From Sinomonas sp. ASV322 (lineage in GTDB: Bacteria; Actinomycetota; Actinomycetes; Actinomycetales; Micrococcaceae), in NCBI RefSeq assembly GCF_030908245.1, contig NZ_JAVFJJ010000009.1, positions 62,001-126,000 on the forward strand: a DNA stretch of 64,000 bases, given 5' to 3'. Positions within the stretch are counted from its first letter, which is position 1. Each line of letters begins with the position of its first letter. A program made the translations under genes and the position numbers. The notes under the pieces were generated by a model, which was not told the DNA's origin, searched no databases, and was given only the letters and a program-made list of their open reading frames with translations. Positions 1 to 64,000 of the stretch are shown here, in pieces.

Positions 1-50
1 AGGACCCGGCGGTCGCCGGACCGGAGGAGTGTCTCGAGAAGGTTTGCCAC
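1..50 (-). CDS. secA: SecA N-terminus (partial, runs off the left edge)
   Basis: Reading the minus strand from a GTG at position 50, the first 16 codons give VANLLETLLRSGDRRV. This resembles the N-terminus of actinobacterial SecA preprotein-translocase ATPases (MAS-LLxxLLRxGxxRxL). Only this stub lies in the window. Context supports the call: hpf is commonly followed by secA in actinobacteria, and here a YcaQ-like gene sits between them. A purine-rich GAGGGAG lies about 11 nt upstream of the GTG, slightly far for a ribosome-binding site. The identification rests on a short peptide plus synteny, so it is moderate. Confidence 0.55.
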   Translation of the reverse strand, partial: MANLLETLLRSGDRRV

Positions 51-160
51 GTGGCTTTCGCTCCCTCGTCAATGGCCTGTGCGGCCTACATGGGTTCCTG
101 CCGCGGCCTGCGTGCGCAGCGGGCGTGTTTCAGTCTACGGGAGACACGCGCGGCGGCGAA

Positions 161-1405
161 TCAGGGTTCCCGGGTCTGCCGCTCGCCGAGGGAGCGGGCG
201 ACGGCGGCGGAGAGGCTTCCGTTGTCGGCGATCCGGACGTCGTCGAGGCCAAGCCAGTCGGCCAGCAGGCGCAGCTCGGCGGCGAGTTCGACGGCGGTCT
301 CGGGAGGTGCGACTGCCTCTCCATGCACGGCGTGGACGAGGAGCGCACGGCCGGGCCTGTCTGCTTTGACGTCCACGCGCGCCGCCATCGTCTCGCCGAG
401 GAGGAACGGCAGGACGTAGTAGCCGAAGCGGCGCCGGTGCGACGGGGTGTAGATCTCGATGCGGTAGTGGAAATCGAAAAGCTCCTCGAGCCGGCGCCGC
501 TCGAAGACGAGCGAATCGAACGGGCTCAGGAGCGCGCGCCCCTTCGCTGACCGCGGAATGGCTGCCGCCGGATCCTTGTAGAGGCGGTTGCCCCAGCCGG
601 CCACCGCGACCGGCTCGGCGTCGCCGGTGCGGACGAGGTCGCCGAGCGCCCGTTCCGTCGCCTTGACGGGAAGCCGGAAATAGTCGGCGATAGATCGCGG
701 CGTTCCGATGCCGTGGGCGGCGAGCGCAGCTCGCGTGAGGACGAGCGCGGCCTCTTCACGGTCCAGCACTCGGCCGAACGCGTTGGCGGCGGATGCCCCG
801 TTCGCCCGCGGAAGCACGGCGGACGTGAGCGCGTAGCGCCTCTCGAACGACGGCGTGCGCCCCGCCGAGCTCACGACGCCCTGCTCGAAGAGATCGCCCA
901 GCACGCGCTTGACCGCGTTCCAGTTCCAGCCCCAGTTGTCGGTACGGCGCTCCTCGACGTGGCCGAGCCGTTCGGTGAGCTGCGCGGACGTGAGCGGCCT
1001 GCTTCGGGCGAGCGCCTCCAGGATCCGAGAGGCGAGATCGTCGCGGACTGCGGGGTCGAGGCTCGCCGCGCCGACCCACGAGCGCTTCTGCCAGAGCCGG
1101 AGCGCCTCGAAATGCTCCGGCTTGATGAAACTCGCCTCGTGGGCCCAGTATTCGACCATGCGTCGCGGGCTGCGGTCCCCGAGCCGGTCGAGCGCCTCGC
1201 GGTCGTAGGGCCCGAGGCGGGAGAAGAACGGCAGATAGTGGCTCCGGACCAGGACGTTGACCGAATCGATCTGGACGAGCTGGAGCCGATCGAACGTGCG
1301 GCCCACGGCCCTCGCTGTCGCGGGAGCCGTGGGCCGCCGGCCGATGAGTCCTTGTGCGGAGAGGGCGATGCGTCGCGCCTGCGAGAGGCTCAAGGCACCG
1401 CCCAT
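161..1405 (-). CDS. YcaQ/AlkX-type winged-helix DNA glycosylase
   Basis: A 414-residue protein of the AlkZ-like/HTH_42 winged-helix family, whose members unhook DNA interstrand crosslinks or excise alkylated bases. Near the N-terminus (residues 45-47) it carries Q-I-D in the context LQLVQIDSVNVL. This fits the QxD motif of the YcaQ (AlkX) subfamily rather than the QxQ of Streptomyces AlkZ. Length is typical. ATG at 1405 was chosen over an upstream in-frame extension because GGGAG lies about 6 nt before it and homologues begin near the LSLSQARR segment. It lies 19 nt downstream of hpf on the same strand and may be co-transcribed. Exact lesion specificity is inferred. Confidence 0.8.
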   Translation of the reverse strand: MGGALSLSQARRIALSAQGLIGRRPTAPATARAVGRTFDRLQLVQIDSVNVLVRSHYLPFFSRLGPYDREALDRLGDRSPRRMVEYWAHEASFIKPEHFEALRLWQKRSWVGAASLDPAVRDDLASRILEALARSRPLTSAQLTERLGHVEERRTDNWGWNWNAVKRVLGDLFEQGVVSSAGRTPSFERRYALTSAVLPRANGASAANAFGRVLDREEAALVLTRAALAAHGIGTPRSIADYFRLPVKATERALGDLVRTGDAEPVAVAGWGNRLYKDPAAAIPRSAKGRALLSPFDSLVFERRRLEELFDFHYRIEIYTPSHRRRFGYYVLPFLLGETMAARVDVKADRPGRALLVHAVHGEAVAPPETAVELAAELRLLADWLGLDDVRIADNGSLSAAVARSLGERQTREP

Positions 1406-1424
1406 GTGATCTCCCTTCCTGCCG

Positions 1425-2153
1425 TCAGAAGACGACTGCCCCCTCGTCGTCGGAGCGGTACGCGAGGATACGATCCTCGACGGCGCTCGCGCCCGGCTCG
1501 CAGGCCTGGTCGAGGCTGATGACGCCGTAGGTCCATCCGCGACGACGGTACACGACGGACGGCGTATTGGTCTCGGCGTCGATGAACAGGTAGAAGTCGT
1601 GTCCGATGAGCTCCATGTTGTCCACGGCGTCATCGAGCGAAAGGGTTGCCGCGGGGAAGACCTTGCGGCGGATCAGAACGGGCGAATCTCCGGCGGGGAT
1701 GTCGTTGTCGATGTCGTACGGGGACGGAGCCGGCACGGACGAGTTGGCCGGCAGATCCATCGCGTGCTCGGCATAGATCGGTGTCCCGCCGCTGACGACC
1801 GGGAGCGAGGCCGTCGCGGTGTTCACGGCCACGGGAGTGTGCTTGCCGTGATGCACCTTTCTGCGGTCCTTGGCCCGCCTGAGCCGTTCAAGCAGTTTCC
1901 CGTACGCGAGATCGAAGGCAGCGAACTTGTCCGGCGCGGTCGCTTCTGCGCGAATCACCGGTCCGCGGCCCGTAACGGTCAGCTCGACGGTGAGCTGGTC
2001 GCCCCCCGACCTTGAGCTGGTCTGCTTGGAGCACTTGGCATCCACCCGCTGCACCTTGTCCGCGAGCTGCTCGATCTTCTCGAGCTTCTCAGTGGCGTAC
2101 TCGCGGAATCGGTCCGACACAGTCAGGTTGCGCCCGCTGATCTTGAACTCCAT
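1425..2153 (-). CDS. hpf: Long-form ribosome hibernation promoting factor
   Basis: A 242-residue RaiA/HPF protein. Residues 1 to about 105 (MEFKISGRNLTVSDRFREY...) form the S30AE domain that occupies the decoding centre of idle 30S subunits. Residues of about 170-225 (VLIRRKVFPAATLSLDDAV... DFYLFIDAETN...VVYRRR) are the C-terminal dimerisation domain that makes 100S ribosomes in long-form HPFs. A GGAGGGCACC Shine-Dalgarno precedes the ATG. It lies between the comF-like gene and the ycaQ-like/secA genes, as in other actinobacteria. Upstream, 2154-2320 holds no obvious gene and probably contains its promoter, since stationary-phase or starvation control is usual for this family. Confidence 0.95.
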   Translation of the reverse strand: MEFKISGRNLTVSDRFREYATEKLEKIEQLADKVQRVDAKCSKQTSSRSGGDQLTVELTVTGRGPVIRAEATAPDKFAAFDLAYGKLLERLRRAKDRRKVHHGKHTPVAVNTATASLPVVSGGTPIYAEHAMDLPANSSVPAPSPYDIDNDIPAGDSPVLIRRKVFPAATLSLDDAVDNMELIGHDFYLFIDAETNTPSVVYRRRGWTYGVISLDQACEPGASAVEDRILAYRSDDEGAVVF

Positions 2154-2320
2154 GGTGCCCTCCAGAGTTTGCTTCGGTCAGCCCGACGACGGCTCTGAGG
2201 GCCACTGGTTGACAGTCGAGCCCCTTTCCGAGCCGCTATCGAGAGGTTCCCCTCAACCTGGAACCCATTACTGACGTTAGTTGATCGTCACCGATTGCAC
2301 ACCCCCTCTTGGCTTGTAAT

Positions 2321-3205
2321 TCACTTCGTGTCCGCCAAACGCGTATCCGGGCGTGTCGTATCGGTCGGACGCGGCACGTGTGCGATGACAGCCGCGCCGA
2401 GGACGACGGCGCCCGCGGCTTCGAGCACCCGCGCGGCCTCCCGGATGGTGGCGCCGGTCGTGAGAACGTCGTCGACGATGATCACCCGGTGGCCGGCGGG
2501 CGGTGGTTGCCGGCCGAAGGGCAGGCCGCTTGACCGCGTCCTTGCAACGAAGGCGCCCGCAACGCGGCCGCGACGTTGCCCGCGCCTGAGGCCCTTCTGC
2601 CCTCCTTGCGCCCCGGAGAGCGCCCCGGGGAGGCCCCGCGCCGTTCGCGGGAGCCCGCGGGGACGCCTCGCGAGGGCGCGCACGCACACCGCTCCCGTCG
2701 GAAGCCGCCGGCTTCGTTGGAGATTGGACATCAGAAGGCCAACGGGGTCGAATCCGCGACGCACGTAGGCGCGCGTGCTCGTGGGGACGGGAACGAGCCA
2801 GACTGGGCTGCCCGCGCGTCGCTCGCCGACCGCCGCGCGGAGCGAGCGCGCGAGGGCGGAGGCGAGTTCGGCTTCGAGACGCGGCGTCCCATGGCGCTTG
2901 AACGCCAGGAGGCACTGCGCAAGCTCGGCACCGTACGGCCCCGCGGCGACCGCCGCGGTGAGGACCCCGCCGTCATACTCGACGAGCGCTGGCGCGTGCT
3001 CCTCGACGCGGCGAGGCCGGGCCGTCGCGGACCTCAGGCTGCGCGCGCACGCGGCACACAGCGCGACGTCTGGCGCGCCGCATCCTGCACATTCGACCGG
3101 AACCATGAGCGAGAGCAATCCGGCGCCCGCGGCGAGCACGGCGCCCGTGATGCGGCGCCACGGCGCCGCCGCCATCGCAGCGTGCCGCGCCAGCGATTCC
3201 CCCAT
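2321..3205 (-). CDS. comF: ComF-family phosphoribosyltransferase-like protein
   Basis: A 294-residue protein with the two ComF signatures: an N-terminal zinc ribbon C39-x2-C42...C50-x2-C53 (CAGCGAPDVALCAAC) and a C-terminal type-I phosphoribosyltransferase PRPP loop, VIIVDDVLTTGAT. ComF proteins help pull transforming DNA into naturally competent bacteria. In actinobacteria without a competence system the role is unclear. The stretch between the domains is unusually rich in Arg, Gly and Ser. ATG 3205 (MGESLARH) was chosen because the longer in-frame extension runs towards the end of lpqB and lacks conserved character. It is downstream of lpqB, as in mycobacteria. Confidence 0.82.
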   Translation of the reverse strand: MGESLARHAAMAAAPWRRITGAVLAAGAGLLSLMVPVECAGCGAPDVALCAACARSLRSATARPRRVEEHAPALVEYDGGVLTAAVAAGPYGAELAQCLLAFKRHGTPRLEAELASALARSLRAAVGERRAGSPVWLVPVPTSTRAYVRRGFDPVGLLMSNLQRSRRLPTGAVCVRALARRPRGLPRTARGLPGALSGAQGGQKGLRRGQRRGRVAGAFVARTRSSGLPFGRQPPPAGHRVIIVDDVLTTGATIREAARVLEAAGAVVLGAAVIAHVPRPTDTTRPDTRLADTK

Positions 3206-3324
3206 GCCCCCAGCGTTGCAGAGCGACGGGCGCGGTCTGGGTGAGCGGCCGAACCATGTGGACGACCCGCCGGCACGAAGTCTGTGGACGCCGAGTGCCC
3301 CGCGAGAGGGTGAAGCGGTTCCGC

Positions 3325-5109
3325 TCAGCCCGCAAACGCGAGCTGCGACGCTCCCTTGCCCTGCTCCGTCCACGATGTGCGCATGAGGAGGAAGATCCCG
3401 TCGCGCGTCACGGCATAGATCGACTGGTCCCCGTTGCCAGCGGAGATCGACTGGATTCCGTTCAGCGGTGACAGCTGACGCGGATCGCCGCCCTGAAGGC
3501 TCACGAGCTCAGGCGCAACCGGATCCGCGGTCGAGGTGCCGGAAACGACGATCGTCACCTCGTCGACCCACAGCGCGAGTTCGGGGTTCTTGACCGTCAC
3601 CGGCAGCGTGAGGGGACCGGTGAGGGCCTTCGGAGTGCCGTCCTGGGCCCTGACGACGCCGGCAACCTGGAGCTGCGACTGGCCATTCGCCTCGGACAGC
3701 ACGAGGACCCGTACGCCATCGCGCGCGACGCGCAGCGATTTGACGACGCGTCCCGAAAGCCATGGTGCGGAGACGGTCGCGCGCGGAATGTCGGAGCCGG
3801 CCGGCGTCCCCACTGGCCGGAAGGCCACGACCTCGGTCGCACCGTTCGCGCCCGGCCCGGCGGTCCATACCCATTCGCTCGGGCTGACGGAGGGCGGGCT
3901 CAGATGCTGGCGCGAGTCGAGCAGCCGCGCGGATTGGCCCGGAAGCACGGAGTAGAGCGCCTTGCCGTCCGCGCCCAGGAACGCGTACAGGTGCTGGGAG
4001 GCGGCCGTCGCAGGATACTCCGGCCCGAAGGATCCGGCGGAGCCGAGCCCGTCGATCTTTGCGGTCTGCTTTGAGCCGTATTGGACGATCTGGCCGTCGG
4101 CAATGCCGACCTGCCACGAGGGAACCTTCGGATCCACGATCGGCTCCGGGGCCTTTCCGCTCGCGGGGTCCTCGATCGCCACCTCGGTCTGATTCGTGCG
4201 CAGCGCGACCCCGCCGACCGTCGGGAGTGCTGACAGGGTGCGCATGAGCTGGCTGTGCATGCGCTGCCGGTCGGTGAAGGATGTGTCACGGAGCTCCGCC
4301 GTGAGGTCGACCTGCGCGAGGTTCCCGACGATCGGCACCGATTCGCGCTCGAGCTTGATCCCCACGGGGAAGGCCGTCCCGACCGCGGTCTTGAGATACG
4401 GGGCCGGACCCCCGATGAGGGCGCTCACGAGGGATTTCGCGACCCCCGAATTGTCGATGAACCACCGCACGTCCGGAACGAGCACAGAGAAGTCCGTGTC
4501 GAAGAAGTAGACGGAGAACGGGCGGTAGAGGTTCTTGAAAGTCTCTTCGGGGATGACCGTTCCGTCCGGAAGCTTCGAGAGCCTCCATTGGCCGTCGACC
4601 TGGGCTGCCTCGACCTCGACGGACTGCTTCGTGCCGGGAGGGAACTGGGTCATGTTCCCGTCCTGGTCGACGGAGTAGGAGACGTCGAGCTCGTACCGGT
4701 AGGTGTTGGGGCGGTCGGACGGCACGACGCTCGCGCTCCCCCGGTACACGAGCGTCCGCTGGCTTGGCTTCCACGAGACCGCCGTCGCCGGCGCGAGGAA
4801 CTGCCGCGCGACCGTGAAGTCGTTCTGATAGCCCGACCCGGCGTTGAAGAAGCCCTCGATGATCGCCTGCGGGCCCGCGCCGGGCAGCGGCCCCGGGGGA
4901 ATGTACTGCGGGGCGTTGCCGATGACGGATCCGCCGTCCTTGCTCGTGCCCACCGCGCTCGCCGTCGGGATCTGGGCGCAGCCCGCCGTCGCGACGAGCC
5001 CGACGACCGCGACCAGCGCGGCAAGCACCGCAAGCACAGAGCGTGCGACGGCGGCGGGCCGGCCGCGTCTCGCGACTCGCCTCCGCGGGGTCCACGCGCC
5101 CGGCTTCAC
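3325..5109 (-). CDS. lpqB: Lipoprotein LpqB
   Basis: A 594-residue lipoprotein: a basic N-terminus, a hydrophobic segment at about 22-40 and a lipobox VATAGC with the acylated Cys at residue 44. A GerMN-type domain follows (about 190-310) and then a beta-propeller-like LpqB C-terminal half. LpqB is the extracytoplasmic partner of the MtrB sensor and modulates MtrA phosphorylation, cell division and surface properties in mycobacteria. Its ATG overlaps the mtrB stop by 4 nt (ATGA), so translation is probably coupled. Gene order mtrA-mtrB-lpqB supports the assignment strongly. Confidence 0.94.
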   Translation of the reverse strand: MKPGAWTPRRRVARRGRPAAVARSVLAVLAALVAVVGLVATAGCAQIPTASAVGTSKDGGSVIGNAPQYIPPGPLPGAGPQAIIEGFFNAGSGYQNDFTVARQFLAPATAVSWKPSQRTLVYRGSASVVPSDRPNTYRYELDVSYSVDQDGNMTQFPPGTKQSVEVEAAQVDGQWRLSKLPDGTVIPEETFKNLYRPFSVYFFDTDFSVLVPDVRWFIDNSGVAKSLVSALIGGPAPYLKTAVGTAFPVGIKLERESVPIVGNLAQVDLTAELRDTSFTDRQRMHSQLMRTLSALPTVGGVALRTNQTEVAIEDPASGKAPEPIVDPKVPSWQVGIADGQIVQYGSKQTAKIDGLGSAGSFGPEYPATAASQHLYAFLGADGKALYSVLPGQSARLLDSRQHLSPPSVSPSEWVWTAGPGANGATEVVAFRPVGTPAGSDIPRATVSAPWLSGRVVKSLRVARDGVRVLVLSEANGQSQLQVAGVVRAQDGTPKALTGPLTLPVTVKNPELALWVDEVTIVVSGTSTADPVAPELVSLQGGDPRQLSPLNGIQSISAGNGDQSIYAVTRDGIFLLMRTSWTEQGKGASQLAFAG

Positions 5110-6980
5110 GCGCCGTCGTCCTCCGCGCTGCGAGCCGGTGCCGAGGCGAGCAGCGCAGACGTGCCCACGACGATGCCGCGCGTGACCCCGCTCGGAAGCG
5201 GAAGGGCGGCGCGCGCGGGTTCGAGAGCGACGGGCGATTCAGTGATCGTCCCGCCGGCGTGGAGCGGGAGGGTGAGCCGGAAGCACGATCCGTCGCGCGG
5301 GCGGCCCCACGCCTGGAGCCAGCCGCTGTGGAGCTTGACATCCTCGGTCGCGATCGAGAGCCCGAGACCCGAACCGCCCGTCTTGCGGGCTCTCGCCGGA
5401 TCGGCGCGCCAGAAGCGGTCGAAGACGCGGGCCGCCTCGGACGGCGACATGCCGATGCCGTGATCGCGCACCGCGACGCCCACGGCATCGGCGTTCGCCG
5501 CGACGAAGACGTCGACGGGCTTCCCCTCGCCGTGTTCAAGCGCGTTGAGCAGGAGGTTCCGCAGGACGCGCTCGATGCGCCGCGCGTCCATGTCGACCAC
5601 GATGGCCGCCGAGCGCGTGTAGAGGTGAACTTCGGAGCCGCACGCAGCGGCGATCGGCTCCGCGATGTCGACGACATTGCGGACGACGGCGACGATGTCC
5701 TGGGGCTCGACGTCGAGCCGTGCGACTCCGGCGTCGAAGCGGGAGATCTCGAGAAGGTCGTTGAGGAGGGCCTGGAAGCGCTCGACCTGGTTGTACAGGA
5801 GCTCAGCCGAGCGCTTGTTCACCGGGTCGAACTGTTCGCGCGCGTCGAAGAGGACCTCGGCGGCCATGCGGACGGTCGTGAGCGGCGTCCTGAGCTCGTG
5901 GGAGACGTCGGAGACGAAACGCTGCTGCATCTGCGAGAGCGCCGCGAGCTGGGTGATCTGCTCCTGGAGGCTCGTGGCCATGTGGTTGAACGACTTCGCG
6001 AGCCTCGCGACCTCGTCTTCGCCGTCGACCGCCATGCGCTCCTCGAGCTGCCCCGAAGCGAGCTTCTCGGACACGGAGGCCGCGTGGCTCACGGGACTCA
6101 CGACGCTCCGGGTCACAATCCACACGATCGCCCCGATGAGCAGGATGAGGAAGACGCCGCCGAACCACAGGACGCCCTGCATCTCGTCGAGCGTGTCCTG
6201 AGCCGATTTGATGTCGTACAGGAGGTAGAGCTCGTACACCGTTCCGCCGAAGCTGACCCTGTTGCCCACGGCGATCGCGGGGTGCACCGTGTTGTCGACC
6301 GTGAGCGGAATCGACTCCCAGAACTGCTGGGGCTGCTGCGAGCCCTCGACGGCCTGGCGGAGCGACTGCGGGATGTCGTTCTCGGTCCGCAGGTACGACG
6401 CGCGGCTGTCGACCCACCGGTTGCGCGGCTGCTCCTGATTCGGCACGGCGAGGAACACGTATTGGCGCGGGGTTCCCGAATCCCGGGCCTCGAGGGTCGC
6501 GAGCGTGTCGTTGACGAGCTTGAGCACGCCCTGCTGATCGGTGACCTGCGCGCCGTCGAACGTCTCCTGGACCTGGCTCACGCTCTGGCGCGTCTGAAGC
6601 TCCGCCTGCGTGAGGCGCTCCTGGAAGAGGCTGTTCGCGATCTGGTTGGAGAGGTAGACGCCGACCCCGAGGATCGACACGCACGAGAGCACGAGCGTGA
6701 TGAGCACCGTGCGGAACTGGAGCGAGCGCCGCCAGCGGCGCACGAACGCCCGGCGGACCCGCCCCGGGACACGGAGGAGGCCAGCCAGCGTCCGCACCCC
6801 GAACCGGCGAAGCCTCGCGAGGGCGATCCAAAGGCGCCGGGCCACGATGTGCCGCGGCCTCCACGCGAACATGCGACGCACCCGGCGAACGAGCCGCGCG
6901 GCCAGAATCCGGCGGCGGCGGGCCCGGAAGTATGCACCCGCGTCCTGGCGCGCCGTGCGCACGCCCTCCTCATGGTCCAT
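5106..6980 (-). CDS. mtrB: MtrB sensor histidine kinase
   Basis: A 624-residue membrane kinase. An Arg-rich N-terminus precedes TM1 (about residues 95-120, VLITLVLSCVSILGVGVYL). An extracytoplasmic sensor region follows, then TM2 (VLWFGGVFLILLIGAIVWIV), a HAMP linker, the HisKA dimerisation helix with phosphoacceptor His in FVSDVSHELRTPLTTVR, and an HATPase with N-box LLLNALEHGEG and G-boxes DHGIGM and GGSGLGLSI. It phosphorylates MtrA and is tied to cell-wall and septum homeostasis. It starts 12 nt after mtrA and overlaps lpqB by 4 nt. Confidence 0.95.
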   Translation of the reverse strand: MDHEEGVRTARQDAGAYFRARRRRILAARLVRRVRRMFAWRPRHIVARRLWIALARLRRFGVRTLAGLLRVPGRVRRAFVRRWRRSLQFRTVLITLVLSCVSILGVGVYLSNQIANSLFQERLTQAELQTRQSVSQVQETFDGAQVTDQQGVLKLVNDTLATLEARDSGTPRQYVFLAVPNQEQPRNRWVDSRASYLRTENDIPQSLRQAVEGSQQPQQFWESIPLTVDNTVHPAIAVGNRVSFGGTVYELYLLYDIKSAQDTLDEMQGVLWFGGVFLILLIGAIVWIVTRSVVSPVSHAASVSEKLASGQLEERMAVDGEDEVARLAKSFNHMATSLQEQITQLAALSQMQQRFVSDVSHELRTPLTTVRMAAEVLFDAREQFDPVNKRSAELLYNQVERFQALLNDLLEISRFDAGVARLDVEPQDIVAVVRNVVDIAEPIAAACGSEVHLYTRSAAIVVDMDARRIERVLRNLLLNALEHGEGKPVDVFVAANADAVGVAVRDHGIGMSPSEAARVFDRFWRADPARARKTGGSGLGLSIATEDVKLHSGWLQAWGRPRDGSCFRLTLPLHAGGTITESPVALEPARAALPLPSGVTRGIVVGTSALLASAPARSAEDDGA

Positions 6981-6992
6981 CGATGCCTCGGT

Positions 6993-7667
6993 CTAGCTCC
7001 CGGCCTTGTATCCGACGCCGCGGACGGTCAGGACGATCTCGGGGGCCTCGGGATCGCGCTCGATCTTCGAGCGGAGACGCTGGACGTGCACGTTGACGAG
7101 GCGCGTATCCGCAGCGTGCCGGTAGCCCCACACCTGCTCGAGAAGGAGCTCTCGCGTGAACACCTGCCACGGCTTCCGCGCGAGCGCGACGAGGAGGTCG
7201 AATTCGAGCGGCGTGAGGGCGATGGGGGCCTCACCGCGCCTCACGGTGTGACCCGCGACGTCGATCGAGACATCGCCGATCCGCAGCGTCTCGGGCGTCT
7301 TGGCCTCGCCCGGACGGAGCCGAGCGCGCACGCGTGCCACGAGCTCGGCGGGCTTGAAGGGCTTGGGCACGTAGTCGTCGGCGCCCGATTCGAGGCCGCG
7401 CACGACATCGGACGTATCCGACTTGGCGGTGAGCATGACGATCGGGACGTCCGACTCGGAGCGGATCCTGCGGCACACCTCGATCCCGTCGAGTCCGGGC
7501 AGCATGAGGTCGAGGAGCACGAGGTCCGGCTTCTGCGAGCGGTACACGTCGAGGGCGTCGGCCCCGTCCGCGCAGAAAACGGGATCGAAGCCGTCATTGC
7601 GCAGGACGATGCCGATCATCTCGGCGAGCGCCTCGTCGTCGTCCACTACCAGAATGCGTGCCTTCAT
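6993..7667 (-). CDS. mtrA: MtrA response regulator (OmpR family)
   Basis: A 224-residue OmpR/PhoB regulator. The receiver domain has the acidic pair D9/D10, phosphoacceptor D53 (LVLLDLMLPGLDG) and the conserved Lys in VMLTAKSD. The C-terminal winged helix (about 130-224) contains LTPLEFDLLVALARKPWQVFTRELLLEQVWGY-type recognition elements and ends VRGVGYKAGS. MtrA is often essential and controls cell-wall hydrolases, dnaA and osmoadaptation in actinobacteria. ATG 7667 (MKARILVVDDD) fits the family length; the in-frame upstream extension was rejected. First gene of mtrA-mtrB-lpqB; its promoter should lie in 7668-7836, shared with the divergent ctaG-like gene. Confidence 0.96.
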   Translation of the reverse strand: MKARILVVDDDEALAEMIGIVLRNDGFDPVFCADGADALDVYRSQKPDLVLLDLMLPGLDGIEVCRRIRSESDVPIVMLTAKSDTSDVVRGLESGADDYVPKPFKPAELVARVRARLRPGEAKTPETLRIGDVSIDVAGHTVRRGEAPIALTPLEFDLLVALARKPWQVFTRELLLEQVWGYRHAADTRLVNVHVQRLRSKIERDPEAPEIVLTVRGVGYKAGS

Positions 7668-7824
7668 GCCTTCCACTCTCCCCCACGTCCGCCTGCCGGG
7701 TGCTGACGGCACGCCAGTCAATGCGTTGTTCCATTCTATTCGCCGCCTGTTGGGGGGCACCGATTGCCCGTCCGCCGAGCGCCGGACGGGACGGACGATT
7801 CAGCCGCCGCCCAGCCGCATAGCC

Positions 7825-7830
7825 TAAAAT
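7825..7830 (+). promoter_or_regulatory. -10 hexamer TAAAAT for a leaderless ctaG-like mRNA
   Basis: TAAAAT ends 6 nt before the GTG at 7837, and no Shine-Dalgarno is visible. This is the geometry of an actinobacterial leaderless promoter, with +1 at the start codon. Confidence 0.6.
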
Positions 7831-7836
7831 TCGTTC

Positions 7837-8724
7837 GTGCCACCCATCTCCACCGTCCTGGCCGCCGTCGTCGTCGATCCCGCCGCGCTCGCGCTCGCGC
7901 TCGGTGCCGCGATCGCCTACGGCTTCGGGCTGCGGGCGGCGCGGCGGAACGGCGAAACCTGGCCCGTGTGGCGGACGCTGTGCTTCTACGTCCTCGGCGT
8001 CCTTCCCTATCTCGTCCTCACCTGCGGCTTCACGGGCGCGTACGGCAGCCAGCTGCGCTGGGCCTTCACGCTCAAGCTCGCCCTGCTGTTCTTCGTCGTG
8101 CCCCTTCTTGCGGGGCTCGGTCGGCCGCTCGGCCTCGCGCGGGCCGCGCTCGGGGAAGGCGGACGACGTCGGCTCGACGGAATCATGGGCAGTCGCCCGA
8201 TGCGGGTGCTCGGCAACGCGTTCGTGGCCCCCGTGATCGGCCTCGTCCTCTTCGCGACGTTCCTCACGCCGCTCCTGCACGTGTACCGCGCGAACCCCGT
8301 CGCGAGCGGGGCCCTGAGCATCCTCGTTCCGCTCATCGGCCTCCTTCTCGCCCTGCCGATCGTCGAGGCGGACGACTTCCACCGCTCGTCGAGCTTCATC
8401 CTGCTCGAGTTCGTCTACGTGTTCATCGAGCTGCTCGCCGACGCGATCCCCGGCATCGCGCTCCGGCTCAACGGGACCGTCCTGGACGGAGTGACCTCGT
8501 GGGCCGCCGGCTCGCCCTCGTGGTTCCCGTCGGCGCTGCGTGATCAGCAGCTCGCGGGGGACATCCTGTGGTTCATCGCGGAAATCGTCGACCTTCCGCT
8601 CATCATCCTCATGTTCGTGCGCTTCAGCCGGAACGACCGCCACGAGGCGCGGAGCTACGACGAGTTGAGCGACGAGGAGATGGAGGCGCTCGCGGAGGCC
8701 CACCTGCGGCAGCGCGGGGACTAG
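7837..8724 (+). CDS. CtaG-like (caa3-type) cytochrome oxidase assembly membrane protein
   Basis: A 295-residue polytopic protein with about seven hydrophobic helices (e.g. LCFYVLGVLPYLVLTCGF, LALLFFVVPLLAGLGRPLGLA, VAPVIGLVLFATFLTPLLHVY, LSILVPLIGLLLALPIVE). The order and motifs (GRPLGLARAAL, TPLLHVYR, DDFHRSSSFILLEFVY) match the caa3_CtaG family as I recall it. That family is linked to copper delivery to heme-copper oxidases. No oxidase genes are nearby, so the function is by family only. The GTG start is supported by a leaderless -10 element. Its stop lies 2 bp from the convergent stop of the next gene. It could also be an uncharacterised membrane protein of the same fold. Confidence 0.65.
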   Translation: MPPISTVLAAVVVDPAALALALGAAIAYGFGLRAARRNGETWPVWRTLCFYVLGVLPYLVLTCGFTGAYGSQLRWAFTLKLALLFFVVPLLAGLGRPLGLARAALGEGGRRRLDGIMGSRPMRVLGNAFVAPVIGLVLFATFLTPLLHVYRANPVASGALSILVPLIGLLLALPIVEADDFHRSSSFILLEFVYVFIELLADAIPGIALRLNGTVLDGVTSWAAGSPSWFPSALRDQQLAGDILWFIAEIVDLPLIILMFVRFSRNDRHEARSYDELSDEEMEALAEAHLRQRGD

Positions 8725-8726
8725 TT

Positions 8727-9743
8727 TCAGCCGAACGCGAGCTGATTGACGGCGTCGGCAAGCTTGACGAGACGGGTGAGCGCCGCCGTCGCCCGTTCCG
8801 GAGAGAGGCCGGCGAGGCTCCCGGCCGGGGTGATCCGGACGGCGCCGAGCGACGTGGCCGGGAGGCCGAGCTGGCGCCACGGCCGCAGGAGGCGTTCAGC
8901 GAGGTCGCCCGTCCGATCCACCGCCGAGGCCTCGAGCGGCAGGAGGCCGAGCCACACGCGGGCGCCGTCTTCGACGGCCCCTGCGATCGTCTCCCACTGC
9001 GGAACGCTCAGACCGCCGAGCGGGAGGGACACGCCGTCGGCCCCCGCCTCGAGAATCCCCTCAATGGGTGCCTCCCACGCGTCCACGTCGACGATCACGT
9101 GCTCGGCGCCGCCGCCACGCAGCGCGTCCAGGAGCTCTGACCACCCGACCTGTGCCTCTGCCGCGGGGAGCGAACGGATCGTGCGGTAGCCGCTTGCGGT
9201 CGGGATGAGGCCCGCGAGGACGCGTGCGGCGTCCGGCTCCGCGAGCTGGACGGTGAGGCTCGCGCCGGGAGCCGCGGCCCGGAGCCGCTCGAGGAAGCCG
9301 CCCACGCCTGCCGCGTACGACTGCACGATGTCCCGGCGGGCGCCGGCGTCCACGAGGGCCCGCTCGCCGTGGTGGAGGTAGAGGCCAGCCACGAGGCTCA
9401 GGGGCCCCAGCAGGCGGACCTGGAGGTCCTCGGGGTGCCGTTCTTCGGATCCGTAGACGTCGGCCAGCACATTGAGGTCCGTCGAAAGCGCCGAGGCGGC
9501 GCGGAGCGCGTCACGCCCCGGCCGCTCGACGACCCGCCAACCGTGGGGCTGGACATCGGCGTGCAGGTCGACAAGGAGGGCCGCGGCGCGGCCTACCGGG
9601 TCAGAGCCGACCCCTCGCCCCGGAAGCTCCGGGAGGAAGGGCAGATGGGGTGAGCCGAGCTCGCCCCGGACCGCCTTCTCAGCCTCGACGGGATCGGTGC
9701 CCGGCCACTCGGCGAGGGCCGTAGCGGTAACCTGATCCGCCAC
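8727..9743 (-). CDS. MetE C-terminal/UROD-like protein
   Basis: A 338-residue protein resembling the actinobacterial family related to the C-terminal half of cobalamin-independent methionine synthase (M. tuberculosis Rv3015c-like). N-terminal features: TALAEWPGTDPVEAEKAVRGEL, then LPELPGRGVGSDPVGRAAALL. Barrel strands follow (e.g. HVIVDVDAWEAPIEGILEAGADGVSLPLGG). Genuine MetE is about 750 residues with a zinc site of His/Cys residues, and I cannot see a convincing zinc-binding Cys here. Methionine synthesis should therefore not be assumed. It follows the chorismate-mutase gene by 3 nt after its stop, using GTG with AGGGG upstream, so the two are probably co-transcribed. Confidence 0.7.
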   Translation of the reverse strand: MADQVTATALAEWPGTDPVEAEKAVRGELGSPHLPFLPELPGRGVGSDPVGRAAALLVDLHADVQPHGWRVVERPGRDALRAASALSTDLNVLADVYGSEERHPEDLQVRLLGPLSLVAGLYLHHGERALVDAGARRDIVQSYAAGVGGFLERLRAAAPGASLTVQLAEPDAARVLAGLIPTASGYRTIRSLPAAEAQVGWSELLDALRGGGAEHVIVDVDAWEAPIEGILEAGADGVSLPLGGLSVPQWETIAGAVEDGARVWLGLLPLEASAVDRTGDLAERLLRPWRQLGLPATSLGAVRITPAGSLAGLSPERATAALTRLVKLADAVNQLAFG

Positions 9744-9746
9744 GTT

Positions 9747-10193
9747 CTACCCCTGGTTTGCGGTGGGAGCCTCGCGAGGCGCCTCAATCGATCCGTCGCC
9801 TTGGCGGGCCTGGTGGTCCTCGGAGATGGCCTGATGGTGGCGGATGACCTCGCTGATGATGAAGTTCAGGAACTTCTCCGCGAAGGCCGGATCAAGGTTC
9901 GCCTCCTCGGCGAGGCGGCGCAGCCGGGCGATCTGGGCCGCTTCGCGCGCCGGGTCGGCAGGCGGAAGCTGGTGCTTGGCCTTGAGCCAGCCGACACGCT
10001 GGGTGACCTTGAAGCGCTCGGCGAGCAGGTAGACGAGCGTCGCATCGAAGTTGTCGATGCTCGAACGGATCGAGAGAAGCTCCTCCATGACAGCCGGATC
10101 CACAGCGCCCTTGAGCGAGCTCGCGGTCGGATCGTACTCGTTCTCTTCCTCGAGGGCGGCGGGATCGGCGTCGGGGCGGTGCTGCTCGGTCAT
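9747..10193 (-). CDS. Chorismate mutase (AroQ type)
   Basis: A 148-residue protein with an all-helical chorismate-mutase domain at about residues 35-125. It contains ELLSIRSSIDNFDATLVYLLAERF, TQRVGWLKAKHQLPPADPAREAAQIARL and FAEKFLNFIISEVIRHH. These supply the expected catalytic Arg, Lys and Gln/Glu positions of AroQ. It converts chorismate to prephenate for Phe and Tyr synthesis, in the cytoplasm (no signal peptide). An acidic, disordered N-terminal tail of about 30 residues precedes the domain. The ATG is directly preceded by a leaderless-type -10. Confidence 0.9.
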   Translation of the reverse strand: MTEQHRPDADPAALEEENEYDPTASSLKGAVDPAVMEELLSIRSSIDNFDATLVYLLAERFKVTQRVGWLKAKHQLPPADPAREAAQIARLRRLAEEANLDPAFAEKFLNFIISEVIRHHQAISEDHQARQGDGSIEAPREAPTANQG

Positions 10194-10199
10194 GGTGCA

Positions 10200-10205
10200 A
10201 GTCTA
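10200..10205 (-). promoter_or_regulatory. -10 hexamer TAGACT for leaderless chorismate-mutase mRNA
   Basis: On the minus strand TAGACT is followed by 6 nt and then the ATG at 10193. No ribosome-binding site is present in that gap. Confidence 0.6.
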
Positions 10206-10291
10206 TGGGCCACCCCGGGCGTTGACTTGCCCGCCCGGGCGCGATAGGCGTTGAGGTTGAAAGGCACATCGGGTCCTCGCAGGGAGCACAC

Positions 10292-10951
10292 ATGGAGATT
10301 GGAATCCTCGGAAGCGGAACCGTTGGACGGACCCTCGGAGCCAAGTTCCTCGAACTCGGGCATCGGGTCACGATCGGCTCCCGGGACGCGGCGAAGCCCG
10401 AGGCCATCGAATGGGCAGACGCGCACGGAGCCGACGCGACCGACTTCGCCGAGGCGGCCGAGGCGGGAGAGCTCCTCGTCAACGCGACCGCGGGCGCCGC
10501 GTCGCTCGACGTGCTCCTCTCCGTCGGCGCCGAAGCGCTCGGCGGCAAGGTGCTGATCGACGTCGCCAACCGCCTCGATTTCTCGGCGGGCTTCCCGCCG
10601 TTCGTCACAGTTTCCAACCACAGGAGCCTCGGCGAGGAGCTCCAGCACGCGTTCCCGTCGCTCCGCGTCGTCAAGGCCCTCAACACCGTGAACGCCGCGG
10701 TCATGATTGCCCCCGAGCGGATTGGCGGCGGCGTGCACGACGTGTTCGTGGCCGGTGACGACGCCGAGGCGAAGCGCGACGTCGTCGAACTCCTCGCGGC
10801 CTTCGGCTGGCGCCGGGACCGAATCCGAGACCTGGGCGGGATCAAGGCCGCGCGAGGGCTCGAGACGTATCTCCCGCTGTGGCTCGAGCTCATGGGCCTG
10901 CTCGGAACGGCGGAGTTCAACATCCGTATCGTCGGGACCGACGGGTCCTGA
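10292..10951 (+). CDS. NAD(P)-binding F420-reductase-like oxidoreductase
   Basis: A 219-residue Rossmann protein. The N-terminal MEIGILGSGTVGRTLGAKF has the GxGxxG dinucleotide loop. GSRD follows beta-2, as in F420-dependent NADP reductases and related 'NADP oxidoreductase, coenzyme F420-dependent' proteins. VVKALNTVNAAVM is the second family motif. No substrate domain is evident. Many members of this family do not use F420, so cofactor and substrate are unassigned. GGGAG lies about 7 nt before the ATG. It is a monocistronic gene ended by a palindrome-rich stretch shared with the convergent dpp operon. Confidence 0.75.
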   Translation: MEIGILGSGTVGRTLGAKFLELGHRVTIGSRDAAKPEAIEWADAHGADATDFAEAAEAGELLVNATAGAASLDVLLSVGAEALGGKVLIDVANRLDFSAGFPPFVTVSNHRSLGEELQHAFPSLRVVKALNTVNAAVMIAPERIGGGVHDVFVAGDDAEAKRDVVELLAAFGWRRDRIRDLGGIKAARGLETYLPLWLELMGLLGTAEFNIRIVGTDGS

Positions 10952-10990
10952 CGCCTCAGAGTGTCCCTTCGTGTACGCGTTCGTCCCGTC

Positions 10991-11004
10991 CAGTACGCGT
11001 ACTG
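10991..11004. repeat. 14-bp palindrome CAGTACGCGTACTG, copy 1
   Basis: The self-complementary sequence CAGTACGCGTACTG sits in the convergent intergenic space. A related GTACGCGT occurs about 18 bp to its left, and the same 14 bases form the core of the larger palindrome at 11060-11097. Confidence 0.7.
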
Positions 11005-11059
11005 CCCGGCCGCCGGCGTCGGAACCCCGGAATTTCCGCGGGATTTCCGACCGCCGGAA

Positions 11060-11097
11060 CCCGGTTCCTTCCAGTACGCGTACTGGAAGGAACCGGG
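11060..11097. terminator. 38-bp perfect palindrome between convergent genes
   Basis: Left half CCCGGTTCCTTCCAGTACG is exactly the reverse complement of the right half, giving a 19-bp perfect inverted repeat with no spacer. It lies between the stop of the F420-reductase-like gene and the stop of dppDF, so it can form a hairpin in either transcript and may terminate both, although no T tract is seen. A REP-like element or a protein-binding site is also possible. Confidence 0.6.
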
Positions 11098-11125
11098 CCG
11101 CCCGGCTGCCGCAGCCCGACGGGGT

Positions 11126-12840
<1,715 letters not shown>

Positions 12841-12844
<4 letters not shown>

Positions 12845-13872
12845 GCCTTCCCTCCTTCCGATTCGGGCGAGGAGACCCCTTGCGGAGCCGCCGTTCGCGC
12901 GCCCTTGGCCCCCGCCGTCGTCGTCCGCTTCCGCCCGCGGGCCCGCAGCTTCGCATCGGAAAGGTCATTCATGCTCTCGCCCACGAGCGTGAGCCCGAGG
13001 ACGGTGAGCACGATCGCGAGGCCCGGGAACACGCCGGTCCACCAGATTCCGGCCGTGACGTCGGAGATGGCCTTGTTGAGGTCGAAGCCCCACTCGGACG
13101 CGCTCGTGGGCTCGATGCCGAAGCCGAGGAAGCCGAGGCCCGCGAGCGTGAGGATCGCCTCCGAGGCGTTGAGCGTGAAGATGAGCGGGATGCTCCGGGT
13201 CGCGTTGCGGAAGATGTGCCGCGCCATGATGCGCCAGCTCGAGGCCCCGATGACCTTCGCGGATTCGACGAACGGCTCCGCCTTGAGACGGATCGCTTCG
13301 GCGCGGACGACGCGGAAGTACTGAGGGATGAACACGACCGTGATCGAGATCGCGGCCGCGAATATCCCGCCCCACAGGCTCGACTGCCCGTGGCTGATCA
13401 CGATCGACATGACGATCGCGACGAGGAGCGACGGGAACGCATACACCGCGTCCGCGATGACGACGAGGATCCGGTCGAGCCAGCCACCGATGTAGCCGGA
13501 CGCGAGGCCGAGGGCGACGCCCGCGAAGATCGACAGGGCGACGGCGACGACGATGACGAGGACCGCCGTCTGCGCGCCCCACACGACGCGGGAGAACACG
13601 TCGAAGCCGCCGACGGTCGTGCCCCAGAGGTGCTTGGCGCTCGGCGGATCCTGGGTCGGGAAGCCGCCGCTCGCATCGGCGATCTGGGAGTACCCGAAGG
13701 GCGCCATGAGCGGAGCGAAGACCGCGAGCACGAGGAAGATGCCCGTGAGGGACAGGCCGACGACGAGCATGACGCGCTGGACGCCGACGCTCATGCGGAC
13801 GTGGGTCAGCACGGGGATGCGCGTCCACAGGGGTTCGCGCCGCTCGAGCTGGGGAACTGCTTGAGTCGCCAT
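12841..13872 (-). CDS. dppC: Peptide ABC transporter permease (DppC)
   Basis: A 343-residue inner-membrane permease. An N-terminal OppC-type helix (VMLVVGLSLTGIFLVLAVFAPLM) is followed by DPPSAKHLWGTTVGGFDVFSRVVWGAQ, typical of OppC/DppC. A binding-protein-dependent transport domain contains the EAA loop EPFVESAKVIGASSWRIMARHIFRN. A Lys/Arg-rich cytoplasmic tail extends beyond the usual end. Its ATG shares one base with the dppB stop (TGATG), so the two are translationally coupled. A longer in-frame reading upstream is antisense-like noise. Confidence 0.93.
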
Positions 13873-14963
13873 CAGTACCTCACCCTCGGGTCGATGAGCG
13901 CGGCCACGACGTCCACGATGAAGTTGGTCACCGCGACGATCACCGCGAGCAGGACGACGATGCCCTGGACCGCGACGAAGTCGCGCGCCGTGAGGTATTG
14001 GGCAAGCTGGAAGCCGAGTCCCTTCCACTCGAACGTCGTCTCGGTCAGGACGGCGCCGCCGAGCAGCAGCGCGATCTGGAGGCCCATGATCGTGATGATC
14101 GGGATGAGCGCGGGCTTGTACGCGTGCTTCGTCACGAGCCGGAACTCGCTCACGCCGCGCGAGCGCCCGGCCTCGACGTAGTCCTTGCCGAGCGTGCCGA
14201 TGAGGTTGGTCCGCACGAGCCGCAGGAACACGCCCGCGGTGAGCAGGCCGAGGGCGAGGGCGGGAAGGACCGCGTGGCGCTCGACGTCCCAGAACGCCGT
14301 CAGATTGCCGCTTCGGAGCGCGTCGAGCCAATAGACTCCGGTGGGCGCGGCGAGGCTGCCGAGCGAGAGCTCGGTCGACGTCGAGGCCCGGCCGTCGACG
14401 GGAAGCCAGGCGAGCCACACGGAGAACACCAGCTTGAGCAGGAGCCCCGCGAAGAAGACGGGGGTCGCGTAGCTCAGGATCGCGAAGACCCGCAGGCCCG
14501 CGTCCGTGCCCTTGTCCCGGCGGTGCGCTGCGATCATGCCGAGCGGGATGCCGACGATGAACGCGACGATGAGGGCGTTGATCGCGAGCTCGAGCGTCGC
14601 GGTTCCGAAGGTCGTGAGCATCTCGGTCACCGCGCGGTTGTCCGAGATCGTGCGGCCGAAGTTGCCCGTGAAGACCTGGCCTAGGTACTCGAAATACTGC
14701 ACGAGGAGCGGCCGGTCGTAGCCGGCCTCGTGGATCCTGATCTCGAGCTGGTCGGCGGGGAGACGGCCGCCGAGCGCGGCCGTGATCGGATCGCCCGTGA
14801 TCCTCATGAGGAAGAACACGAGCGTCACGAGGATGAGGATGGTCGGGAAGATGAGCAGGAAGCGGATCACGAGGTAGGTCGCGAGCCCGCCGCCGCCCTT
14901 GCGCTTGGCGGTCGGGGTAGGAAGTCCGGCCGCCTCTGGGGGTGTCTCGGTCAGTGCAGTCAT
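13872..14963 (-). CDS. dppB: Peptide ABC transporter permease (DppB)
   Basis: A 363-residue permease with six predicted helices. The first is LVIRFLLIFPTILILVTLVFFLMRI, followed by the OppB/DppB motif GDPITAALGG...YDRPLLVQYFEYLGQVFTGNFG. The EAA loop is DYVEAGRSRGVSEFRLVTKHAYKPALIPI. It forms the channel with DppC. The 30-residue N-terminus is Pro/Gly/Lys rich. It is first in the dppB-dppC-dppDF cluster and is separated from dppA by a hairpin. Confidence 0.93.
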   Translation of the reverse strand: MTALTETPPEAAGLPTPTAKRKGGGGLATYLVIRFLLIFPTILILVTLVFFLMRITGDPITAALGGRLPADQLEIRIHEAGYDRPLLVQYFEYLGQVFTGNFGRTISDNRAVTEMLTTFGTATLELAINALIVAFIVGIPLGMIAAHRRDKGTDAGLRVFAILSYATPVFFAGLLLKLVFSVWLAWLPVDGRASTSTELSLGSLAAPTGVYWLDALRSGNLTAFWDVERHAVLPALALGLLTAGVFLRLVRTNLIGTLGKDYVEAGRSRGVSEFRLVTKHAYKPALIPIITIMGLQIALLLGGAVLTETTFEWKGLGFQLAQYLTARDFVAVQGIVVLLAVIVAVTNFIVDVVAALIDPRVRY

Positions 14964-14996
14964 TGTGGATGTTTCCTTCGCGGGGTTTCCTCCGCA

Positions 14997-15034
14997 GTGC
15001 AGCGGCGGGACGCGATCGCATCCCGCCGCTGCAC
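14997..15034 (-). terminator. Hairpin between dppA and dppB
   Basis: GTGCAGCGGCGGGA and TCCCGCCGCTGCAC form a perfect 14-bp stem around a 10-nt loop. It follows the dppA stop by about 50 nt and precedes dppB. Such hairpins usually stabilise or partially terminate the binding-protein mRNA so that more of it is made than of the permeases. No U tract follows, so read-through is expected. Confidence 0.7.
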
Positions 15035-15085
15035 TATGGGCCTTTCCTTGTGGGTCGGTGCTACGGTGCGGTCAATCCGTTCCGG

Positions 15086-16720
15086 CTACTTGCTGATGAC
15101 GCCGAGCCGGAACTTGAAGGCCGGATCGAGAGTGGTCTCGACGCCCTTCACGCCCGTCCCGACGACGGCGATCTGCGAGCCCTGGAGAAGCGGCAGGGTC
15201 GAGAGGTCCTTCGCGACCGCGTCCTGGACCTGGCCGATCTGCTTCTCACGGGCCGACTTGTCCGGGTTCGTCGCTTCCTTCGCGATGAGGTCCTGCACCG
15301 TCGGGTTGCTGTAGTGGTTCTTGAGGAAGTTGTTCGCGGTGAAGAACGGCGTGAGGTAGTTGTCCGGGTCCGAGAAGTCCGGGAACCAGCCGAGCTGGTA
15401 CATCGGGTACACGTCCTTCGTGCGGTCCTTCGAGTACGTGACCCATTCCGTGGACTGGAGGTTCACCTTGAACAGGCCCGAGGACTCGAGCTGCTGCTTG
15501 ACCATCGCGTACTCGTCGCCCGAGGACTTCCCGTAGTGATCCGGGTTGTACTGGAGGTTGATGGCGACCGGCGTCTGGACGCCTGCGTCGGAGAGGGCCT
15601 TCTTGGCCTTGTCGGCGCTCGGCTTGCCAGAGCCGTCTCCGTAGAGCGACTTGAGCGACGTCGTGGCGCCGGGGAAGCCGTCCGGGACGTAGGAGTAGAG
15701 CGGCGTGTACGTGCCCTTGTAGACCTGCGTCGCGATCGCGTCGCGGTCGACGAGGTCAGCCATCGCCTGGCGGACGGCGAGCGACTTCGCCGGATCTGCG
15801 TTGGCTGCCTTGGCGCCATAGGGCATCGTGTCGAAGTTGAACACGATGTAGCGCATCTCCCCGCCCGGCCCCTTGAGGACCTTGACCTTCGAGTCCTTCG
15901 CGAGGCTGTCCACGTCGGTCGCCGTCAGGGAGCGCCACGCGACGTCGATGTTGCCCTGCTGGACGTCGAGCTTGAGGTTGCTCGAATCGGCGTAGTACTT
16001 GACGTTGACGGTGTCAGTCGCCGGCTTGCCGAGGAGCCCCTGGTAGTCAGGGTTCGACTTGAACGAGACGAGCTGGTTCTTCTGGTACGTCGAGATCGTG
16101 TACGGTCCGGCGAAGGCCTTCTTGGAGATGATGTCGTCGTCGGCCAAGACCTTGTCGGCCGGGAAGACCTTGTGGTCCACGATCGGACCGACAGGACCCG
16201 TGAGGACCTGCGGGAAGGTCTGGTCGTTGCCCTGCTTGAGGTGGAACACGACGGTGGTCGGATCCGGGGCGTCGGTGCTCGCGAGGTTGTCGAGGAGGGA
16301 CGCCGGGCCGTTCGGATCGTTGATCTTGAGCTGGCGGTCGAAGGAGAACTTGACGTCCGCCGAATCGAGGGTATCGCCGTTGGCCCATTTGAGCCCGCTC
16401 TTGAGCTTCACGGTGTACTCGGTCGGGGCCGTGAAGGACGCCGACGTCGCGATGTCCGGCTGGGGATCTGCGCTCCCGGGCTTCGAGTTCAGGAGGAACG
16501 GGTAGATCTGGTTCATGACCATGAACGACCCGTTGTCGTAGGAGCCCGCGGGGTCCAGGAACGTGACCTTGTCGGTCGTGCCGACGGTGATCGGACCGCC
16601 TCCCGCCGGGCTGCTCTGGCCGGCGCCGCCCCCGGACGGGCCGGTGCAGGCGGTGAGCGCCAGCGCGGAAAGGCCGAGGAGCGCGATGGCGCTCCGAACG
16701 GCCATGGTCGTCTTTGCCAT
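15086..16720 (-). CDS. dppA: Peptide-binding lipoprotein (SBP family 5)
   Basis: A 544-residue solute-binding protein. The signal peptide MAKTTMAVRSAIALLGLSAL ends in lipobox LTAC, with acylated Cys at residue 25 and a Gly/Ser/Pro linker after it. The mature domain has the family-5 motif YTVKLKSGLKWANGDTLDSADVKFSFDRQ. Downstream motifs include DYQGLLGKPATDTVNVKYYAD and VRQAMADLVDRDAIATQVYKG. It is anchored outside the membrane and delivers peptides (or nickel or other ligands in some relatives) to DppBC. It is the first gene of the operon, with AGAAGG about 8 nt before the ATG. Confidence 0.93.
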   Translation of the reverse strand: MAKTTMAVRSAIALLGLSALALTACTGPSGGGAGQSSPAGGGPITVGTTDKVTFLDPAGSYDNGSFMVMNQIYPFLLNSKPGSADPQPDIATSASFTAPTEYTVKLKSGLKWANGDTLDSADVKFSFDRQLKINDPNGPASLLDNLASTDAPDPTTVVFHLKQGNDQTFPQVLTGPVGPIVDHKVFPADKVLADDDIISKKAFAGPYTISTYQKNQLVSFKSNPDYQGLLGKPATDTVNVKYYADSSNLKLDVQQGNIDVAWRSLTATDVDSLAKDSKVKVLKGPGGEMRYIVFNFDTMPYGAKAANADPAKSLAVRQAMADLVDRDAIATQVYKGTYTPLYSYVPDGFPGATTSLKSLYGDGSGKPSADKAKKALSDAGVQTPVAINLQYNPDHYGKSSGDEYAMVKQQLESSGLFKVNLQSTEWVTYSKDRTKDVYPMYQLGWFPDFSDPDNYLTPFFTANNFLKNHYSNPTVQDLIAKEATNPDKSAREKQIGQVQDAVAKDLSTLPLLQGSQIAVVGTGVKGVETTLDPAFKFRLGVISK

Positions 16721-17037
16721 GAGGGGTGACCTTCTGTCTCTGAAGAGTTCGAGGACATCTGATGCATGTGTGATGGATCACATGTCCCGTGCACTAAGCA
16801 TTGAACCACGATTCGAGAGACATGAAAGCCTTGTTTGAGGGAATGGAACGAAACCTTGACATTTCCTCCCCAACGGGGGCACAGCGACGCGGAGAACGCA
16901 CACTCAACTCCGCGCGGACTTGACGCCGCGCCTCGGGTTACTCCGCGAACGGGACGTTCTCCCAGCTCAGCACTGGGCTGCCCGCCGGGAAATCAGTTGC
17001 CCAACGACCAAGGGAAGGCTCCGGGGAGGGTCTGCGG
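16721..17037 (-). promoter_or_regulatory. dppA upstream region with a TGTGAT-GG-ATCACA inverted repeat
   Basis: No gene is seen in this 317-bp gap. It holds the start-proximal control region of dppA, which is more AT-rich near 16780-16870. An inverted repeat TGTGAT-N2-ATCACA at 16769-16782 lies about 50 bp upstream of the dppA start. It resembles a CRP/GlxR half-site pair but with a 4-bp rather than 6-bp centre between TGTGA and TCACA, so a different regulator is as likely. The mnmA-side part (16920-17037) shows nothing clear. Confidence 0.35.
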
Positions 17038-18189
17038 TCAGAGGGCGGGACGCGCGAGCGACCGGGCGGCGTCGATCGTCGCCTGGCCGAGCACGCGGGT
17101 TCCCCGGTACAGCACGATGGTCTGCCCGGGGGCGACCCCACGGAGGGGAGCTTCGAGCGTCACGACGAGTTCGCCGTCGTCCGCCACGTGCCCATCGCTC
17201 GCCTGGCGACCGCCGACGACGACGCGCGCCCGCGCGGGAAGCGCATCCCCGTGCGCGCGAACCTGCGCGTGGCACTCGAACTGCTCGCCCGCGGCGGCCT
17301 CGGCGAGCGGCAGCCCGGCCCACGAAAGGCGGATGCCGCGGATCTCGTCGACCGCGAGGAGCTTCTCGGGACCGACAACAACCGTGTTGTCCTTGGGCCG
17401 CACCTCGAGGACGAAGCGCGGCTTGCCGTCCGGGGCGGGGCGCCCGAGCCGGAGGCCCCGGCGCTGCCCGACGGTGAACGCGTTCGCGCCCCCGTGCTGG
17501 CCGACCTTCTGCCCCGACTCGTCGACGATGTCCCCCGGCGTCATCTCGATCTTCTCGGCAAGCCAGCCGCGCGTGTCCCCGTCGGAGATGAAGCAGATGT
17601 CGTGGCTGTCCGGCTTTTTCGCGACCGAGAGCCCGCGGCGCTCGGCTTCGGCACGGACCTCGGCCTTCGACGGGGTGTCCGCGAGCGGAAACAGGCAGTG
17701 CTCGAGCTGCTCGGCGGTCAGCACGCCGAGGACGTACGACTGGTCCTTGGCCCAGTCGGCCGCGCGGTGCAGCTCTGCATTGCCGTCGGTGTCCCGGACG
17801 ATCTTGGCGTAGTGCCCGGTGCACACCGCGTCGAAGCCGAGCGCAAGAGCCTTCTCGAGGAGGGCCGCGAACTTGATGCGCTCATTGCAGCGCATGCACG
17901 GGTTCGGCGTGCGCCCGGCCGCATATTCGGCGACAAAATCGTCGACGACGTCTGCCTTGAAGCGCTCGGAGAAGTCCCACACATAGAACGGGATGCCGAG
18001 CTTGTCGCATGCCCGCCACGCGTCGTTCGAGTCTTCGATCGTGCAGCAGCCGCGGCTTCCCGTGCGCAGCGTCCCCGGCATCCGGGACAGCGCGAGGTGG
18101 ACGCCGACGACGTCGTGCCCGGCCTCGACGGCCCGGGCAGCGGCGACCGCGGAATCCACTCCTCCGCTCATGGCTGCCAGAACTCGCAC
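17038..18189 (-). CDS. mnmA: tRNA-specific 2-thiouridylase MnmA
   Basis: A 383-residue ATP-pyrophosphatase-type enzyme that installs s2U34 in tRNA-Lys/Glu/Gln. Visible are the PP-loop [14 protein letters not shown] near the N-terminus and the first catalytic Cys in [20 protein letters not shown] follows, then the second catalytic Cys in [11 protein letters not shown], and a C-terminal beta-barrel ([14 protein letters not shown]). The sulfur donor is expected to be the cysteine desulfurase encoded nearby at 19616-20824. GTG at 18189 sits 6 nt after a TAGAAT -10, so a leaderless mRNA is predicted. Confidence 0.95.
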
Positions 18190-18195
18190 CGGTCT

Positions 18196-18201
18196 ATTCT
18201 A
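18196..18201 (-). promoter_or_regulatory. -10 hexamer TAGAAT for leaderless mnmA
   Basis: The minus-strand TAGAAT is a near-perfect -10 box, 6 nt from the mnmA GTG, and there is no Shine-Dalgarno. Confidence 0.65.
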
Positions 18202-18271
18202 GCGGCGGAGCCAGCACAGCCGCGCGGCCCGGGGCCGGCCGCCGACAGGTCAAGCGACGATAGGGGCTGAC

Positions 18272-19528
18272 GTGGACGAACAGGGCATGGTCATCGCGGG
18301 AGGCGGCCTCGCCGCGGGCAGCGCGGCGAAGACGCTGCGGGCCGAGGGCTGGGAGGGCCCCATCACGATCGTCGGGGCCGAGCACCGCGCGCCCTACCTG
18401 AGGCCTCCCCTGTCGAAGGAATTCCTGCTGGGCAAAGCGCCCGAAGAGGACCTCGAGGTCAACCCCGCGGGGTGGTACGCCGAGAACGACGTCGAACTCC
18501 GCCTCGGCGAGAACGTCGCCCAGATCGTGCCGGCCTCGCGCGTCGTGAGGCTTGAGAGCGGGCAGCTCCTCGCGTATCGGGCGCTGCTCCTCGCGACGGG
18601 CGCCCAGCCGCGGACCCTCGACCTGCCGGGGGCCCAGTACGAGGGCATCGTGACCCTGCGCCGCTTCGAAGATTCGCTCGCGCTCCGCTCGGAGCTCGAG
18701 GGCGGAGGGCGCCGCGTCGTGCTCATCGGCTCGGGGTGGATCGGGATGGAGGTCGCGGCTGCGGCTCGCACGTACGGCAACGAGGTCACGGTCGTGGGAC
18801 GCGAGGCACAGCCCCTCGGGCAGCTCGAACCCGAGCTCGGCGACTACTTCCGGCGGCTCCACGAGTCCCATGGGGTGGAATTCCGCCTCGGCGAGCATCC
18901 GGTCGAGTTCAAGGCGTCCGACGACGACGGCGCCGTCTCGTGCGTCGTGACGAACACCGGCGAGCGCCTCGGCGCGGATCTCGTCGTCGTCGCGGTCGGG
19001 GTCACGCCCAACGTCGGGCTTGCCCGGGACGCCAAGCTCGTCGTCGGGAACGGCGTCGTCGTCGACGCGTCCCTTCGCACGTCCGCCGAGGGCATCTTCG
19101 CCGCGGGCGACGTCGCGAACTCGCTCCAGCCGTTCACGGGCGACCACGTGCGCAGCGAGCACTGGTCGAACGCGCTCAACGGCGGAAAGGTCGCCGCGAA
19201 GTCGATGCTCGGCGTCGGCGCGGCGCTCGACATCGCGCCATACTTCTACACCGACCAATTCGAGGTGAGCCTCGAGTACTCGGGCTACGGGCAGCGGGCG
19301 CGCGGGGCCCAGCTCGTCATGCGCGGATCGATCGACACGGTCGACGACGGGCTCGCGGGCTTCGTCGCGTTCTGGCTCCAGCACGGGCAGGTCGTCGCGG
19401 CGATGAACGTCAACGCGCCACGGTCGCAGAAGGCGCTCAAGGCGATCATCGCCTCGCGCGCCGTCGTCGATCCGGCTCGCCTTGCGGACCCGGCGGTACC
19501 GCTCGCGGAGCTCGTGCCGGCGGTCTAG
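18272..19528 (+). CDS. FAD-dependent ferredoxin/rubredoxin-reductase-like oxidoreductase
   Basis: A 418-residue two-dinucleotide-binding flavoprotein. FAD Rossmann motif MVIAGGGLAAGSAAKTL lies at the N-terminus, then APYLRPPLSKEFLLG typical of ferredoxin reductases of P450 and dioxygenase systems. NAD(P) motif VVLIGSGWIGMEVAAAA is at about 155-170 and the second FAD motif is GIFAAGDVA. A C-terminal reductase dimerisation domain follows. The physiological partner (ferredoxin, P450 or dioxygenase) is not encoded nearby. GTG 18272 is preceded by AGGGG at about 5 nt. It is divergent from mnmA and convergent with iscS. Confidence 0.88.
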   Translation: MDEQGMVIAGGGLAAGSAAKTLRAEGWEGPITIVGAEHRAPYLRPPLSKEFLLGKAPEEDLEVNPAGWYAENDVELRLGENVAQIVPASRVVRLESGQLLAYRALLLATGAQPRTLDLPGAQYEGIVTLRRFEDSLALRSELEGGGRRVVLIGSGWIGMEVAAAARTYGNEVTVVGREAQPLGQLEPELGDYFRRLHESHGVEFRLGEHPVEFKASDDDGAVSCVVTNTGERLGADLVVVAVGVTPNVGLARDAKLVVGNGVVVDASLRTSAEGIFAAGDVANSLQPFTGDHVRSEHWSNALNGGKVAAKSMLGVGAALDIAPYFYTDQFEVSLEYSGYGQRARGAQLVMRGSIDTVDDGLAGFVAFWLQHGQVVAAMNVNAPRSQKALKAIIASRAVVDPARLADPAVPLAELVPAV

Positions 19529-19615
19529 GGTCTCCAAAGACACAATTCGGAGCTCCTGAGCGAAGAAAATCAGGCCATCAGCCTCTGACTTGTGGCGTTC
19601 CGAACCGACCCTGCG

Positions 19616-20824
19616 CTAGCGGCTCGAGGCGGTGCGGATCGAACTCTCGTGCCCGGCCATCCCGGCCTGGCGCGCCTGCTGGTAGGCGCGGCCGACGACG
19701 GCGAGGAAGGCGTCGACGTCGTCCTCTGTCGTCGTCCAGCCGAGGCTCAGGCGCTGCGCACCCCGCGCCTGGTCCTCCGTGAGGCCCGTCGCGAGGAGGA
19801 CGTGCGACGGACGCGGGACGCCCGCCGTGCACGCCGAGCCCGTCGATGCTTCGACGCCCATCATGTCGAGGAGGAACAGCAGCGAATCGCCCTCGCAGCC
19901 GGGGAACGTGAAATGCGCGATCCCGGGAAGTCGCCGCGTGGGGTCGTGCGGCCCGCTCAGGCGCGCTTCGGGGACTTCCCGGAGCACGCCGTCGACCAGC
20001 CGATCACGCAGCGCGCCGACGCGTGCGGCCTCTTCGTCCAGGCCGACGACGGCGTCGCCCGCCGCTGCGGCGAACGCGGCGGCGGCCGCGGCGTCGAGAG
20101 TTCCCGAACGCAGGCCGCGCTGTTGGCCTCCGCCGTGCTGTACCGGGGTCACGACGGCGTCGCGGCGGACGACGAGAGCTCCGACGCCGACGGGCGCCCC
20201 GAGTTTGTGGCCGCTCACGGCCATCGTCGCGAGGCCGGACGCGGCGAAGTCGAGCGGCACGTGCCCGAAAGCCTGGACGGCATCGGAATGCGTGGGAATG
20301 CCATGTTTGCCTGCGAGCGCGGCGATCTCCGCGACCGGCTGGATCGCGCCGATCTCGTTGTTGGCCCACATGACGGCGACGAGGGCGATCGACTCCGGGT
20401 CGCGGTCGAGCTCGAGGCGGACCGCGTCGACGCTCGTGACGCCCTCCGCATCGCACGGAAGCCACACGACCTCGGCGCCCTCCTGCTGCCCGAGCCATTC
20501 GACCGTGTCCATGACGGCGTGGTGCTCGACGCTCGAGCACAGGATGCGCGTGCGCCGGGGATCGGCGGCTCGGCGCGCCCAGAAGAGGCCCTTGACCGCG
20601 AGATTGTCGGCCTCGGTCCCGCCCGACGTGAAGATCAGCTCCGAGGGATGGGCGCCGAGAAGGCCCGCAAGAGACTCTCGGGCGTCCTCAAGGGCACGCC
20701 GGGCCCGCTGGCCCGCGGCGTGGAGCGACGAGGGGTTGCCGCCGAGCGCGGCCTGCTCGGTGAAGACGCTCAGGGCGTGGGGCCGGACGGAGGTCGTCGC
20801 GGCGTGGTCGAGATACACGGGCAC
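19616..20824 (-). CDS. iscS: Cysteine desulfurase (IscS/NifS class V aminotransferase)
   Basis: A 402-residue PLP enzyme releasing sulfur from cysteine for Fe-S clusters and tRNA thiolation. Landmarks are the N-terminal VYLDHAATTSVRP, ELIFTSGGTEADNLA, the PLP Lys in AVSGHKLGAPVGVGAL, and the persulfide Cys in STGSACTAGVPRPSHVLLA. The GTG at 20824 (VPVYLDHAATT) was chosen because a TACAGT -10 lies exactly 6 nt upstream and homologues begin here. The longer in-frame extension would overlap the upstream regulator gene. It is a likely sulfur source for MnmA, whose gene is about 1.4 kb away. Confidence 0.93.
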   Translation of the reverse strand: MPVYLDHAATTSVRPHALSVFTEQAALGGNPSSLHAAGQRARRALEDARESLAGLLGAHPSELIFTSGGTEADNLAVKGLFWARRAADPRRTRILCSSVEHHAVMDTVEWLGQQEGAEVVWLPCDAEGVTSVDAVRLELDRDPESIALVAVMWANNEIGAIQPVAEIAALAGKHGIPTHSDAVQAFGHVPLDFAASGLATMAVSGHKLGAPVGVGALVVRRDAVVTPVQHGGGQQRGLRSGTLDAAAAAAFAAAAGDAVVGLDEEAARVGALRDRLVDGVLREVPEARLSGPHDPTRRLPGIAHFTFPGCEGDSLLFLLDMMGVEASTGSACTAGVPRPSHVLLATGLTEDQARGAQRLSLGWTTTEDDVDAFLAVVGRAYQQARQAGMAGHESSIRTASSR

Positions 20825-20830
20825 GATTCC

Positions 20831-20836
20831 ACTGTA
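20831..20836 (-). promoter_or_regulatory. -10 hexamer TACAGT for leaderless iscS
   Basis: Minus-strand TACAGT is followed by 6 nt and the GTG start at 20824. It lies in the 34-bp gap after the upstream regulator gene, so iscS may have its own promoter. Confidence 0.5.
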
Positions 20837-20858
20837 GGACGGGATCAGACGCTGGGTC

Positions 20859-21536
20859 TCACCCTTTCCGGAGCATGATCCTCGCGCAGCACTCCCCCGC
20901 GCCGTGGCCGGGCTCGATCGGCTCGAGGCTCCGCCGGGCATCGCCGCAGCCTTCGAGCGCGCCCTCGAGGAGCGCCGCGCTCAGCGCGCACACGACGGCG
21001 CGATGTCCCTGCGCGAGCCGATGGAACGGGCAGTTGGCGAGTTCGATCGTTCCCTCGGGGACCCGCGCGACCGGCGAGTACCCGGCCGCCTCGAGGACCG
21101 CCTCGATGCTTCCGTGCTCGCGTCCGAGCGCGTTCCCGGTCTCTCGCCCGACGGCGTCAAGGCACTCCTCGATCGGCACCGATTGGGTCATCGACCGTTC
21201 GGCGGCCTCGGCCATGAGTTCTCCCGCGAGCTCGTAGTTCCGTTCGGGGACCGAGGCCACGACCTCACGGACAGCAAGGGCGTAGAACTTCGAGGGTCGC
21301 CCCGTGCCGGGCCCCCCTGCCCCCGGCTTCACGAACGTGACGGCGAGGATCCCGTCTGACGCGAGGCGATCGAGCTGTGCGGCGGCCGCCCCTCGCGTCA
21401 TCCCGAGGGCATCTGCCGCCTCGTCCCGACCCACTGGCCTCGCAGCGGCGCGGACGTAATCGAAGATCGCGCGTCGGCTCCTGTCTCCGAGCGACGAGAC
21501 CGCCTGGACGCGCCGTGACCACGGGCTTTCAGCCAT
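20859..21536 (-). CDS. SufR-like winged-helix regulator with C-terminal cysteine cluster
   Basis: A 225-residue regulator. An N-terminal helix-turn-helix (about 15-75: LGDRSRRAIFDYVRAA...GRDEAADALGMTRGAAAAQLDRLASDGIL) is followed by RPSKFYAL. A C-terminal domain contains NCPFHRLAQGHRAVVC...CGDARRS...GECCARI. Cys spacing C-x13-C-x13-C-x18-CC resembles the Fe-S-binding SufR family, though not identically. It may sense Fe-S status, metal or redox. It is divergent from a DoxX-like gene across an AT-rich, repeat-containing gap and lies directly upstream of iscS. ATG 21536 (MAESPWSRR) was chosen over an upstream extension into the intergenic region. Confidence 0.75.
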   Translation of the reverse strand: MAESPWSRRVQAVSSLGDRSRRAIFDYVRAAARPVGRDEAADALGMTRGAAAAQLDRLASDGILAVTFVKPGAGGPGTGRPSKFYALAVREVVASVPERNYELAGELMAEAAERSMTQSVPIEECLDAVGRETGNALGREHGSIEAVLEAAGYSPVARVPEGTIELANCPFHRLAQGHRAVVCALSAALLEGALEGCGDARRSLEPIEPGHGAGECCARIMLRKG

Positions 21537-21629
21537 GTGCTCCAGTGTAAGTCCAAAAAGCACAATCGTTGTTTTAGATGCCCTTTGAGGTCTAAAATCG
21601 CAATCACTAGTTTTGGAAAGGAGCACCAC
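21537..21629. promoter_or_regulatory. Divergent promoter/operator between SufR-like gene and DoxX-like gene
   Basis: This 93-bp gap is strikingly AT-rich for the window. It has an inverted repeat TTTTAGA (21572-21578)/TCTAAAA (21591-21597) separated by 12 bp. Two related blocks, CAATC-N3-GTTTT and CAATC-N4-GTTTT, flank it. This is the expected place for the SufR-like protein to bind and control both genes, which is an inference. GGAAAGGAG before the ATG at 21630 serves the plus-strand gene. Confidence 0.55.
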
Positions 21630-22061
21630 ATGTCTTCCACCTCAACCCATGGAGAAGCGCGTTTCCCGGCAAAGCGGGCCAAGGCCGCCGCCGCAGCATC
21701 CGGCGCCGATCAGGCATTCGCCATGCTCAGGACGATCTACACCGTCGCGCCGATCCTCTTCGGGCTCGACAAGTTCTTCAACATCCTCACCAATTGGCCC
21801 GCCTATCTCGCCCCTGCGGCCACGCAGGTCGTCCCGGTCACCCCATCGGCGTTCATGTACGGCGTGGGCGTCGTCGAAATCGTCGCGGGCCTCATCGTTG
21901 CGTGGAAGCCTCGCTGGGGATCGCTCATCGTCGCACTGTGGCTCCTGGGGATCATCGTGAATCTCCTGATCCTCGGACACTTCTACGACGTCGCGCTGCG
22001 CGACTTTGGGCTCCTGGTCGGCGCCCTCGCGCTCAACCGCCTCGCGACGAGGCGCGCGTGA
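21630..22061 (+). CDS. DoxX-like four-helix membrane protein
   Basis: A 143-residue membrane protein. After a 30-residue Ala/Lys-rich N-terminus come four hydrophobic helices: TIYTVAPILFGLDKFFNIL, FMYGVGVVEIVAGLIVAW, LIVALWLLGIIVNLLILG and VALRDFGLLVGALALNRL. This is the DoxX-like fold, often linked to redox or thiol stress, but no catalytic motif is visible. A strong GGAAAGGAG precedes the ATG. It is divergent from the SufR-like regulator, its probable controller. Its 3' end overlaps the convergent PIG-L gene by 29 bp. Confidence 0.7.
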   Translation: MSSTSTHGEARFPAKRAKAAAAASGADQAFAMLRTIYTVAPILFGLDKFFNILTNWPAYLAPAATQVVPVTPSAFMYGVGVVEIVAGLIVAWKPRWGSLIVALWLLGIIVNLLILGHFYDVALRDFGLLVGALALNRLATRRA

Positions 22062-22890
22062 GGAGCCAGAAGCGCTCGCGCGCGGGCAGGTGCGCGGGGC
22101 CGATGAGCCGGCCGGCGGGATCCAGCGGTCCGAGCTGGCTCGCGTAGGACGCCAGGGCTTCGGCCTTGCGCGCCGTGTCGACCGGACGCTCGGCGGCGAG
22201 GGCCTCGGCGCCCAGGCGCCTCGACACGGCGAGCACCGCGCGGTCGGCGGGCTGCGACCACAGGTACGGCAGCTCCTCGTACAGCGCCACGTCGGCCCGC
22301 CCGCTGCCCCAGAGCACGTCGAGGGCGAGATTCCGGGCGGCGCGGTGGTCGCTATGGCTCAGGAGGCCCGTCGCGCGGAGGCTCGCGGTGCGCCGCAGGT
22401 AGAGGCGGTGCTTGAGCGAGCGCGCCCAGGCGAGACCGTCTCCGCCGCGGCCCTTCGGCTTCCCCGGGGCCGCGGCCGGATCGGCGGCGTTGAGGCCGGC
22501 CCCGGCTGGCAGGAGGACGAGGAGCCGTGACCGGTCTGCGTGCGCCTCGACCCAGCCCGTGAGGCAGTCGCGGAGGATGGCCCTGCGTTCCCCGCTGCCC
22601 TCGCCGCCCGAGTAGGCGGCCTCGAGGATCGGCAGGCAGCGGAAGCTCCCGACCCTGCCCGCGAGGGCCCGCGCTTCCTCGTTGCGCCGCGCCGCCGCCG
22701 CTTCGCCCCCGGACGAGAATCCGCAGGTATCGTCCCAGTCGCTCAATCCGTCGTCGGGCGCGCCCCCGCACATCGTCACGACGTCGACGGCCTCGCCGAA
22801 GTCCTGGATCACCGACCAGCACGAGAGGACGGCGTCGTCGAAATGAGGCGAGAGAACCAGGATTCGCTCGTACGAGGACAGCGGAAGCAT
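22033..22890 (-). CDS. PIG-L/LmbE-family deacetylase
   Basis: A 285-residue zinc-dependent deacetylase family member. Near the N-terminus RILVLSPHFDDAVLSC gives the metal-binding HxDD motif (here PHFDDAV rather than AHPDD). LLSHSDHRAARNLALDVL provides the second metal His and the catalytic region. Such enzymes remove N-acetyl groups from GlcNAc-linked substrates or sugars. The adjacent divergent glycosyltransferase suggests glycan or glycolipid work. ATG 22890 lies 6 nt from a TATGTT -10 and lacks a ribosome-binding site. Confidence 0.8.
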   Translation of the reverse strand: MLPLSSYERILVLSPHFDDAVLSCWSVIQDFGEAVDVVTMCGGAPDDGLSDWDDTCGFSSGGEAAAARRNEEARALAGRVGSFRCLPILEAAYSGGEGSGERRAILRDCLTGWVEAHADRSRLLVLLPAGAGLNAADPAAAPGKPKGRGGDGLAWARSLKHRLYLRRTASLRATGLLSHSDHRAARNLALDVLWGSGRADVALYEELPYLWSQPADRAVLAVSRRLGAEALAAERPVDTARKAEALASYASQLGPLDPAGRLIGPAHLPARERFWLLTRASSRGG

Positions 22891-22895
22891 GCAGG

Positions 22896-22902
22896 TAACA
22901 TA
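22896..22902. promoter_or_regulatory. Overlapping divergent -10 boxes (TAACAT + / TATGTT -)
   Basis: Only 18 bp separate the two ATG codons of the PIG-L gene (minus, 22890) and the glycosyltransferase gene (plus, 22909). In that gap TAACAT on the plus strand is 7 nt from its ATG. Its near-complement TATGTT on the minus strand is 6 nt from the other ATG. Both mRNAs would be leaderless and the two promoters share the same bases. Confidence 0.6.
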
Positions 22903-22908
22903 CCCGGC

Positions 22909-24048
22909 ATGCGAATTCTGGGGGGACGCATCGCCATGGCGGCGATCGGCAACGCGGCTGATCCCGGACTCTGGTCCGGGACGCCCAGCAATCTGTTCAG
23001 GGGACTCGAAAGGCTCGGCGCGGACGTTGTCGCGCTCGACGTCACGCCGCCGGCCCGCCGCGCGATCGTTGACGCGGTCGCGGCACCGTGGGTGCTCGCG
23101 CGGATTCCGCGCCTCGGCCTCCGATCTGCGGTCGATCGCAGCCGGCGCGCTGCGCTTCAGTCCATGGCGTATTCCGCCGCATGTTCGGCGCGAGCCAAGC
23201 AGCTTTTGTCCCAGCTCGGCCCCTTCGACGCCGTCATCCAGATCGGGACCGGCTATCGGATCGACCATCCGCGGGTGGTCTCCTACGAGGACATGACCAT
23301 CAGGCAGGCGCTCCGCTGGCCCGAGACCTGCTGGGGCGACGTTCCGCGCTGGACGGTCACGAGACGCCTCCGCTTCCAGAGCGAGCGCTACAGAGCGAAC
23401 GCGGCAGCCGCCTTCGCCACGCCGTGGGCGGCGGCCTCTGCCGTCGCGGACTTGGGCTGCCCTCCTGAGAAGGCCCACGCGGTCGGCATCGGCGCGAACC
23501 ACGCCGTCGCCCGCGAGACGCCGCGGCGCTGGACCACGCCCCGGTTCCTGTTCCCCGCGCGGGCCTGGGAGGCCAAGGGAGGTCCCGACGTCGTCGAGGC
23601 CTTCGCCCGGGTCCGGGAGGCCCACCCCGAGGCCGAGCTCCACCTCGCGGGCGTCCATCCTCCCGTCGCGGAGCCCGGCGTCGTCAGCCACGGCAACCTC
23701 GACCTTCGCAGTCCGGCGGATCGGCAGCGCATGGCGGACCTCTGGGCCATGGCGACGTGCTGCGTGGTCCCTTCGCGCTACGAGGCGGCGGGCATCGTCT
23801 ACGTCGAGGCCCTGCACGCGGGAGTCCCGAGCGTCGGCACGACCGAGGGCGGTGCCGGATGCGTCATCGGCGACGGCGGGATCGTCGTCCGGCCGGGTCG
23901 AGTGGACGAGCTGACGTCCGCCATGCTGCGGTTCGCCGATCCGGCCACGGCCCAGGCTGTCGGGCGCCTCGGCAGAAGGCGCGCGCCCGAATTCACGTGG
24001 GCCTCCGTGTGCACAAAGCTCGCCGAGATCATCGACGGCGCCCCGTAA
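22909..24048 (+). CDS. GT4-like glycosyltransferase
   Basis: A 379-residue protein with the GT-B look of family 4 retaining glycosyltransferases. The C-terminal donor domain has TTPRFLFPARAWEAKGGPDVVEAFARVREAHPEAELHLAG. It is followed by the nucleotide-sugar motif VVPSRYEAAGIVYVEALHAGVPSVGTTEGG (E-x7-E type). The N-terminal acceptor domain is less conserved. Sugar and acceptor are unknown. ATG 22909 (MRILGGRIAM) fits the leaderless -10; the long in-frame extension upstream overlaps the PIG-L gene antisense and is not real. Confidence 0.82.
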   Translation: MRILGGRIAMAAIGNAADPGLWSGTPSNLFRGLERLGADVVALDVTPPARRAIVDAVAAPWVLARIPRLGLRSAVDRSRRAALQSMAYSAACSARAKQLLSQLGPFDAVIQIGTGYRIDHPRVVSYEDMTIRQALRWPETCWGDVPRWTVTRRLRFQSERYRANAAAAFATPWAAASAVADLGCPPEKAHAVGIGANHAVARETPRRWTTPRFLFPARAWEAKGGPDVVEAFARVREAHPEAELHLAGVHPPVAEPGVVSHGNLDLRSPADRQRMADLWAMATCCVVPSRYEAAGIVYVEALHAGVPSVGTTEGGAGCVIGDGGIVVRPGRVDELTSAMLRFADPATAQAVGRLGRRRAPEFTWASVCTKLAEIIDGAP

Positions 24049-24100
24049 GAGCGCGTCGCCGTCGGGCGCCGTCGCGCGGCGACCGCCCAGCCCGCGCACC

Positions 24101-24106
24101 TAGGAT
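24101..24106 (+). promoter_or_regulatory. -10 hexamer TAGGAT for leaderless J-domain gene
   Basis: TAGGAT is followed by 6 nt and the ATG at 24113, with no Shine-Dalgarno. Confidence 0.6.
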
Positions 24107-24112
24107 TGATCC

Positions 24113-25093
24113 ATGACGTCGCGCCTCCCCTCTCATTACGAGGTCCTGGGCGTCCCCGTCACGGCCAGCGCCCAAGAGGTCAAGGCCGCCTACCGCCGCG
24201 CGGCGCGAGTCCATCATCCCGATCACGGCGGGGACCCGGCCGAGTTCCGCCGGGTGACGCTCGCGTACGAGGTCCTCTCCGATCCCAAGCGCCGTGAGGC
24301 CTACGATCGCAGCTACTTCACGTCCTCCCCGCAGCGGGAGCCCGCCGGGACGCCGTGGGGCCCGGCCGCCGGCACAACGGACGACGGCGGCACTCGCCCG
24401 CCGTCGTCGGGGCCCCACGGCGACGACCGCGGGTTCGCGGCGCGGCGCGCCCCGGGCGCAGGGCCGCAGCGCAATCCCGCGGGCGAGCCGGCCGTCTACG
24501 AGCCTCCGTTCGCCGACGTCGCCGTGCCCCTCATTCCGCCCCAGACCGCGGCCCGACGCGAGTACGGAGAGCCGCGGCGTCGCGGCATCTTCGGCGCCGC
24601 GGCCCGCATCGAGCGCGAGCAGCGGACGGCAGCCCTCATCCGCAAGTACGTTCTGTCCGAGATCCCTTCGGCGCGCCTCGTCAGCGGCCTCCACTCCCCC
24701 GCGGGCGGCGCGTACGTCGCGCACGCCGTGCTCGCGGGCTACCGGCTCGCCCTTGTCGATTCGATGCTCGTACCCGTGGGCAACTACGCGTGGGACGGCG
24801 CGCACCTCCTCCAGGGCGGCCGGGCGGCGGCTCCGCCGCTCCTCGCGAACCACGTCCGCATGTTCCAAGAGGTGTTCCCGGAGCTCAACGTGCAGGGATT
24901 CGTCCTCGTGCAGACGCCGGACTCGAGCCTGCATCAGCCCGTGATCGACGTCCATCGCAGCGTCATGGGCGGCATCGAGCCCCTCAACGCTTCCAAGTTC
25001 GTGCGCGAGCTCAAGTTCTTCCTCGCGTCGGGCCCCCAGCCGAACACCGTGTACGTCCCGGCCCTCGCGCGGCTGCTGACGGGCCTCCACTGA
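24113..25093 (+). CDS. J-domain (DnaJ-like) protein with an unassigned C-terminal domain
   Basis: A 326-residue protein. Residues of about 7-65 are a J domain: HYEVLGVPVTASAQEVKAAYRRAA, then VHHPDHGGDPAEF with the essential HPD, then LSDPKRREAYDRSY. It should stimulate an Hsp70 ATPase. A Pro/Gly/Ala-rich linker (about 70-160) lacks the DnaJ zinc fingers. The C-terminal 150 residues (SEIPSARLVSGLHSPAGG...LALVDSMLVPVGNYAWDG) form a separate domain I cannot assign. It faintly recalls NERD/nuclease-like folds, but no catalytic set is seen. Acts in the cytoplasm. Confidence 0.75.
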   Translation: MTSRLPSHYEVLGVPVTASAQEVKAAYRRAARVHHPDHGGDPAEFRRVTLAYEVLSDPKRREAYDRSYFTSSPQREPAGTPWGPAAGTTDDGGTRPPSSGPHGDDRGFAARRAPGAGPQRNPAGEPAVYEPPFADVAVPLIPPQTAARREYGEPRRRGIFGAAARIEREQRTAALIRKYVLSEIPSARLVSGLHSPAGGAYVAHAVLAGYRLALVDSMLVPVGNYAWDGAHLLQGGRAAAPPLLANHVRMFQEVFPELNVQGFVLVQTPDSSLHQPVIDVHRSVMGGIEPLNASKFVRELKFFLASGPQPNTVYVPALARLLTGLH

Positions 25094-25144
25094 CCGGTTC
25101 CGCACCGTCCGGGAGCTTCGCCGAGCCGGCCCGGTGAGGCGCCT

Positions 25145-25150
25145 TAGGAT
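25145..25150 (+). promoter_or_regulatory. -10 hexamer TAGGAT for leaderless trmL
   Basis: TAGGAT is 7 nt before the GTG at 25158. The hexamer contains the alternative ATG (25149), which argues for the GTG start. Confidence 0.5.
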
Positions 25151-25157
25151 GGAGGGC

Positions 25158-25625
25158 GTGTTCCGCATCCTCTTCTACACGCCGGAAATCCCGGGCAACA
25201 CCGGCAATGCCATCCGGCTCGCGGCCGTGACCGGGTCCGAACTGCACCTCGTCGAGCCCCTCGGATTCGACTTCGAGGATTCCAAGCTGCGGCGCGCGGG
25301 GCTCGACTACCACGACCTCGCCGTCGTGACGGTGCACAAGACGCTAGAGGATGCGTTCGCGGCGCTGCTCCCCGCCCGGGTCTTCGCGTTCACGTCGCAC
25401 GGCGAGTCGAGCTTCGCCGATATCGCGTATGCGCCGGGCGACGTCCTGTTCTTCGGCCCGGAATCGGTCGGGCTGCCCGAGGCTGTCCTCGCGGACCCGC
25501 GTGTGACGGCGCGCGTGAGGCTCCCGATGCTCCCCGCGCGTCGTTCGCTCAACCTCGCGAATTCGGCGTCGATCGCCGTCTACGAGGCGTGGCGCCAGAA
25601 CGGCTACGCGGGCGCGCAGGCCTGA
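25158..25625 (+). CDS. trmL: tRNA (cytidine/uridine-34-2'-O)-methyltransferase TrmL
   Basis: A 155-residue SPOUT (SpoU-class) methyltransferase. Family motifs are FRILFYTPEIPGNTGNAIRLAA at the N-terminus, DVLFFGPESVGLPEAVL and the knot LPMLPARRSLNLANSASIAVYEAWRQ, which binds S-adenosylmethionine. It methylates the 2'-OH of the wobble base in tRNA-Leu. GTG 25158 was chosen because homologues start MFRILF and a -10 box sits 7 nt upstream; ATG 25149 and GTG 25134 are in frame alternatives. Confidence 0.92.
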   Translation: MFRILFYTPEIPGNTGNAIRLAAVTGSELHLVEPLGFDFEDSKLRRAGLDYHDLAVVTVHKTLEDAFAALLPARVFAFTSHGESSFADIAYAPGDVLFFGPESVGLPEAVLADPRVTARVRLPMLPARRSLNLANSASIAVYEAWRQNGYAGAQA

Positions 25626-25649
25626 CGGCGGGCCATCCCCGCCGGAGCC

Positions 25650-26429
25650 TCAGAAGCCTGCGATCGTGTCCTTCGCGTTCACGGCGACGACGTGGAACCC
25701 CTCCCCTGAGGCGCCCTCCGCGAACCCGGCCGACGCCGCCGTCGCGAGGAGCCTCGCGCGGACGTAGCGCTCCGTCGCCTCGAAGTCGGAGTGCTGGCTC
25801 AGGTGCACGCGGATGGCCTCGAGCTTCGCTTCGACATGGGCCGTGACGTCGACAGTGTGGTTGATCCGCCCCTCGGGGGCCCCATAGAGCCAGAGCCACG
25901 GAACGCGGTACGCTCCGAGCCCACCATCCGCGAGCTCGGGATACGCGAAGGGATTCTCTGCCGCGGGGTACACGGCCCGCGTGACGGCCTCACCGCATGC
26001 GAGATGGTCTGGATGGGACATATGGAGGCTCGCCCAGTTCCGCTCGGGATGCATCGAGAGGACGACGTCGGGCCGCACCGTGCGGATGAGCCGGACGACG
26101 TCACGGCGCACTTCGTGCGACGGCTCGAGGTACCCGTCGCGGTACCCGAGGAAATGGACCTCGCGCGCGCCGACGCGCGCCGCGGCCGAGCGCTGCTCAT
26201 CGCGGCGCGTGGCCACGATCTCATCCCTTTGGTCCGGATCGAAGCCGCCCGCGTCGCCGTCGGTCATGATGCCGTAATGGATCTCGGCCCCGGCCGCTGC
26301 CCACGCTGCGATCGTTCCGGCGGCGCCGAAGTCGAGATCGTCGGGATGGGCGCCGAAGGCGAGGACCCGGCGCACCACGGCCCCATCGGGCGTGCGCGCC
26401 GAGTCCGGAATCTGCTGAACGTCGGCCAC
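25650..26429 (-). CDS. PIG-L family N-acetylglucosaminyl deacetylase (BshB/MshB-like)
   Basis: A 259-residue LmbE-like zinc deacetylase with textbook motifs: VLAFGAHPDDLDFGAAGTI (AHPDD metal/catalytic motif), MTDGDAGGF, RRDEQRSAAARVGAREVHFLGY and HMSHPDHLACGEAV (third metal His). It resembles enzymes of mycothiol or bacillithiol-type pathways and others deacetylating GlcNAc conjugates. True MshB has further features not checked here. Its ATG overlaps the etfA stop (position 26429), so it is coupled to the etfB-etfA operon. Confidence 0.82.
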   Translation of the reverse strand: MADVQQIPDSARTPDGAVVRRVLAFGAHPDDLDFGAAGTIAAWAAAGAEIHYGIMTDGDAGGFDPDQRDEIVATRRDEQRSAAARVGAREVHFLGYRDGYLEPSHEVRRDVVRLIRTVRPDVVLSMHPERNWASLHMSHPDHLACGEAVTRAVYPAAENPFAYPELADGGLGAYRVPWLWLYGAPEGRINHTVDVTAHVEAKLEAIRVHLSQHSDFEATERYVRARLLATAASAGFAEGASGEGFHVVAVNAKDTIAGF

Positions 26430-27400
26430 TAGCCGCGACGCCTCTTGATCTCCTCCGCGGCCTGCGGGAGCACCTTGAAGAGGTCTCCGACCACGCCGAA
26501 GTCCGCGATCTCGAAGACGGGCGATTCCGGGTCCGAGTTGATCGCGACGATCACCTTGGAGGTCTGCATGCCGGCCTTCTGCTGGATCGCGCCCGAGATG
26601 CCCGCCGAGATGTACAGCTGCGGCGAGACGGTCTTGCCCGTCTGGCCGACCTGGAAGTCATGGCCGATCCAGCCCGCATCGGTCGCGGCACGCGACGCGC
26701 CGACGGCCGCCCCGAGCACGTCCGCAAGCTCCTCAATCGGACCGAAGTCGCCGTCTGTCCCACGCCCGCCGGCGACGACGATGCTCGCCTCGGTGAGCTC
26801 GGGGCGGCCGGTCTTGGGCCGTTCGACGCGCGCCGTGACGCGGGCCGCGTTCGCGAGCGCATCCGCGGGAACGTCGACGGCGCGAAGGTCCGCGGCGCCG
26901 CGCACCGGCTCGGGGGCACCTTCGGCGGCGTTGCCCTTGATGGCAAGCACCGCCGTCGCGCTCGTCGCCTTCGCGCGCACCTCGTACGAGCCCGCCAGGA
27001 CGGACTTGTGGGCAGTCCCGTCCGCTTCGAGGGCGACGACGTCCGTGATGACGCCCGCATTGAGGCGCACGCCGACCCGCGCCGCAATCTCCTTGCCCCC
27101 TGCCGAGTTGTCGACGACGACGGCGGACGGCGCCGTTCCCGCCTCGGCGGCGGCCCCGGCCACCGCAGCCAGCCACGCGGCCGTGGGAGCGACGAGATAG
27201 CCCGAGAGGTCGGCGGGGCCCGTGTACACGGTCTCAACGCCGCTCTCGGCGAGCTGGGCGAGGGCCGCCTCGCTCGGCGTGCCCGTCACGGCGGCGGAAA
27301 CCGGGCCGAGGATGCGCCCCGCGGCGAGCAGCTCCCGCTGGGCCTTGCGCAGGCCATCGGCGTGGACGGCGTCGAGGTAGACGAGGACAGATGCAGTCAT
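26429..27400 (-). CDS. etfA: Electron transfer flavoprotein alpha subunit
   Basis: A 323-residue ETF alpha subunit. The N-terminal domain (1 to about 190) starts ASVLVYLDAVHADGLRKAQRELLAAG. The C-terminal FAD domain has SIVVAGGRGTDGDFGPIEELADVLGAAVGASRAATDAGWIGHDFQVGQTGKTVSPQLYIS and KVIVAINSDPESPVFEIADFGVVGDLF. With EtfB it carries electrons from acyl-CoA and other dehydrogenases to the quinone pool. It lies 14 bp after etfB and overlaps the PIG-L gene by one base. Confidence 0.96.
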   Translation of the reverse strand: MTASVLVYLDAVHADGLRKAQRELLAAGRILGPVSAAVTGTPSEAALAQLAESGVETVYTGPADLSGYLVAPTAAWLAAVAGAAAEAGTAPSAVVVDNSAGGKEIAARVGVRLNAGVITDVVALEADGTAHKSVLAGSYEVRAKATSATAVLAIKGNAAEGAPEPVRGAADLRAVDVPADALANAARVTARVERPKTGRPELTEASIVVAGGRGTDGDFGPIEELADVLGAAVGASRAATDAGWIGHDFQVGQTGKTVSPQLYISAGISGAIQQKAGMQTSKVIVAINSDPESPVFEIADFGVVGDLFKVLPQAAEEIKRRRG

Positions 27401-27414
27401 GGTCTTCGCTTCCG

Positions 27415-28215
27415 CTAGATGAGCTTCTGGGCGGCCAGGAAATCGACAAGCTTGACGCCGGCGTCGCCCTCGTCCGTGATGATCGTGCCCGCGGAGCGGG
27501 CCGGGCGGGGATCGGCCTGCTCGACGCGCGTGAGCGAGCCCGCGGCGCCGACCTGGCCCGCCTCGAGGCCGAGGTCCGCGAGGCCGAGCGTCGCGATCTT
27601 CTTCTTCTTCGCGGCGAGGATGCCTTTGAAGTTCGGGTAGCGGGGCTCGTTGATCTGGTCCGTGACGGAGACGACGGCCGGGAGGCTGGCCTCGACAGTG
27701 TCCGAGGTCGAGTCGCCATCGCGGCGGATCAGCGCGGTGCGCCCCGTGACCTCGAGATCCGAGGCGAACGTGAGCTGGGGGACCCCGAGGCGCTCCGAGA
27801 GCTGGGCCGGGACGATCGACGTCTCGCCGTCCGTCGAGGACATGCCCGCGAGGACGAGGTCGACGTCGCCGAGGCTGCGCACCGCCGCGGCGAGGACGAG
27901 GGACGTCACCGAGGCGTCGGAGCCGGCGAGCGAGCCGTCCGTGATGTGGACGCCGCTCGAAGCGCCGATCTGAAGGGCCTTCTTGAGGGCGTTGGCGGCG
28001 TCGGGGGTGCCCATCGTGACGGCGATGACCTGGTTGCCGGCCTTCTCGCCGCCGCGCGCCTCGCTCAGCTGGAGGGCCGCCTCGAGGGCGTATTCGTCGA
28101 GCTCGGACAGGATGCTCTCCGAGCGCTCGAGCGTTCGGTCGGGGCCGATGTGCCGGTCGAACTGCGCGTCCGGGACGTGCTTGACCAGCACGACGATCTT
28201 GAGGGTGTCTCCCAC
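27415..28215 (-). CDS. etfB: Electron transfer flavoprotein beta subunit
   Basis: A 266-residue ETF beta subunit starting MGDTLKIVVLVKHVPDAQFDR. Family motifs: ELDEYALEAALQL, VIAVTMGTPDAANALKKALQIGA, VDLVLAGMSSTDGETSIVPAQLSERLGVPQLTFAS (AMP-binding region) and LPAVVSVTDQINEPRYPNFKGILAAKKK with the recognition-loop Lys. It forms a heterodimer with EtfA, encoded directly downstream. Upstream, 28216-28440 is non-coding and contains TATGGTTAGCTAA on the minus strand near 28310, a possible -10 region. Confidence 0.96.
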   Translation of the reverse strand: MGDTLKIVVLVKHVPDAQFDRHIGPDRTLERSESILSELDEYALEAALQLSEARGGEKAGNQVIAVTMGTPDAANALKKALQIGASSGVHITDGSLAGSDASVTSLVLAAAVRSLGDVDLVLAGMSSTDGETSIVPAQLSERLGVPQLTFASDLEVTGRTALIRRDGDSTSDTVEASLPAVVSVTDQINEPRYPNFKGILAAKKKKIATLGLADLGLEAGQVGAAGSLTRVEQADPRPARSAGTIITDEGDAGVKLVDFLAAQKLI

Positions 28216-28443
28216 GGTTGAGGGCCTTCCGTAGTCTGTGCGTTGCGCCTATCGCGTCCGTCGCTGGCGGCGGGCCTGAACCGCACGCGCATGCCGCCGC
28301 GAACTTTAGCTAACCATACGCGGCCCCTGGCGCGTTCGAGGCCCGGCAAAAGGGGCCCGAGCGCCGCTTCGCGTCACGGAACGCCACGAAAAGTCATGAA
28401 TCTTCGCGATTCGCCGGCGAGCTCGGGGCGGAAGAGCGGCAGA

Positions 28444-28483
28444 CAGTTCCGCCCGCGGCCCGTGGGGGTCGCGGGCGGAACTG
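28444..28483 (-). terminator. Terminator hairpin after htrA
   Basis: CAGTTCCGCCCGCG pairs perfectly with CGCGGGCGGAACTG (14 bp) around a 12-nt loop. It starts 21 nt beyond the htrA stop on the minus strand. No U tract is present, as is common in high-GC actinobacteria. Confidence 0.65.
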
Positions 28484-28504
28484 CGCGCTGGCGGACTGAG
28501 GCCG

Positions 28505-30220
28505 TCAGGAGGCCGAGCCGACGGTCACGTCAACGCTCGTGCTCTGGCCGTTGCGCAGGAGGGTCACCTTGACGGTCGTCCCAGGCGCCTGCTGGCGCAC
28601 GGCCGCGGTGAGCTCGCTCGCGTCGCCGATAGCAAAGTCGCCGAAGTGGGTGATGACGTCGCCCTTCTTGATGCCTGCCTTGTCCGCGGGAGATCCGCTC
28701 GTGACGTCGGCCACCTGGGCGCCGACCGAGAACGCCGAGTTCGAGCTGCCGCTCGGCGCCGCGGGCTGGACCGACACGCCGAGCTGGCCGTGCGTCGCCT
28801 TGCCCTTTGAGATGAGCTCCTGCGCGATCCGGTGGGCGTAGTTCGCCGGGATGCTGAAGCCCACGCCGATGTTGCCGCTCTGGCCCGACGAGCTCGAGCC
28901 GCTGCCCGTCGACGCGATCGCGACGTTGATCCCCACGAGCTCGCCCTTGGCGTTCACGAGCGCGCCTCCCGAGTTGCCGGGGTTGATCGCCGCGTCCGTC
29001 TGGATCACGTCGAGGCTCACGGTGCTCTGCGCCTGCGAGCGCTGGGACTGGCCGTTCGGCGGGGCGAACTGGAAGCCCTGGCCCCCGCCGCCCTGCTGCT
29101 GGTCGCCGCCCTGGGGCGCGGCGGACGACGCGACCGAGATGGTCCGGTTGAGCGTCGAGACGATGCCTTCCGTGACCGTGCTGTCGAGCCCGAGCGGCGC
29201 GCCGATCGCGATGGCGGTGTCGCCGACGTTGAGCTTGCCCGAGTCGCCGAACGTAATCGGAGTGAGATTGGCGCCCTTGACCTGGACGACGGCGAGGTCG
29301 GACAGCGGGTCGGTGCCGACCACGGTCGCCGAGTACACGCTGCCGTCGCTTGTACGGACCTGGATCGTCGGGCTGGCGACCGAGCCGTCGAGCGTGACGA
29401 CGTGCGTGTTGGTCAGGATGTGCCCGCTGTCGTCGAGGACGACGCCGGACCCGGTCCCCGACGAGTTCCCCGAGGTGACGCCGATCGTCACGACACTCGG
29501 CGAGGCCTTCGCCGCGGCGGCCGTCACCGCGTTGACGCTCTCCTGGTTGTTGACGATCACGGGGCTGTTCTGCGCGGTCCCGACGGCCGACGTGCGCGGG
29601 CTCAGGAGCGAATAGCCGCCGACGGCCACCCCGCCGCCGATGAGGCCCGCGACGAGCATGCCGCCGACGACGACTCCCGTGCCCCAGCGCTTGGGATCGC
29701 GCGGCCGGGCAGAGGTCGGCGGCGCGAACGAGGTGCCGGCCTGAGGGTGCTGGCTGTACGGGTATTGCTGGCCCGGAACGTGCTGGCCATAGGAACCCGG
29801 CTGGCCGTACTGCGGAGCGCTCTGGCCATATTGCTGCGCGTTCTGGCCGTACTGCGGCGCCTGGCCGTACTGCGGCGGCCGCTGCGGCTGGCTGGGCTGG
29901 GCGTACTGGCCGTAGCGGGGCTGCTGCTGAGTCTGAGGCTGCGTCTGGGGCTGTGTCGGCGGAGTCTGCCCCTGAGCCTGAGCTTGGGGCTGCGCCTGCG
30001 TCTGGGCCTCGGGTTCGGACTGCGACGGGGACGACGGCGACGCGGCCTGCGCGGGCCCCTGGATCGGCGCCGTGGGCGTCGCGTCGACGGTGGCTGAGCT
30101 CGGGGTGGGCTGCGTGGGTGTCGGTTCGACGCGCGGAGCGACGGTCGGCCGCTCGGGGCTGTTCGCACCCTCGTGGGCCTGGCCGCGGTCCGGGGCCGGG
30201 CTCTCTGGGGTTTCGCTCAT
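28505..30220 (-). CDS. HtrA/DegP-type serine protease with PDZ domain (PepD-like)
   Basis: A 571-residue membrane-anchored protease. Residues 1 to about 170 are a low-complexity cytoplasmic tail rich in Pro/Gln/Tyr with repeated QYGQ-type units. One TM helix (GVVVGGMLVAGLIGGGVAVGGY) follows. The trypsin-like domain has the triad His in HILTNTHVV, Asp in DPLSDLAVVQVK and Ser in NPGNSGGALVN. A C-terminal PDZ domain (about 480-570) includes VADVTSGSPADKAGIKKGDVI. It degrades or refolds damaged envelope proteins. GAGGAG before ATG 30220 decided the start. It is divergent from the TPM/pspA genes. Confidence 0.93.
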   Translation of the reverse strand: MSETPESPAPDRGQAHEGANSPERPTVAPRVEPTPTQPTPSSATVDATPTAPIQGPAQAASPSSPSQSEPEAQTQAQPQAQAQGQTPPTQPQTQPQTQQQPRYGQYAQPSQPQRPPQYGQAPQYGQNAQQYGQSAPQYGQPGSYGQHVPGQQYPYSQHPQAGTSFAPPTSARPRDPKRWGTGVVVGGMLVAGLIGGGVAVGGYSLLSPRTSAVGTAQNSPVIVNNQESVNAVTAAAAKASPSVVTIGVTSGNSSGTGSGVVLDDSGHILTNTHVVTLDGSVASPTIQVRTSDGSVYSATVVGTDPLSDLAVVQVKGANLTPITFGDSGKLNVGDTAIAIGAPLGLDSTVTEGIVSTLNRTISVASSAAPQGGDQQQGGGGQGFQFAPPNGQSQRSQAQSTVSLDVIQTDAAINPGNSGGALVNAKGELVGINVAIASTGSGSSSSGQSGNIGVGFSIPANYAHRIAQELISKGKATHGQLGVSVQPAAPSGSSNSAFSVGAQVADVTSGSPADKAGIKKGDVITHFGDFAIGDASELTAAVRQQAPGTTVKVTLLRNGQSTSVDVTVGSAS

Positions 30221-30415
30221 GGCTCCTCTTTCCGTCCTTCTCTGCTCTTCTTTGCTTTTCTCTGCACTCAACTATGGACCGCGATCCTGTGCACGGCTCC
30301 TTTGTTTCCTGAGAGGTTTCTGGAAGCCAGCCGAACGTCGGGGTGCCGCCATATCGCCCAACGGACGGGCGCCGTCGTCCGTTCTCTGTGTTCGCTGGGG
30401 GCGCACAGGCTCCGG

Positions 30416-30445
30416 TGGACCCCCGCTCGGACCGGCCCCTAGAAT
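30416..30445 (+). promoter_or_regulatory. Promoter for the TPM-pspA unit (TGGACC-18-TAGAAT)
   Basis: A -35-like TGGACC (30416-30421) and a consensus-like -10 TAGAAT (30440-30445) are 18 bp apart. They would give a 5' UTR of about 90 nt before the GTG at 30543. That UTR contains a small CCGGGG-aaatg-CCCCGG hairpin. The rest of the 30221-30542 gap, between divergent htrA and this gene, shows nothing else convincing. Confidence 0.55.
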
Positions 30446-30542
30446 CAAAACGACATGCCACAGCGTCCCGCGGCAGTGGCTGCCATTTGGGGGGTTGGGG
30501 CGTTCCGGGGAAATGCCCCGGAGCCGAGCGAAGGGCTGTGAA

Positions 30543-32594
30543 GTGCGATCCACGCTGAAGACTCTCCTGACGGCTGTCGGTGCCCTCGGGCTGGCGCTGC
30601 TCCCCGCGGCCTCACCCGCGTGGGCCACTGATCCCGTGAACATCCAGTCCGGGACGAATATCGTCGACCCGACCAACGCTCTCGGCGGCCGGAAGGGCGA
30701 CGTCCAGAAGGCCATCGGCGACCTCCTGAACGAGCGTCGGGAAAACCTCTACGTCGTGATCGTCGACAGCTTCACGAACCCGCCCGACGCGAAGGGGTGG
30801 GCATCGGCAGTAGCGACGAAGAAGAACATCGGTCCGACGGACGTCCTGCTCACGATCTCGACCTCGAATGGGCAGTACTACCTCGGCACGAAGTCCGGGA
30901 ACGCGAAGGTCTACCCCAAGATCGACAACATCATCAAGAACGCGATCACCCCCAACCTCGCGGGCGGCAAGCAGGACTACGCCCAGGCAGCGATCGACAC
31001 GGCCAAGGCCGTCGGCGACGCCGCGGGCGGCGGGAACGGCGACGTCTCGACGTTCAACCCGGCCCCGCTCCTCGTGGGCGGAGGAGTCGTCGTTGCGGCC
31101 GGCGCGGCCGGTGCCTACGTGCTGTCGCGGCGGCGCAGGAACCGCGTCATCACGCAGGCCGTCAGCGCAGACGGCACCCCGGATCCGCTCGCTGGGCTCA
31201 GCATCGACGAGCTCCGCAAGCGCGCGGGCGGGCTCCTCGTCCAGGCCGACGACGCAATCAAGTCGAGCGAACAGGAGCTTGGCTTCGCCGAGGCCTCCTA
31301 CGGAACTGAGGCGGTGGGCAATTTCTCGAAGGCCCTCGCCGACGCGAAGGCACAGCTGAGCGAGTCCTTCAAACTCCAGCAGCAGCTCGACGACCACATC
31401 CCGGACACGCCCGCACAGCAGCGGGCTTGGCTCACCGAGATCATCCAGCGCACGGACGGCGCAATCCGCTCCCTCGCGGACCAGAAGACCGACTTCGACG
31501 CGCTCCGCGAGCTCGAGCGCAACGCGCCCGCGGCGCTCGACAACGTCGCGGCCGGTGTCGGAAGCGCGACGGCGCGGCTCACCGGGGCGGAACAGACTCT
31601 CGCTGCGCTCGGGGCCGAGTACGCGCCGTCGGCCGTCAAGCACGTCGCCGACAACATCACCCAGGCCAAGGATCGGCTCACGTTCGTCGAGTCCGCGTCG
31701 GGTCAGGCCCGTCAGCAGCTCGGCGCGGGAGAGACCGGGGCGGCCGCGGTGTCGGTCCGCGCGGCCGAAGAGGCCCTCCACCAGAGCGTCGTGCTGCTCG
31801 ACGCGATCGACAAGGCGTCGGCGTCGATCAGCTCGGCCCGCACGAACCTCGACTCCGCCCTCGCCGACACCGAGAGCGATCTCGCCCAGGCCAAGGCCAT
31901 GGTCCAGGGCGGGCAGAACGCCGAGCTCGCGGGCCCGATCGCCGGGGTCGAATCGGTGCTCGCGCAGGCCAGGCAAGAGCTAGCGGGAGGCAAGATCGAT
32001 CCGGTGGCCCTGCTCTCGCGCATCGAGAAGTCCCATCAGCAGCTCGACGACGTCCTCGCCGGCGTGCGCGACAAGGAACAGCAGGCCAAGCGCGCCGCCG
32101 CATCGCTCCAGCAGGCGATCCGCACGGCGCAGGACGCGATCAGCGCGACGAACGACTACATCGCGGCGCGGCGCGGCGGCGTCGGCACTGAAGCCCGCAC
32201 GCGTCTCGCCGAGGCGCAGCGAAACCTCGACTACGCCCTCTCCATCGCCCAGAGCGACCCAACCTCGGCCCTCGCCTATGCCGAGCAGGCCAACTCACTC
32301 GCCCAGCAGGCTGCCCAGCTCGCCGAGCAGGACGTCAACCAGTTCGCAGGCTTCGGCGGCTTCGGCATGGGCGGCGGCCGGAACTACGGCGGCGGACTCG
32401 GCGGGGCGATCCTCGGCGGGATCCTGATCGACAACATCCTCAACGCCGGGCATCACCGCGACGATTCGTGGGGCGGCGGAGGCTGGGGTGGCGGCGGAGG
32501 CTGGGGCGACGGCGGTGGCGGATTCGGCGGCGACGGCGGCGGATTTGGCGGTGGCGACGGCGGCGGATTCGGCGGCGACGGCGGAAGCTTCTGA
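30543..32594 (+). CDS. TPM-domain membrane protein with long coiled-coil and Gly-rich tail
   Basis: A 683-residue protein. A signal peptide (STLKTLLTAVGALGLALLPAASPAWA) precedes a TPM/YgcG-like domain (about 35-170: RRENLYVVIVDSFTNPPDAKGWASAVATKKNIGPTDVLLTI). A TM helix follows (PAPLLVGGGVVVAAGAAGAYVLSRRRRNR), then about 400 residues of Ala/Gln/Leu-rich helices, probably coiled coil. The tail is Gly/Trp/Asp/Phe-rich (GGGGWGGGGGWGDGGGGF...). The next gene is pspA, 65 bp downstream, so the pair probably acts together on membrane integrity. GTG 30543 with GAAGGG upstream gives a signal peptide directly at the N-terminus. Confidence 0.8.
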   Translation: MRSTLKTLLTAVGALGLALLPAASPAWATDPVNIQSGTNIVDPTNALGGRKGDVQKAIGDLLNERRENLYVVIVDSFTNPPDAKGWASAVATKKNIGPTDVLLTISTSNGQYYLGTKSGNAKVYPKIDNIIKNAITPNLAGGKQDYAQAAIDTAKAVGDAAGGGNGDVSTFNPAPLLVGGGVVVAAGAAGAYVLSRRRRNRVITQAVSADGTPDPLAGLSIDELRKRAGGLLVQADDAIKSSEQELGFAEASYGTEAVGNFSKALADAKAQLSESFKLQQQLDDHIPDTPAQQRAWLTEIIQRTDGAIRSLADQKTDFDALRELERNAPAALDNVAAGVGSATARLTGAEQTLAALGAEYAPSAVKHVADNITQAKDRLTFVESASGQARQQLGAGETGAAAVSVRAAEEALHQSVVLLDAIDKASASISSARTNLDSALADTESDLAQAKAMVQGGQNAELAGPIAGVESVLAQARQELAGGKIDPVALLSRIEKSHQQLDDVLAGVRDKEQQAKRAAASLQQAIRTAQDAISATNDYIAARRGGVGTEARTRLAEAQRNLDYALSIAQSDPTSALAYAEQANSLAQQAAQLAEQDVNQFAGFGGFGMGGGRNYGGGLGGAILGGILIDNILNAGHHRDDSWGGGGWGGGGGWGDGGGGFGGDGGGFGGGDGGGFGGDGGSF

Positions 32595-32659
32595 CCCCGA
32601 AAAGTACAGACCAATCAGCGCCTCGGCCTGTGGCCGGGCACAGAAGGGAGCACCACACC

Positions 32660-33469
32660 ATGGCAAAGCAGTCGATCTTCGGGCGCATCGGACAGCTGGC
32701 GAAGGCCAACATCAACGCGCTGCTCGACCAGGCGGAGGACCCCCAGAAGATGCTGGACCAGATGGTCCGGGACTACAGCAACAACATCGCGGAGGCAGAG
32801 TCGGCTATCGCGCAGACGATCGGCAATCTGCGCATGCTCCAAGACGACCATGCCGAGGACGTCAAGGCCGCCCAGGACTGGGGCAACAAGGCTCTCGCGG
32901 CCTCGCGCAAGGCCGACGAGTTCCGCTCGGGCGGCAATGCGATCGACGCCCAGAAGTTCGACAACCTGGCCAAGGTCGCCCTGCAGCGCCAGATCTCCGC
33001 GGAGAACGAGGCCAAGGCCGCCGAGCCCACGATCGCGTCCCAGAGCGAGGTCGTTGACCGGCTCAAGACCGGCCTCGACCAGATGAAGGGCAAGCTCAAC
33101 GAGCTCACGTCCAAGCGCAACGAGCTCGTGGCCCGGAGCCGCACGGCCGCCGCCCAGAGCCAGGTTAACGACGCGCTCAAGAGCATCGACATCATGGACC
33201 CCACGAGCGACGTGAGCCGCTTCGAGCAAAAGGTCCGCCGCGAGGAGGCGAAGGTCCGCGGGCAGCAGGAGCTCGCCGCGAGCAGCCTCGACGCCCAGTT
33301 CAACCAGCTCGAGGACCTCGGCGAGCAGACCGAGGTCGAAGCCCGGCTCGCCGCGCTCAAGCAGGGCTCGGCGCCCGCCGCCCTGTCGGCGGGCAAGGGC
33401 CAGGGAGCCGGCGCGTCGTCGGCCCCCGAGCTCCCCATCGTCGACGAGGCAGACTTCGACAAGCTCTGA
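32660..33469 (+). CDS. pspA: PspA/IM30 family protein
   Basis: A 269-residue ESCRT-III-like protein starting AKQSIFGRIGQLAKANINALLDQAEDPQKMLDQMVRDYSNNIAEAE. It has an amphipathic N-terminal helix, then a long helical hairpin (about 25-225) with the PspA/IM30 pattern (SAIAQTIGN, ALQRQISAENEAKA, SRFEQKVRREEAKVRGQQELA). It coats and protects the membrane during envelope stress. A Gly/Ala/Ser tail ends in DEADFDKL. GGGAG is suitably placed before ATG 32660; a longer in-frame reading upstream is a shadow of the Gly-rich tail of the previous gene. Confidence 0.92.
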   Translation: MAKQSIFGRIGQLAKANINALLDQAEDPQKMLDQMVRDYSNNIAEAESAIAQTIGNLRMLQDDHAEDVKAAQDWGNKALAASRKADEFRSGGNAIDAQKFDNLAKVALQRQISAENEAKAAEPTIASQSEVVDRLKTGLDQMKGKLNELTSKRNELVARSRTAAAQSQVNDALKSIDIMDPTSDVSRFEQKVRREEAKVRGQQELAASSLDAQFNQLEDLGEQTEVEARLAALKQGSAPAALSAGKGQGAGASSAPELPIVDEADFDKL

Positions 33470-33505
33470 CCCGCGCGCCCGCCGGCAGACCGCGGCGAGC
33501 ACGCG

Positions 33506-33543
33506 CGAGGCCCCGGATCCGATGGATCCGGGGCCTCGTCGTT
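33506..33543. terminator. Terminator hairpin after pspA (15-bp stem)
   Basis: CGAGGCCCCGGATCC and GGATCCGGGGCCTCG form a perfect 15-bp stem with a 3-nt loop, followed by TCGTTT on the plus strand. It closes the TPM-pspA unit. Only 2 bp separate it from a copy of the initiator-tRNA 3' end (33546-33557), so it may once also have terminated the tRNA gene from the other side. Confidence 0.75.
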
Positions 33544-33545
33544 TC

Positions 33546-33557
33546 GTTGCGGGGACA
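33546..33557. repeat. attL-like copy of the tRNA-fMet 3' end
   Basis: GTTGCGGGGACA is identical to 36560-36571, which covers the 3' terminus of the initiator tRNA gene. Allowing one mismatch the match extends to 15 bp (TT[C/T]GTTGCGGGGACA). It marks the left edge of the compositionally different block. Confidence 0.6.
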
Positions 33558-33606
33558 CAACCGGCCTGCGGACCAGAGAACCGACCACCGGTGTTTCGAT
33601 CGCCGC

Positions 33607-35223
33607 TTAATTCTCCGCTGTGTGTACGACGACGCCACCAACCACTGTGTGTGTGGGCATGAGGTCGCGCAATAGTTCGGGTGGGCAGAGGGCGGGGTCA
33701 CGATCCCAGATGGTGAGGTCGGCGAGTCGCCCGATTGCGAGTGTCCCTCGTACGTCCTCTTCGTCGGTGAGACGGGCGGCGTTTGTCGTGTGCAGCGCGA
33801 CGGCTTCGTCGTAGCTGATGGCATGTTCGGGGCCCTTGATGCCGATGACGGTCTCGCGGGTTGTCATGCCCCAAACGGACCGCATGGCGCCGAACTGGCC
33901 GACCGGGAAGTCCGAGCCGGCACTGACCTGTGCGCCGCGGTCGATCCAGCCGCGTGCGGGGAAGAGCCGGGCGACCCGTTCCGGGCCCCAGTAGTACTCC
34001 TCTACCTCGGCAGTGTCGTGCAGCAGCGGCTGCTGGATGGTCACCGGCACCCCTAGCGCGACGGCTCGCGCCTGCTGTTCGGGGCTGGCGAGTCCTCCGT
34101 GTTCCATCACCAGGGTGCCTGCGGGTAGACCGGGGTTGCCAGTGAGGATCCGCTCGTAGATATCGAGGAGGGTGCGCACTGCGCGGTCGCCGTAGGCATG
34201 GGTGCCAACGCGCCATCCGCGGCGTACGACCGCCTCGATCTGGGCGGCTAGCGTGTCGGGGTCGGCGATGATGGCTCCGGAGAAGCTGTGATCGCAGGCG
34301 TATGGATCTTCGGTGGCTCCTGCCTCCAGGCCGCCGTCAAGGCCGAACTTGACGCCCCAGACCGACAGCCACGGATCGTTTGCTCCGCGCCATTCCTCCA
34401 TCTGGTCGAGGAGGTCCTCGACCTGGTCGACGGTCGTGAGAGCGAGTGCAGCGATCATTGCTCGCACACGGACTTTGAGGGCGCCTGCCTCGCGGGCCGA
34501 TCGCAGGACCGCGAACTCTGCGGGGAAGACGGCCGCGTCTCGGACGGTGCCGATGCCGGTGGCGGCGTAGTCCTGGCTGGCCAGTCGCAGCCCGTCAATC
34601 CGCTCGGCACCTTCCGGGGTCGGGACCAGGCGCTCGACGAGGTACATGGCGGAGTCGATAAGGCGTCCATCGAGGGTGCCGTCGGCGTTTCGTCCGATGG
34701 TGCCCCCTGGCGGCACGGGGGTGTCTGCGGTGATGCCGGCGAGGCGGAGGGCATAGGTGTTGACGACGTCGTTGTGGCCACCGCGCTTGACCAATACCGG
34801 GTGCCGATCGGTGGCCGTGTCGAGCTCTGCCGCGGTCGGCATGCGTCGTTCGACGAGGTTGAGTTCCTGCCAGTTCGTGGTGGTCCGGATCCACTCGCCG
34901 TTGGGGGTGATGGCGGCGCGTTGGCGGATCAGTTGCAGGAACTCGGGGATGTCCTTGGCGAGGTGTACCGGGACGTCATGCGCGCCGAGCCCCGCGAAGA
35001 TCAGATGAGTATGGGTGTCGTCGAAGGCAGGCAAGACCGTGCTGTCCGGAAGATCGAGCACCTGGGTCTTCGGGCCGATCAGATGATCGAGGTCGTGGGC
35101 TCCAGGCGCCGACGCGATGATCCGGTCGCCGCGCACCGCAAGTACCTGCTGGGGCGCTTGATCCGGCACGAGCGTGTGGGCCGCTCCAGCCCGGATCAGT
35201 GAGTCTGCGAAGTGGTTGGACAT
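33607..35223 (-). CDS. YtcJ-like amidohydrolase (Amidohydro_3)
   Basis: A 538-residue metal-dependent hydrolase. An N-terminal composite beta-sandwich (VLAVRGDRIIASAPGAHDLDHLIGPKTQVLDLP) leads to the metal motif AFDDTHTHLIFAGLG (HxH). GIGTVRDAAVFP, GVKFGLDGGLEAGAT, GTHAYGDRAVRTLLD, MEHGGLASPEQQARA and SAGSDFPVGQFGAMRSV (late metal Asp) follow as in YtcJ-like N-acyl or amide hydrolases. The C-terminus GTLAIGRLADLTIWDRDP closes the fold. Substrate is unknown. AAGGAGAG precedes the ATG. It is divergent from an AsnC-type regulator that is its likely controller. Confidence 0.87.
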   Translation of the reverse strand: MSNHFADSLIRAGAAHTLVPDQAPQQVLAVRGDRIIASAPGAHDLDHLIGPKTQVLDLPDSTVLPAFDDTHTHLIFAGLGAHDVPVHLAKDIPEFLQLIRQRAAITPNGEWIRTTTNWQELNLVERRMPTAAELDTATDRHPVLVKRGGHNDVVNTYALRLAGITADTPVPPGGTIGRNADGTLDGRLIDSAMYLVERLVPTPEGAERIDGLRLASQDYAATGIGTVRDAAVFPAEFAVLRSAREAGALKVRVRAMIAALALTTVDQVEDLLDQMEEWRGANDPWLSVWGVKFGLDGGLEAGATEDPYACDHSFSGAIIADPDTLAAQIEAVVRRGWRVGTHAYGDRAVRTLLDIYERILTGNPGLPAGTLVMEHGGLASPEQQARAVALGVPVTIQQPLLHDTAEVEEYYWGPERVARLFPARGWIDRGAQVSAGSDFPVGQFGAMRSVWGMTTRETVIGIKGPEHAISYDEAVALHTTNAARLTDEEDVRGTLAIGRLADLTIWDRDPALCPPELLRDLMPTHTVVGGVVVHTAEN

Positions 35224-35352
35224 TGGCTCTCTCCTTGATCTTCTAGGGGTGTACCTGATGCATGTATCTCTATCTGTGTTCCGCTGGTAGCACGTCAGAG
35301 TTCGCGCAAATTCGCATGATCACTGTCGAATCGAGGAGTAAATTTTCTGAAT

Positions 35353-36315
35353 ATGCGACATTCACTCGATGAAAAAGATCGTCGGATCGCGGCCGCCCTG
35401 GTCGCGTCCCCGCGGATCTCCTGGCGTGAGTTGGGGCGGGTTCTGGATCTATCGGAGCGGACCGTTATTCGCCGCGCGACGACGCTGTACGCCGATGGGA
35501 CCCTGCGGGCCACCGCCGTACGTAACCCAGCCCTGGTCGCTGGCATGGTCCCGATCGCGCTTCGGATCGGTTGCCGTCCCACCAAGATCCGTCAGATCGC
35601 GCAGGCACTGTCCCAAAGAGGTGACACGGTCTGGGTTGACATCCTGGCCAGCGGCAACGAGATCTCCGCCGTCTTCTTCCTCGACAATCCTGAGTCGCGC
35701 AACAACCTGCTTCTGCGCGACCTCCCCGCCACCGAGGCGGTCGAGTCGTGGACCGTCCACACACTGCTGCGGGTGTTTCCGACCGCCTTCCGTTGGACCG
35801 CAGGATTGTTGACAGCCCACGAGTACGCCGAACTCGTGCCCGTGCACCCGGCCACTGAGCCTGCGGCCTACCGGGCGCACAGCCTGGACATGGCCTTGAC
35901 CGACGAGCTCGTGGCCGACGGACGCGCCTCGTACGTCGAACTCGCCGACCGCGTCGGCACCACGCCTCTCACAGTCCGGCGCCGGTTGGAAGCCATGCTC
36001 GATGCCCAGATACTGCGCCTGGCGACCGAAGTCGACTTGGCGCTGCTGGGTGCTCAGGCAGAAGCGCTGCTCTGGATCGCAATGCCGCCCGCGACATTGA
36101 ACCCCGTGGCCGAGCAACTCAGCGGCCATCCCTTGGTCCGGTTCTGTGCCGCGACCACCGGCCCGGCGAACCTCCTGGTCGCCGTAGCCACGGCCGATCT
36201 CGACGCTCTCTACACCTTCCTCACCGACACTGCAGGGCCGCTGGAGTCGGCACGCTCGATCGACATCACTCCACTCTTGGCGTCGGTGAAGAGGACCGGA
36301 CTCATCCGCCACTGA
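35353..36315 (+). CDS. Lrp/AsnC-family regulator with two HTH-ligand modules
   Basis: A 320-residue regulator, about twice the usual 150-residue Lrp length. Residues of about 4-60 form an AsnC HTH (SLDEKDRRIAAALVASPRISWRELGRVLDLSERTVIRRATTLYADGTL), then a RAM-like domain. A second HTH lies at about 178-235 (DMALTDELVADGRASYVELADRVGTTPLTVRRRLEAMLDAQIL), followed by a second RAM-like domain ending near LASVKRTGLI. It probably senses a small ligand and controls the divergent amidohydrolase across 35224-35352. That gap contains TTCGC repeats around 35305-35320. Base composition differs from the core genes. Confidence 0.83.
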   Translation: MRHSLDEKDRRIAAALVASPRISWRELGRVLDLSERTVIRRATTLYADGTLRATAVRNPALVAGMVPIALRIGCRPTKIRQIAQALSQRGDTVWVDILASGNEISAVFFLDNPESRNNLLLRDLPATEAVESWTVHTLLRVFPTAFRWTAGLLTAHEYAELVPVHPATEPAAYRAHSLDMALTDELVADGRASYVELADRVGTTPLTVRRRLEAMLDAQILRLATEVDLALLGAQAEALLWIAMPPATLNPVAEQLSGHPLVRFCAATTGPANLLVAVATADLDALYTFLTDTAGPLESARSIDITPLLASVKRTGLIRH

Positions 36316-36347
36316 CCCTGGCCCGACATCCCAGGTGTCAATCGCGA

Positions 36348-36476
36348 GGCGCCGGTGCGCTGGGCCATGGCGTGCTGGGCAGGCGGCGGGATCATCCGAT
36401 CGTCGGTGGCGATCAAGTACCAGCTGGGCTTGGTGCGCCACGCAGGTTCGCTGATGGTGCCGTTGAGCGCTTCGAC
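36348..36476 (-). pseudogene. Alpha/beta-hydrolase C-terminal fragment
   Basis: In one minus-strand frame, about 43 codons read VEALNGTISEPAWRTKPSWY and LIATDDRMIPPPAQHAMAQRTGA. This matches the late region of actinobacterial alpha/beta hydrolases (PSWYLVATxDRxIPPxAQrxMAxRAGA). The family's next block, with the catalytic His, is absent: the frame diverges into unrelated sequence towards the AsnC gene. No start or other domain parts remain. It is a remnant at the right edge of the island. Confidence 0.6.
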
Positions 36477-36513
36477 TCCCCAGGGCCGGTTTCTGCCAGT
36501 CGTATCAAATCTC

Positions 36514-36556
36514 AAAAACGTTCAGGCTCGGAGATCCACGATCTCCGAGCCTGAAC
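36514..36556 (-). terminator. Intrinsic terminator of tRNA-fMet
   Basis: GTTCAGGCTCGGAGATC and GATCTCCGAGCCTGAAC form a 17-bp perfect stem with a 3-nt loop. On the minus strand it is followed by GTTTTTG, a rare true T tract in this window. It starts 4 nt after the tRNA 3' end. Confidence 0.85.
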
Positions 36557-36559
36557 TTT

Positions 36560-36571
36560 GTTGCGGGGACA
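36560..36571. repeat. attR-like tRNA-fMet 3' end (second repeat copy)
   Basis: GTTGCGGGGACA, identical to 33546-33557. Here it is part of the functional tRNA: reverse-complemented it supplies the last T-stem base pairs, the CCCCGCA acceptor strand and A73. Confidence 0.6.
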
Positions 36572-36634
36572 GGATTTGAACCTGCGACCTCTGGGTTATG
36601 AGCCCAGCGAGCTACCGAACTGCTCCACCCCGCG
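36561..36634 (-). tRNA. Initiator tRNA-fMet (CAT)
   Basis: The 74-nt minus-strand sequence starts CGCGGGGTGGAGCAG and folds as a cloverleaf with anticodon loop CTCATAA (anticodon CAT). It ends CCCCGCA plus discriminator A. The unpaired C1-A72 and the three G-C pairs in the anticodon stem (GGG/CCC) mark it as the initiator, not elongator, tRNA. CCA is not encoded (CAA follows). It is followed by a strong terminator and its 3' end is duplicated 3 kb away. Confidence 0.95.
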
Positions 36635-36749
36635 GCGCACTCAAGAGGTTACCAACGAGTGAACGCGGAGCCAAATCGGCCAGCGCCCGGCCGCACTCCC
36701 CCGAGCACGGCCGGGCCCTCGCGCAGCGCTTCTCCCTGCCTTCTGGTGA

Positions 36750-39700
36750 CTACTTGCTCGGCGACGGCGACGGGGTGGCGGACGAGCTCGGCGACGGCGT
36801 CGACGATCCGGACGACGCGCCGCCCTGCCCCTGCTGCGCCGCTGCAATCTTCGCCTCGGCGTCGAGGGCGCGCGTCACCGCGTCGGAGAGCCGCTTCTGC
36901 GCCGCGCCGTACGCCGCGAAGTCTCCGCTCGTCAGGGCGGACTGGCTGTCCTTGAGCGCCTGCTGGGCGTCCTTGAGGGCCTGGTTGAGCTGATCCGTGG
37001 CGCCGCTCGCGGCCGGCGGTGGTGTCTGCTGCGGCGGGTTCTGCGGGTTGGTGCCCGCATCGCCCGCGGACGCGCCCGAGTTTCCGCCGAAGAGGCTCTT
37101 GAGGGCATCGTCGAGCGTGGGGGCGAATCCGACCTTGTCGCCGAACGCGACGAGGACCCGCTGCAGCGTCGGGTATGAGGTCGAGCCCGTCGACTGGACG
37201 TAGACCGGCTCGACGTACAGGAGCCCGCCGCCCACGGGAAGGGTGAGCAGGTTGCCGTTCTGGACCTTCGACGCGCCCTGGCGGAGCAGGTTGAGCGATG
37301 TCGAGACAGAAGGATCCGAGTCGAAGCGCGACTGCACCTGGCCGGGGCCCGGCACGGTCGTATCGGTGGGAAGCCTCAGGAGCCTCAGCTTGCCGTACTC
37401 GGGGCCCTTGACCCCCGTCTTGCTGCCGGCGTCGGAATCCGCCGCGAGGAAGCCGTACATGACCTCACGCGACTTGCCCGGCTCGACCGTCTGGGGAATG
37501 TAGCTCGACGTGAGCTGGAACGCCGGCGTCTTCTGGTCCGGCATCTGAAGAGACATGTAGTACGGCGGCTGCTTGCTGCTCGACTTGTCTGGCGCCGGGT
37601 CGTTCGGGACGCTCCACACGTCGTCGTTCTGGTAGAAGCTCGCGGGATCCGTCACGTGGTAGCGGGCCAAGAGCTCGCGCTGGACCTTGAAGAGGTCCTC
37701 GGGGTAGCGCACGTGGCTCATGAGGGAACCGGACATCTCGGAGAGGGGCTTGACCGTGGAGGGGAAGACCTTCTCCCAGGTCTTGAGCACGGGGTCCTGG
37801 TCGTCCCACGCGTACAGCGTCACGGAACCGTCGAACGCATCGACAGTCGCCTTGACCGAGTTGCGGATGTAGTTGACCGACGAGGGCGGAAGCGCCGTGT
37901 TCCGGCCAGCGCCGGTCTGCGAATCAGTCGTGACCTGCTGGAGCTGCTGCTGCTGCGAGTAGGGGAAGTACTGGCTCGTCGTGTAGCCGTCCACGATCCA
38001 CTTGACCTTGCCGTCCACGATCGCGGGGTACACCGTGCCGTCGAGTGTGAGGTACGGCGCGACCTTCTGCACGCGGTCACGCGGTTCCCGGTTGTAGAGG
38101 ATCTGCGACTTGTCGTTCACGCCGTCGGAGAACAGGAGGTCCGTGCTCTGGAACTTGAGGGCGTAGATGAGGCGGTTGAAGAGATTGCCGACGTTGGGAC
38201 CGCCGTTGCCCGTGTACGTGTACAGGGTGTCGCCCTGGCTGCCCTGCGGCTTGTCCTGCTCGCGCGGCTGCGCGCCGGACGACGCACCGACGACCGAGTA
38301 GTCGGGCGAATACTGGCCGAAGTAGATGCGGGGCTGGTACGTGTCCTCGGAGCCGAGGACACCGGTCGTGGGGATGCCGGACTGAAGGAACTGCGGCTTT
38401 CCATCGGCGGTCGCCTTGTTGCCGTACGCCGCGACCACTCCGTAGCCGTGCGTGTAGACGATGTGCGTGTTGTACCACGACTGCTGGTTCGGGCTCAGGC
38501 CGCTCAGGTTGAGCTCGCGCACGGCGATCACGGTGTCCTGGTTCGCGTTGTTCACGCTGTAGCGGTCCACGTTGAGCATCGGCGAGAACTGGTAGTACGG
38601 GCGATACTGCTCAAGCTGCTGGAACGTCGACGAGATGAGCGTCGGGTCGAGAAGCCGGATGTTCTGCGTTGTCTGCGCGTCCGGCTGGAGCGCCCCGGGT
38701 GCCGCCGTCGTGGTCGCGTTGTACGCGCTGACTTCGACGCTGTCGAGGCCGTAGGCCTCGCGCGTGAGCTTGATGGTCCGGTCGATATACGGCGCTTCGA
38801 GGGTCTTCTCCGACGGCGTCACCTGGAACTGCTGGATGACCCAGGGGTAGACCCCGCCCGCGAAGATCCCCGTGATGACGAGCATCGCGGTGCCGATGAG
38901 CGGCAGCCGCCACCGCCCGATGACCGCGGCGACGATGAACAGGATCGCGACGATGCCTGCCGCGATCGCGAGGATCGCCTTGGTCGGGATGACCGCGTTG
39001 ACATCCGTGTACATCGCGCCGGCCCAGCGCGTGTACGAGTTCTGAAGCGTTCCGTACCTGTCGAGCCAGAAGTTCACGGCGATGAGGAGGACCAGCAGGG
39101 CGCCGCTCACAGCAAGGTGCAGCTGGGCCACGCGCGCCGTGTAGATACCGCGTTCGCTGATGCGGATCGAACCGTACAGGTAGTGGGTCAGGAGCCCCGC
39201 GATCCCGGAAATGACGACGACGCCAAGCAGATAGCCGACGAGCGTGCCGAGGAACGGCAGGGTGAAGAGATAGAAGCTCAGATCCAGCCCGAACTGGGGA
39301 TCCGTCTGACCGAACGGGACCTGGCTGAAGAAGAGCGCGGCCTTCTGCCACTGGCTCGCCGCGGCGGCGCCCGCGAAGAGCCCGAAGACGATCGGAACCC
39401 CCGCCATGACGATCCGGCGGATCGGCTCGAGCTGCGCCTGGTAGCGGCTCAGCGCGTCCGGCGGGCCCCCGTTCGGGGCGTAGACCGGGCGCGCACGGTA
39501 CGCGAGCTTGATCGACGCATAGATGGCCAGACCCATCCCGAGCGCCCCGACGAGGAACACGGCGCCGCGGGCGAGGTTCTGCGTCACGAAGACCTGGATG
39601 AAGCCGAGCTGCTGGTACCACAGCACGTCGGACCACACTTGGGCGAAGAAGACGAAGCCGACCACGAGCACGATCGCAATGACGATCGTCGGAAGAAGGG

Positions 39701-39755
39701 GCCCGCGCCTCTTCCTCAGGGGGCGTGGACTGGTGCCTTCGGGACGGGATGTCAC
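36750..39755 (-). CDS. UPF0182 family large membrane protein
   Basis: A 1001-residue protein of the UPF0182 family (Rv3193c-like). The N-terminal 320 residues hold seven TM helices (e.g. [47 protein letters not shown]). A large extracytoplasmic domain includes the family motifs [39 protein letters not shown] and [25 protein letters not shown] Pro/Ser/Gln-rich C-terminal tail follows. Function is unknown in the literature I recall. GTG 39755 with GAAGAGG upstream was used. It neighbours the PDZ/Lon gene, as in M. tuberculosis. Confidence 0.92.
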
Positions 39756-39900
39756 GGCTACCTCTTCACTCGGATCTTGAATTCATCAGGTGTGCGCGAT
39801 GGCGCGGGGCGCTCCCCGCGCTCCGCCTAAGTCAAGCACGGTCCGCTCGCATCGGGAGTTCCCTCGTCAAGCTCCGCTCCCGGTAACGATTCGGAGACGG

Positions 39901-41073
39901 TCAGCCCTTGGTACATTGCGGGAGGCTTGCCGGATCCGCACCGTGCGCATACGAATCGACGGCTCGGCGCGCACCGTCGAGTGTGTCGACCCGGACGACG
40001 GCGAGCCCGTCGGGGATGCGCCCGACCACCTCGCCGCAGTTGCCGGCCGGAGCGAGGAAGAGCGTCGCCCCCTCGCGCCGGGCTCCGTTCATCTTTTGGA
40101 CGATCCCCCCGATCTCGCCGACCGAGCCGGTCGGATCGATAGTCCCCGTGCCCGCGATCTGCTTGCCGCCCGTGAGGTCCCCGGGCGTGAGCTTGTCGAT
40201 GATCCCGAGGGCGAACATCATGCCGGCGCTTGGGCCGCCGACCTTGTCGAGGGCGAAGTCGACCGTGAAGGGGAACGTGAATGCGTAGGTCACCGTGAAG
40301 CCGAGCAGGTACTTCCCCTGGCCCGCATCCCGCGGCGTGATCGAGACCGTGTGCTGGGTGCCGTCGCGCTCGAAGCCGACGTCGAGGGGCTTGCCCTGGG
40401 ACGCCGCGACGAGCTTCTGGATCGTGCTGAGCGAATCGACGGTCTGCCCTGCGACCGTCACGATCGTATCGTGGGGCTCGAGCTTGCCTGCCGAGGCCGA
40501 GTTGGTGACGAGCCCCGCCACCTTGATCCGCTGCGTGAACGGGATGGCGAGCTCCTTGAGCGCCGCCGCGACTGCATTGTCCTGAGAACTCTGCATTTCG
40601 ACGGTGTTCTCCTGGGCGACCTGCTGGCGCGTGACGCCCTTCGGATAGAGCGTGTCGACGGGAGTGATGGACTCGGTGGGATCGAAGGCCGCCCGCACGA
40701 GCCCGAGAAGGCTGACGTCTGAGTTGGGTCCGCCCTCGACGTAGACGGTCGTGAGATCGAGGGCCCCGTGCGCGGGGTACGTCTCGTGGCCCTGGATGGA
40801 GATGACGTCCTTGCCGCCCGCGGACCCCAGCGTGTTGTACACCGGCCCGGGACGCTCGACGACGTACGGAACCGGCATGGCCCACACCACGGCGACCAGC
40901 GCAAGCGCGACCGTCCCCGAGACGATGGCGACCACTCCACGCCCCGTGGAGGGCCCCCTCCGCGCACGCCGAAGCCGCGGGAGCCCGCCGTCGTCCGCTG
41001 GTTCTCCCCCGCCCAGGCCCTCCAAAGGCAGGCTCTCGGGGGCGCGCTCGGGAGGGGTGACGCTGCTGCTCAC
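39901..41073 (-). CDS. Membrane-anchored PDZ-Lon (S16) protease, YlbL-like
   Basis: A 390-residue protease. A cytoplasmic N-terminus of about 35 residues and one TM (GVVAIVSGTVALALVAVVWAM) are followed by VPYVVERPGPVYNTLG typical of YlbL. A PDZ domain (about 190-270: NSASAGKLEPHDTIVTVAGQTV) precedes an S16 Lon-type domain with catalytic Ser in GGPSAGMMFALGI and Lys in QKMNGARREGATLF. It cleaves proteins outside the membrane. GTG 41073 was preferred to the longest frame because GGAAAGG is 7 nt upstream and the extension would overlap the divergent gene's promoter. Confidence 0.85.
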   Translation of the reverse strand: MSSSVTPPERAPESLPLEGLGGGEPADDGGLPRLRRARRGPSTGRGVVAIVSGTVALALVAVVWAMPVPYVVERPGPVYNTLGSAGGKDVISIQGHETYPAHGALDLTTVYVEGGPNSDVSLLGLVRAAFDPTESITPVDTLYPKGVTRQQVAQENTVEMQSSQDNAVAAALKELAIPFTQRIKVAGLVTNSASAGKLEPHDTIVTVAGQTVDSLSTIQKLVAASQGKPLDVGFERDGTQHTVSITPRDAGQGKYLLGFTVTYAFTFPFTVDFALDKVGGPSAGMMFALGIIDKLTPGDLTGGKQIAGTGTIDPTGSVGEIGGIVQKMNGARREGATLFLAPAGNCGEVVGRIPDGLAVVRVDTLDGARRAVDSYAHGADPASLPQCTKG

Positions 41074-41279
41074 GCGGCGCCTTTCCGCGGCGGAGGCCGC
41101 TCGTGCTCGACATAGGTGGCTCGCATCCAGCGTAGTCTCCACGGGCACCTCCGGCGCCCCGGCACCCGCCCGCGCCGAGGGCGATGTGCCGACAGCGAAA
41201 GGGGCAGGCGCCGCCGAGACAGCCACGCGCCGCCGAGGTACCGTGAGGTTGACTGTTCCATCCAGTGATCGGCGGCATC

Positions 41280-42740
41280 ATGACCACTCCGGACAAGCCC
41301 CAAGGCCACGGCGAGGAACCCCAGGATCCCCTCGCCGAGCTCTTCGCCAAGCTCATGGGCGGGGAAGGACTCGAGGGCGTCGACCCAGCCGAGATCGCGA
41401 AGGCGGCCGGGCTTCCGGACGACCCCGCGCTCCTCCAGCAGATGTTCGAACAGGTCCAGTCGATGATGGCGTCGTCTGCCGGAGACGGCCCCGTCAACTG
41501 GCAGCTCGCCCACGAGCATGCGCGCCGGACCGCGGCATCGACGTCCGACCCGTCCGTCTCGGCCGTCCAGAACCGTGGCGTCGACGAGGCGCTGCGCCTC
41601 GCCGAGCTGTGGCTCGACAACGTGACCGACTTCCCGTCCACAGGCCTCATCGGCCGCGGCTGGTCTCGCGCGGAATGGATCGAGGCGACCATGGGCACGT
41701 GGCGGCGCCTCACCGAACCCGTCGCCAACAGCGTGGCGTCCGCCCTCTCGACGGCGATCACCGAGCAGCTGCCCGAGGAGATGAAGGGCATGCTCGGCGG
41801 CGCGACGTCGATGCTGCAGAACATGGGCGGCGCGATCTTCGGCATGCAGCTCGGCGCCGCGATCGGCGCCCTCTCGGGCGAAGTCGTGAGCGCGTCCGAC
41901 GTCGGCGTGCCCCTCGTCGACCTCGAGATGGCGCTCCTGCCCGCGAACGTCGCGAAGTTCGGCGAGGGCCTCGGCCTCCCCGAGGGAGACGTGCGTCTGT
42001 ACCTCGCCGTCCGCGAGGCCGCGCACGCGCGCCTCTTCATGCACGTGCCGTGGCTGCGCGGCCACCTCCTCGGCGCCGTCGAGGATTACGCGCGCGGCAT
42101 CCACATCGACGTCTCACGCATCGAGGAAGTCGCCCGCGAGGTCGACCCCCGGAACCCCGAGTCGATCCAGGAAGCACTCCAGGGCGGCGTCTTCATGCCC
42201 GAGCGGACGCCCCAGCAGGACGCCGCACTCGCCAAGCTCGAGACGGCGCTCGCGCTCGTCGAGGGCTGGGTCGACGAACTCACCGCAGCGGCGACGAGCG
42301 GCGTCCTCCCCTCGGCGCCGGCACTCCGCGAAGCCGTGAGGCGGCGGCGAGCGACGGGCGGCCCCGCCGAGCATGCGTTCGCCTCGCTCGTCGGGCTTGA
42401 GCTGCGCCCCCGCAGGCTCCGCGACGCGGCCGAGCTGTGGGCCTCCCTCCAGGACGAACGCGGGATCAGCGGCCGGGACGCCATCTGGCGGCACCCCGAT
42501 CTCCTCCCCACCGCCGATGACCTCGATGATCCGGCCGGTTTCAGCGCGCGACGCAAGGCCGCGGAGGCACAGGAAACCGAGGTGGACGCGGCCCTCGAGA
42601 AGCTCCTCTCGGGCGGTTTCGACGCGCCGTCCGATGGTGCTGCCGGCGAGGCCGGGCCCGAGGAAACCGGCGAAGGTCCGGCGCCCGGCACGGGACCGAA
42701 GACCGACGACGGCGGCGACGAGCCGACGGCGGGACACTAG
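41280..42740 (+). CDS. Zinc-dependent metalloprotease-like protein (Rv3195/COG5282 type)
   Basis: A 486-residue protein of the actinobacterial 'zinc-dependent metalloprotease/hydrolase' family. Motifs are VNWQLAHEHARRTA near residue 75, LRLAELWLDNVTDFPSTG, WRRLTEPVANSV, then a hydrophobic glycine-rich patch (MLQNMGGAIFGMQLGAAIGALSGEVV). REAAHARLFMHVPWLRGHLLGAVEDYARGI stands where a classical HExxH would be (AAHAR). The active site is therefore atypical and protease activity is unproven. The C-terminal 100 residues are acidic and disordered. ATG 41280 was chosen; GTG 41265 is in frame but lacks a better signal. Confidence 0.78.
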   Translation: MTTPDKPQGHGEEPQDPLAELFAKLMGGEGLEGVDPAEIAKAAGLPDDPALLQQMFEQVQSMMASSAGDGPVNWQLAHEHARRTAASTSDPSVSAVQNRGVDEALRLAELWLDNVTDFPSTGLIGRGWSRAEWIEATMGTWRRLTEPVANSVASALSTAITEQLPEEMKGMLGGATSMLQNMGGAIFGMQLGAAIGALSGEVVSASDVGVPLVDLEMALLPANVAKFGEGLGLPEGDVRLYLAVREAAHARLFMHVPWLRGHLLGAVEDYARGIHIDVSRIEEVAREVDPRNPESIQEALQGGVFMPERTPQQDAALAKLETALALVEGWVDELTAAATSGVLPSAPALREAVRRRRATGGPAEHAFASLVGLELRPRRLRDAAELWASLQDERGISGRDAIWRHPDLLPTADDLDDPAGFSARRKAAEAQETEVDAALEKLLSGGFDAPSDGAAGEAGPEETGEGPAPGTGPKTDDGGDEPTAGH

Positions 42741-42761
42741 CCCGCCGTCGCGCCTTTCTGG

Positions 42762-42812
42762 GACGGAACCGCCCCGGTGCCCGCTGCGAGCGGGCGCCGG
42801 GGCGGTTCCGTC
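42762..42812. terminator. Bidirectional terminator hairpin (23-bp stem)
   Basis: Arms 42762-42784 and 42790-42812 pair over 23 bp with one G-T wobble and a 5-nt loop, beginning GACGGAACCGCCCCGG. It lies between the convergent stops of the metalloprotease-like gene and the small gene at 42827. Confidence 0.8.
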
Positions 42813-42826
42813 AGACGACAGTTCCG

Positions 42827-43024
42827 TCAGTCGATGTCTTCGATGATCTGGCCATACGGTATGTGCTCGTCGAGATGCGCCTGCAGGACGTGCGGGTCGA
42901 TGACGACGCGCACGCCCATTTCGGCCTCGGCGGCGGACTGGAGCAGAACGGGCCGGATCGTCTCGACGAACGACTCGTCGCGGCCTTCGAGGTACTTCTT
43001 GTAACTGGCAGGAAGCTCGCTCAT
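42827..43024 (-). CDS. Small conserved-looking protein, function unknown
   Basis: A 65-residue acidic, probably helical protein: it begins MSELPASYKKYLEGRDESFV and ends HIPYGQIIEDID. No signal peptide, membrane segment, Cys or known motif is visible. Support for a real gene comes from the TAGAAT -10 exactly 6 nt before its ATG and from a terminator just after its stop. Its codon third positions are G/C-biased. Its neighbour upstream is the SprT/YgjP-like gene. I do not recognise a family. Confidence 0.7.
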   Translation of the reverse strand: MSELPASYKKYLEGRDESFVETIRPVLLQSAAEAEMGVRVVIDPHVLQAHLDEHIPYGQIIEDID

Positions 43025-43030
43025 GGCGAG

Positions 43031-43036
43031 ATTCTA
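43031..43036 (-). promoter_or_regulatory. -10 hexamer TAGAAT for the leaderless 65-residue gene
   Basis: Minus-strand TAGAAT ends 6 nt before the ATG at 43024. It overlaps the stop codon (TAG) of the upstream YgjP-like gene. Confidence 0.6.
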
Positions 43037-43579
43037 GGCCGGAGCCGTCCCGCCGGTAAGGCCCCGCGACGTAGCGAAGGACACCCCGGCGAGGAACGCC
43101 TTCGCCTCGGCGCTTCGGGGATAGCCGTCGACGAGCGCCCAGAAGTCCGCGGTGTGCCCGTGGACGAGGAGATGCGCAAGCTCGTGGACGAGGACGTAGT
43201 CGATGACCCACTGCGGCATCTCCTGAAGCTCGTGGGAGAGCCTGATGCTGCGTTCCGCCGGCGTGCACGAGCCCCACCGCGAATTCTGGTTCGTGACCCA
43301 CCTGACCGTCGCGGGCTGGGCTCGGCCCGCGAGATAGCGCGCCGACAGCTCAGCGGCCTTGGCCATGAGCTCGGTGTCAGTCCGTTGCCCCGAGCGGCGC
43401 GCGGCATCCTTCTCGAGCCGCTCCACCATGCGCCGCACCCAGTGTTCCTCTTCGCTCTTGCTGAATCGTGCGGGGATCGCGACGACGGCGGTGCCGCCCT
43501 CCCAGAACGCGCTCACGGTCTTCCGGCGCCGGGCAGAGCGGCGGACTTCGATGGGCGGGCCAGACCCCTCACGCGCCAC
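43034..43579 (-). CDS. YgjP/SprT-like zinc metallopeptidase (M48-like)
   Basis: A 181-residue protein of the YgjP-like metallopeptidase family. It carries the zinc motif VHELAHLLVHGHTADFW (HExxH plus a third His). Upstream is the family block VRWVTNQNSRWGSCTPAERSIRLSHELQEMPQWVIDYVLVHEL. It is cytosolic with no signal peptide; a DNA-repair or protein-quality role is plausible but untested. GTG 43579 overlaps the uvrD2 stop by 11 nt, implying translational coupling. The longer frame upstream is a shadow of uvrD2. Confidence 0.85.
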   Translation of the reverse strand: MAREGSGPPIEVRRSARRRKTVSAFWEGGTAVVAIPARFSKSEEEHWVRRMVERLEKDAARRSGQRTDTELMAKAAELSARYLAGRAQPATVRWVTNQNSRWGSCTPAERSIRLSHELQEMPQWVIDYVLVHELAHLLVHGHTADFWALVDGYPRSAEAKAFLAGVSFATSRGLTGGTAPA

Positions 43580-45680
43580 GGAGCAGCTCCAGGACCGCGT
43601 CGCCGTAGCGCTCGAGCTTGGCCTTGCCGACGCCAGCGACCTTGGCGAGATCCGCGAGGCTCTCGGGCTTCGCTTCCGCGATCGCCGTGAGGGTCGCGTC
43701 CGTGAAGACGACGAAGGCCGGGACGTCCGCCTCCCTCGCCCGCTCGAGCCGCCAGGCACGAAGGGATTCGAACGTCGACTCGTCGTAGGTCGGCGGGCAG
43801 TTGGCGCATCGGCCGAGCTTCCGCTCGGCTCCGGTGTCAAGCACCGTCCCGCACACGCGGCACGTCGCGGGACCCTGGTATTCGCGACGGCGCCGCGTTG
43901 ATGCGCCGCCCCCGGGCGCCGTCGTCGTCCGCATTGTCCCCGGACGCAGGCCGTCAAGGAACCGCGACGGGCGCCGGTGCGCGCGGCCTCCCGGCGTCCG
44001 CGAGAGCGACCATGAGAGGTGCAGGAAATGCCGCGCGCGCGTGATGCCGACGTAGAGGAGGCGACGCTCTTCGTCGACGGTCGCCGGGGTGTCCGCGAAC
44101 GAAATCGGCACGAGCCCTTCACTGAGGCCGACGAGGAACACGGCGTCCCATTCGAGGCCCTTCGCCGCGTGGAGCGACGCGAGGGTCACGCCCTGGACGG
44201 CGGGGGCGTGCTGCGCCGTCGACCGCTCGTGGAGCTCGAGCACGAACTCGGGCATCCCGAAGTCATCGCCGCGGCTCCCCGAGAGCTCGTCGGCGAGGGA
44301 GACGAGGGCGGAGAGCGATTCCCAGCGTTCGCGTGTCGCACCGCTCCCGCTCGGGGCCGCATCCGAATAGCCGAGCGAGGAGAGGACATCCCGCACCGAC
44401 TGGCCGAGCGGCACGCCCGCGGGCTGGGCGCGCGCCGCCGACCGCAACGTCAGGAGCGCGTCACGGACCTCGCGGCGGTTGAAGAAGCGTTCGCCGCCCC
44501 GGAGCTGGTACCCGATGCCGGCAGCGGAAAGTGCTTGTTCGAACGCCTCCGATTGCCCGTTCGTGCGGAACAGGACCGCGACGTCCTTCGGCTCCGTGCC
44601 CGAGGCGATGAGCTCCGCGATCCGGCGGGCGACCGTCGTGGCCTCCGCCTCGTCGTCGCCGCATTCGACGAACTCCGGTTCGGGTCCGCCGGGGCGCTGC
44701 GCGACAAGGCTGAGCGGTTCGGCCCACAGTCGGTCGGCGGCCGGCCCCGCGCTCCGCCGGGCCGCGAGCAGCCGGTTGGCGAGCGCGACGACCTCGGGCG
44801 TCGAGCGGTAGTCCCGCACGAGCTTCACGACCGTCGCGGCCGGGTGGTGCTTGGCGAAGTCCAGGAGATGCGCCGACGTCGCCCCCGTGAAGGAGTAGAT
44901 CGTCTGGCTCGCGTCGCCCACGACGCACAGCTCCTCGCGGCCGCCAAGCCAGAGCGCGAGAAGCCGCTGCTGGAGCGGCGAGACGTCCTGGTACTCGTCC
45001 ACGACGAAATGCCGATACTGCTCCCGCACGTCGGCAGCGACCTTTGGGTCTTCTTGGAGGATGCCGACCGTGATGAGCAGGACGTCCTCGAAGTCGATGA
45101 GGTTCCGATCGATCTTGACGTCCTCGTAGGCCTGGAACAGGCGCACGACCGTCGCGGGCTGAAGGCCTCCGGGCTCGCCGCGACCCGTTGCGCCCTCGAG
45201 ATAGGTCGAGGGCGTGAGCATCGAGACCTTGGCCCATTCGAGCTCCGACGCGAGATCACGGATGGCGGCGCGGTCAACGGTGATGCGCAGTCGCCGGGCC
45301 GCCTCGGCGATGGCCTGGGCCTTGTGCTCGAGGAGGCCGGGAAGCTGTCCCCCGACCGCTTGGGGCCAGAAGTACTGGAGCTGCCGGAGCGCCGCGGCGT
45401 GGAACGTGCGCGCCTGGACGCCGCCCGCCCCGAGATCGCGGAGGCGGCTGCGCATCTCGGCCGCCGCGCGAGACGTGAAGGTCACGGCGAGGAGCCGCTG
45501 GGGCTGGTACACGCCCGTGTGGACCCCATAGGCGATGCGGTGCGTGATGGCCCGGGTCTTGCCCGTTCCGGCGCCGGCGAGGACGCACAGCGGGCCCTGC
45601 AGCGTCGTCGCGACGGCGCGCTGCTCGTCGTCGAGCCCGCCGAGGAGCCGGTCTTCGAGCGAAAGGGTGTCCCCGGTCAT
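43569..45680 (-). CDS. uvrD2: UvrD2-type SF1 DNA helicase with HRDC domain
   Basis: A 703-residue SF1A helicase. Walker A VLAGAGTGKTRAITHRIAYG, motif Ia VTFTSRAAAEMRSRL, motif II VVDEYQDVSPLQQRLL, motif III GDASQTIYSFTGA, motif IV RDYRSTPEVV, motif V LASLHAAKGLEWDAVFL and motif VI LLYVGITRAR are all intact. A tetracysteine zinc element (CRVCGTVLDTG...GRCANC) links to a C-terminal HRDC domain (about 625-700), the UvrD2 architecture known from mycobacteria. ATG 45680 overlaps the nudC stop by 4 nt. A longer reading upstream is shadow. Confidence 0.93.
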   Translation of the reverse strand: MTGDTLSLEDRLLGGLDDEQRAVATTLQGPLCVLAGAGTGKTRAITHRIAYGVHTGVYQPQRLLAVTFTSRAAAEMRSRLRDLGAGGVQARTFHAAALRQLQYFWPQAVGGQLPGLLEHKAQAIAEAARRLRITVDRAAIRDLASELEWAKVSMLTPSTYLEGATGRGEPGGLQPATVVRLFQAYEDVKIDRNLIDFEDVLLITVGILQEDPKVAADVREQYRHFVVDEYQDVSPLQQRLLALWLGGREELCVVGDASQTIYSFTGATSAHLLDFAKHHPAATVVKLVRDYRSTPEVVALANRLLAARRSAGPAADRLWAEPLSLVAQRPGGPEPEFVECGDDEAEATTVARRIAELIASGTEPKDVAVLFRTNGQSEAFEQALSAAGIGYQLRGGERFFNRREVRDALLTLRSAARAQPAGVPLGQSVRDVLSSLGYSDAAPSGSGATRERWESLSALVSLADELSGSRGDDFGMPEFVLELHERSTAQHAPAVQGVTLASLHAAKGLEWDAVFLVGLSEGLVPISFADTPATVDEERRLLYVGITRARHFLHLSWSLSRTPGGRAHRRPSRFLDGLRPGTMRTTTAPGGGASTRRRREYQGPATCRVCGTVLDTGAERKLGRCANCPPTYDESTFESLRAWRLERAREADVPAFVVFTDATLTAIAEAKPESLADLAKVAGVGKAKLERYGDAVLELLRGA

Positions 45681-46780
45681 GCGCGCACCGAGTCCCCGGC
45701 CGGCTCCACGATGGGCCCGCCGTTCCAGTGCTCGATGAGGGCACGCGAAATCGAAGCCTGGCTCGGGAGGCTGATCTCGCCCGAGGAGACGGCGGCCGCG
45801 AGTTCTGCCCGGTCGAACCAGCGCGCGTCCAGGACTTCCTCGCCATCCGGCCGCGCCTCGGCGTCCTCGGTGCGCGCCGTGAACCCGAGCATGAGAGACG
45901 CGGGGAACGGCCACGGCTGGGAGCCGAGGTACTGGCACTCGGTCACGCGCACGCCGACCTCCTCGGCGATCTCGCGGATGACTGCCTGTTCGAGGGACTC
46001 CCCCGGTTCGACGAAGCCCGCGAGGGTCGAGTACATCGTTGGACGCATCCGCGCGCCGTGGCCGAGAAGCACGCGGCCGTCGGGGCCGACGACCGTGACG
46101 ATGATCGCCGGATCGGTCCGAGGGAAGTGCTCGGAGCCGTCCCGCGGGCACCGGCGGACCCAGCCGCCCATCACGACATCGGTCGGTGTCCCGCAGCGCG
46201 GGCACAGGGGGTGTGATTCGTGCCAGTTCGCAATCGCGTTCGCTTCGAGGACGATGCCCGCTTCGAACGGGTGCATCGCGCCACCGACCTCGCGGAAGCC
46301 GGACCAATGCGTTCCGTCGGGCAGAAGCTCAGCGCCGGGGTCCGCAGGCTCCGACATCACGCCCGCGATGGGCTCTACCGGCTCAGGCAGCACGACGAGC
46401 ACGACGTCGGCGCCCGCGGAGCGTTCGAAGCCCGACTCGTGGGGGACGCGGCCGAGGTAGACGACGAGGCCTGCGAGCCATGCGTCCGGGAGACCCTTCA
46501 CGGGGAGCAGGACGAGCCGATCGCCGTGCATCGCCGCACGCCGCTGGGCCATCAGGACCGCGACCGTCCGCTCGCCGCGGAGCACCCCGGGAAGGAACGA
46601 CTCGTCGGCGCGCGCCTCGCTGCGACGGTCGAGGGCCGCTGGCAGCACTGGCAAAAGGGTGGGCGCGAGGGCGCCTGCCACCGGATGGGTGCCGTTGCCG
46701 GCCGCGTAGCCCACGGTCGCGATGCCCTGGGCGGCAGCGTCGTGGGAGGCGGCTGGAAGAGAGTCGGGGGCTGACGTCAT
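45677..46780 (-). CDS. nudC: NAD+ diphosphatase / RNA decapping NudC (Nudix)
   Basis: A 367-residue Nudix hydrolase that cleaves NADH and can remove NAD caps from RNA. The N-terminal NudC domain is followed by a zinc ribbon (CPRCGTPTDVVMGG...RRCPRDGSEHFPR). There the fourth position reads CPRDG instead of CPxCG, so zinc ligation may be incomplete. The Nudix box is GFVEPGESLEQAVIREIAEEVGV, and the NudC-specific SQPWPFPASLMLGF (SQPWPFPxS) is intact. ATG 46780 sits 6 nt from a TACGGT -10 (leaderless). The stop overlaps uvrD2. Confidence 0.92.
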   Translation of the reverse strand: MTSAPDSLPAASHDAAAQGIATVGYAAGNGTHPVAGALAPTLLPVLPAALDRRSEARADESFLPGVLRGERTVAVLMAQRRAAMHGDRLVLLPVKGLPDAWLAGLVVYLGRVPHESGFERSAGADVVLVVLPEPVEPIAGVMSEPADPGAELLPDGTHWSGFREVGGAMHPFEAGIVLEANAIANWHESHPLCPRCGTPTDVVMGGWVRRCPRDGSEHFPRTDPAIIVTVVGPDGRVLLGHGARMRPTMYSTLAGFVEPGESLEQAVIREIAEEVGVRVTECQYLGSQPWPFPASLMLGFTARTEDAEARPDGEEVLDARWFDRAELAAAVSSGEISLPSQASISRALIEHWNGGPIVEPAGDSVRA

Positions 46781-46786
46781 AGTCCT

Positions 46787-46792
46787 ACCGTA
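46787..46792 (-). promoter_or_regulatory. -10 hexamer TACGGT for leaderless nudC
   Basis: Minus-strand TACGGT is followed by 6 nt and the nudC ATG (46780). The divergent APH-like gene has its own -10 about 100 bp away. Confidence 0.55.
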
Positions 46793-46892
46793 CTGAGCCG
46801 CACCGACAGTCGCATGCGCGCGTGAGCGATCCTGTGGACATCGCGACGGGGACACGCCGCGCAGAGCCCGTGATCCGCCCGCCCGGGCGGGC

Positions 46893-46898
46893 TACCGT
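46893..46898 (+). promoter_or_regulatory. -10 hexamer TACCGT for leaderless APH-like gene
   Basis: TACCGT is followed by 7 nt and the GTG at 46906. This supports the GTG over the upstream in-frame start at 46822. Confidence 0.5.
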
Positions 46899-46905
46899 GG
46901 ACAGG

Positions 46906-48180
46906 GTGAGACGTACCCCCATGGAGCTTGCAGCCCTCGCGACCGCCGCCGTTCCCGGGCTCTACCCCGTGGCTTTCGGTCCGTCGCCGGACGACGCGAC
47001 GGACTTCGACTCGGCTCTCCTCGAGGGCACCGACGGTCGGCGGTGGCGCGTCCGATCCCCTCGGGGCCGCGAAGCAAGCGCACGGCTCGAGACGGAGATG
47101 CTCGTGCTCCGCGCGTTCGGCCCCGGTGTTCGTGCCGAACTCCCCTTCCAGCTTCCCGCGGTGGCGGGCACCGTGCGGCACGGGAACCTCACGACCTGCG
47201 TCTACACTCACCTTGCCGGCACCGTGTGGGAGCTCGACGGGCTCGCACATGGCGGCACGCGTCTCGTGCGGGACATCGGCGGTGCTCTCGCCGCAATCCA
47301 CTCGCTCCCCCACTCGCTCGTCGACCGAGCCGACCTCCCGGCATATTCCGCGAACGAATTCCGCCAGCGCCGCCTCAACGAGCTCGATCAGGCCGCGACG
47401 ACGGGCAAGATCCCGCCCATCCTCCTGCGTCGCTGGGAGAACGCGCTCGAGGACGTCAGCATGTGGCGGTTCAGCCCGACCGTCGTCCACGGGGACCTGC
47501 ACGAGGACAACCTGCTTGTCGACGACGGACGAGTCACCGCCGTGACCGGGTGGACCGATCTGCGGGTCGGTGATCCCGCGGACGACCTCGCGTGGCTCGT
47601 CGCGTCGAACGAGCCGGAGTTCATCGATGCCGTCGTGTCCGCCTATCACGAAGCCCGGCACGAGCCCGTGGACCCTCATCTGCTCCGCCGCGCGGCCCTG
47701 GCAGCCGAGTTCGCGCTCGCCCAGTACCTCGTCAAGGCGCTCACCCTCGGCGACGCCGAGGCAGCCGCGGACGGCGAGGACATGCTCGCGCAGCTTGCCG
47801 CCGACATCGAGGCGGAGGATGCGGCGCACGCGGCGGAGGACGCCGAGCAAGCCCATGACGCGGAGCGCATGGACGACGGCGGGGCCTCGCCAGCCGTGGC
47901 CGTCCCGCCAGCCGTGGCGGCCTCGCCAGCCGTGGCCGTCCCGCCAGCCGTGGCGGGCTCGCCAGCCGTGGCCGTCCCGCCAGCTGTGACAGTCACACCG
48001 ATCGACGACAGCGAGACGTCCGAGCCTGAAGCGCACGACGAGGGAACGGACGAGGACGACGCACGCGATTCCCTAGCCGACCTGCCGCTCCACAGCGGTA
48101 TCCCCGCGGCCCACGCGGAGCCCGCTACGGACGCGATCCCCCTCGTCGACGGGCACATCAGCCAAGGACCGACGCGATGA
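46906..48180 (+). CDS. Aminoglycoside/macrolide-phosphotransferase-like kinase
   Basis: A 424-residue protein with an APH-fold kinase domain (about 1-300). The catalytic loop is TVVHGDLHEDNLLVDDGRV and the metal-binding block TGWTDLRVGDPADDLAWLVAS (Asp in place of the DFG-type motif). It resembles the actinobacterial 'macrolide 2'-phosphotransferase-like' group, but resistance is not established and the substrate is unknown. The C-terminal 120 residues are acidic, then Ala/Val/Pro repeats encoded by an 18-bp minisatellite (47890-47997), then an acidic tail. The 3' end overlaps convergent adnB by 23 bp. Confidence 0.8.
   Translation: MRRTPMELAALATAAVPGLYPVAFGPSPDDATDFDSALLEGTDGRRWRVRSPRGREASARLETEMLVLRAFGPGVRAELPFQLPAVAGTVRHGNLTTCVYTHLAGTVWELDGLAHGGTRLVRDIGGALAAIHSLPHSLVDRADLPAYSANEFRQRRLNELDQAATTGKIPPILLRRWENALEDVSMWRFSPTVVHGDLHEDNLLVDDGRVTAVTGWTDLRVGDPADDLAWLVASNEPEFIDAVVSAYHEARHEPVDPHLLRRAALAAEFALAQYLVKALTLGDAEAAADGEDMLAQLAADIEAEDAAHAAEDAEQAHDAERMDDGGASPAVAVPPAVAASPAVAVPPAVAGSPAVAVPPAVTVTPIDDSETSEPEAHDEGTDEDDARDSLADLPLHSGIPAAHAEPATDAIPLVDGHISQGPTR
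47890..47997. repeat. Coding 18-bp minisatellite (five units plus one degenerate)
   Basis: Units begin CCAGCCGTGGC at 47890, 47908, 47926, 47944 and 47962, with a degenerate sixth at 47980. Odd-numbered units are identical (CCAGCCGTGGCCGTCCCG), and even-numbered units differ in their last bases. The frame is kept and encodes PAVAVP/PAVAAS/PAVAGS six-residue repeats in the APH-like protein. Confidence 0.9.
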
Positions 48181-51100
48181 GCTCCTCGAGCTCGGCCTCG
48201 CCCGCGAGGCGGTCTGGGCGAACGATCCTCCCGTCCGCGAGATAGAAGAACGCGGCCGTCACGCGATCTAGCGGGACGTCGTGAAGGCGCGACCACGCAA
48301 GCCGGTACACCGCGAGCTGCACGGCGCGCGCCTCGGCGTCTCGGCCGCTCGGGGCGCGGCCGGTCTTCCAATCCACGAGGTCCCACGTTCCGTCGGCGTC
48401 GCGGAACACCGCATCGATCCGACCACGGACGACGACGGGTCCCACCCGGGTCTCGATCGGCACCTCGACGAAGGCCGGGCTGCGATGCGCCCACTCCGAG
48501 GACTTGAACACGTCCACGAACGACTGAAGGTCATAAGCCTCATCGACGAAATCGTCGGCATGGTCGAGGCCCTCGAGGTCGAGCATCGCGCTCTGGGCGA
48601 AATACTCCTCGACCCACGCGTGGAACGCCGTCCCGCGTCGCGCCGACATGCCCGGACGCCGGGGCACCGGGCGCCGCAGCTGACGGACGACCGCCTGGGC
48701 GTCCTGTCCCAGGGCGACGACGGCCGAGGCCGAAATGTGCTCCGGCAGGCGAACTCCCATGCCGTCGTCGGCACGGCCGTGCTCTGTGAGGAGGAGCTCG
48801 GCCTCTCGAACCCATCCGAGCGCCCTCGGCGAGTGCCGCGCCGTCGCCCGCAATCCTGCCGCGCCCGGCACGCCGACCCCCTCTGGAAGATCGCTCGTGC
48901 CGGGCTCTGAGAGCTGCGCTCTGACGGCGCCCGCCGCGTGCTCAAGTGGAGCCCTCCGGCCCGGCGCGAGGCTCAGGCGGTGCCCCGACGCCGCGTCGAG
49001 CGGTCCCTCGAGCGGATCGTAGGGCCAGGCAGCGGAGTCAGGCTCGGCGTGGAGCGGATTGTCCTCGGGAAGCTCGGCATCATCGACCCACTCGATGACC
49101 GTGAAGCCGCGCTCGGCCGCCGCGTCCCGGAGCTCGACAAGGAAGGGGGAGGGCTGCATGGGCTTGGCCCGCGTAGCTGACCAGGCGCTGCACGTAGCGA
49201 GCAGGAGGTCCTTGGCCCGTGTGAAGGCGACGTAGGCGAGCCGCCGCTCTTCGCGCTCGGCGTGCTCGGTCGCGTCCTCGGCGAAGGCCTTCTCGGCGTC
49301 GACCCAGCCCTTCTGGTCGGGCTGCTCCGTATCCCATTCCGGCAGTTCCCGCACGTCGCCCCGCAGAGGCCATGGGAGCGCCGCTGGTCCGCTCGTCCAT
49401 CGGTCATTCCCCCCGCTCGGGAAGGCGCCAAGGTTGAGTCCGGCGACGACGACGGCGTCCCATTCGAGTCCCTTCGACGCGTGCACGGTGAGGAGCTGGA
49501 CGGCACCCGGCGTCGGCTCGTGGGGGGCGATGTCTAGCCCCGATTCCTCCTCGGCGGCGGCGTCGAGCCACGAGAGGAACGCAAGCAGCTCGGACGACGT
49601 GGACTGGGCGAGGAACGACGCCGCCGCTTCCTGGAACGCGTCGAGGTTGCGCCGAGCGTGATGCACGGACGCTCCCGGGCGGGCCGCGAGCTCGATGTCG
49701 AGGAGCAGCGAACGCTCGACGTGCGCGATGAGCGTTCCGAGATCGTCCGAACTCAGGGTCCGGAGCGTTCGGAGCTCGTCGCGGAGGCGCACGAGACGCG
49801 CAGAGGCCCCATCGCTCACGGTACGGCCGGCGCCGGATACCCACCCCGGCCGAGGAAGCCGGTCGATCGCCTCGACGAGGCTCGCGACATCCGCGAGATC
49901 TCCTTCGACGAGCGTTTCGTCCGCCGCGCCTGGAGCGTCGAGGTCCTGCTCAGCGGGCCGGGCGGCCTGGGCTCTGCGCGCGGCGAGGTGCCGCGACCAA
50001 TCCGCGAGCGCCATGAGGTCCGCTGGGCCGATGCGCCAGCGTGCCCCTGCCATGAGCCGCATGAGCGCGTCCGACCGCCCCGGATCCGCGATGACGCGCA
50101 GCGTGCTCACGACGTCGATGATCTCCGGCGTGTCGAGGAGCCCGCCGAGTCCCACCACCTCGTAAGGGATTGCCCGCCGCTCGAACTCGCGCCGGATCGG
50201 CTCGAACTGCGCGCGCTTGCGGCACAAGACTGCAAGCGTGGGAAGGCCAGGCCTTCGGTCGCGGACGAAGGCCTCCAGCTCGATCGCGACCGCGGCGGCC
50301 TCGCGGGACTCATCCGCGAAGCGTCCGACGAGCACGCGTCCGTCGGTCGCGAAGGGACTGGCCTCGAGCGTCCGGACCTCGACCGTCCGCGAGTCCCGCG
50401 CATACGACGCCGGGCGGCCGAGTGGATGCGAGACCGTGTTGGCGGTCGCGAGGACGGTGACGCTGTTGCGCCACGCGGTCGTCAGATGGCTCACTGCCGC
50501 GCGCGACCTCGTCCCATCGGAGCGGATCTCGGGGAACGTCTCGGGGAACGTCGAAAGCTGGCCGGCCGATGCCCCGCGGAAGCCATAGATCGATTGGTTG
50601 GGGTCACCGACCGCCATGACGGGATGTCCGTCGCCGAAGAGCTTCGAGAAGAGCACGGTCTGGGCAAAGGACGTGTCCTGGAACTCATCGAGGAGGACTG
50701 TTCGGTATTGCGATCGCACGAGCTGCCCGGCTTCCGGGACGTCGCGCGCGATCCGCGCCGCGAGCGCGACGAGATCGCCGTAATCGAGAGCGCCGCGCCG
50801 GGCTTTGGCCTCCGCGAAACGGGCGACGAGGCCAGCCACCGCAGCCCGAGAGCGAAGGGTTGCCGAAAGCTTCGCAGCCGCGGCCGAAGGACCCCGGCCC
50901 CGTTCGGCCACAAGGGGAAGCTCAGTGAATCGCCCGAATTCGCCGAGAAGCCATTCTTCGACGTTGCCCGGGTCTTGGAGGTGCTCCGTGCATTCGGCGG
51001 CCAGCGTCATGACAGCGCCCACGAGCGTGCTCTTGGCAGGGAAGCCCTCCCAAATGTCGCCGTCGTATGCTTCGACGACCGTGGCCGCAAGCTGCCAGGA

Positions 51101-51601
51101 CTGTGCCGCGCCGAGCAGCACGGCGTCTCGCTCGATGCCGATCCTCAGACCGTGATCCTGGACCACCGTATTCGCGAACGAATGGTAGGTCGAAACGCTC
51201 GGATCCAGCGCCTCGGGGTCGATCGCCTCGGGGGCCACGTCGATGCCGCGTTTCCTTGCCGCGCGGGCGAGTTTGGCGAGCTGCGAGCGGATGCGGGCCG
51301 AGAGCTCCCCCGCGGCCTTGCGGGTAAACGTCACGCCGAGGATCTCGTCGGGGCGAACCCATCCGTTGGCCACGAGCCACACGACCCGATCGGCCATGGT
51401 GGCCGTCTTCCCGGACCCCGCGCCCGCCACCACGAGCCTCGGCGCGAGCGGGGAGGAGATGATCTCCGATTGCTGGGCCGTTGGCTGATGCTGCCCGAGG
51501 AGCTCCGCGAGTTCTTCGGGGGTGAATCTCGGTTCAGGTAACTCGGCCTGGACTGACGGGTCCTTGCCGCGCTGCTCTCGGGACTCACCAGCCGAGGTCA
51601 T
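48158..51601 (-). CDS. adnB: AdnB-type helicase-nuclease subunit
   Basis: A 1147-residue SF1A helicase with C-terminal nuclease. Motor: Walker A VVAGAGSGKTATMADR, VTFTRKAAGELSARI, motif II VLLDEFQDTSFAQ, GDPNQSIYGFRGA, LLTVHASKGLEWDAVVVAG and LAYVAFTRAK. The PD-(D/E)xK domain (about 990-1110) has GRIDAVFRDADGTWDLVDWKTGRAP, preceded by GTAFHAWVEEYF. It matches the lead motor/nuclease of the AdnAB end-resecting machine for double-strand breaks. ATG 51601 overlaps the adnA stop by 4 nt. Confidence 0.92.
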   Translation of the reverse strand: MTSAGESREQRGKDPSVQAELPEPRFTPEELAELLGQHQPTAQQSEIISSPLAPRLVVAGAGSGKTATMADRVVWLVANGWVRPDEILGVTFTRKAAGELSARIRSQLAKLARAARKRGIDVAPEAIDPEALDPSVSTYHSFANTVVQDHGLRIGIERDAVLLGAAQSWQLAATVVEAYDGDIWEGFPAKSTLVGAVMTLAAECTEHLQDPGNVEEWLLGEFGRFTELPLVAERGRGPSAAAAKLSATLRSRAAVAGLVARFAEAKARRGALDYGDLVALAARIARDVPEAGQLVRSQYRTVLLDEFQDTSFAQTVLFSKLFGDGHPVMAVGDPNQSIYGFRGASAGQLSTFPETFPEIRSDGTRSRAAVSHLTTAWRNSVTVLATANTVSHPLGRPASYARDSRTVEVRTLEASPFATDGRVLVGRFADESREAAAVAIELEAFVRDRRPGLPTLAVLCRKRAQFEPIRREFERRAIPYEVVGLGGLLDTPEIIDVVSTLRVIADPGRSDALMRLMAGARWRIGPADLMALADWSRHLAARRAQAARPAEQDLDAPGAADETLVEGDLADVASLVEAIDRLPRPGWVSGAGRTVSDGASARLVRLRDELRTLRTLSSDDLGTLIAHVERSLLLDIELAARPGASVHHARRNLDAFQEAAASFLAQSTSSELLAFLSWLDAAAEEESGLDIAPHEPTPGAVQLLTVHASKGLEWDAVVVAGLNLGAFPSGGNDRWTSGPAALPWPLRGDVRELPEWDTEQPDQKGWVDAEKAFAEDATEHAEREERRLAYVAFTRAKDLLLATCSAWSATRAKPMQPSPFLVELRDAAAERGFTVIEWVDDAELPEDNPLHAEPDSAAWPYDPLEGPLDAASGHRLSLAPGRRAPLEHAAGAVRAQLSEPGTSDLPEGVGVPGAAGLRATARHSPRALGWVREAELLLTEHGRADDGMGVRLPEHISASAVVALGQDAQAVVRQLRRPVPRRPGMSARRGTAFHAWVEEYFAQSAMLDLEGLDHADDFVDEAYDLQSFVDVFKSSEWAHRSPAFVEVPIETRVGPVVVRGRIDAVFRDADGTWDLVDWKTGRAPSGRDAEARAVQLAVYRLAWSRLHDVPLDRVTAAFFYLADGRIVRPDRLAGEAELEELIASVLG

Positions 51602-54600
51602 TCGGTCACCTGCCGACCCCGCGCGCACAGCGGGCAGATGTCTGGAAGCCGACATCCGCCCGCAAAGCCGGAGCCCGGCTCATGCCTGGCGACGAACTCT
51701 GAACCCGCCATGGTCTCGGCCGCCTGTTCCACCAGCTCAACCGCCCAGCCTGACGCGTCGAGTGGCGGCTGCTGTTGGATCGCCACCGATTTCGCCGTGT
51801 CGCCGAGCTGCACAAGCTCGGCACCGCCCGGGCGGGCCTGTCCCGTGGGCCGCTCGCCGCCGTCGTCCTCGAACGCACCCGCGGTGACTGCCACCTGGTA
51901 CGCGGCAAGCTGGGCGTGCCGCGGAACGTCCGCGGCCCGAGGCTTGCTCTTGCCGGTCTTGAGGTCGACGACGACGAGGCGCCCCTCGTCGTCCCGCTCG
52001 AGCCGGTCGACCTGACCGCGGATCACGGTCCGCTTGGAGATCTCGGCTGCGCCCACCCCATCGAGCGCGGCCTCGAAATTCAGCTCGACGCCGACGAGTT
52101 CCCGTTCCGAACCCCGCACGTACTCGGCAAGTTTGAGCAGCATCGCGCCGGCACGCTCGTACTCGCGCCGCCCCTCCCACGAATCCGGGTGCCCCAGGCT
52201 TGGCCATCTGCGCTTGAGTTCGGCGTGGAACTCCACGGCCGTTCCGCGCGGCAGGTCCTGGGCGATCGCGTGCACAAGGGTTCCGAGGCTGCGCGCGAAG
52301 TCGGTCGCAGCCTCGCCCCCCGCCGCCGAGACGAACCAGTCGAGAGGGTTCCTCGCGGCGGTCTCGACCTTCGAAGGCGAGACGAACACCGTCTGGCCCT
52401 CGGGAACGACGGGCCCTGTGCTCGACAGGGGCGCAAGCCCGTACCAGTCGTCGGGGTGCGACCCAGGTGCTCCGGCGCGCGCGAGCCGCGCGAGCAGGGC
52501 GACAGCGTCGGCCGCATCTCGGCCGCCTTCCTCGGCCGATTGCCGCAGCTCGCCGACGAGGGACCGCAGCCCGAGCATGCGTGGGACATCGGTGTACGGG
52601 CGAACGGCTCTTCCGTCGGGCAAGGGGTCGATGAGGTCGAGGAACGACGAGGGAACCTCGTCCTCCGAGCGCACGCCCGTGCAGACCAGGCGTTCCGTGG
52701 CCCGGGACACGACCGCCGAAAACATGCGCAATTCGTCGTACCGGATGTCGCGAAGGCGCGAGCGTGAGGTCACCAGCATCGCCTCGACAGGACCGAGTTC
52801 GAGGCAGTCCGTGAACATCGTGCTGCCCAAGAGCTCCCCTCGAAGGCGATTGTTGGGCCACACCCCGTCTTGGAGTCCGATGACGAACACAAGGCGCCAC
52901 TCGCGTCCCACCGCGCTCGCCGGGGTGAGGAGTTCGACGGCGTCGTCGGCCTGGGCGCGCGGCGCGAGGGTGTCCATGGGGATCTCCTGGTCGAGGAGAT
53001 AGTCGAGGAACTGCCCGGGCGAGGCCCCCGGGAGGCGGTCCACATAGCGCTCGGCCGTGTGGAAGAGGGCCATGAGGGCGTCGAGATCGCGGTCGGCTCG
53101 CAGGCCGACGGGCCCGCCGCCGATGGCGAGCGAATACCATCGCCGCCAGAGGGCCGCCGCGTCCCAGAGGCCCCACAGAACGGTCTCGGCCGTCGCCCCT
53201 GGCTCTGCTGCGGCCGCTCTCCCCCGCTCGAGCATCCGCGCGACCCTCCGCGCGGCCTGGCCCTCGACGCCGAGCTCGTCCAGCACACCGGGAGCCTCGA
53301 CCGCTTCGATGAGGAGGGCATCGCTCGCCCGCCCGCCGCCCGAAGAGAGTTCGAGCTGGCGCAGGGATTGGCGCAGGCGCCGGAGCTCGAGCGCGGAGGC
53401 CCCGCCGATCCGCGACATCAGGAGCTCAACGACCGTCTCGGCGGTCAGCGAGCTCGGATCGACGACGGCGCGATAGGCCGAGAGAAGCGGCCGCACCGCA
53501 GCTTCGTCGCGAACGGCCGTCTCCGCTACCGGGACCTTGACGGGGATGCCCTGCGAGGCGAGGAAGCGCTGCGCCTGCGCGAGCTTGACCCCCGAGCGCA
53601 CCATGATGGCGATCTCGCCGTAGCCGAGCCCGCCGAGCAGGTGGGCATCCTGAATCCGATGGGCGACGTATCGCAGCTCGTGCATGGGCGAATGCAGGAC
53701 ATGCGCTTCGACTTCGCTGAGCGGATCGACGAGTTCGGCGTGCTCGAGCTGCCGCGCCTTCTGGCCCCCGGGCACGGCCGAGATGCGCGACGCAACGGCC
53801 TGCCATGCGACCGACACTGCAGGAGGCATTCGGTGCGACGTCGCCAAGGCCACCTCGGTCAGCCCGCCGAGCAGTTCGCCGAGCCGCGATACGAGCTCCG
53901 GGCGCGCGCCTCGAAAACCCTGGACGACGACGTCGGGGGCCGCCGACACGATGACGTCCCGCCCTTCGCCGAGCACAGACACGAGTTCGAGCACGGCCGG
54001 GTTGGCCTCCTGGATGTCGTCGACGACCAAGAGCGCGAGCCTGCGTCGCTCCGCCGCAAGGAGTTCGGCGTCGTCGAGCAGGATCTGGCGGGCGGCTGTG
54101 ATGATGCCTGCGGGATCGAATGCCTCAGGCATGCGGAGTTCGAGGACGTCGCGGTACTCGCGGAAGAGCTCCGCCGCGGCCTCCCACTCGGGTCTCTGGG
54201 TGCGACGCCCGAGCTCGGCGAGCTCATGCGCCGTCGTGCCGTATTCCGTGACGCGGTCGACGAGCTCGCGCACCTCGTGCCGGAATCCGCGGGTTCCGAG
54301 GGCCGATTCGAGGCCCCGGGGCCACGCGGGCCCCCGGCCCGTCTTGGCGTGCCCTTCGAGCAGCTCCCTGATGATGAGGTCCTGCTCGGCGCCGGACAGG
54401 AGGCGCGGCGCGCGCGGAAGCCACTCGATCCGTCCCTCCGAGCGGGCGCGCCGGATGAGGTCGAAGGCATACGACTGCCACGTGCGCGCAGGCGGCGAGC
54501 TGAGGCTGCGATCAAGCCGCGCGGTGAAGCCGTCGCGCAGGCGCGCCGATGCGGCCCTCGACGGCGCCACGAGCAGCACCTGCGAGGGATCGACGCCGTC

Positions 54601-54873
54601 CCGCTCGACCCGCACGGCGGCTGCCTCAACCAGCACGCTGCTCTTGCCCGTTCCCGGAGCGCCCCACACGAGCACGGGACCCACTCCTTGGCGCAGCTCG
54701 ATGACGGCTCGCTGGTCGGGCGAGGGGTCGAGGCCTGAGCGCGAGGCCCGCGGCAACGGCGGCAGGAGGGTCAGGCCCGCGTCGCGGGACGGCGCTTCGA
54801 CGCGCGGAGCCTCTGGCCCGAGCTGGGTGTGGCTGGTCTCGTGATGGCGGATGGTCGGCGCGAAAACCGTCAT
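51598..54873 (-). CDS. adnA: AdnA-type helicase-nuclease subunit
   Basis: A 1091-residue partner of AdnB. The N-terminal UvrD-like motor has Walker A VWGAPGTGKSSVLVEA, but motif II reads LLVVDDIQEANPAV, away from DExQ, as in AdnA, whose motor is secondary. The C-terminal RecB-like nuclease has VIRGQVDRLERDDEGRLVVVDLKTGKSKP (D and DLK). A terminal Cys cluster (GCRLPDICPLC) resembles the iron-sulfur staple of AddB/AdnA nucleases. ATG 54873 overlaps the upstream alkyltransferase-like gene's stop (ATGA). Confidence 0.9.
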   Translation of the reverse strand: MTVFAPTIRHHETSHTQLGPEAPRVEAPSRDAGLTLLPPLPRASRSGLDPSPDQRAVIELRQGVGPVLVWGAPGTGKSSVLVEAAAVRVERDGVDPSQVLLVAPSRAASARLRDGFTARLDRSLSSPPARTWQSYAFDLIRRARSEGRIEWLPRAPRLLSGAEQDLIIRELLEGHAKTGRGPAWPRGLESALGTRGFRHEVRELVDRVTEYGTTAHELAELGRRTQRPEWEAAAELFREYRDVLELRMPEAFDPAGIITAARQILLDDAELLAAERRRLALLVVDDIQEANPAVLELVSVLGEGRDVIVSAAPDVVVQGFRGARPELVSRLGELLGGLTEVALATSHRMPPAVSVAWQAVASRISAVPGGQKARQLEHAELVDPLSEVEAHVLHSPMHELRYVAHRIQDAHLLGGLGYGEIAIMVRSGVKLAQAQRFLASQGIPVKVPVAETAVRDEAAVRPLLSAYRAVVDPSSLTAETVVELLMSRIGGASALELRRLRQSLRQLELSSGGGRASDALLIEAVEAPGVLDELGVEGQAARRVARMLERGRAAAAEPGATAETVLWGLWDAAALWRRWYSLAIGGGPVGLRADRDLDALMALFHTAERYVDRLPGASPGQFLDYLLDQEIPMDTLAPRAQADDAVELLTPASAVGREWRLVFVIGLQDGVWPNNRLRGELLGSTMFTDCLELGPVEAMLVTSRSRLRDIRYDELRMFSAVVSRATERLVCTGVRSEDEVPSSFLDLIDPLPDGRAVRPYTDVPRMLGLRSLVGELRQSAEEGGRDAADAVALLARLARAGAPGSHPDDWYGLAPLSSTGPVVPEGQTVFVSPSKVETAARNPLDWFVSAAGGEAATDFARSLGTLVHAIAQDLPRGTAVEFHAELKRRWPSLGHPDSWEGRREYERAGAMLLKLAEYVRGSERELVGVELNFEAALDGVGAAEISKRTVIRGQVDRLERDDEGRLVVVDLKTGKSKPRAADVPRHAQLAAYQVAVTAGAFEDDGGERPTGQARPGGAELVQLGDTAKSVAIQQQPPLDASGWAVELVEQAAETMAGSEFVARHEPGSGFAGGCRLPDICPLCARGRQVTE

Positions 54874-55280
54874 GGCTCGATCCCACCATCGGGGTCCGAC
54901 ATTTTCCGGTGCCGGCCGTGAGTCCGGTCCCAGAGCGCTTCGGCGACCGCGTCGACAGCGTCGAGTTCGCCGTCGTCGGGCGCCCAGCGGGCCCGGCCCA
55001 TATCGACGCGCCACGAGCCGACGCCGGGCGTTCCGCGGAGCGGCGTTCCCTCGTCGATGTAGCGGGCGAGCGCCTCGCGCTCGTGCCCCTCGGGGGCGCC
55101 CCCGTTCGCCTTGATGACGCGCCACCAGGCGGCCTGTCCCCCGTAGTGGGACATGACCGAGCCGACTTGGCGGGGTCCGCCCGCCCCAAGCAGCTCGGCG
55201 ACGTCGCCGTAGGCGAGGACTGTTCCGGATGGGACAAGGTCGACGACGGCCAACACCGCCTCAACGTACTCGTCCCGCAT
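54870..55280 (-). CDS. Alkyltransferase-like (MGMT/Ogt-fold) protein
   Basis: A 136-residue protein with the DNA-binding domain of O6-alkylguanine transferases. It reads VEAVLAVVDLVPSGTVLAYGDVAELLGAGGPRQVGSVMSHYGGQAAWWRVIKANGGAP. In repair enzymes the active site is PCHRV; here WWRVI occupies the place, so no acceptor Cys is present. That is typical of ATL proteins that flag alkylated bases for nucleotide excision. A C-terminal extension of about 45 residues contains GVGSWRVDMGRARWAP. ATG 55280 fits a TAGGCT -10 at 7 nt. It heads the ATL-adnA-adnB operon. Confidence 0.87.
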   Translation of the reverse strand: MRDEYVEAVLAVVDLVPSGTVLAYGDVAELLGAGGPRQVGSVMSHYGGQAAWWRVIKANGGAPEGHEREALARYIDEGTPLRGTPGVGSWRVDMGRARWAPDDGELDAVDAVAEALWDRTHGRHRKMSDPDGGIEP

Positions 55281-55287
55281 GCCCACC

Positions 55288-55293
55288 AGCCTA
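55288..55293 (-). promoter_or_regulatory. -10 hexamer TAGGCT for leaderless ATL-adnAB operon
   Basis: Minus-strand TAGGCT is followed by 7 nt and ATG 55280. The alternative GTG at 55286 would be only 1 nt from the hexamer, so ATG is preferred. Confidence 0.55.
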
Positions 55294-55373
55294 GGGTGTG
55301 CCGCTCGTGCTGCCGGTGCGCCATGCGGGTGGAGGCGGAGTCAGGTTCAGACGGGGCCCATCAGCAACGGCGC

Positions 55374-55404
55374 GACTCTGATTCCGGCGTGACTCTGATT
55401 CCGG
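55374..55404. repeat. Tandem 14-bp direct repeat upstream of the Lgt-like/radical SAM operon
   Basis: GACTCTGATTCCGG occurs at 55374-55387 and again at 55391-55404 (period 17), about 100-125 bp upstream of the operon start. It could be an activator site; no known motif was recognised. Confidence 0.6.
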
Positions 55405-55488
55405 AGGGACCCGATGATCGCTGAACGCCGGATTGCCGGCAAAGGAAAACGTGCTGCCGCCTGCCTGTTCCCGTGGGCTCCCGGGGTC

Positions 55489-55494
55489 TACTGT
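55489..55494 (+). promoter_or_regulatory. -10 hexamer TACTGT for leaderless Lgt-like/radical SAM operon
   Basis: TACTGT is followed by 6 nt and the ATG at 55501. No strong -35 is seen at the expected distance, which suits a regulated promoter. Confidence 0.55.
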
Positions 55495-55500
55495 GTTCGA

Positions 55501-56256
55501 ATGATCGGGCTGCCGTTCGCCGGGAACGGACTGGTGCATGGCATCTTCATGGGCGTGGGCATCGCGGCCGCCCTCATCTTCTACGCCTTCGAGACGCGGC
55601 GCCGCGGCCTCACCGACGCCCGGCTGTGGACCCTCGCCGGTTTCGCCCTCGCGTTCGGCGCCGTCGGCTCTCGGTTCACGTGGGATTTCACCCGGCAGGC
55701 GTCCCCGGCCCAGTGGTGGTTCGACGGCGACCGCAGCATCCTCGCGGGTCTCGTCGGCGCATGGATCGGCGTCCATCTGGGAAAGCGTCTCATCGGCTAC
55801 AGGGAATCCACAGGAGATCTCTTCGCGCCCGCGATCGCGCTGGCGATGAGCCTCGGGCGGATCGGCTGCCTCCTCACCGAACTGCCCGGCACCCCGACCG
55901 GAGGCAGCTGGGGGATGGTCCTGACACCGGCCCAGGCCGCGCTGCTCGGCGGCCCGGCCGCGATCGGGCTCCACCCCTCGTTCGCGTACGAGATCGTCTT
56001 CCACGCCACCGCGTTCGCGCTCATGGTGCGCTACCGCGACCGCGTGAGGCGCACAGGGGACCTGTTCATCTGCTACGTCGCCGCCTACGCGCTCTTCCGC
56101 TTCGGCGTCGAATTCGTGCGCGGCAATGAAGAGCTGTGGCTGGGGATGAGCCGACCGCAGTGGTTCCTTCTGGCCGTGCTGCCCCTGCTGGCCTGGCGGG
56201 TGTGGCGGGTGTTCGCCAGACCCGTTGCCGCGAAATTGGAGGGAAGGGCGGTATGA
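55501..56256 (+). CDS. Lgt-like (prolipoprotein diacylglyceryl transferase family) membrane protein
   Basis: A 251-residue polytopic protein of the Lgt superfamily. Helices include GIFMGVGIAAALIFYAFETRR and LWTLAGFALAFGAVGSRFTW. The Lgt-type motif LAMSLGRIGCLLTELPGTPTGGSWG keeps the conserved Arg of GRxGC/N. HPSFAYEIVFH stands for the HPTQLYE box. The canonical His-Gly-Gly segment (SFHGG in true Lgt) is replaced by SILAGLVGAWIGV, so ordinary prolipoprotein modification is doubtful. It is first of a four-gene operon with a radical SAM enzyme. ATG 55501 fits the leaderless -10; the upstream in-frame extension is rejected. Confidence 0.75.
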   Translation: MIGLPFAGNGLVHGIFMGVGIAAALIFYAFETRRRGLTDARLWTLAGFALAFGAVGSRFTWDFTRQASPAQWWFDGDRSILAGLVGAWIGVHLGKRLIGYRESTGDLFAPAIALAMSLGRIGCLLTELPGTPTGGSWGMVLTPAQAALLGGPAAIGLHPSFAYEIVFHATAFALMVRYRDRVRRTGDLFICYVAAYALFRFGVEFVRGNEELWLGMSRPQWFLLAVLPLLAWRVWRVFARPVAAKLEGRAV

Positions 56257-56603
56257 GCGAGGAACCCCCAGACAGCCCCCAGCCCCCGCGGGCGCCCGAG
56301 CCGCGCCGGCCATCATGGCCGCGCCGGCTACTGCGGCGCCCGGGCGTCTCCCTGCTGCTCGGGATTGGGGCCGGGGTCGTGGCGCTCTTCCTGCTGGGCC
56401 TGCTGGCCACGGGGATCTCCGCCGCCTCAGGCGCCTGGTCGTTGCTGCCGTTTGCCGTGTATCTGGTCGGGGCAATCGTGCTCGCGGTGAGGCCTGTGAC
56501 ATCTCGCTTCGGCGCGGGATTGCTGCTCGCGATCGGGGTCTGGGTGCTCATCGGCGCCGGTGTCTGCGTCGCGCTATTGAACAACCCGAGAGGATTCGTG
56601 TGA
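56253..56603 (+). CDS. Small membrane protein of the Lgt-like/radical SAM operon
   Basis: A 116-residue protein. A Pro/Arg-rich N-terminus of 30 residues precedes three hydrophobic helices: GVSLLLGIGAGVVALFLLGLLATGI, AWSLLPFAVYLVGAIVLAV and FGAGLLLAIGVWVLIGAGVCVALL. No known motif. GGAGGGAAGG precedes its ATG, which overlaps the Lgt-like stop by 4 nt; its own stop overlaps the radical SAM GTG by 3 nt. It is probably a membrane partner of the operon's enzymes. Confidence 0.8.
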   Translation: MSEEPPDSPQPPRAPEPRRPSWPRRLLRRPGVSLLLGIGAGVVALFLLGLLATGISAASGAWSLLPFAVYLVGAIVLAVRPVTSRFGAGLLLAIGVWVLIGAGVCVALLNNPRGFV

Positions 56604-58234
56604 GCCCTTCGAACGCGGTCTCGCGCCGCGCGCCGCTCGGCCCGGGCCAGCCCCTGCGCGGGGACCGGATCCACCGGTACGTCACGGCGTTCTGCCCGCG
56701 CTGCCACGAGACGAACCCGCCGCTGGCACAGGTGCGGCGCCTCTCCGGGGCCCTCCTCGTGCGGGACGGGCGGGTCTGGCTGGAACGCGGCTGTCCCGAC
56801 CACGGTCTCGTGCGCACCCTGTACGACGAGTCGCCCGAGATCCTGCGCTATCTGGAGAAGTGGCAGGCGCCGACGAAGGCGCACGTCCCAGACGAGGCAG
56901 AGAACTACCGCCCGGTCCCGGAGGCGTATGCCTACGGGCTTCCCGCGATGCAGACCCAGCACACGTGCATCCTCCTCGAAGATGTGATCGAGCACTGCAA
57001 TCTGCGCTGCCCGACGTGCTTCACGGCGTCCGGCCCGCAGCTGCAGGGCGTGGCCCCGCTCGCCGAGGTCCTCGCGAACGTCGATGCCCGGCTGGCCCGC
57101 GAGAACGGGCGCCTCGACGTGCTCATGCTCTCCGGCGGCGAGCCGACGCTCTATCCTCATCTCGCCGAACTCCTCGACGAGCTGGTCGCCCGGCCGATCG
57201 TGCGGATCATGGTGAACAGCAATGGGATGCTCATCGCGACCGACGACGAGCTGCTGGCCCTGCTGGAGAGGCATCGTGAACGGGTCGAGGTCTACCTCCA
57301 GTACGACGGCCCGTCCAAGGAGACCTCCATCCACCATCGCGGGGGCGACCTGACGCGATTCAAGGACGCCGCGATCTCGCGCCTGTCCGAGGCGGGGGTC
57401 TTCACGACCCTGACGATGACGGCGGCCCTGGGCGTGAACGACGGCGAGATCGGCGCCGTCGTCCTGCGCGCCTTGGAGACCCCGTTCATAGGCGGGGTCG
57501 CGCTGCAGCCGGTGTTCGGCTCGGGGCGGGGACACGGCATCGATCCCGGGGACCGGCTAACCCACACCGGGGTACTGGCGCGCCTGGAGGAGCAGACCGG
57601 CGGGGTGGTGGCGTGGCACGACCTCACGGCGCTGCCCTGCTCGCACCCGCACTGCGCCTCCGTGGGCTACATGCTCAAGGACGACTCGGGCGTCTGGCGG
57701 TCCCTGACCGCCCTGATCGGGCACGACCAGTTGCTCGCCTGGCTCGAGATCGACCCCGACAGCATCGCCAACCGGATCGCCGACAGCGCCATCCCGCTCA
57801 GCCTGCGCTCGCTCATGAAATCGTCGCTTCTCGACCTGCTGAGCGAGCAGTCCTCGCTCTCGCATCCGAGCACGGCGGACCTCTGGAAGAACATCTGCAC
57901 CCAGTGCGACCTCGGCATCGGCACGCTGGCCACCCTCGCGGCCGGCTGGCTCCCCGGCCAGCAGCAGCGCCTCCGCAGGCTCCTGGCCGAGCGCGTCACC
58001 CGCATCACCGTCAAGCCGTTCATGGACATCTCGACCATGATCGAGGAGCGCCTGCGCCAATGCTGCGTCCACGTAGGCACCAAGAGCGACGCCGGCAAGC
58101 ACCAGTGCGCCCCCTTCTGCGCCGTCCAGGCCTGGCCCGCACTCGCCAGACAGCGGATCAGCACCGCGACCGGCCTGCCCCTGCCCACCCTGCGTCTTAT
58201 CCAAGCACCGAGCAGCGCCCGAGAAGCCTCATGA
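56600..58234 (+). CDS. Radical SAM enzyme of the MJ0619/tetraether-synthase (Tes)-like group
   Basis: A 544-residue enzyme. The radical SAM cluster is CNLRCPTC (C133, C137, C140), followed by MLSGGEPTLYPHLAELLDEL (GGEP). Before it lies a rubredoxin-like Cys set: C32-x2-C35 (FCPRCHE) and GCPDHG (C65). After the barrel are more Cys pairs: LPCSHPHCASVGYM, ICTQCDLGIG and a terminal RQCCVHVG...HQCAPFCAVQAW. By memory this layout is that of MJ0619-type methylases and archaeal Tes, which join lipid chains and carry several auxiliary iron centres. GTG 56600 overlaps the previous stop (GTGA), with AGAGGA upstream. Substrate unknown; lipid is inferred from the Lgt-like neighbour. Confidence 0.85.
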   Translation: MSPSNAVSRRAPLGPGQPLRGDRIHRYVTAFCPRCHETNPPLAQVRRLSGALLVRDGRVWLERGCPDHGLVRTLYDESPEILRYLEKWQAPTKAHVPDEAENYRPVPEAYAYGLPAMQTQHTCILLEDVIEHCNLRCPTCFTASGPQLQGVAPLAEVLANVDARLARENGRLDVLMLSGGEPTLYPHLAELLDELVARPIVRIMVNSNGMLIATDDELLALLERHRERVEVYLQYDGPSKETSIHHRGGDLTRFKDAAISRLSEAGVFTTLTMTAALGVNDGEIGAVVLRALETPFIGGVALQPVFGSGRGHGIDPGDRLTHTGVLARLEEQTGGVVAWHDLTALPCSHPHCASVGYMLKDDSGVWRSLTALIGHDQLLAWLEIDPDSIANRIADSAIPLSLRSLMKSSLLDLLSEQSSLSHPSTADLWKNICTQCDLGIGTLATLAAGWLPGQQQRLRRLLAERVTRITVKPFMDISTMIEERLRQCCVHVGTKSDAGKHQCAPFCAVQAWPALARQRISTATGLPLPTLRLIQAPSSAREAS

Positions 58235-58593
58235 GCGCCGATTCTGACGCACGGCGCATCGCCGAGGGCCCGTCGCCGTCGCACCTTGTCGGTCCGCGGA
58301 ACGGCACCCAGCCCGAGCCCGCGCCGCCGCCGCAGGACTCGCCGCCCTTCGATCCGCTGCGACTGTGCATCTTCGCCACCATCGCCCTCCTGGGATGGCT
58401 GGCAGGCCCGCCCGCGCTCGTGGTGTTCTCTGCCATCGGGTTCGTCGGCTACGCGAAGGCCCGGCGCGCAGGCCTGACCACCTCGAAGTGCTTCCTCCGC
58501 GACACGAGGCTCGTGCTCCTCTACCTCGGCATCCTCACGGCCGCGGGGCTCTGGGGGACTTACGCGCTCGCGGCTCGCCTCCTCGGCTTCTGA
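58231..58593 (+). CDS. Small two-helix membrane protein, last gene of the radical SAM operon
   Basis: A 120-residue protein: a Pro/Ser-rich cytoplasmic N-terminus of about 45 residues, then helices LCIFATIALLGWLAGPPALVVFSAIGFVGY and LVLLYLGILTAAGLWGTYALAARLLGF joined by a basic loop (KARRAGLTTSKCFLRDTR). No known motif. The ATG overlaps the radical SAM stop by 4 nt, so it belongs to the same operon. A role in anchoring or delivering substrate to the radical SAM enzyme is a guess. Confidence 0.8.
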   Translation: MSADSDARRIAEGPSPSHLVGPRNGTQPEPAPPPQDSPPFDPLRLCIFATIALLGWLAGPPALVVFSAIGFVGYAKARRAGLTTSKCFLRDTRLVLLYLGILTAAGLWGTYALAARLLGF

Positions 58594-58740
58594 CCGCCTC
58601 CAACTCCTCGGCCACGCTGCCTGTCACCTTCGCGGCCGTCGCCTGAGGTGGGCGGCTCCCGGCCTGGGCGGAACCTCCGACTCGCGAGCACCTCGGCAAG
58701 GGCCCGGCGAGCCTCCCGTTAGATTGTCGGCCCCTCCCGT

Positions 58741-58746
58741 TAGCGT
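58741..58746 (+). promoter_or_regulatory. -10 hexamer TAGCGT for leaderless exonuclease gene
   Basis: TAGCGT is 7 nt before ATG 58754. The 11-mer CCTCCCGTTAG, whose end provides this -10, also occurs 21 bp upstream (58712-58722), so two overlapping promoters are possible. Confidence 0.5.
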
Positions 58747-58753
58747 GTGGGAC

Positions 58754-59461
58754 ATGACGTGGAGCAGCAGTGCAAGGGCAGCGTTCGACCTCGAGACGAC
58801 CGGCCGTAACTCGCGCGCAGCCCGCATCGTGACTGCGAGCATCGTCGTGCTCGCCGCGGATGGGTCGGTCGAATCCGAGTACGAGTGGCTCGCGGATCCA
58901 GGAGTCGAAATCCCCACTGAGGCCGCAGAGGTCCACGGCATCACGACCGAGAAGGCGCGCGCCGAGGGACAGCCCGCGGCCGACGTCGTCGCGGAGGTCG
59001 CGGCAACGCTCCAGAAGCTGTTCGACGAGGGCATCCCGGTCGTCGCCTTCAACGCTGCCTACGACTTCACCGTGATGGCGGCGGAGTGTGCGCGCCATGG
59101 CCTGCCCCAGCTCACACGATTCCCCGTGCTGGACCCGTATGTCATCAACAAGCAGGTCGAGCGCTTCCGCAAGGGGAAGCGGACATTGGGCGCACTGTGC
59201 GAGCAATATGGCGTCGTACTCCGCGACGCTCACACGTCGGCGGCAGACGCGCTCGCGGCGGCCCAGCTGCTCGACGCGATGGCGAGCCGCTTCCCGGAGC
59301 TCAACAAGCCCGCCCCCGCCCTGCACCGAAGCCAAGTCGACTGGTCCCTCGAGCAGGCCGCTGACTTCCAGTCCTATCTGCGGCGCACGAAGCCCGCCGC
59401 AGTGGTGGAGGGCGATTGGCCTGTGCTCACCCCCGCCGACGCGAGCCGCGGCGGATTTTAG
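58754..59461 (+). CDS. DEDDh 3'-5' exonuclease (DNA polymerase III epsilon-like)
   Basis: A 235-residue DnaQ-like exonuclease. ExoI FDLETTG (D and E), ExoII FNAAYDFTVMAAEC (D) and ExoIII DAHTSAADALAAAQLL (H and D) form an intact DEDDh site. EVHGITTEKA is the usual linker. The C-terminal 60 residues (SQVDWSLEQAADFQSYLRR) lack polymerase-subunit motifs. It is a stand-alone nuclease for repair or RNA/DNA trimming; the exact substrate is unknown. Monocistronic. ATG 58754 is supported by the -10 position. Confidence 0.9.
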   Translation: MTWSSSARAAFDLETTGRNSRAARIVTASIVVLAADGSVESEYEWLADPGVEIPTEAAEVHGITTEKARAEGQPAADVVAEVAATLQKLFDEGIPVVAFNAAYDFTVMAAECARHGLPQLTRFPVLDPYVINKQVERFRKGKRTLGALCEQYGVVLRDAHTSAADALAAAQLLDAMASRFPELNKPAPALHRSQVDWSLEQAADFQSYLRRTKPAAVVEGDWPVLTPADASRGGF

Positions 59462-59767
59462 GCGCAGATTCTCGGCGCCCGCGCCTCGCTCCACGCACGA
59501 GTGAGATACATCTCACAACCTGATTGCGCTGTCGACGCCGGGGAGCGACCAGTCACGGATTCACAGCAAGCGCCCAGCAACCTTCGACTCACAGCCACAC
59601 ATCAGCTTCAATCGAAGATAATTCGGCAGTTTCCGGCATGTTTCGAAATATGTTCCCCGAAAAATTGTTTCAAGCCTCCCACCCATAATGGTATGCAGCC
59701 CTGACACATTTGCGTCCCGCTCCTTGCGGATGCGTGTGTCCAGCGTTCTCATCACGAAAGAGGCTCC
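59462..59767 (+). promoter_or_regulatory. Upstream region of the amino-acid ABC operon with a GTGAGAT-ATCTCAC operator-like palindrome
   Basis: No gene is seen in this 306-bp gap, which is AT-rich in its middle (59580-59700). GTGAGAT-AC-ATCTCAC at 59501-59516 is a perfect 7-bp inverted repeat and a candidate repressor site. A -10-like TAATGG lies near 59690 with TTGTTT 15 bp upstream. A weak hairpin (GACACA...TGTGTC, about 59703-59741) lies in the leader, and AGAGGC serves as a poor ribosome-binding site. Confidence 0.4.
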
Positions 59768-60727
59768 ATGAAGCTCAAGGCACCCAAGTGGCTCGCGGCC
59801 GCCCCCGTCGCAGCTGTCCTCGCGCTCACGCTCGCCGCGTGCGGCGGCGCGTCCACCGGCACCCCCTCGGGAACCCCGACCGACGCGCTCAAGGGCTCGG
59901 ACAAGCAGTCCACCGACAAGTACACGACGGCTTCGGTGACCCCGCTGGACAAGATCGACACGTCGAAGCTCGGCCTCATCACGCCCGGCACGATCAAGGT
60001 CGGAACGCTCTCTGACGCGCCGCCGAACATCTTCATCGACAAGAACACGGGCGAGTTCACCGGCTACGACAACGAGCTGCTCAAGGCCATGGCCGCGAAG
60101 CTCGGGCTCAAGGTCGAGTTCGTCTCGACGAAGTTCCAGAGCCTCCTCGCCCAGGTCAAGACGAAGCAGTTCGACATGGGCTCGTCCTCGATCTCGACGA
60201 CGGACGCCCGCCGCGAGACCGTCGCGTTCACGAACGGCTACGACTACGGCTACATGGCGATCGTGACCAAGGACGGCGCGAAGGTGAAGACTTTCGACGA
60301 CCTCAAGCAGGGCGTGCGCATCGGCGTCGTGCAGGGCACGGTCCAGGACGACTTCGTGACCAACACGCTCAAGCTCGACCCGGTCCGCTTCCCGGACTAC
60401 AACACGGTCTACGCGAACGTGAAGAGCGGCCAGGTCGACGCGTGGGTTGCCCCGTCGCAGCAGGCCGAGGGTCAGGTCAAGCAGGGCGACGGCACTGTCA
60501 TCGCCCAGAAGAAGGTCAACACCCAGAACTTCACGGCCTACGCCGTCGCGAAGGACAACCCCGCACTCCTCGAGGCCCTCAACTCGGCCCTCGACGCCGT
60601 GATCGCCGACGGCACGTGGTCCAAGCTCTCCGCTCAGTGGTACCAGGACCGTCCCACGCTCAAGGAGCAGACCCCCGAAGGCTGGAAGCCGGGCAGCAAG
60701 GCCGTCCAGGTCACTGCGGCCAAGTAA
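59768..60727 (+). CDS. Polar amino-acid ABC transporter binding lipoprotein
   Basis: A 319-residue family-3 solute-binding protein. The signal peptide ends in lipobox LAAC with Cys at residue 25, then a Ser/Thr/Gly linker. Mature motifs: GTIKVGTLSDAPPNIFIDKNTGEFTGYDNELLKAMAAKLGLKVEFV, RRETVAFTNGYDYGYMAIVTK, GVRIGVVQGTVQDDFV and LNSALDAVIADGTWSKLSAQWY. It binds an amino acid (family includes Gln, Glu, Arg, Cys binders) outside the membrane. First gene of a three-gene operon. Confidence 0.92.
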   Translation: MKLKAPKWLAAAPVAAVLALTLAACGGASTGTPSGTPTDALKGSDKQSTDKYTTASVTPLDKIDTSKLGLITPGTIKVGTLSDAPPNIFIDKNTGEFTGYDNELLKAMAAKLGLKVEFVSTKFQSLLAQVKTKQFDMGSSSISTTDARRETVAFTNGYDYGYMAIVTKDGAKVKTFDDLKQGVRIGVVQGTVQDDFVTNTLKLDPVRFPDYNTVYANVKSGQVDAWVAPSQQAEGQVKQGDGTVIAQKKVNTQNFTAYAVAKDNPALLEALNSALDAVIADGTWSKLSAQWYQDRPTLKEQTPEGWKPGSKAVQVTAAK

Positions 60728-60745
60728 CCGGAGAACAGGCGCCAC

Positions 60746-61518
60746 ATGGATTACCTGAACAAGCTCGGCGAAACCTTCTTCGACTGGAAGGTCATCGGCG
60801 AGGTGCTGCCCGCGATGTTCACGATCGGCCTGCCAAACACGCTCGTGCTCGCGATCTCCTCGGGGATCGTCGGCACGCTGCTCGGCTTGGCCCTGGCCGT
60901 CATGGGCATCTCGCGGAATCCTGTGGCCCGATGGATCGCCCGGGGGTACACGGACGTGTTCCGTGGACTCCCGGCGATCCTCACCATCCTCGCGATCAGC
61001 CTCGGGTTTGGGCCGATCCTGCGCCAGTTCACCGGGATCACGAGCCCATACCCGATGGGCGTCGCGGCGCTTTCACTCATCTCGGCGGCATACATCGGCG
61101 AGATCTTCCGCTCGGGCATCCAGAGCGTCGACAAGGGCCAGCTCGAGGCCTCGCGCGCACTTGGTTTCGGCTACGGACCGTCGATGCGGCTCATCGTCGT
61201 CCCGCAGGGCGTCCGCCGCGTTCTTCCGGCGCTCATGAACCAGTTCATCGCGCTCATCAAGGACTCGTCCCTCGTCTTCACGATCGGCGTCACGTCCCAT
61301 GAGCGGGAGCTGTTCCAGATCGGGCAGGATGTCGCCGCCAACACGGGCAACCTGTCCCCGTACGTCGCGGCCGCGATCTTCTACCTCGCGATGACGATCC
61401 CCCTGACGCACGTCGTCAACTACATCGACGCACGTCTCCGCACGGGCCGGGCCAAAAACAACGCTGAGAAACAGGAACCGGACGAGGCCGCCGCCGTCGT
61501 CGGGAAGGGAGCCCGCGC

Positions 61519-61522
<4 letters not shown>
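60746..61522 (+). CDS. Polar amino-acid ABC transporter permease
   Basis: A 258-residue HisMQ-family permease with about five helices ([35 protein letters not shown]). The EAA motif is [54 protein letters not shown]. It starts 18 nt after the binding-protein gene. Only one permease gene is present, so it should act as a homodimer. A Lys/Ala-rich tail ends at the overlap with the ATPase gene. Confidence 0.93.
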
Positions 61523-62274
<752 letters not shown>

Positions 62275-62294
62275 AACTCCGGCGACCCAGAACC

Positions 62295-62336
62295 ACGGGC
62301 GACGGCGGCACTCACGCGAGTGCCGCCGTCGCCCGT
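62295..62336. terminator. Terminator hairpin after the amino-acid ABC operon
   Basis: An 18-bp perfect stem (starting CGGGCGACGGCGGCACTC) plus one A-T pair encloses a 4-nt loop and is followed by TGTCGTTG. It lies between the convergent ATPase and Lrp genes and may serve both. Confidence 0.8.
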
Positions 62337-62355
62337 TGTCGTTGAACCCGAGCGC

Positions 62356-62811
62356 CTAGAGCGGGAGCCCGCCGGAGCCTTTGAGATCCCGCATGACGAT
62401 GGTCGACGAAAGCTTCGCGAGGCCGGGCAGCGCGGCGAGGCGCTCGTCATAGAGCCGCTGATAGCCCGGGAGGTCCTCGGCGACGCACTTGAGGAGATAG
62501 TCGGGATCGCCGAAGAGCCGATATGCCTCGACGACCTGCGGCTCCGCGACGACCGCGGCCTCGAAGGCCTGAATCGCCTCGCGTGACGTTTCGCGGAGGG
62601 TCGCGAAGACCATCGTCCCGAAGCCGAGGCCCACCTTCGCGGGATCGACCTCGGCGCGATATCCCCGGATGACCCCCTCGGACTCGAGGTCCTTGAGCCG
62701 ACGATGGCACGGAGCGAGCGTGAGACCGACCTTCGAGGCCAGGGCGGTCGCGGTCATCCGGCCGTCCGACTGGAGGATGCGCAAGATACTGCGGTCGAGG
62801 TTGTCGATCAT
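62356..62811 (-). CDS. Lrp/AsnC-family transcriptional regulator
   Basis: A 151-residue Lrp protein. The AsnC-type HTH is at residues 3-60 (NLDRSILRILQSDGRMTATALASKVGLTLAPCHRRLKDLESEGVI). The RAM ligand-binding domain is at about 70-145 (VEAYRLFGDPDYLLKCVAEDLPGYQRLYDERLAALPGLAKLSSTIVMRDLK). It is divergent from a LysE-type exporter gene, the standard arrangement in which Lrp-type proteins activate amino-acid export when the amino acid accumulates. ATG 62811 is 6 nt from TAGATT (leaderless). Confidence 0.92.
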   Translation of the reverse strand: MIDNLDRSILRILQSDGRMTATALASKVGLTLAPCHRRLKDLESEGVIRGYRAEVDPAKVGLGFGTMVFATLRETSREAIQAFEAAVVAEPQVVEAYRLFGDPDYLLKCVAEDLPGYQRLYDERLAALPGLAKLSSTIVMRDLKGSGGLPL

Positions 62812-62891
62812 GGGTAGAATCTACTCCTGAGACACTCCCGCAAGCGAGAATTGGTGAGCACCTTGTGCGAGAAAATCCCTACTCTTGCTTC
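62812..62891. promoter_or_regulatory. Divergent leaderless promoters and GCGAGAA repeats (Lrp-LysE)
   Basis: In 80 bp, a minus-strand TAGATT (62818-62823) lies 6 nt from the lrp-like ATG. A plus-strand TACTCT (62880-62885) lies 6 nt from the lysE-like ATG. Direct repeats GCGAGAA at 62844-62850 and 62867-62873 are 23 bp apart, about two helical turns, and are candidate Lrp-binding sites. Confidence 0.55.
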
Positions 62892-63539
62892 ATGGATCTC
62901 ACACCGTTCCTGGGCTTCGCGGCCGTCTCCCTCACCCTCGTCCTGACGCCGGGCGCCGACTGGGCCTACACGATCGCGGCCGGGATTCGCGGCGGCTCTG
63001 CGGCGCCCTCGGTCGCGGGGCTGTGTGCGGGCTATCTCGGTCACACCGCGCTCGTCGCGACCGGGCTCGGGGTCCTCCTCGCTGCGCGGCCCGAGCTCGT
63101 CGCGTGGCTCGCGGTCGCCGGAGCGGTGTACCTCCTGTGGCTCGGGACGACGACGGCGCGCGGCTGGCGCGCGGCGGGCTACCGCACCGACTGCGGGACG
63201 GCGGGCATGCGATCAACGAACCCGCTCAGGGACTTCCTCCGAGGAGCCGGAACGAGCGGCATCAATCCCAAGGGCTTCCTCCTGTTCCTCGCGGTCATGC
63301 CGCAGTTCGTCCGGGCGGGCTCAGCCGTGCCCGTCCCGCTGCAGACCGCGGCCATGGGCCTCACGCACGTGGCGATCTCCGTCGTCGTCTACGGGCTTGT
63401 CGCCGTCGCGGCGCGGCGCCTGCTCAGTGCCACGCCGCGCCGGGCGCAGTTCGTGACGCTCGCGAGCGGAATCATCATGCTCGGCTTCGGCGGCGTGCTC
63501 CTGGCCGAACAGGCGGCGGCGCTCATGGGCCACGCGTAG
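62892..63539 (+). CDS. LysE/RhtB-family amino-acid exporter
   Basis: A 215-residue membrane exporter with about six helices. It opens MDLTPFLGFAAVSLTLVLTPGADWAYTIAAGIRGG (the LysE signature TPGAD/P), then GLCAGYLGHTALVATGLGVLL, VAGAVYLLWLG and FLRGAGTSGINPKGFLLFLAVMPQF (N-PK motif). It exports an amino acid or related metabolite. Paired divergently with an Lrp-type regulator. ATG 62892 was chosen over the GTG at 62865 because of the -10 at 6 nt. Confidence 0.92.
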   Translation: MDLTPFLGFAAVSLTLVLTPGADWAYTIAAGIRGGSAAPSVAGLCAGYLGHTALVATGLGVLLAARPELVAWLAVAGAVYLLWLGTTTARGWRAAGYRTDCGTAGMRSTNPLRDFLRGAGTSGINPKGFLLFLAVMPQFVRAGSAVPVPLQTAAMGLTHVAISVVVYGLVAVAARRLLSATPRRAQFVTLASGIIMLGFGGVLLAEQAAALMGHA

Positions 63540-63618
63540 GGCGAGAAGTGGCCTCGCGTCGCGATGGGCGGATGCGCGGCTACATCTCGCCGAACGCCTG
63601 GCCGAATCGCTCGCCCGG

Positions 63619-64000
63619 CTACTCCCCCGTAGTCGCCGACGCCGCAGCCTTCGCCGCGGCCGGGAGGGCGTCGACGACGCGGGCCATCGCGGCGTCGTCG
63701 TGCGCCGCGGACAGGAACCATGCCTCGAAGACGCTCGGCGGGAGGTAGACGCCGGAATCGAGCATCGAGTGGAAGAACGGCCCGTAGCGGAACGCCTCCT
63801 GCGCCTGCGCGTCGGCGTAGTTGCGCACGCCGCGCTCCGACGTCCCGAACGCGACCGAGAACAGGTTGCCCGCGCGCTGGATCGAGTGATCGACGCCCTC
63901 AGCCGCGAGGGCCTGGGAAAGGGCCGCGGAGAGCTCTGCCGAGCGCGCGTCGATGTGCGCGTACACCTCGGGGGTCGCGAGCGAGAGCGTCGCAACGCCA
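63619..64000 (-). CDS. hemL: Glutamate-1-semialdehyde 2,1-aminomutase, C-terminal part (runs off the right edge)
   Basis: The minus strand from the window edge reads GVATLSLATPEVYAHIDARS. It continues through IQRAGNLFSVAFGTSERGVRNYADAQAQEAFRYGPFFHSMLDSGVYLPPSVFEAWFLSAAHDDAAMARVVDAL. That is the C-terminal domain of class-III aminotransferases of the HemL type (YLPPSxFEAWFLSxAH). It makes 5-aminolevulinate for heme. The catalytic Lys lies outside the window. The gene ends with an Ala-rich tail 80 bp from the LysE stop. Confidence 0.9.
   Translation of the reverse strand, partial: GVATLSLATPEVYAHIDARSAELSAALSQALAAEGVDHSIQRAGNLFSVAFGTSERGVRNYADAQAQEAFRYGPFFHSMLDSGVYLPPSVFEAWFLSAAHDDAAMARVVDALPAAAKAAASATTGE

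Follow-up and report, generated by a model that had tools for sequence, protein, structure and literature searches.

Why would a bacterium pair, in one operon, a radical SAM enzyme resembling archaeal tetraether synthase (Tes) with a membrane protein of the Lgt family, and on what might the two act? The pairing lies in a 64,000-nucleotide window of the genome of Sinomonas sp. ASV322, where positions 55501–58593 hold a four-gene unit joined by three 4-nt overlaps (ATGA, GTGA, and ATGA in gene order; table 1). The original prediction described four genes with short start/stop overlaps, an observation that is confirmed, and the unit is more than a product of chance because conservation across many genera extends to its residues, its linkage, and its co-occurrence. 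An alternative in-frame ATG at 55414 would lengthen the Lgt-like protein by 29 residues, but orthologues share the beginning M[IV]GLP, which favors 55501 as the start. The leaderless-type promoter was borne out as well. Among 34 named loci scanned, the start pattern of the Lgt-like gene was matched at 18, and only those were counted; all 18 have a TAnnnT hexamer (TACTGT here), and its distance to the start codon, judged by eye, is 6 nt in 17 and 7 nt in one. Upstream DNA of these 18 loci differs in large part despite the fixed hexamer. A generic sigma-70 promoter scan upstream of the unit gave no match.

Table 1. Features of the four-gene unit, numbered from the first nucleotide of the window
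Feature	Position	Strand	Remarks
-10-like hexamer TACTGT	55489..55494	+	6 nt before first start codon; leaderless-type promoter
Lgt-family paralogue, 251 aa	55501..56256	+	Pfam LGT; C123 replaces signature Asn146
MEM1, small membrane protein	56253..56603	+	Pro-rich N-terminus; about three hydrophobic segments; conserved C105
Radical SAM enzyme, Tes/TrsS superfamily, 544 aa	56600..58234	+	GTG start; 7tol match
MEM2, small membrane protein	58231..58593	+	Invariant cysteines C46 and C87

The radical SAM and Lgt-like genes keep company well beyond this genome. Of the 80 named loci returned, 79 have the two genes linked, 59 with the Lgt-like gene upstream of the radical SAM gene and 20 with it downstream. 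Both genes occur in one identical set of 10 among the 396 Actinomycetota genomes sampled; these counts are not independent because the genomes are related. Their co-occurrence, on which the original prediction had staked its reading, is therefore near-strict, and a chance neighborhood was rejected. MEM2 was found in seven of the 396 genomes, all of them carriers of the operon. The radical SAM enzyme, the Lgt-family paralogue, and, except in three mycobacteria-like genomes, MEM2 are inherited as one unit. A larger operon was rejected: outside the unit, and including frames that overlap it on either strand, no gene family of 80 or more amino acids recurs at more than 10 of the 80 loci, with flanks being short at contig ends. 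The unit lies between rlmN and cdsA, the latter a gene of CDP-diacylglycerol synthesis, at 10 of the 80 loci; this is an ordinary housekeeping order in one group of loci and counts as weak evidence. No description of the radical SAM/Lgt-like pairing was found in the open-licence literature.

The radical SAM protein has the cysteine motifs that had been described for it (CPRC and CPDHG, CNLRCPTC, PCSHPHC, and CAPFC), and in addition CxxC (C433/C436) and CC (C488/C489). A rubredoxin-type site (C32/C35/C65/H68) and the SAM-cluster cysteines (C133/C137/C140) are invariant in a 56-row alignment, and toward the C terminus are C347, C352, C433, C436, C488, C489, C503, and C507. Pfam matches are Radical_SAM and Zn_ribbon_HMPTM, with no SPASM family at E up to 1. 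Among solved structures, the sole full-length relative is archaeal Tes (7tol; E = 1.8e-31 with the single sequence and 3.2e-88 with a profile), and the match spans residues 26–529 of 544. These comparisons of sequence show the enzyme to be homologous to Tes, as had been proposed, and a match to unrelated radical SAM families only, named in advance as a refuting result, was not seen. Identity as a peptide maturase was rejected because, in profile searches, the matches to solved maturases are confined to the radical SAM core. MJ0619 had been treated as a separate methylase family, which does not hold, as MJ0619 is reported to be the Tes/GDGT-MAS enzyme itself (PMC9433317).

Homology is accompanied by substantial divergence. 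Relative to Tes (MJ0619, 7tol), the protein retains the rubredoxin-type site (C9/C12/C33/H36 in Tes), the CX3CX2C SAM-cluster cysteines, three of four SAM contacts (F106, R210, and Q268), and Tes cysteines 338, 455, 456, and 470. In contrast, Ser271 is lost, Tes Cys438 is Val, Met439 and Tyr459 are replaced by Lys472 and Val492, and C347, C433, C436, and C503 are extra cysteines. Ligands of the N-terminal auxiliary Fe4S4 cluster (C73/C77/C80) are gone, with VPEAYAYGLP in their place, a type of loss also seen in both other Lgt-linked rows compared. Met439 and Tyr459 are reported to be conserved in 1,000 archaeal Tes, yet variants stayed active (PMC9433317), so their loss is not decisive against coupling. 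Radical SAM proteins of Lgt-linked loci form their own clade, with a stem of 2.0 substitutions per site in a tree that represents Tes by 7tol alone. Given this long stem and the loss of the N-terminal cluster ligands, Met439, Tyr459, and Ser271, the reaction may differ from that of Tes.

Curated models point the same way. The protein scored 141.9 bits against the Tes model NF045702 (cut-off of 450) and 180.1 bits against NF045646 (cut-off of 490), the model of the radical SAM (seleno)protein TrsS and the best curated match. Both cut-offs are missed widely and, by these models, the protein is neither Tes nor TrsS as curated. Weak matches to either model mean little because at a loose threshold both matched 14 of 14 control genomes, exceeding the cut-off in three for Tes and in none for TrsS. 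The homology to Tes stands; set against a direct reading as Tes are the missed cut-offs, the lost cluster ligands and Met439/Tyr459, and, in the partner protein, the absence of the Lgt signature Asn146.

The partner protein is, as predicted, a member of the Lgt family (Pfam LGT, PF01790; 80.3 bits against a cut-off of 24.9). Its profile detects E. coli Lgt (5azb; E = 3.4e-11), whereas the single sequence, searched against solved structures, returned nothing at E up to 1. It falls under both lgt equivalog cut-offs (TIGR00544, 47.7 vs. 118.9 bits; NF000778, 63.6 vs. 334 bits). Equivalents of E. coli R143, E151, E202, Y235, R239, E243, and R246, residues with reported roles in the phosphatidylglycerol/catalytic pocket (PMC4728403), are present in 80 of 80 aligned rows. 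In contrast, the signature GRxGN...E..G departs from the Lgt form, with GRIGC here and the E and G kept, and the residue at the place of Asn146 is Cys in 80 of 80 rows. Other differences from E. coli Lgt are Leu for H103, the absence of Y26 (by eye against the other two Lgt copies of the genome), and a hydropathy profile with four strong segments compared with seven helices (PMC4728403). H103 is, by eye, also absent from both other Lgt copies. An ordinary lipoprotein Lgt was rejected because the signature Asn is lost and the genome holds two Lgt copies besides this one.

We infer that the substrate is a lipid. The explanation we favor, and to which we give an even chance, is that the unit is a dedicated membrane-lipid-modification module of Actinomycetota that acts on phosphatidylglycerol-type lipids. 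The radical SAM enzyme would work at the inner membrane face, docked by MEM2, where a 5'-deoxyadenosyl radical and the C-terminal Fe-S cluster(s) could functionalize an unactivated lipid-chain carbon; the simplest target would be an acyl chain of a phosphatidylglycerol-type phospholipid. At the outer face, the Lgt-like protein would bind phosphatidylglycerol and pass its diacylglyceryl group on to something other than the signal peptide of a lipoprotein; the conserved and probably outer-face cysteine of MEM1 is a candidate acceptor. What results would be a diacylglyceryl lipid modified in both head and tail, or a proteolipid. Consistent with such a module are full-length homology only to Tes among solved structures; retention of the rubredoxin site, of the cysteines of the SAM cluster, of all but one of the four SAM contacts, and of four cysteines toward the C terminus; the seven Lgt pocket residues; the 79/80 linkage; the restriction of MEM2 to carriers; and the cdsA neighborhood (10/80). 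Tes, moreover, is reported to bind phospholipids and archaeal phosphatidylglycerol-type lipids in hydrophobic pockets (PMC9433317). Against the module are the distance of the radical SAM protein from curated Tes and its higher score against TrsS, the action of Lgt at the outer face compared with the presumed action of Tes at the inner face, and the four strong segments of the Lgt-like protein compared with seven helices (PMC4728403).

The boldest special case of the lipid-module explanation has the radical SAM enzyme couple two acyl chains end to end, so that aerobic Actinobacteria would make diabolic-acid-like or branched tetraester/tetraether lipids, with the Lgt-like protein editing the head group. 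Tail-to-tail coupling is possible but on balance improbable, and we consider this case rather unlikely. Homology to Tes, which joins phytanyl chains, and the four C-terminal cysteines common to Tes argue for it, as do the active Met439/Tyr459 variants and the branched tetraether synthesis proposed for bacterial Tes homologues (PMC8941075). The bacterial membrane-spanning lipid synthase Mss is reported to have a Tes-like catalytic architecture, its lipid substrates are proposed to bear phosphatidylglycerol heads, and coupling is proposed to take place while such a head is present (PMC13274423). Homologues of Mss are reported in 17 of 146 Actinobacteriota MAGs (PMC11868695). However, the protein is far below the Tes cut-off and has lost the N-terminal cluster, and the activity proposed for bacterial Tes homologues was called unconfirmed in 2025 (PMC11868695). 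Such lipids from these genera were not found in the open-licence literature. The unit is, furthermore, present in mycobacteria, which are not known for iso-branched chains. Fuller still would be one module that remodels both head and tail of a phospholipid, with the radical SAM enzyme joining or functionalizing acyl-chain ends and the Lgt-derived enzyme moving the diacylglyceryl group of phosphatidylglycerol to a new acceptor, possibly the MEM1 cysteine. We regard this combined scheme, which would yield a covalently coupled lipid or proteolipid in aerobic, mesophilic Actinobacteria by a route not described so far, as unlikely.

The small membrane proteins could themselves be substrates. The MEM1 cysteine, C105, is near the end of the last hydrophobic segment and is conserved in 92 of 101 aligned rows and, under a stricter alignment, in all 40; C46 and C87 of MEM2 are present in each of 76 rows. 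By prediction, C105 is probably at the outer face and the MEM2 cysteines face the cytosol. MEM2 matched no family in Pfam or NCBIfam. Maturation of MEM1, MEM2, or both, with lipidation of the MEM1 cysteine by the Lgt-like protein and with the radical SAM enzyme altering either a residue of a small protein or the lipid attached to it, would account for these conserved cysteines and for the exclusivity of MEM2 to operon carriers; Lgt normally alkylates an outer-face cysteine, which is where C105 is predicted to be. Nevertheless, we find such maturation improbable. The radical SAM protein has no SPASM family and solved peptide maturases match its core only, and the MEM1 cysteine is in the last hydrophobic segment rather than in an N-terminal lipobox. 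MEM1-like matches occur at 67 of 80 loci and MEM2 at 75, and because they are missing at 13 and 5, respectively, neither protein is universal.

The better score against TrsS than against Tes raises the prospect that the radical SAM reaction is an unrelated one, perhaps like that of TrsS, with the Lgt-like protein as a membrane anchor only. This is distinctly unlikely, as the TrsS score is far under its cut-off, a methyltransferase gene is beside two TrsS-like paralogues but none is conserved at Lgt-linked loci, and a mere anchor would not need the conserved catalytic pocket. Modified menaquinones and C50 carotenoids are abundant in Actinobacteria, which speaks for an isoprenoid substrate (a menaquinone tail, polyprenyl phosphate, or carotenoid) instead of a glycerophospholipid. 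This has very little chance of being right even though Tes is reported to act on saturated isoprenoid chains (PMC9433317), because the near-constant Lgt-family partner with its phosphatidylglycerol pocket points to glycerolipids and because conservation above 10 of the 80 loci extends to no additional gene, whether for isoprenoids or for anything else.

Sequence data have revealed homologues of Tes in bacteria that are not known for biphytanyl chains (PMC9433317, PMC8941075). The unit gives one large bacterial branch of the Tes superfamily fixed partners, among them an Lgt paralogue with a probable donor lipid. Genera that carry it include Arthrobacter, Nocardioides, and Microbacterium, all readily cultured. 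With a fixed set of partners and culturable genera, function is therefore testable by gene deletion and lipid analysis. Were the product a membrane-spanning lipid or proteolipid, it would bear on which bacteria make the branched tetraethers of soil and would represent re-use of Lgt outside lipoprotein synthesis.

TrsS-like paralogues offer a comparison outside the Lgt-linked clade. Nine that were aligned have C347/C352, C433/C436, and C488/C489 in common with the radical SAM protein, and the three compared keep the N-terminal CxxxCxxC that is absent from the Lgt-linked clade. Eight scanned as trimmed segments scored 303–355 bits, themselves below the 490-bit TrsS cut-off. An Lgt-like gene was near none of the nine, and their neighbors, which vary (methyltransferase, thioredoxin, Crp-type regulator, MauE, and CDP-alcohol phosphatidyltransferase), pointed to no substrate. 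At two of the nine loci, a distant canonical-type Lgt lies several kb away.

The Lgt-like gene and the radical SAM gene are consistently linked. A scan of 84,980 species genomes identified 514 relatives, and among the loci of the best 80 of these 514 the Lgt-like gene is present in 79, with the only exception (L064) having a contig edge 290 bases before its radical SAM gene. It precedes the radical SAM gene at 59 loci and follows it at 20, and because both gene orders are seen, the link has outlived rearrangement. At the same 80 loci, the small membrane protein MEM2 occurs in 75, a simple BLAST search finds the other small membrane protein, MEM1, in 30, and no other family of at least 80 aa occurs in more than 10, except for frames overlapping the unit. 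In 10 of the 80, the unit lies between cdsA and a gene with a radical SAM Pfam assignment, which, from its position, we take to be rlmN.

Across 396 Actinomycetota genomes, which are related such that counts are not independent, 17 match the radical SAM protein at E 1e-40: the Lgt-linked clade accounts for 10 of these (55–100% identity), and seven have matches of only 32–39%. The Lgt-like profile recovers the identical 10 genomes at 297–377 bits, and the next match, the first of 19 others, is at 142 bits. Distances among radical SAM proteins and among Lgt-like proteins (75 sequences, one from the window and the others from 74 loci) have a correlation of 0.93, versus a maximum of 0.10 in 500 permutations, though the correlation also reflects shared ancestry.

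In the window, the four operon genes overlap by 4 nt at every junction. A −10-like hexamer, TAnnnT, ends 6 nt 5′ of the Lgt-like start codon. Among 34 named loci scanned, 18 have a start matching the Lgt-like start pattern, and by eye the spacing is 6 nt in 17 and 7 nt in one. This conserved position fits leaderless transcription, as put forward in the original prediction; a generic promoter scan found no promoter.

Operon genes and their upstream and downstream neighbors in the window
Feature	Coordinates	Strand	Length (aa)
Operon, four genes	55501-58593		
Lgt-like membrane protein, first operon gene			251
MEM1, second operon gene			116
Radical SAM protein, third operon gene			544
MEM2, fourth operon gene			120
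UvrD-type helicase fused to PD-(D/E)XK nuclease domain, upstream	51598-55125	-	
Short 6-O-methylguanine-DNA-methyltransferase-like DNA-binding protein, upstream	54870-55286	-	
RNase T/DnaQ-type exonuclease domain protein, downstream	58754-59461	+	
Family 3 solute-binding protein, amino-acid-type transporter, downstream	59768-60727	+	

Among solved chains, the radical SAM protein has a near-full-length match to one protein, the archaeal tetraether synthase Tes (GDGT-MAS, 7tol; single-sequence E 1.8e-31). With a profile of 56 relatives, 7tol matches at E 3.2e-88 in two stretches, and the second-best chain, SkfB, matches in the core only (E 3.1e-13). Scores to curated models are 180.1 bits for TrsS (cut-off of 490) and 141.9 bits for Tes (cut-off of 450); both are below cut-off, thus the protein belongs to neither family as curated. 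In a FastTree phylogeny rooted on 7tol, 47 Lgt-linked proteins (the window's, 39 drawn from the 80 named loci, and seven from further genomes) form one group with support of 0.88 and a stem of 2.0 substitutions per site. Nine paralogues, called TrsS-like solely after their highest-scoring model, form another (support of 0.63). Eight TrsS-like segments scored 303–355 bits for TrsS and 279–332 for Tes, below both cut-offs, but as trimmed pieces, which reduces scores. TrsS itself appears in a table line of PMC13188914. In an actinomycete genome (L051) and on a haloarchaeal plasmid (L175), a SAM-dependent methyltransferase gene directly adjoins the TrsS-like gene.

Tes and the window protein share the rubredoxin ligands, the SAM-cluster cysteines, SAM contacts F106, R210, and Q268, and cysteines 338, 455, 456, and 470 (Tes residues follow a portion of PMC9433317). 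In contrast, C73/C77/C80, C438, Met439, Tyr459, and Ser271 of Tes are not conserved in the window protein. An N-terminal CxxxCxxC motif is present in all three TrsS-like rows printed, so its loss in the Lgt-linked clade is probably derived. Tes variants at Met439 and Tyr459 are described as active in the same portion of PMC9433317, and changes at these two sites are therefore no proof of a lost reaction.

With 80.3 bits against a Pfam LGT cut-off of 24.9, the Lgt-like protein counts as a family member, but it misses the cut-offs of the lgt equivalogs. Its profile aligns to residues 85–271 of E. coli Lgt (5azb; E 3.4e-11), the prolipoprotein diacylglyceryl transferase. R143, E151, E202, Y235, R239, E243, and R246 have equivalents in 80 of 80 rows; a passage of PMC4728403 places these residues of E. 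coli Lgt in a buried pocket and describes most of them as intolerant of change, though it also reports full or partial activity for E202 variants. N146 is replaced by an invariant Cys (80 of 80 rows) and H103 by Leu. Y26, outside the 5azb alignment, is absent as judged by eye against two further, canonical-looking Lgt proteins of the genome, encoded outside the window (L137 and L138). By eye, both copies have Trp at the position of the essential His103, so what sets the paralogue apart from them is the Asn-to-Cys change and not this position. These patterns suggest that the donor lipid is retained and the acceptor altered.

For MEM2, neither Pfam nor NCBIfam gives a family match. Two of its cysteines are invariant (76 of 76 aligned rows), and it occurs in seven of the 396 genomes, every one an operon carrier. 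The carriers without it (G094, G378, and G414) are of one genus and have loci like a mycobacterial plasmid locus. MEM1 is a looser family, with MEM1-like matches, some in tandem, at 67 of the best 80 loci, at least one of which is doubtful (L123, on the other strand). A Cys is conserved in 92 of 101 rows. In the genome survey, five of the 10 operon carriers have strong MEM1 matches, and two marginal matches are elsewhere. Hydropathy and positive charges predict that the MEM1 Cys is outside and the MEM2 cysteines inside.

Given Tes ancestry, a retained phosphatidylglycerol pocket, membrane partners, and strict co-inheritance, we favor the operon as a putative membrane-lipid module. Synthesis of membrane-spanning lipids is not concluded, because a wide gap separates the radical SAM protein from curated Tes, and TrsS, the curated relative closest to it, has to our knowledge no known substrate. 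Tes binds phospholipids and couples chains via a C-terminal cluster, and homologues exist in bacteria not known for biphytanyl chains (passages in PMC9433317). For bacterial membrane-spanning lipids, part of PMC13274423 proposes coupling with PG heads in place. An excerpt of PMC8941075 counts 456 Tes homologues in bacteria, for which it proposes a branched-tetraether role that is given as unconfirmed in part of PMC11868695. Searches of open-licence titles and abstract openings found no description of the Lgt/radical SAM pairing and, among the matches listed for actinobacterial Tes homologues or membrane-spanning lipids, nothing on the operon.

Within the genus of the source genome, distribution is patchy; seven of 14 other genomes have the operon, three have TrsS-like paralogues alone, and four have neither. 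Same-genus genomes G001, G006, and G009 (loci L012-L016, L049, L050, and L053) have one or two TrsS-like paralogues of 33–34% identity instead of the operon, and a Crp-type regulator gene adjoins two of these. Two Mycobacterium plasmids also carry the Lgt-like/radical SAM pair, as does an 11.85-Mb Nonomuraea record that is classed as a plasmid, which suggests that the pair can move. On M. avium plasmid pS2b (L173, 5225-8545), two MEM1-like proteins are encoded between the pair, and a search of the locus for the MEM2 motif did not find it. An IS110 transposase gene is near the pair on pS2b.
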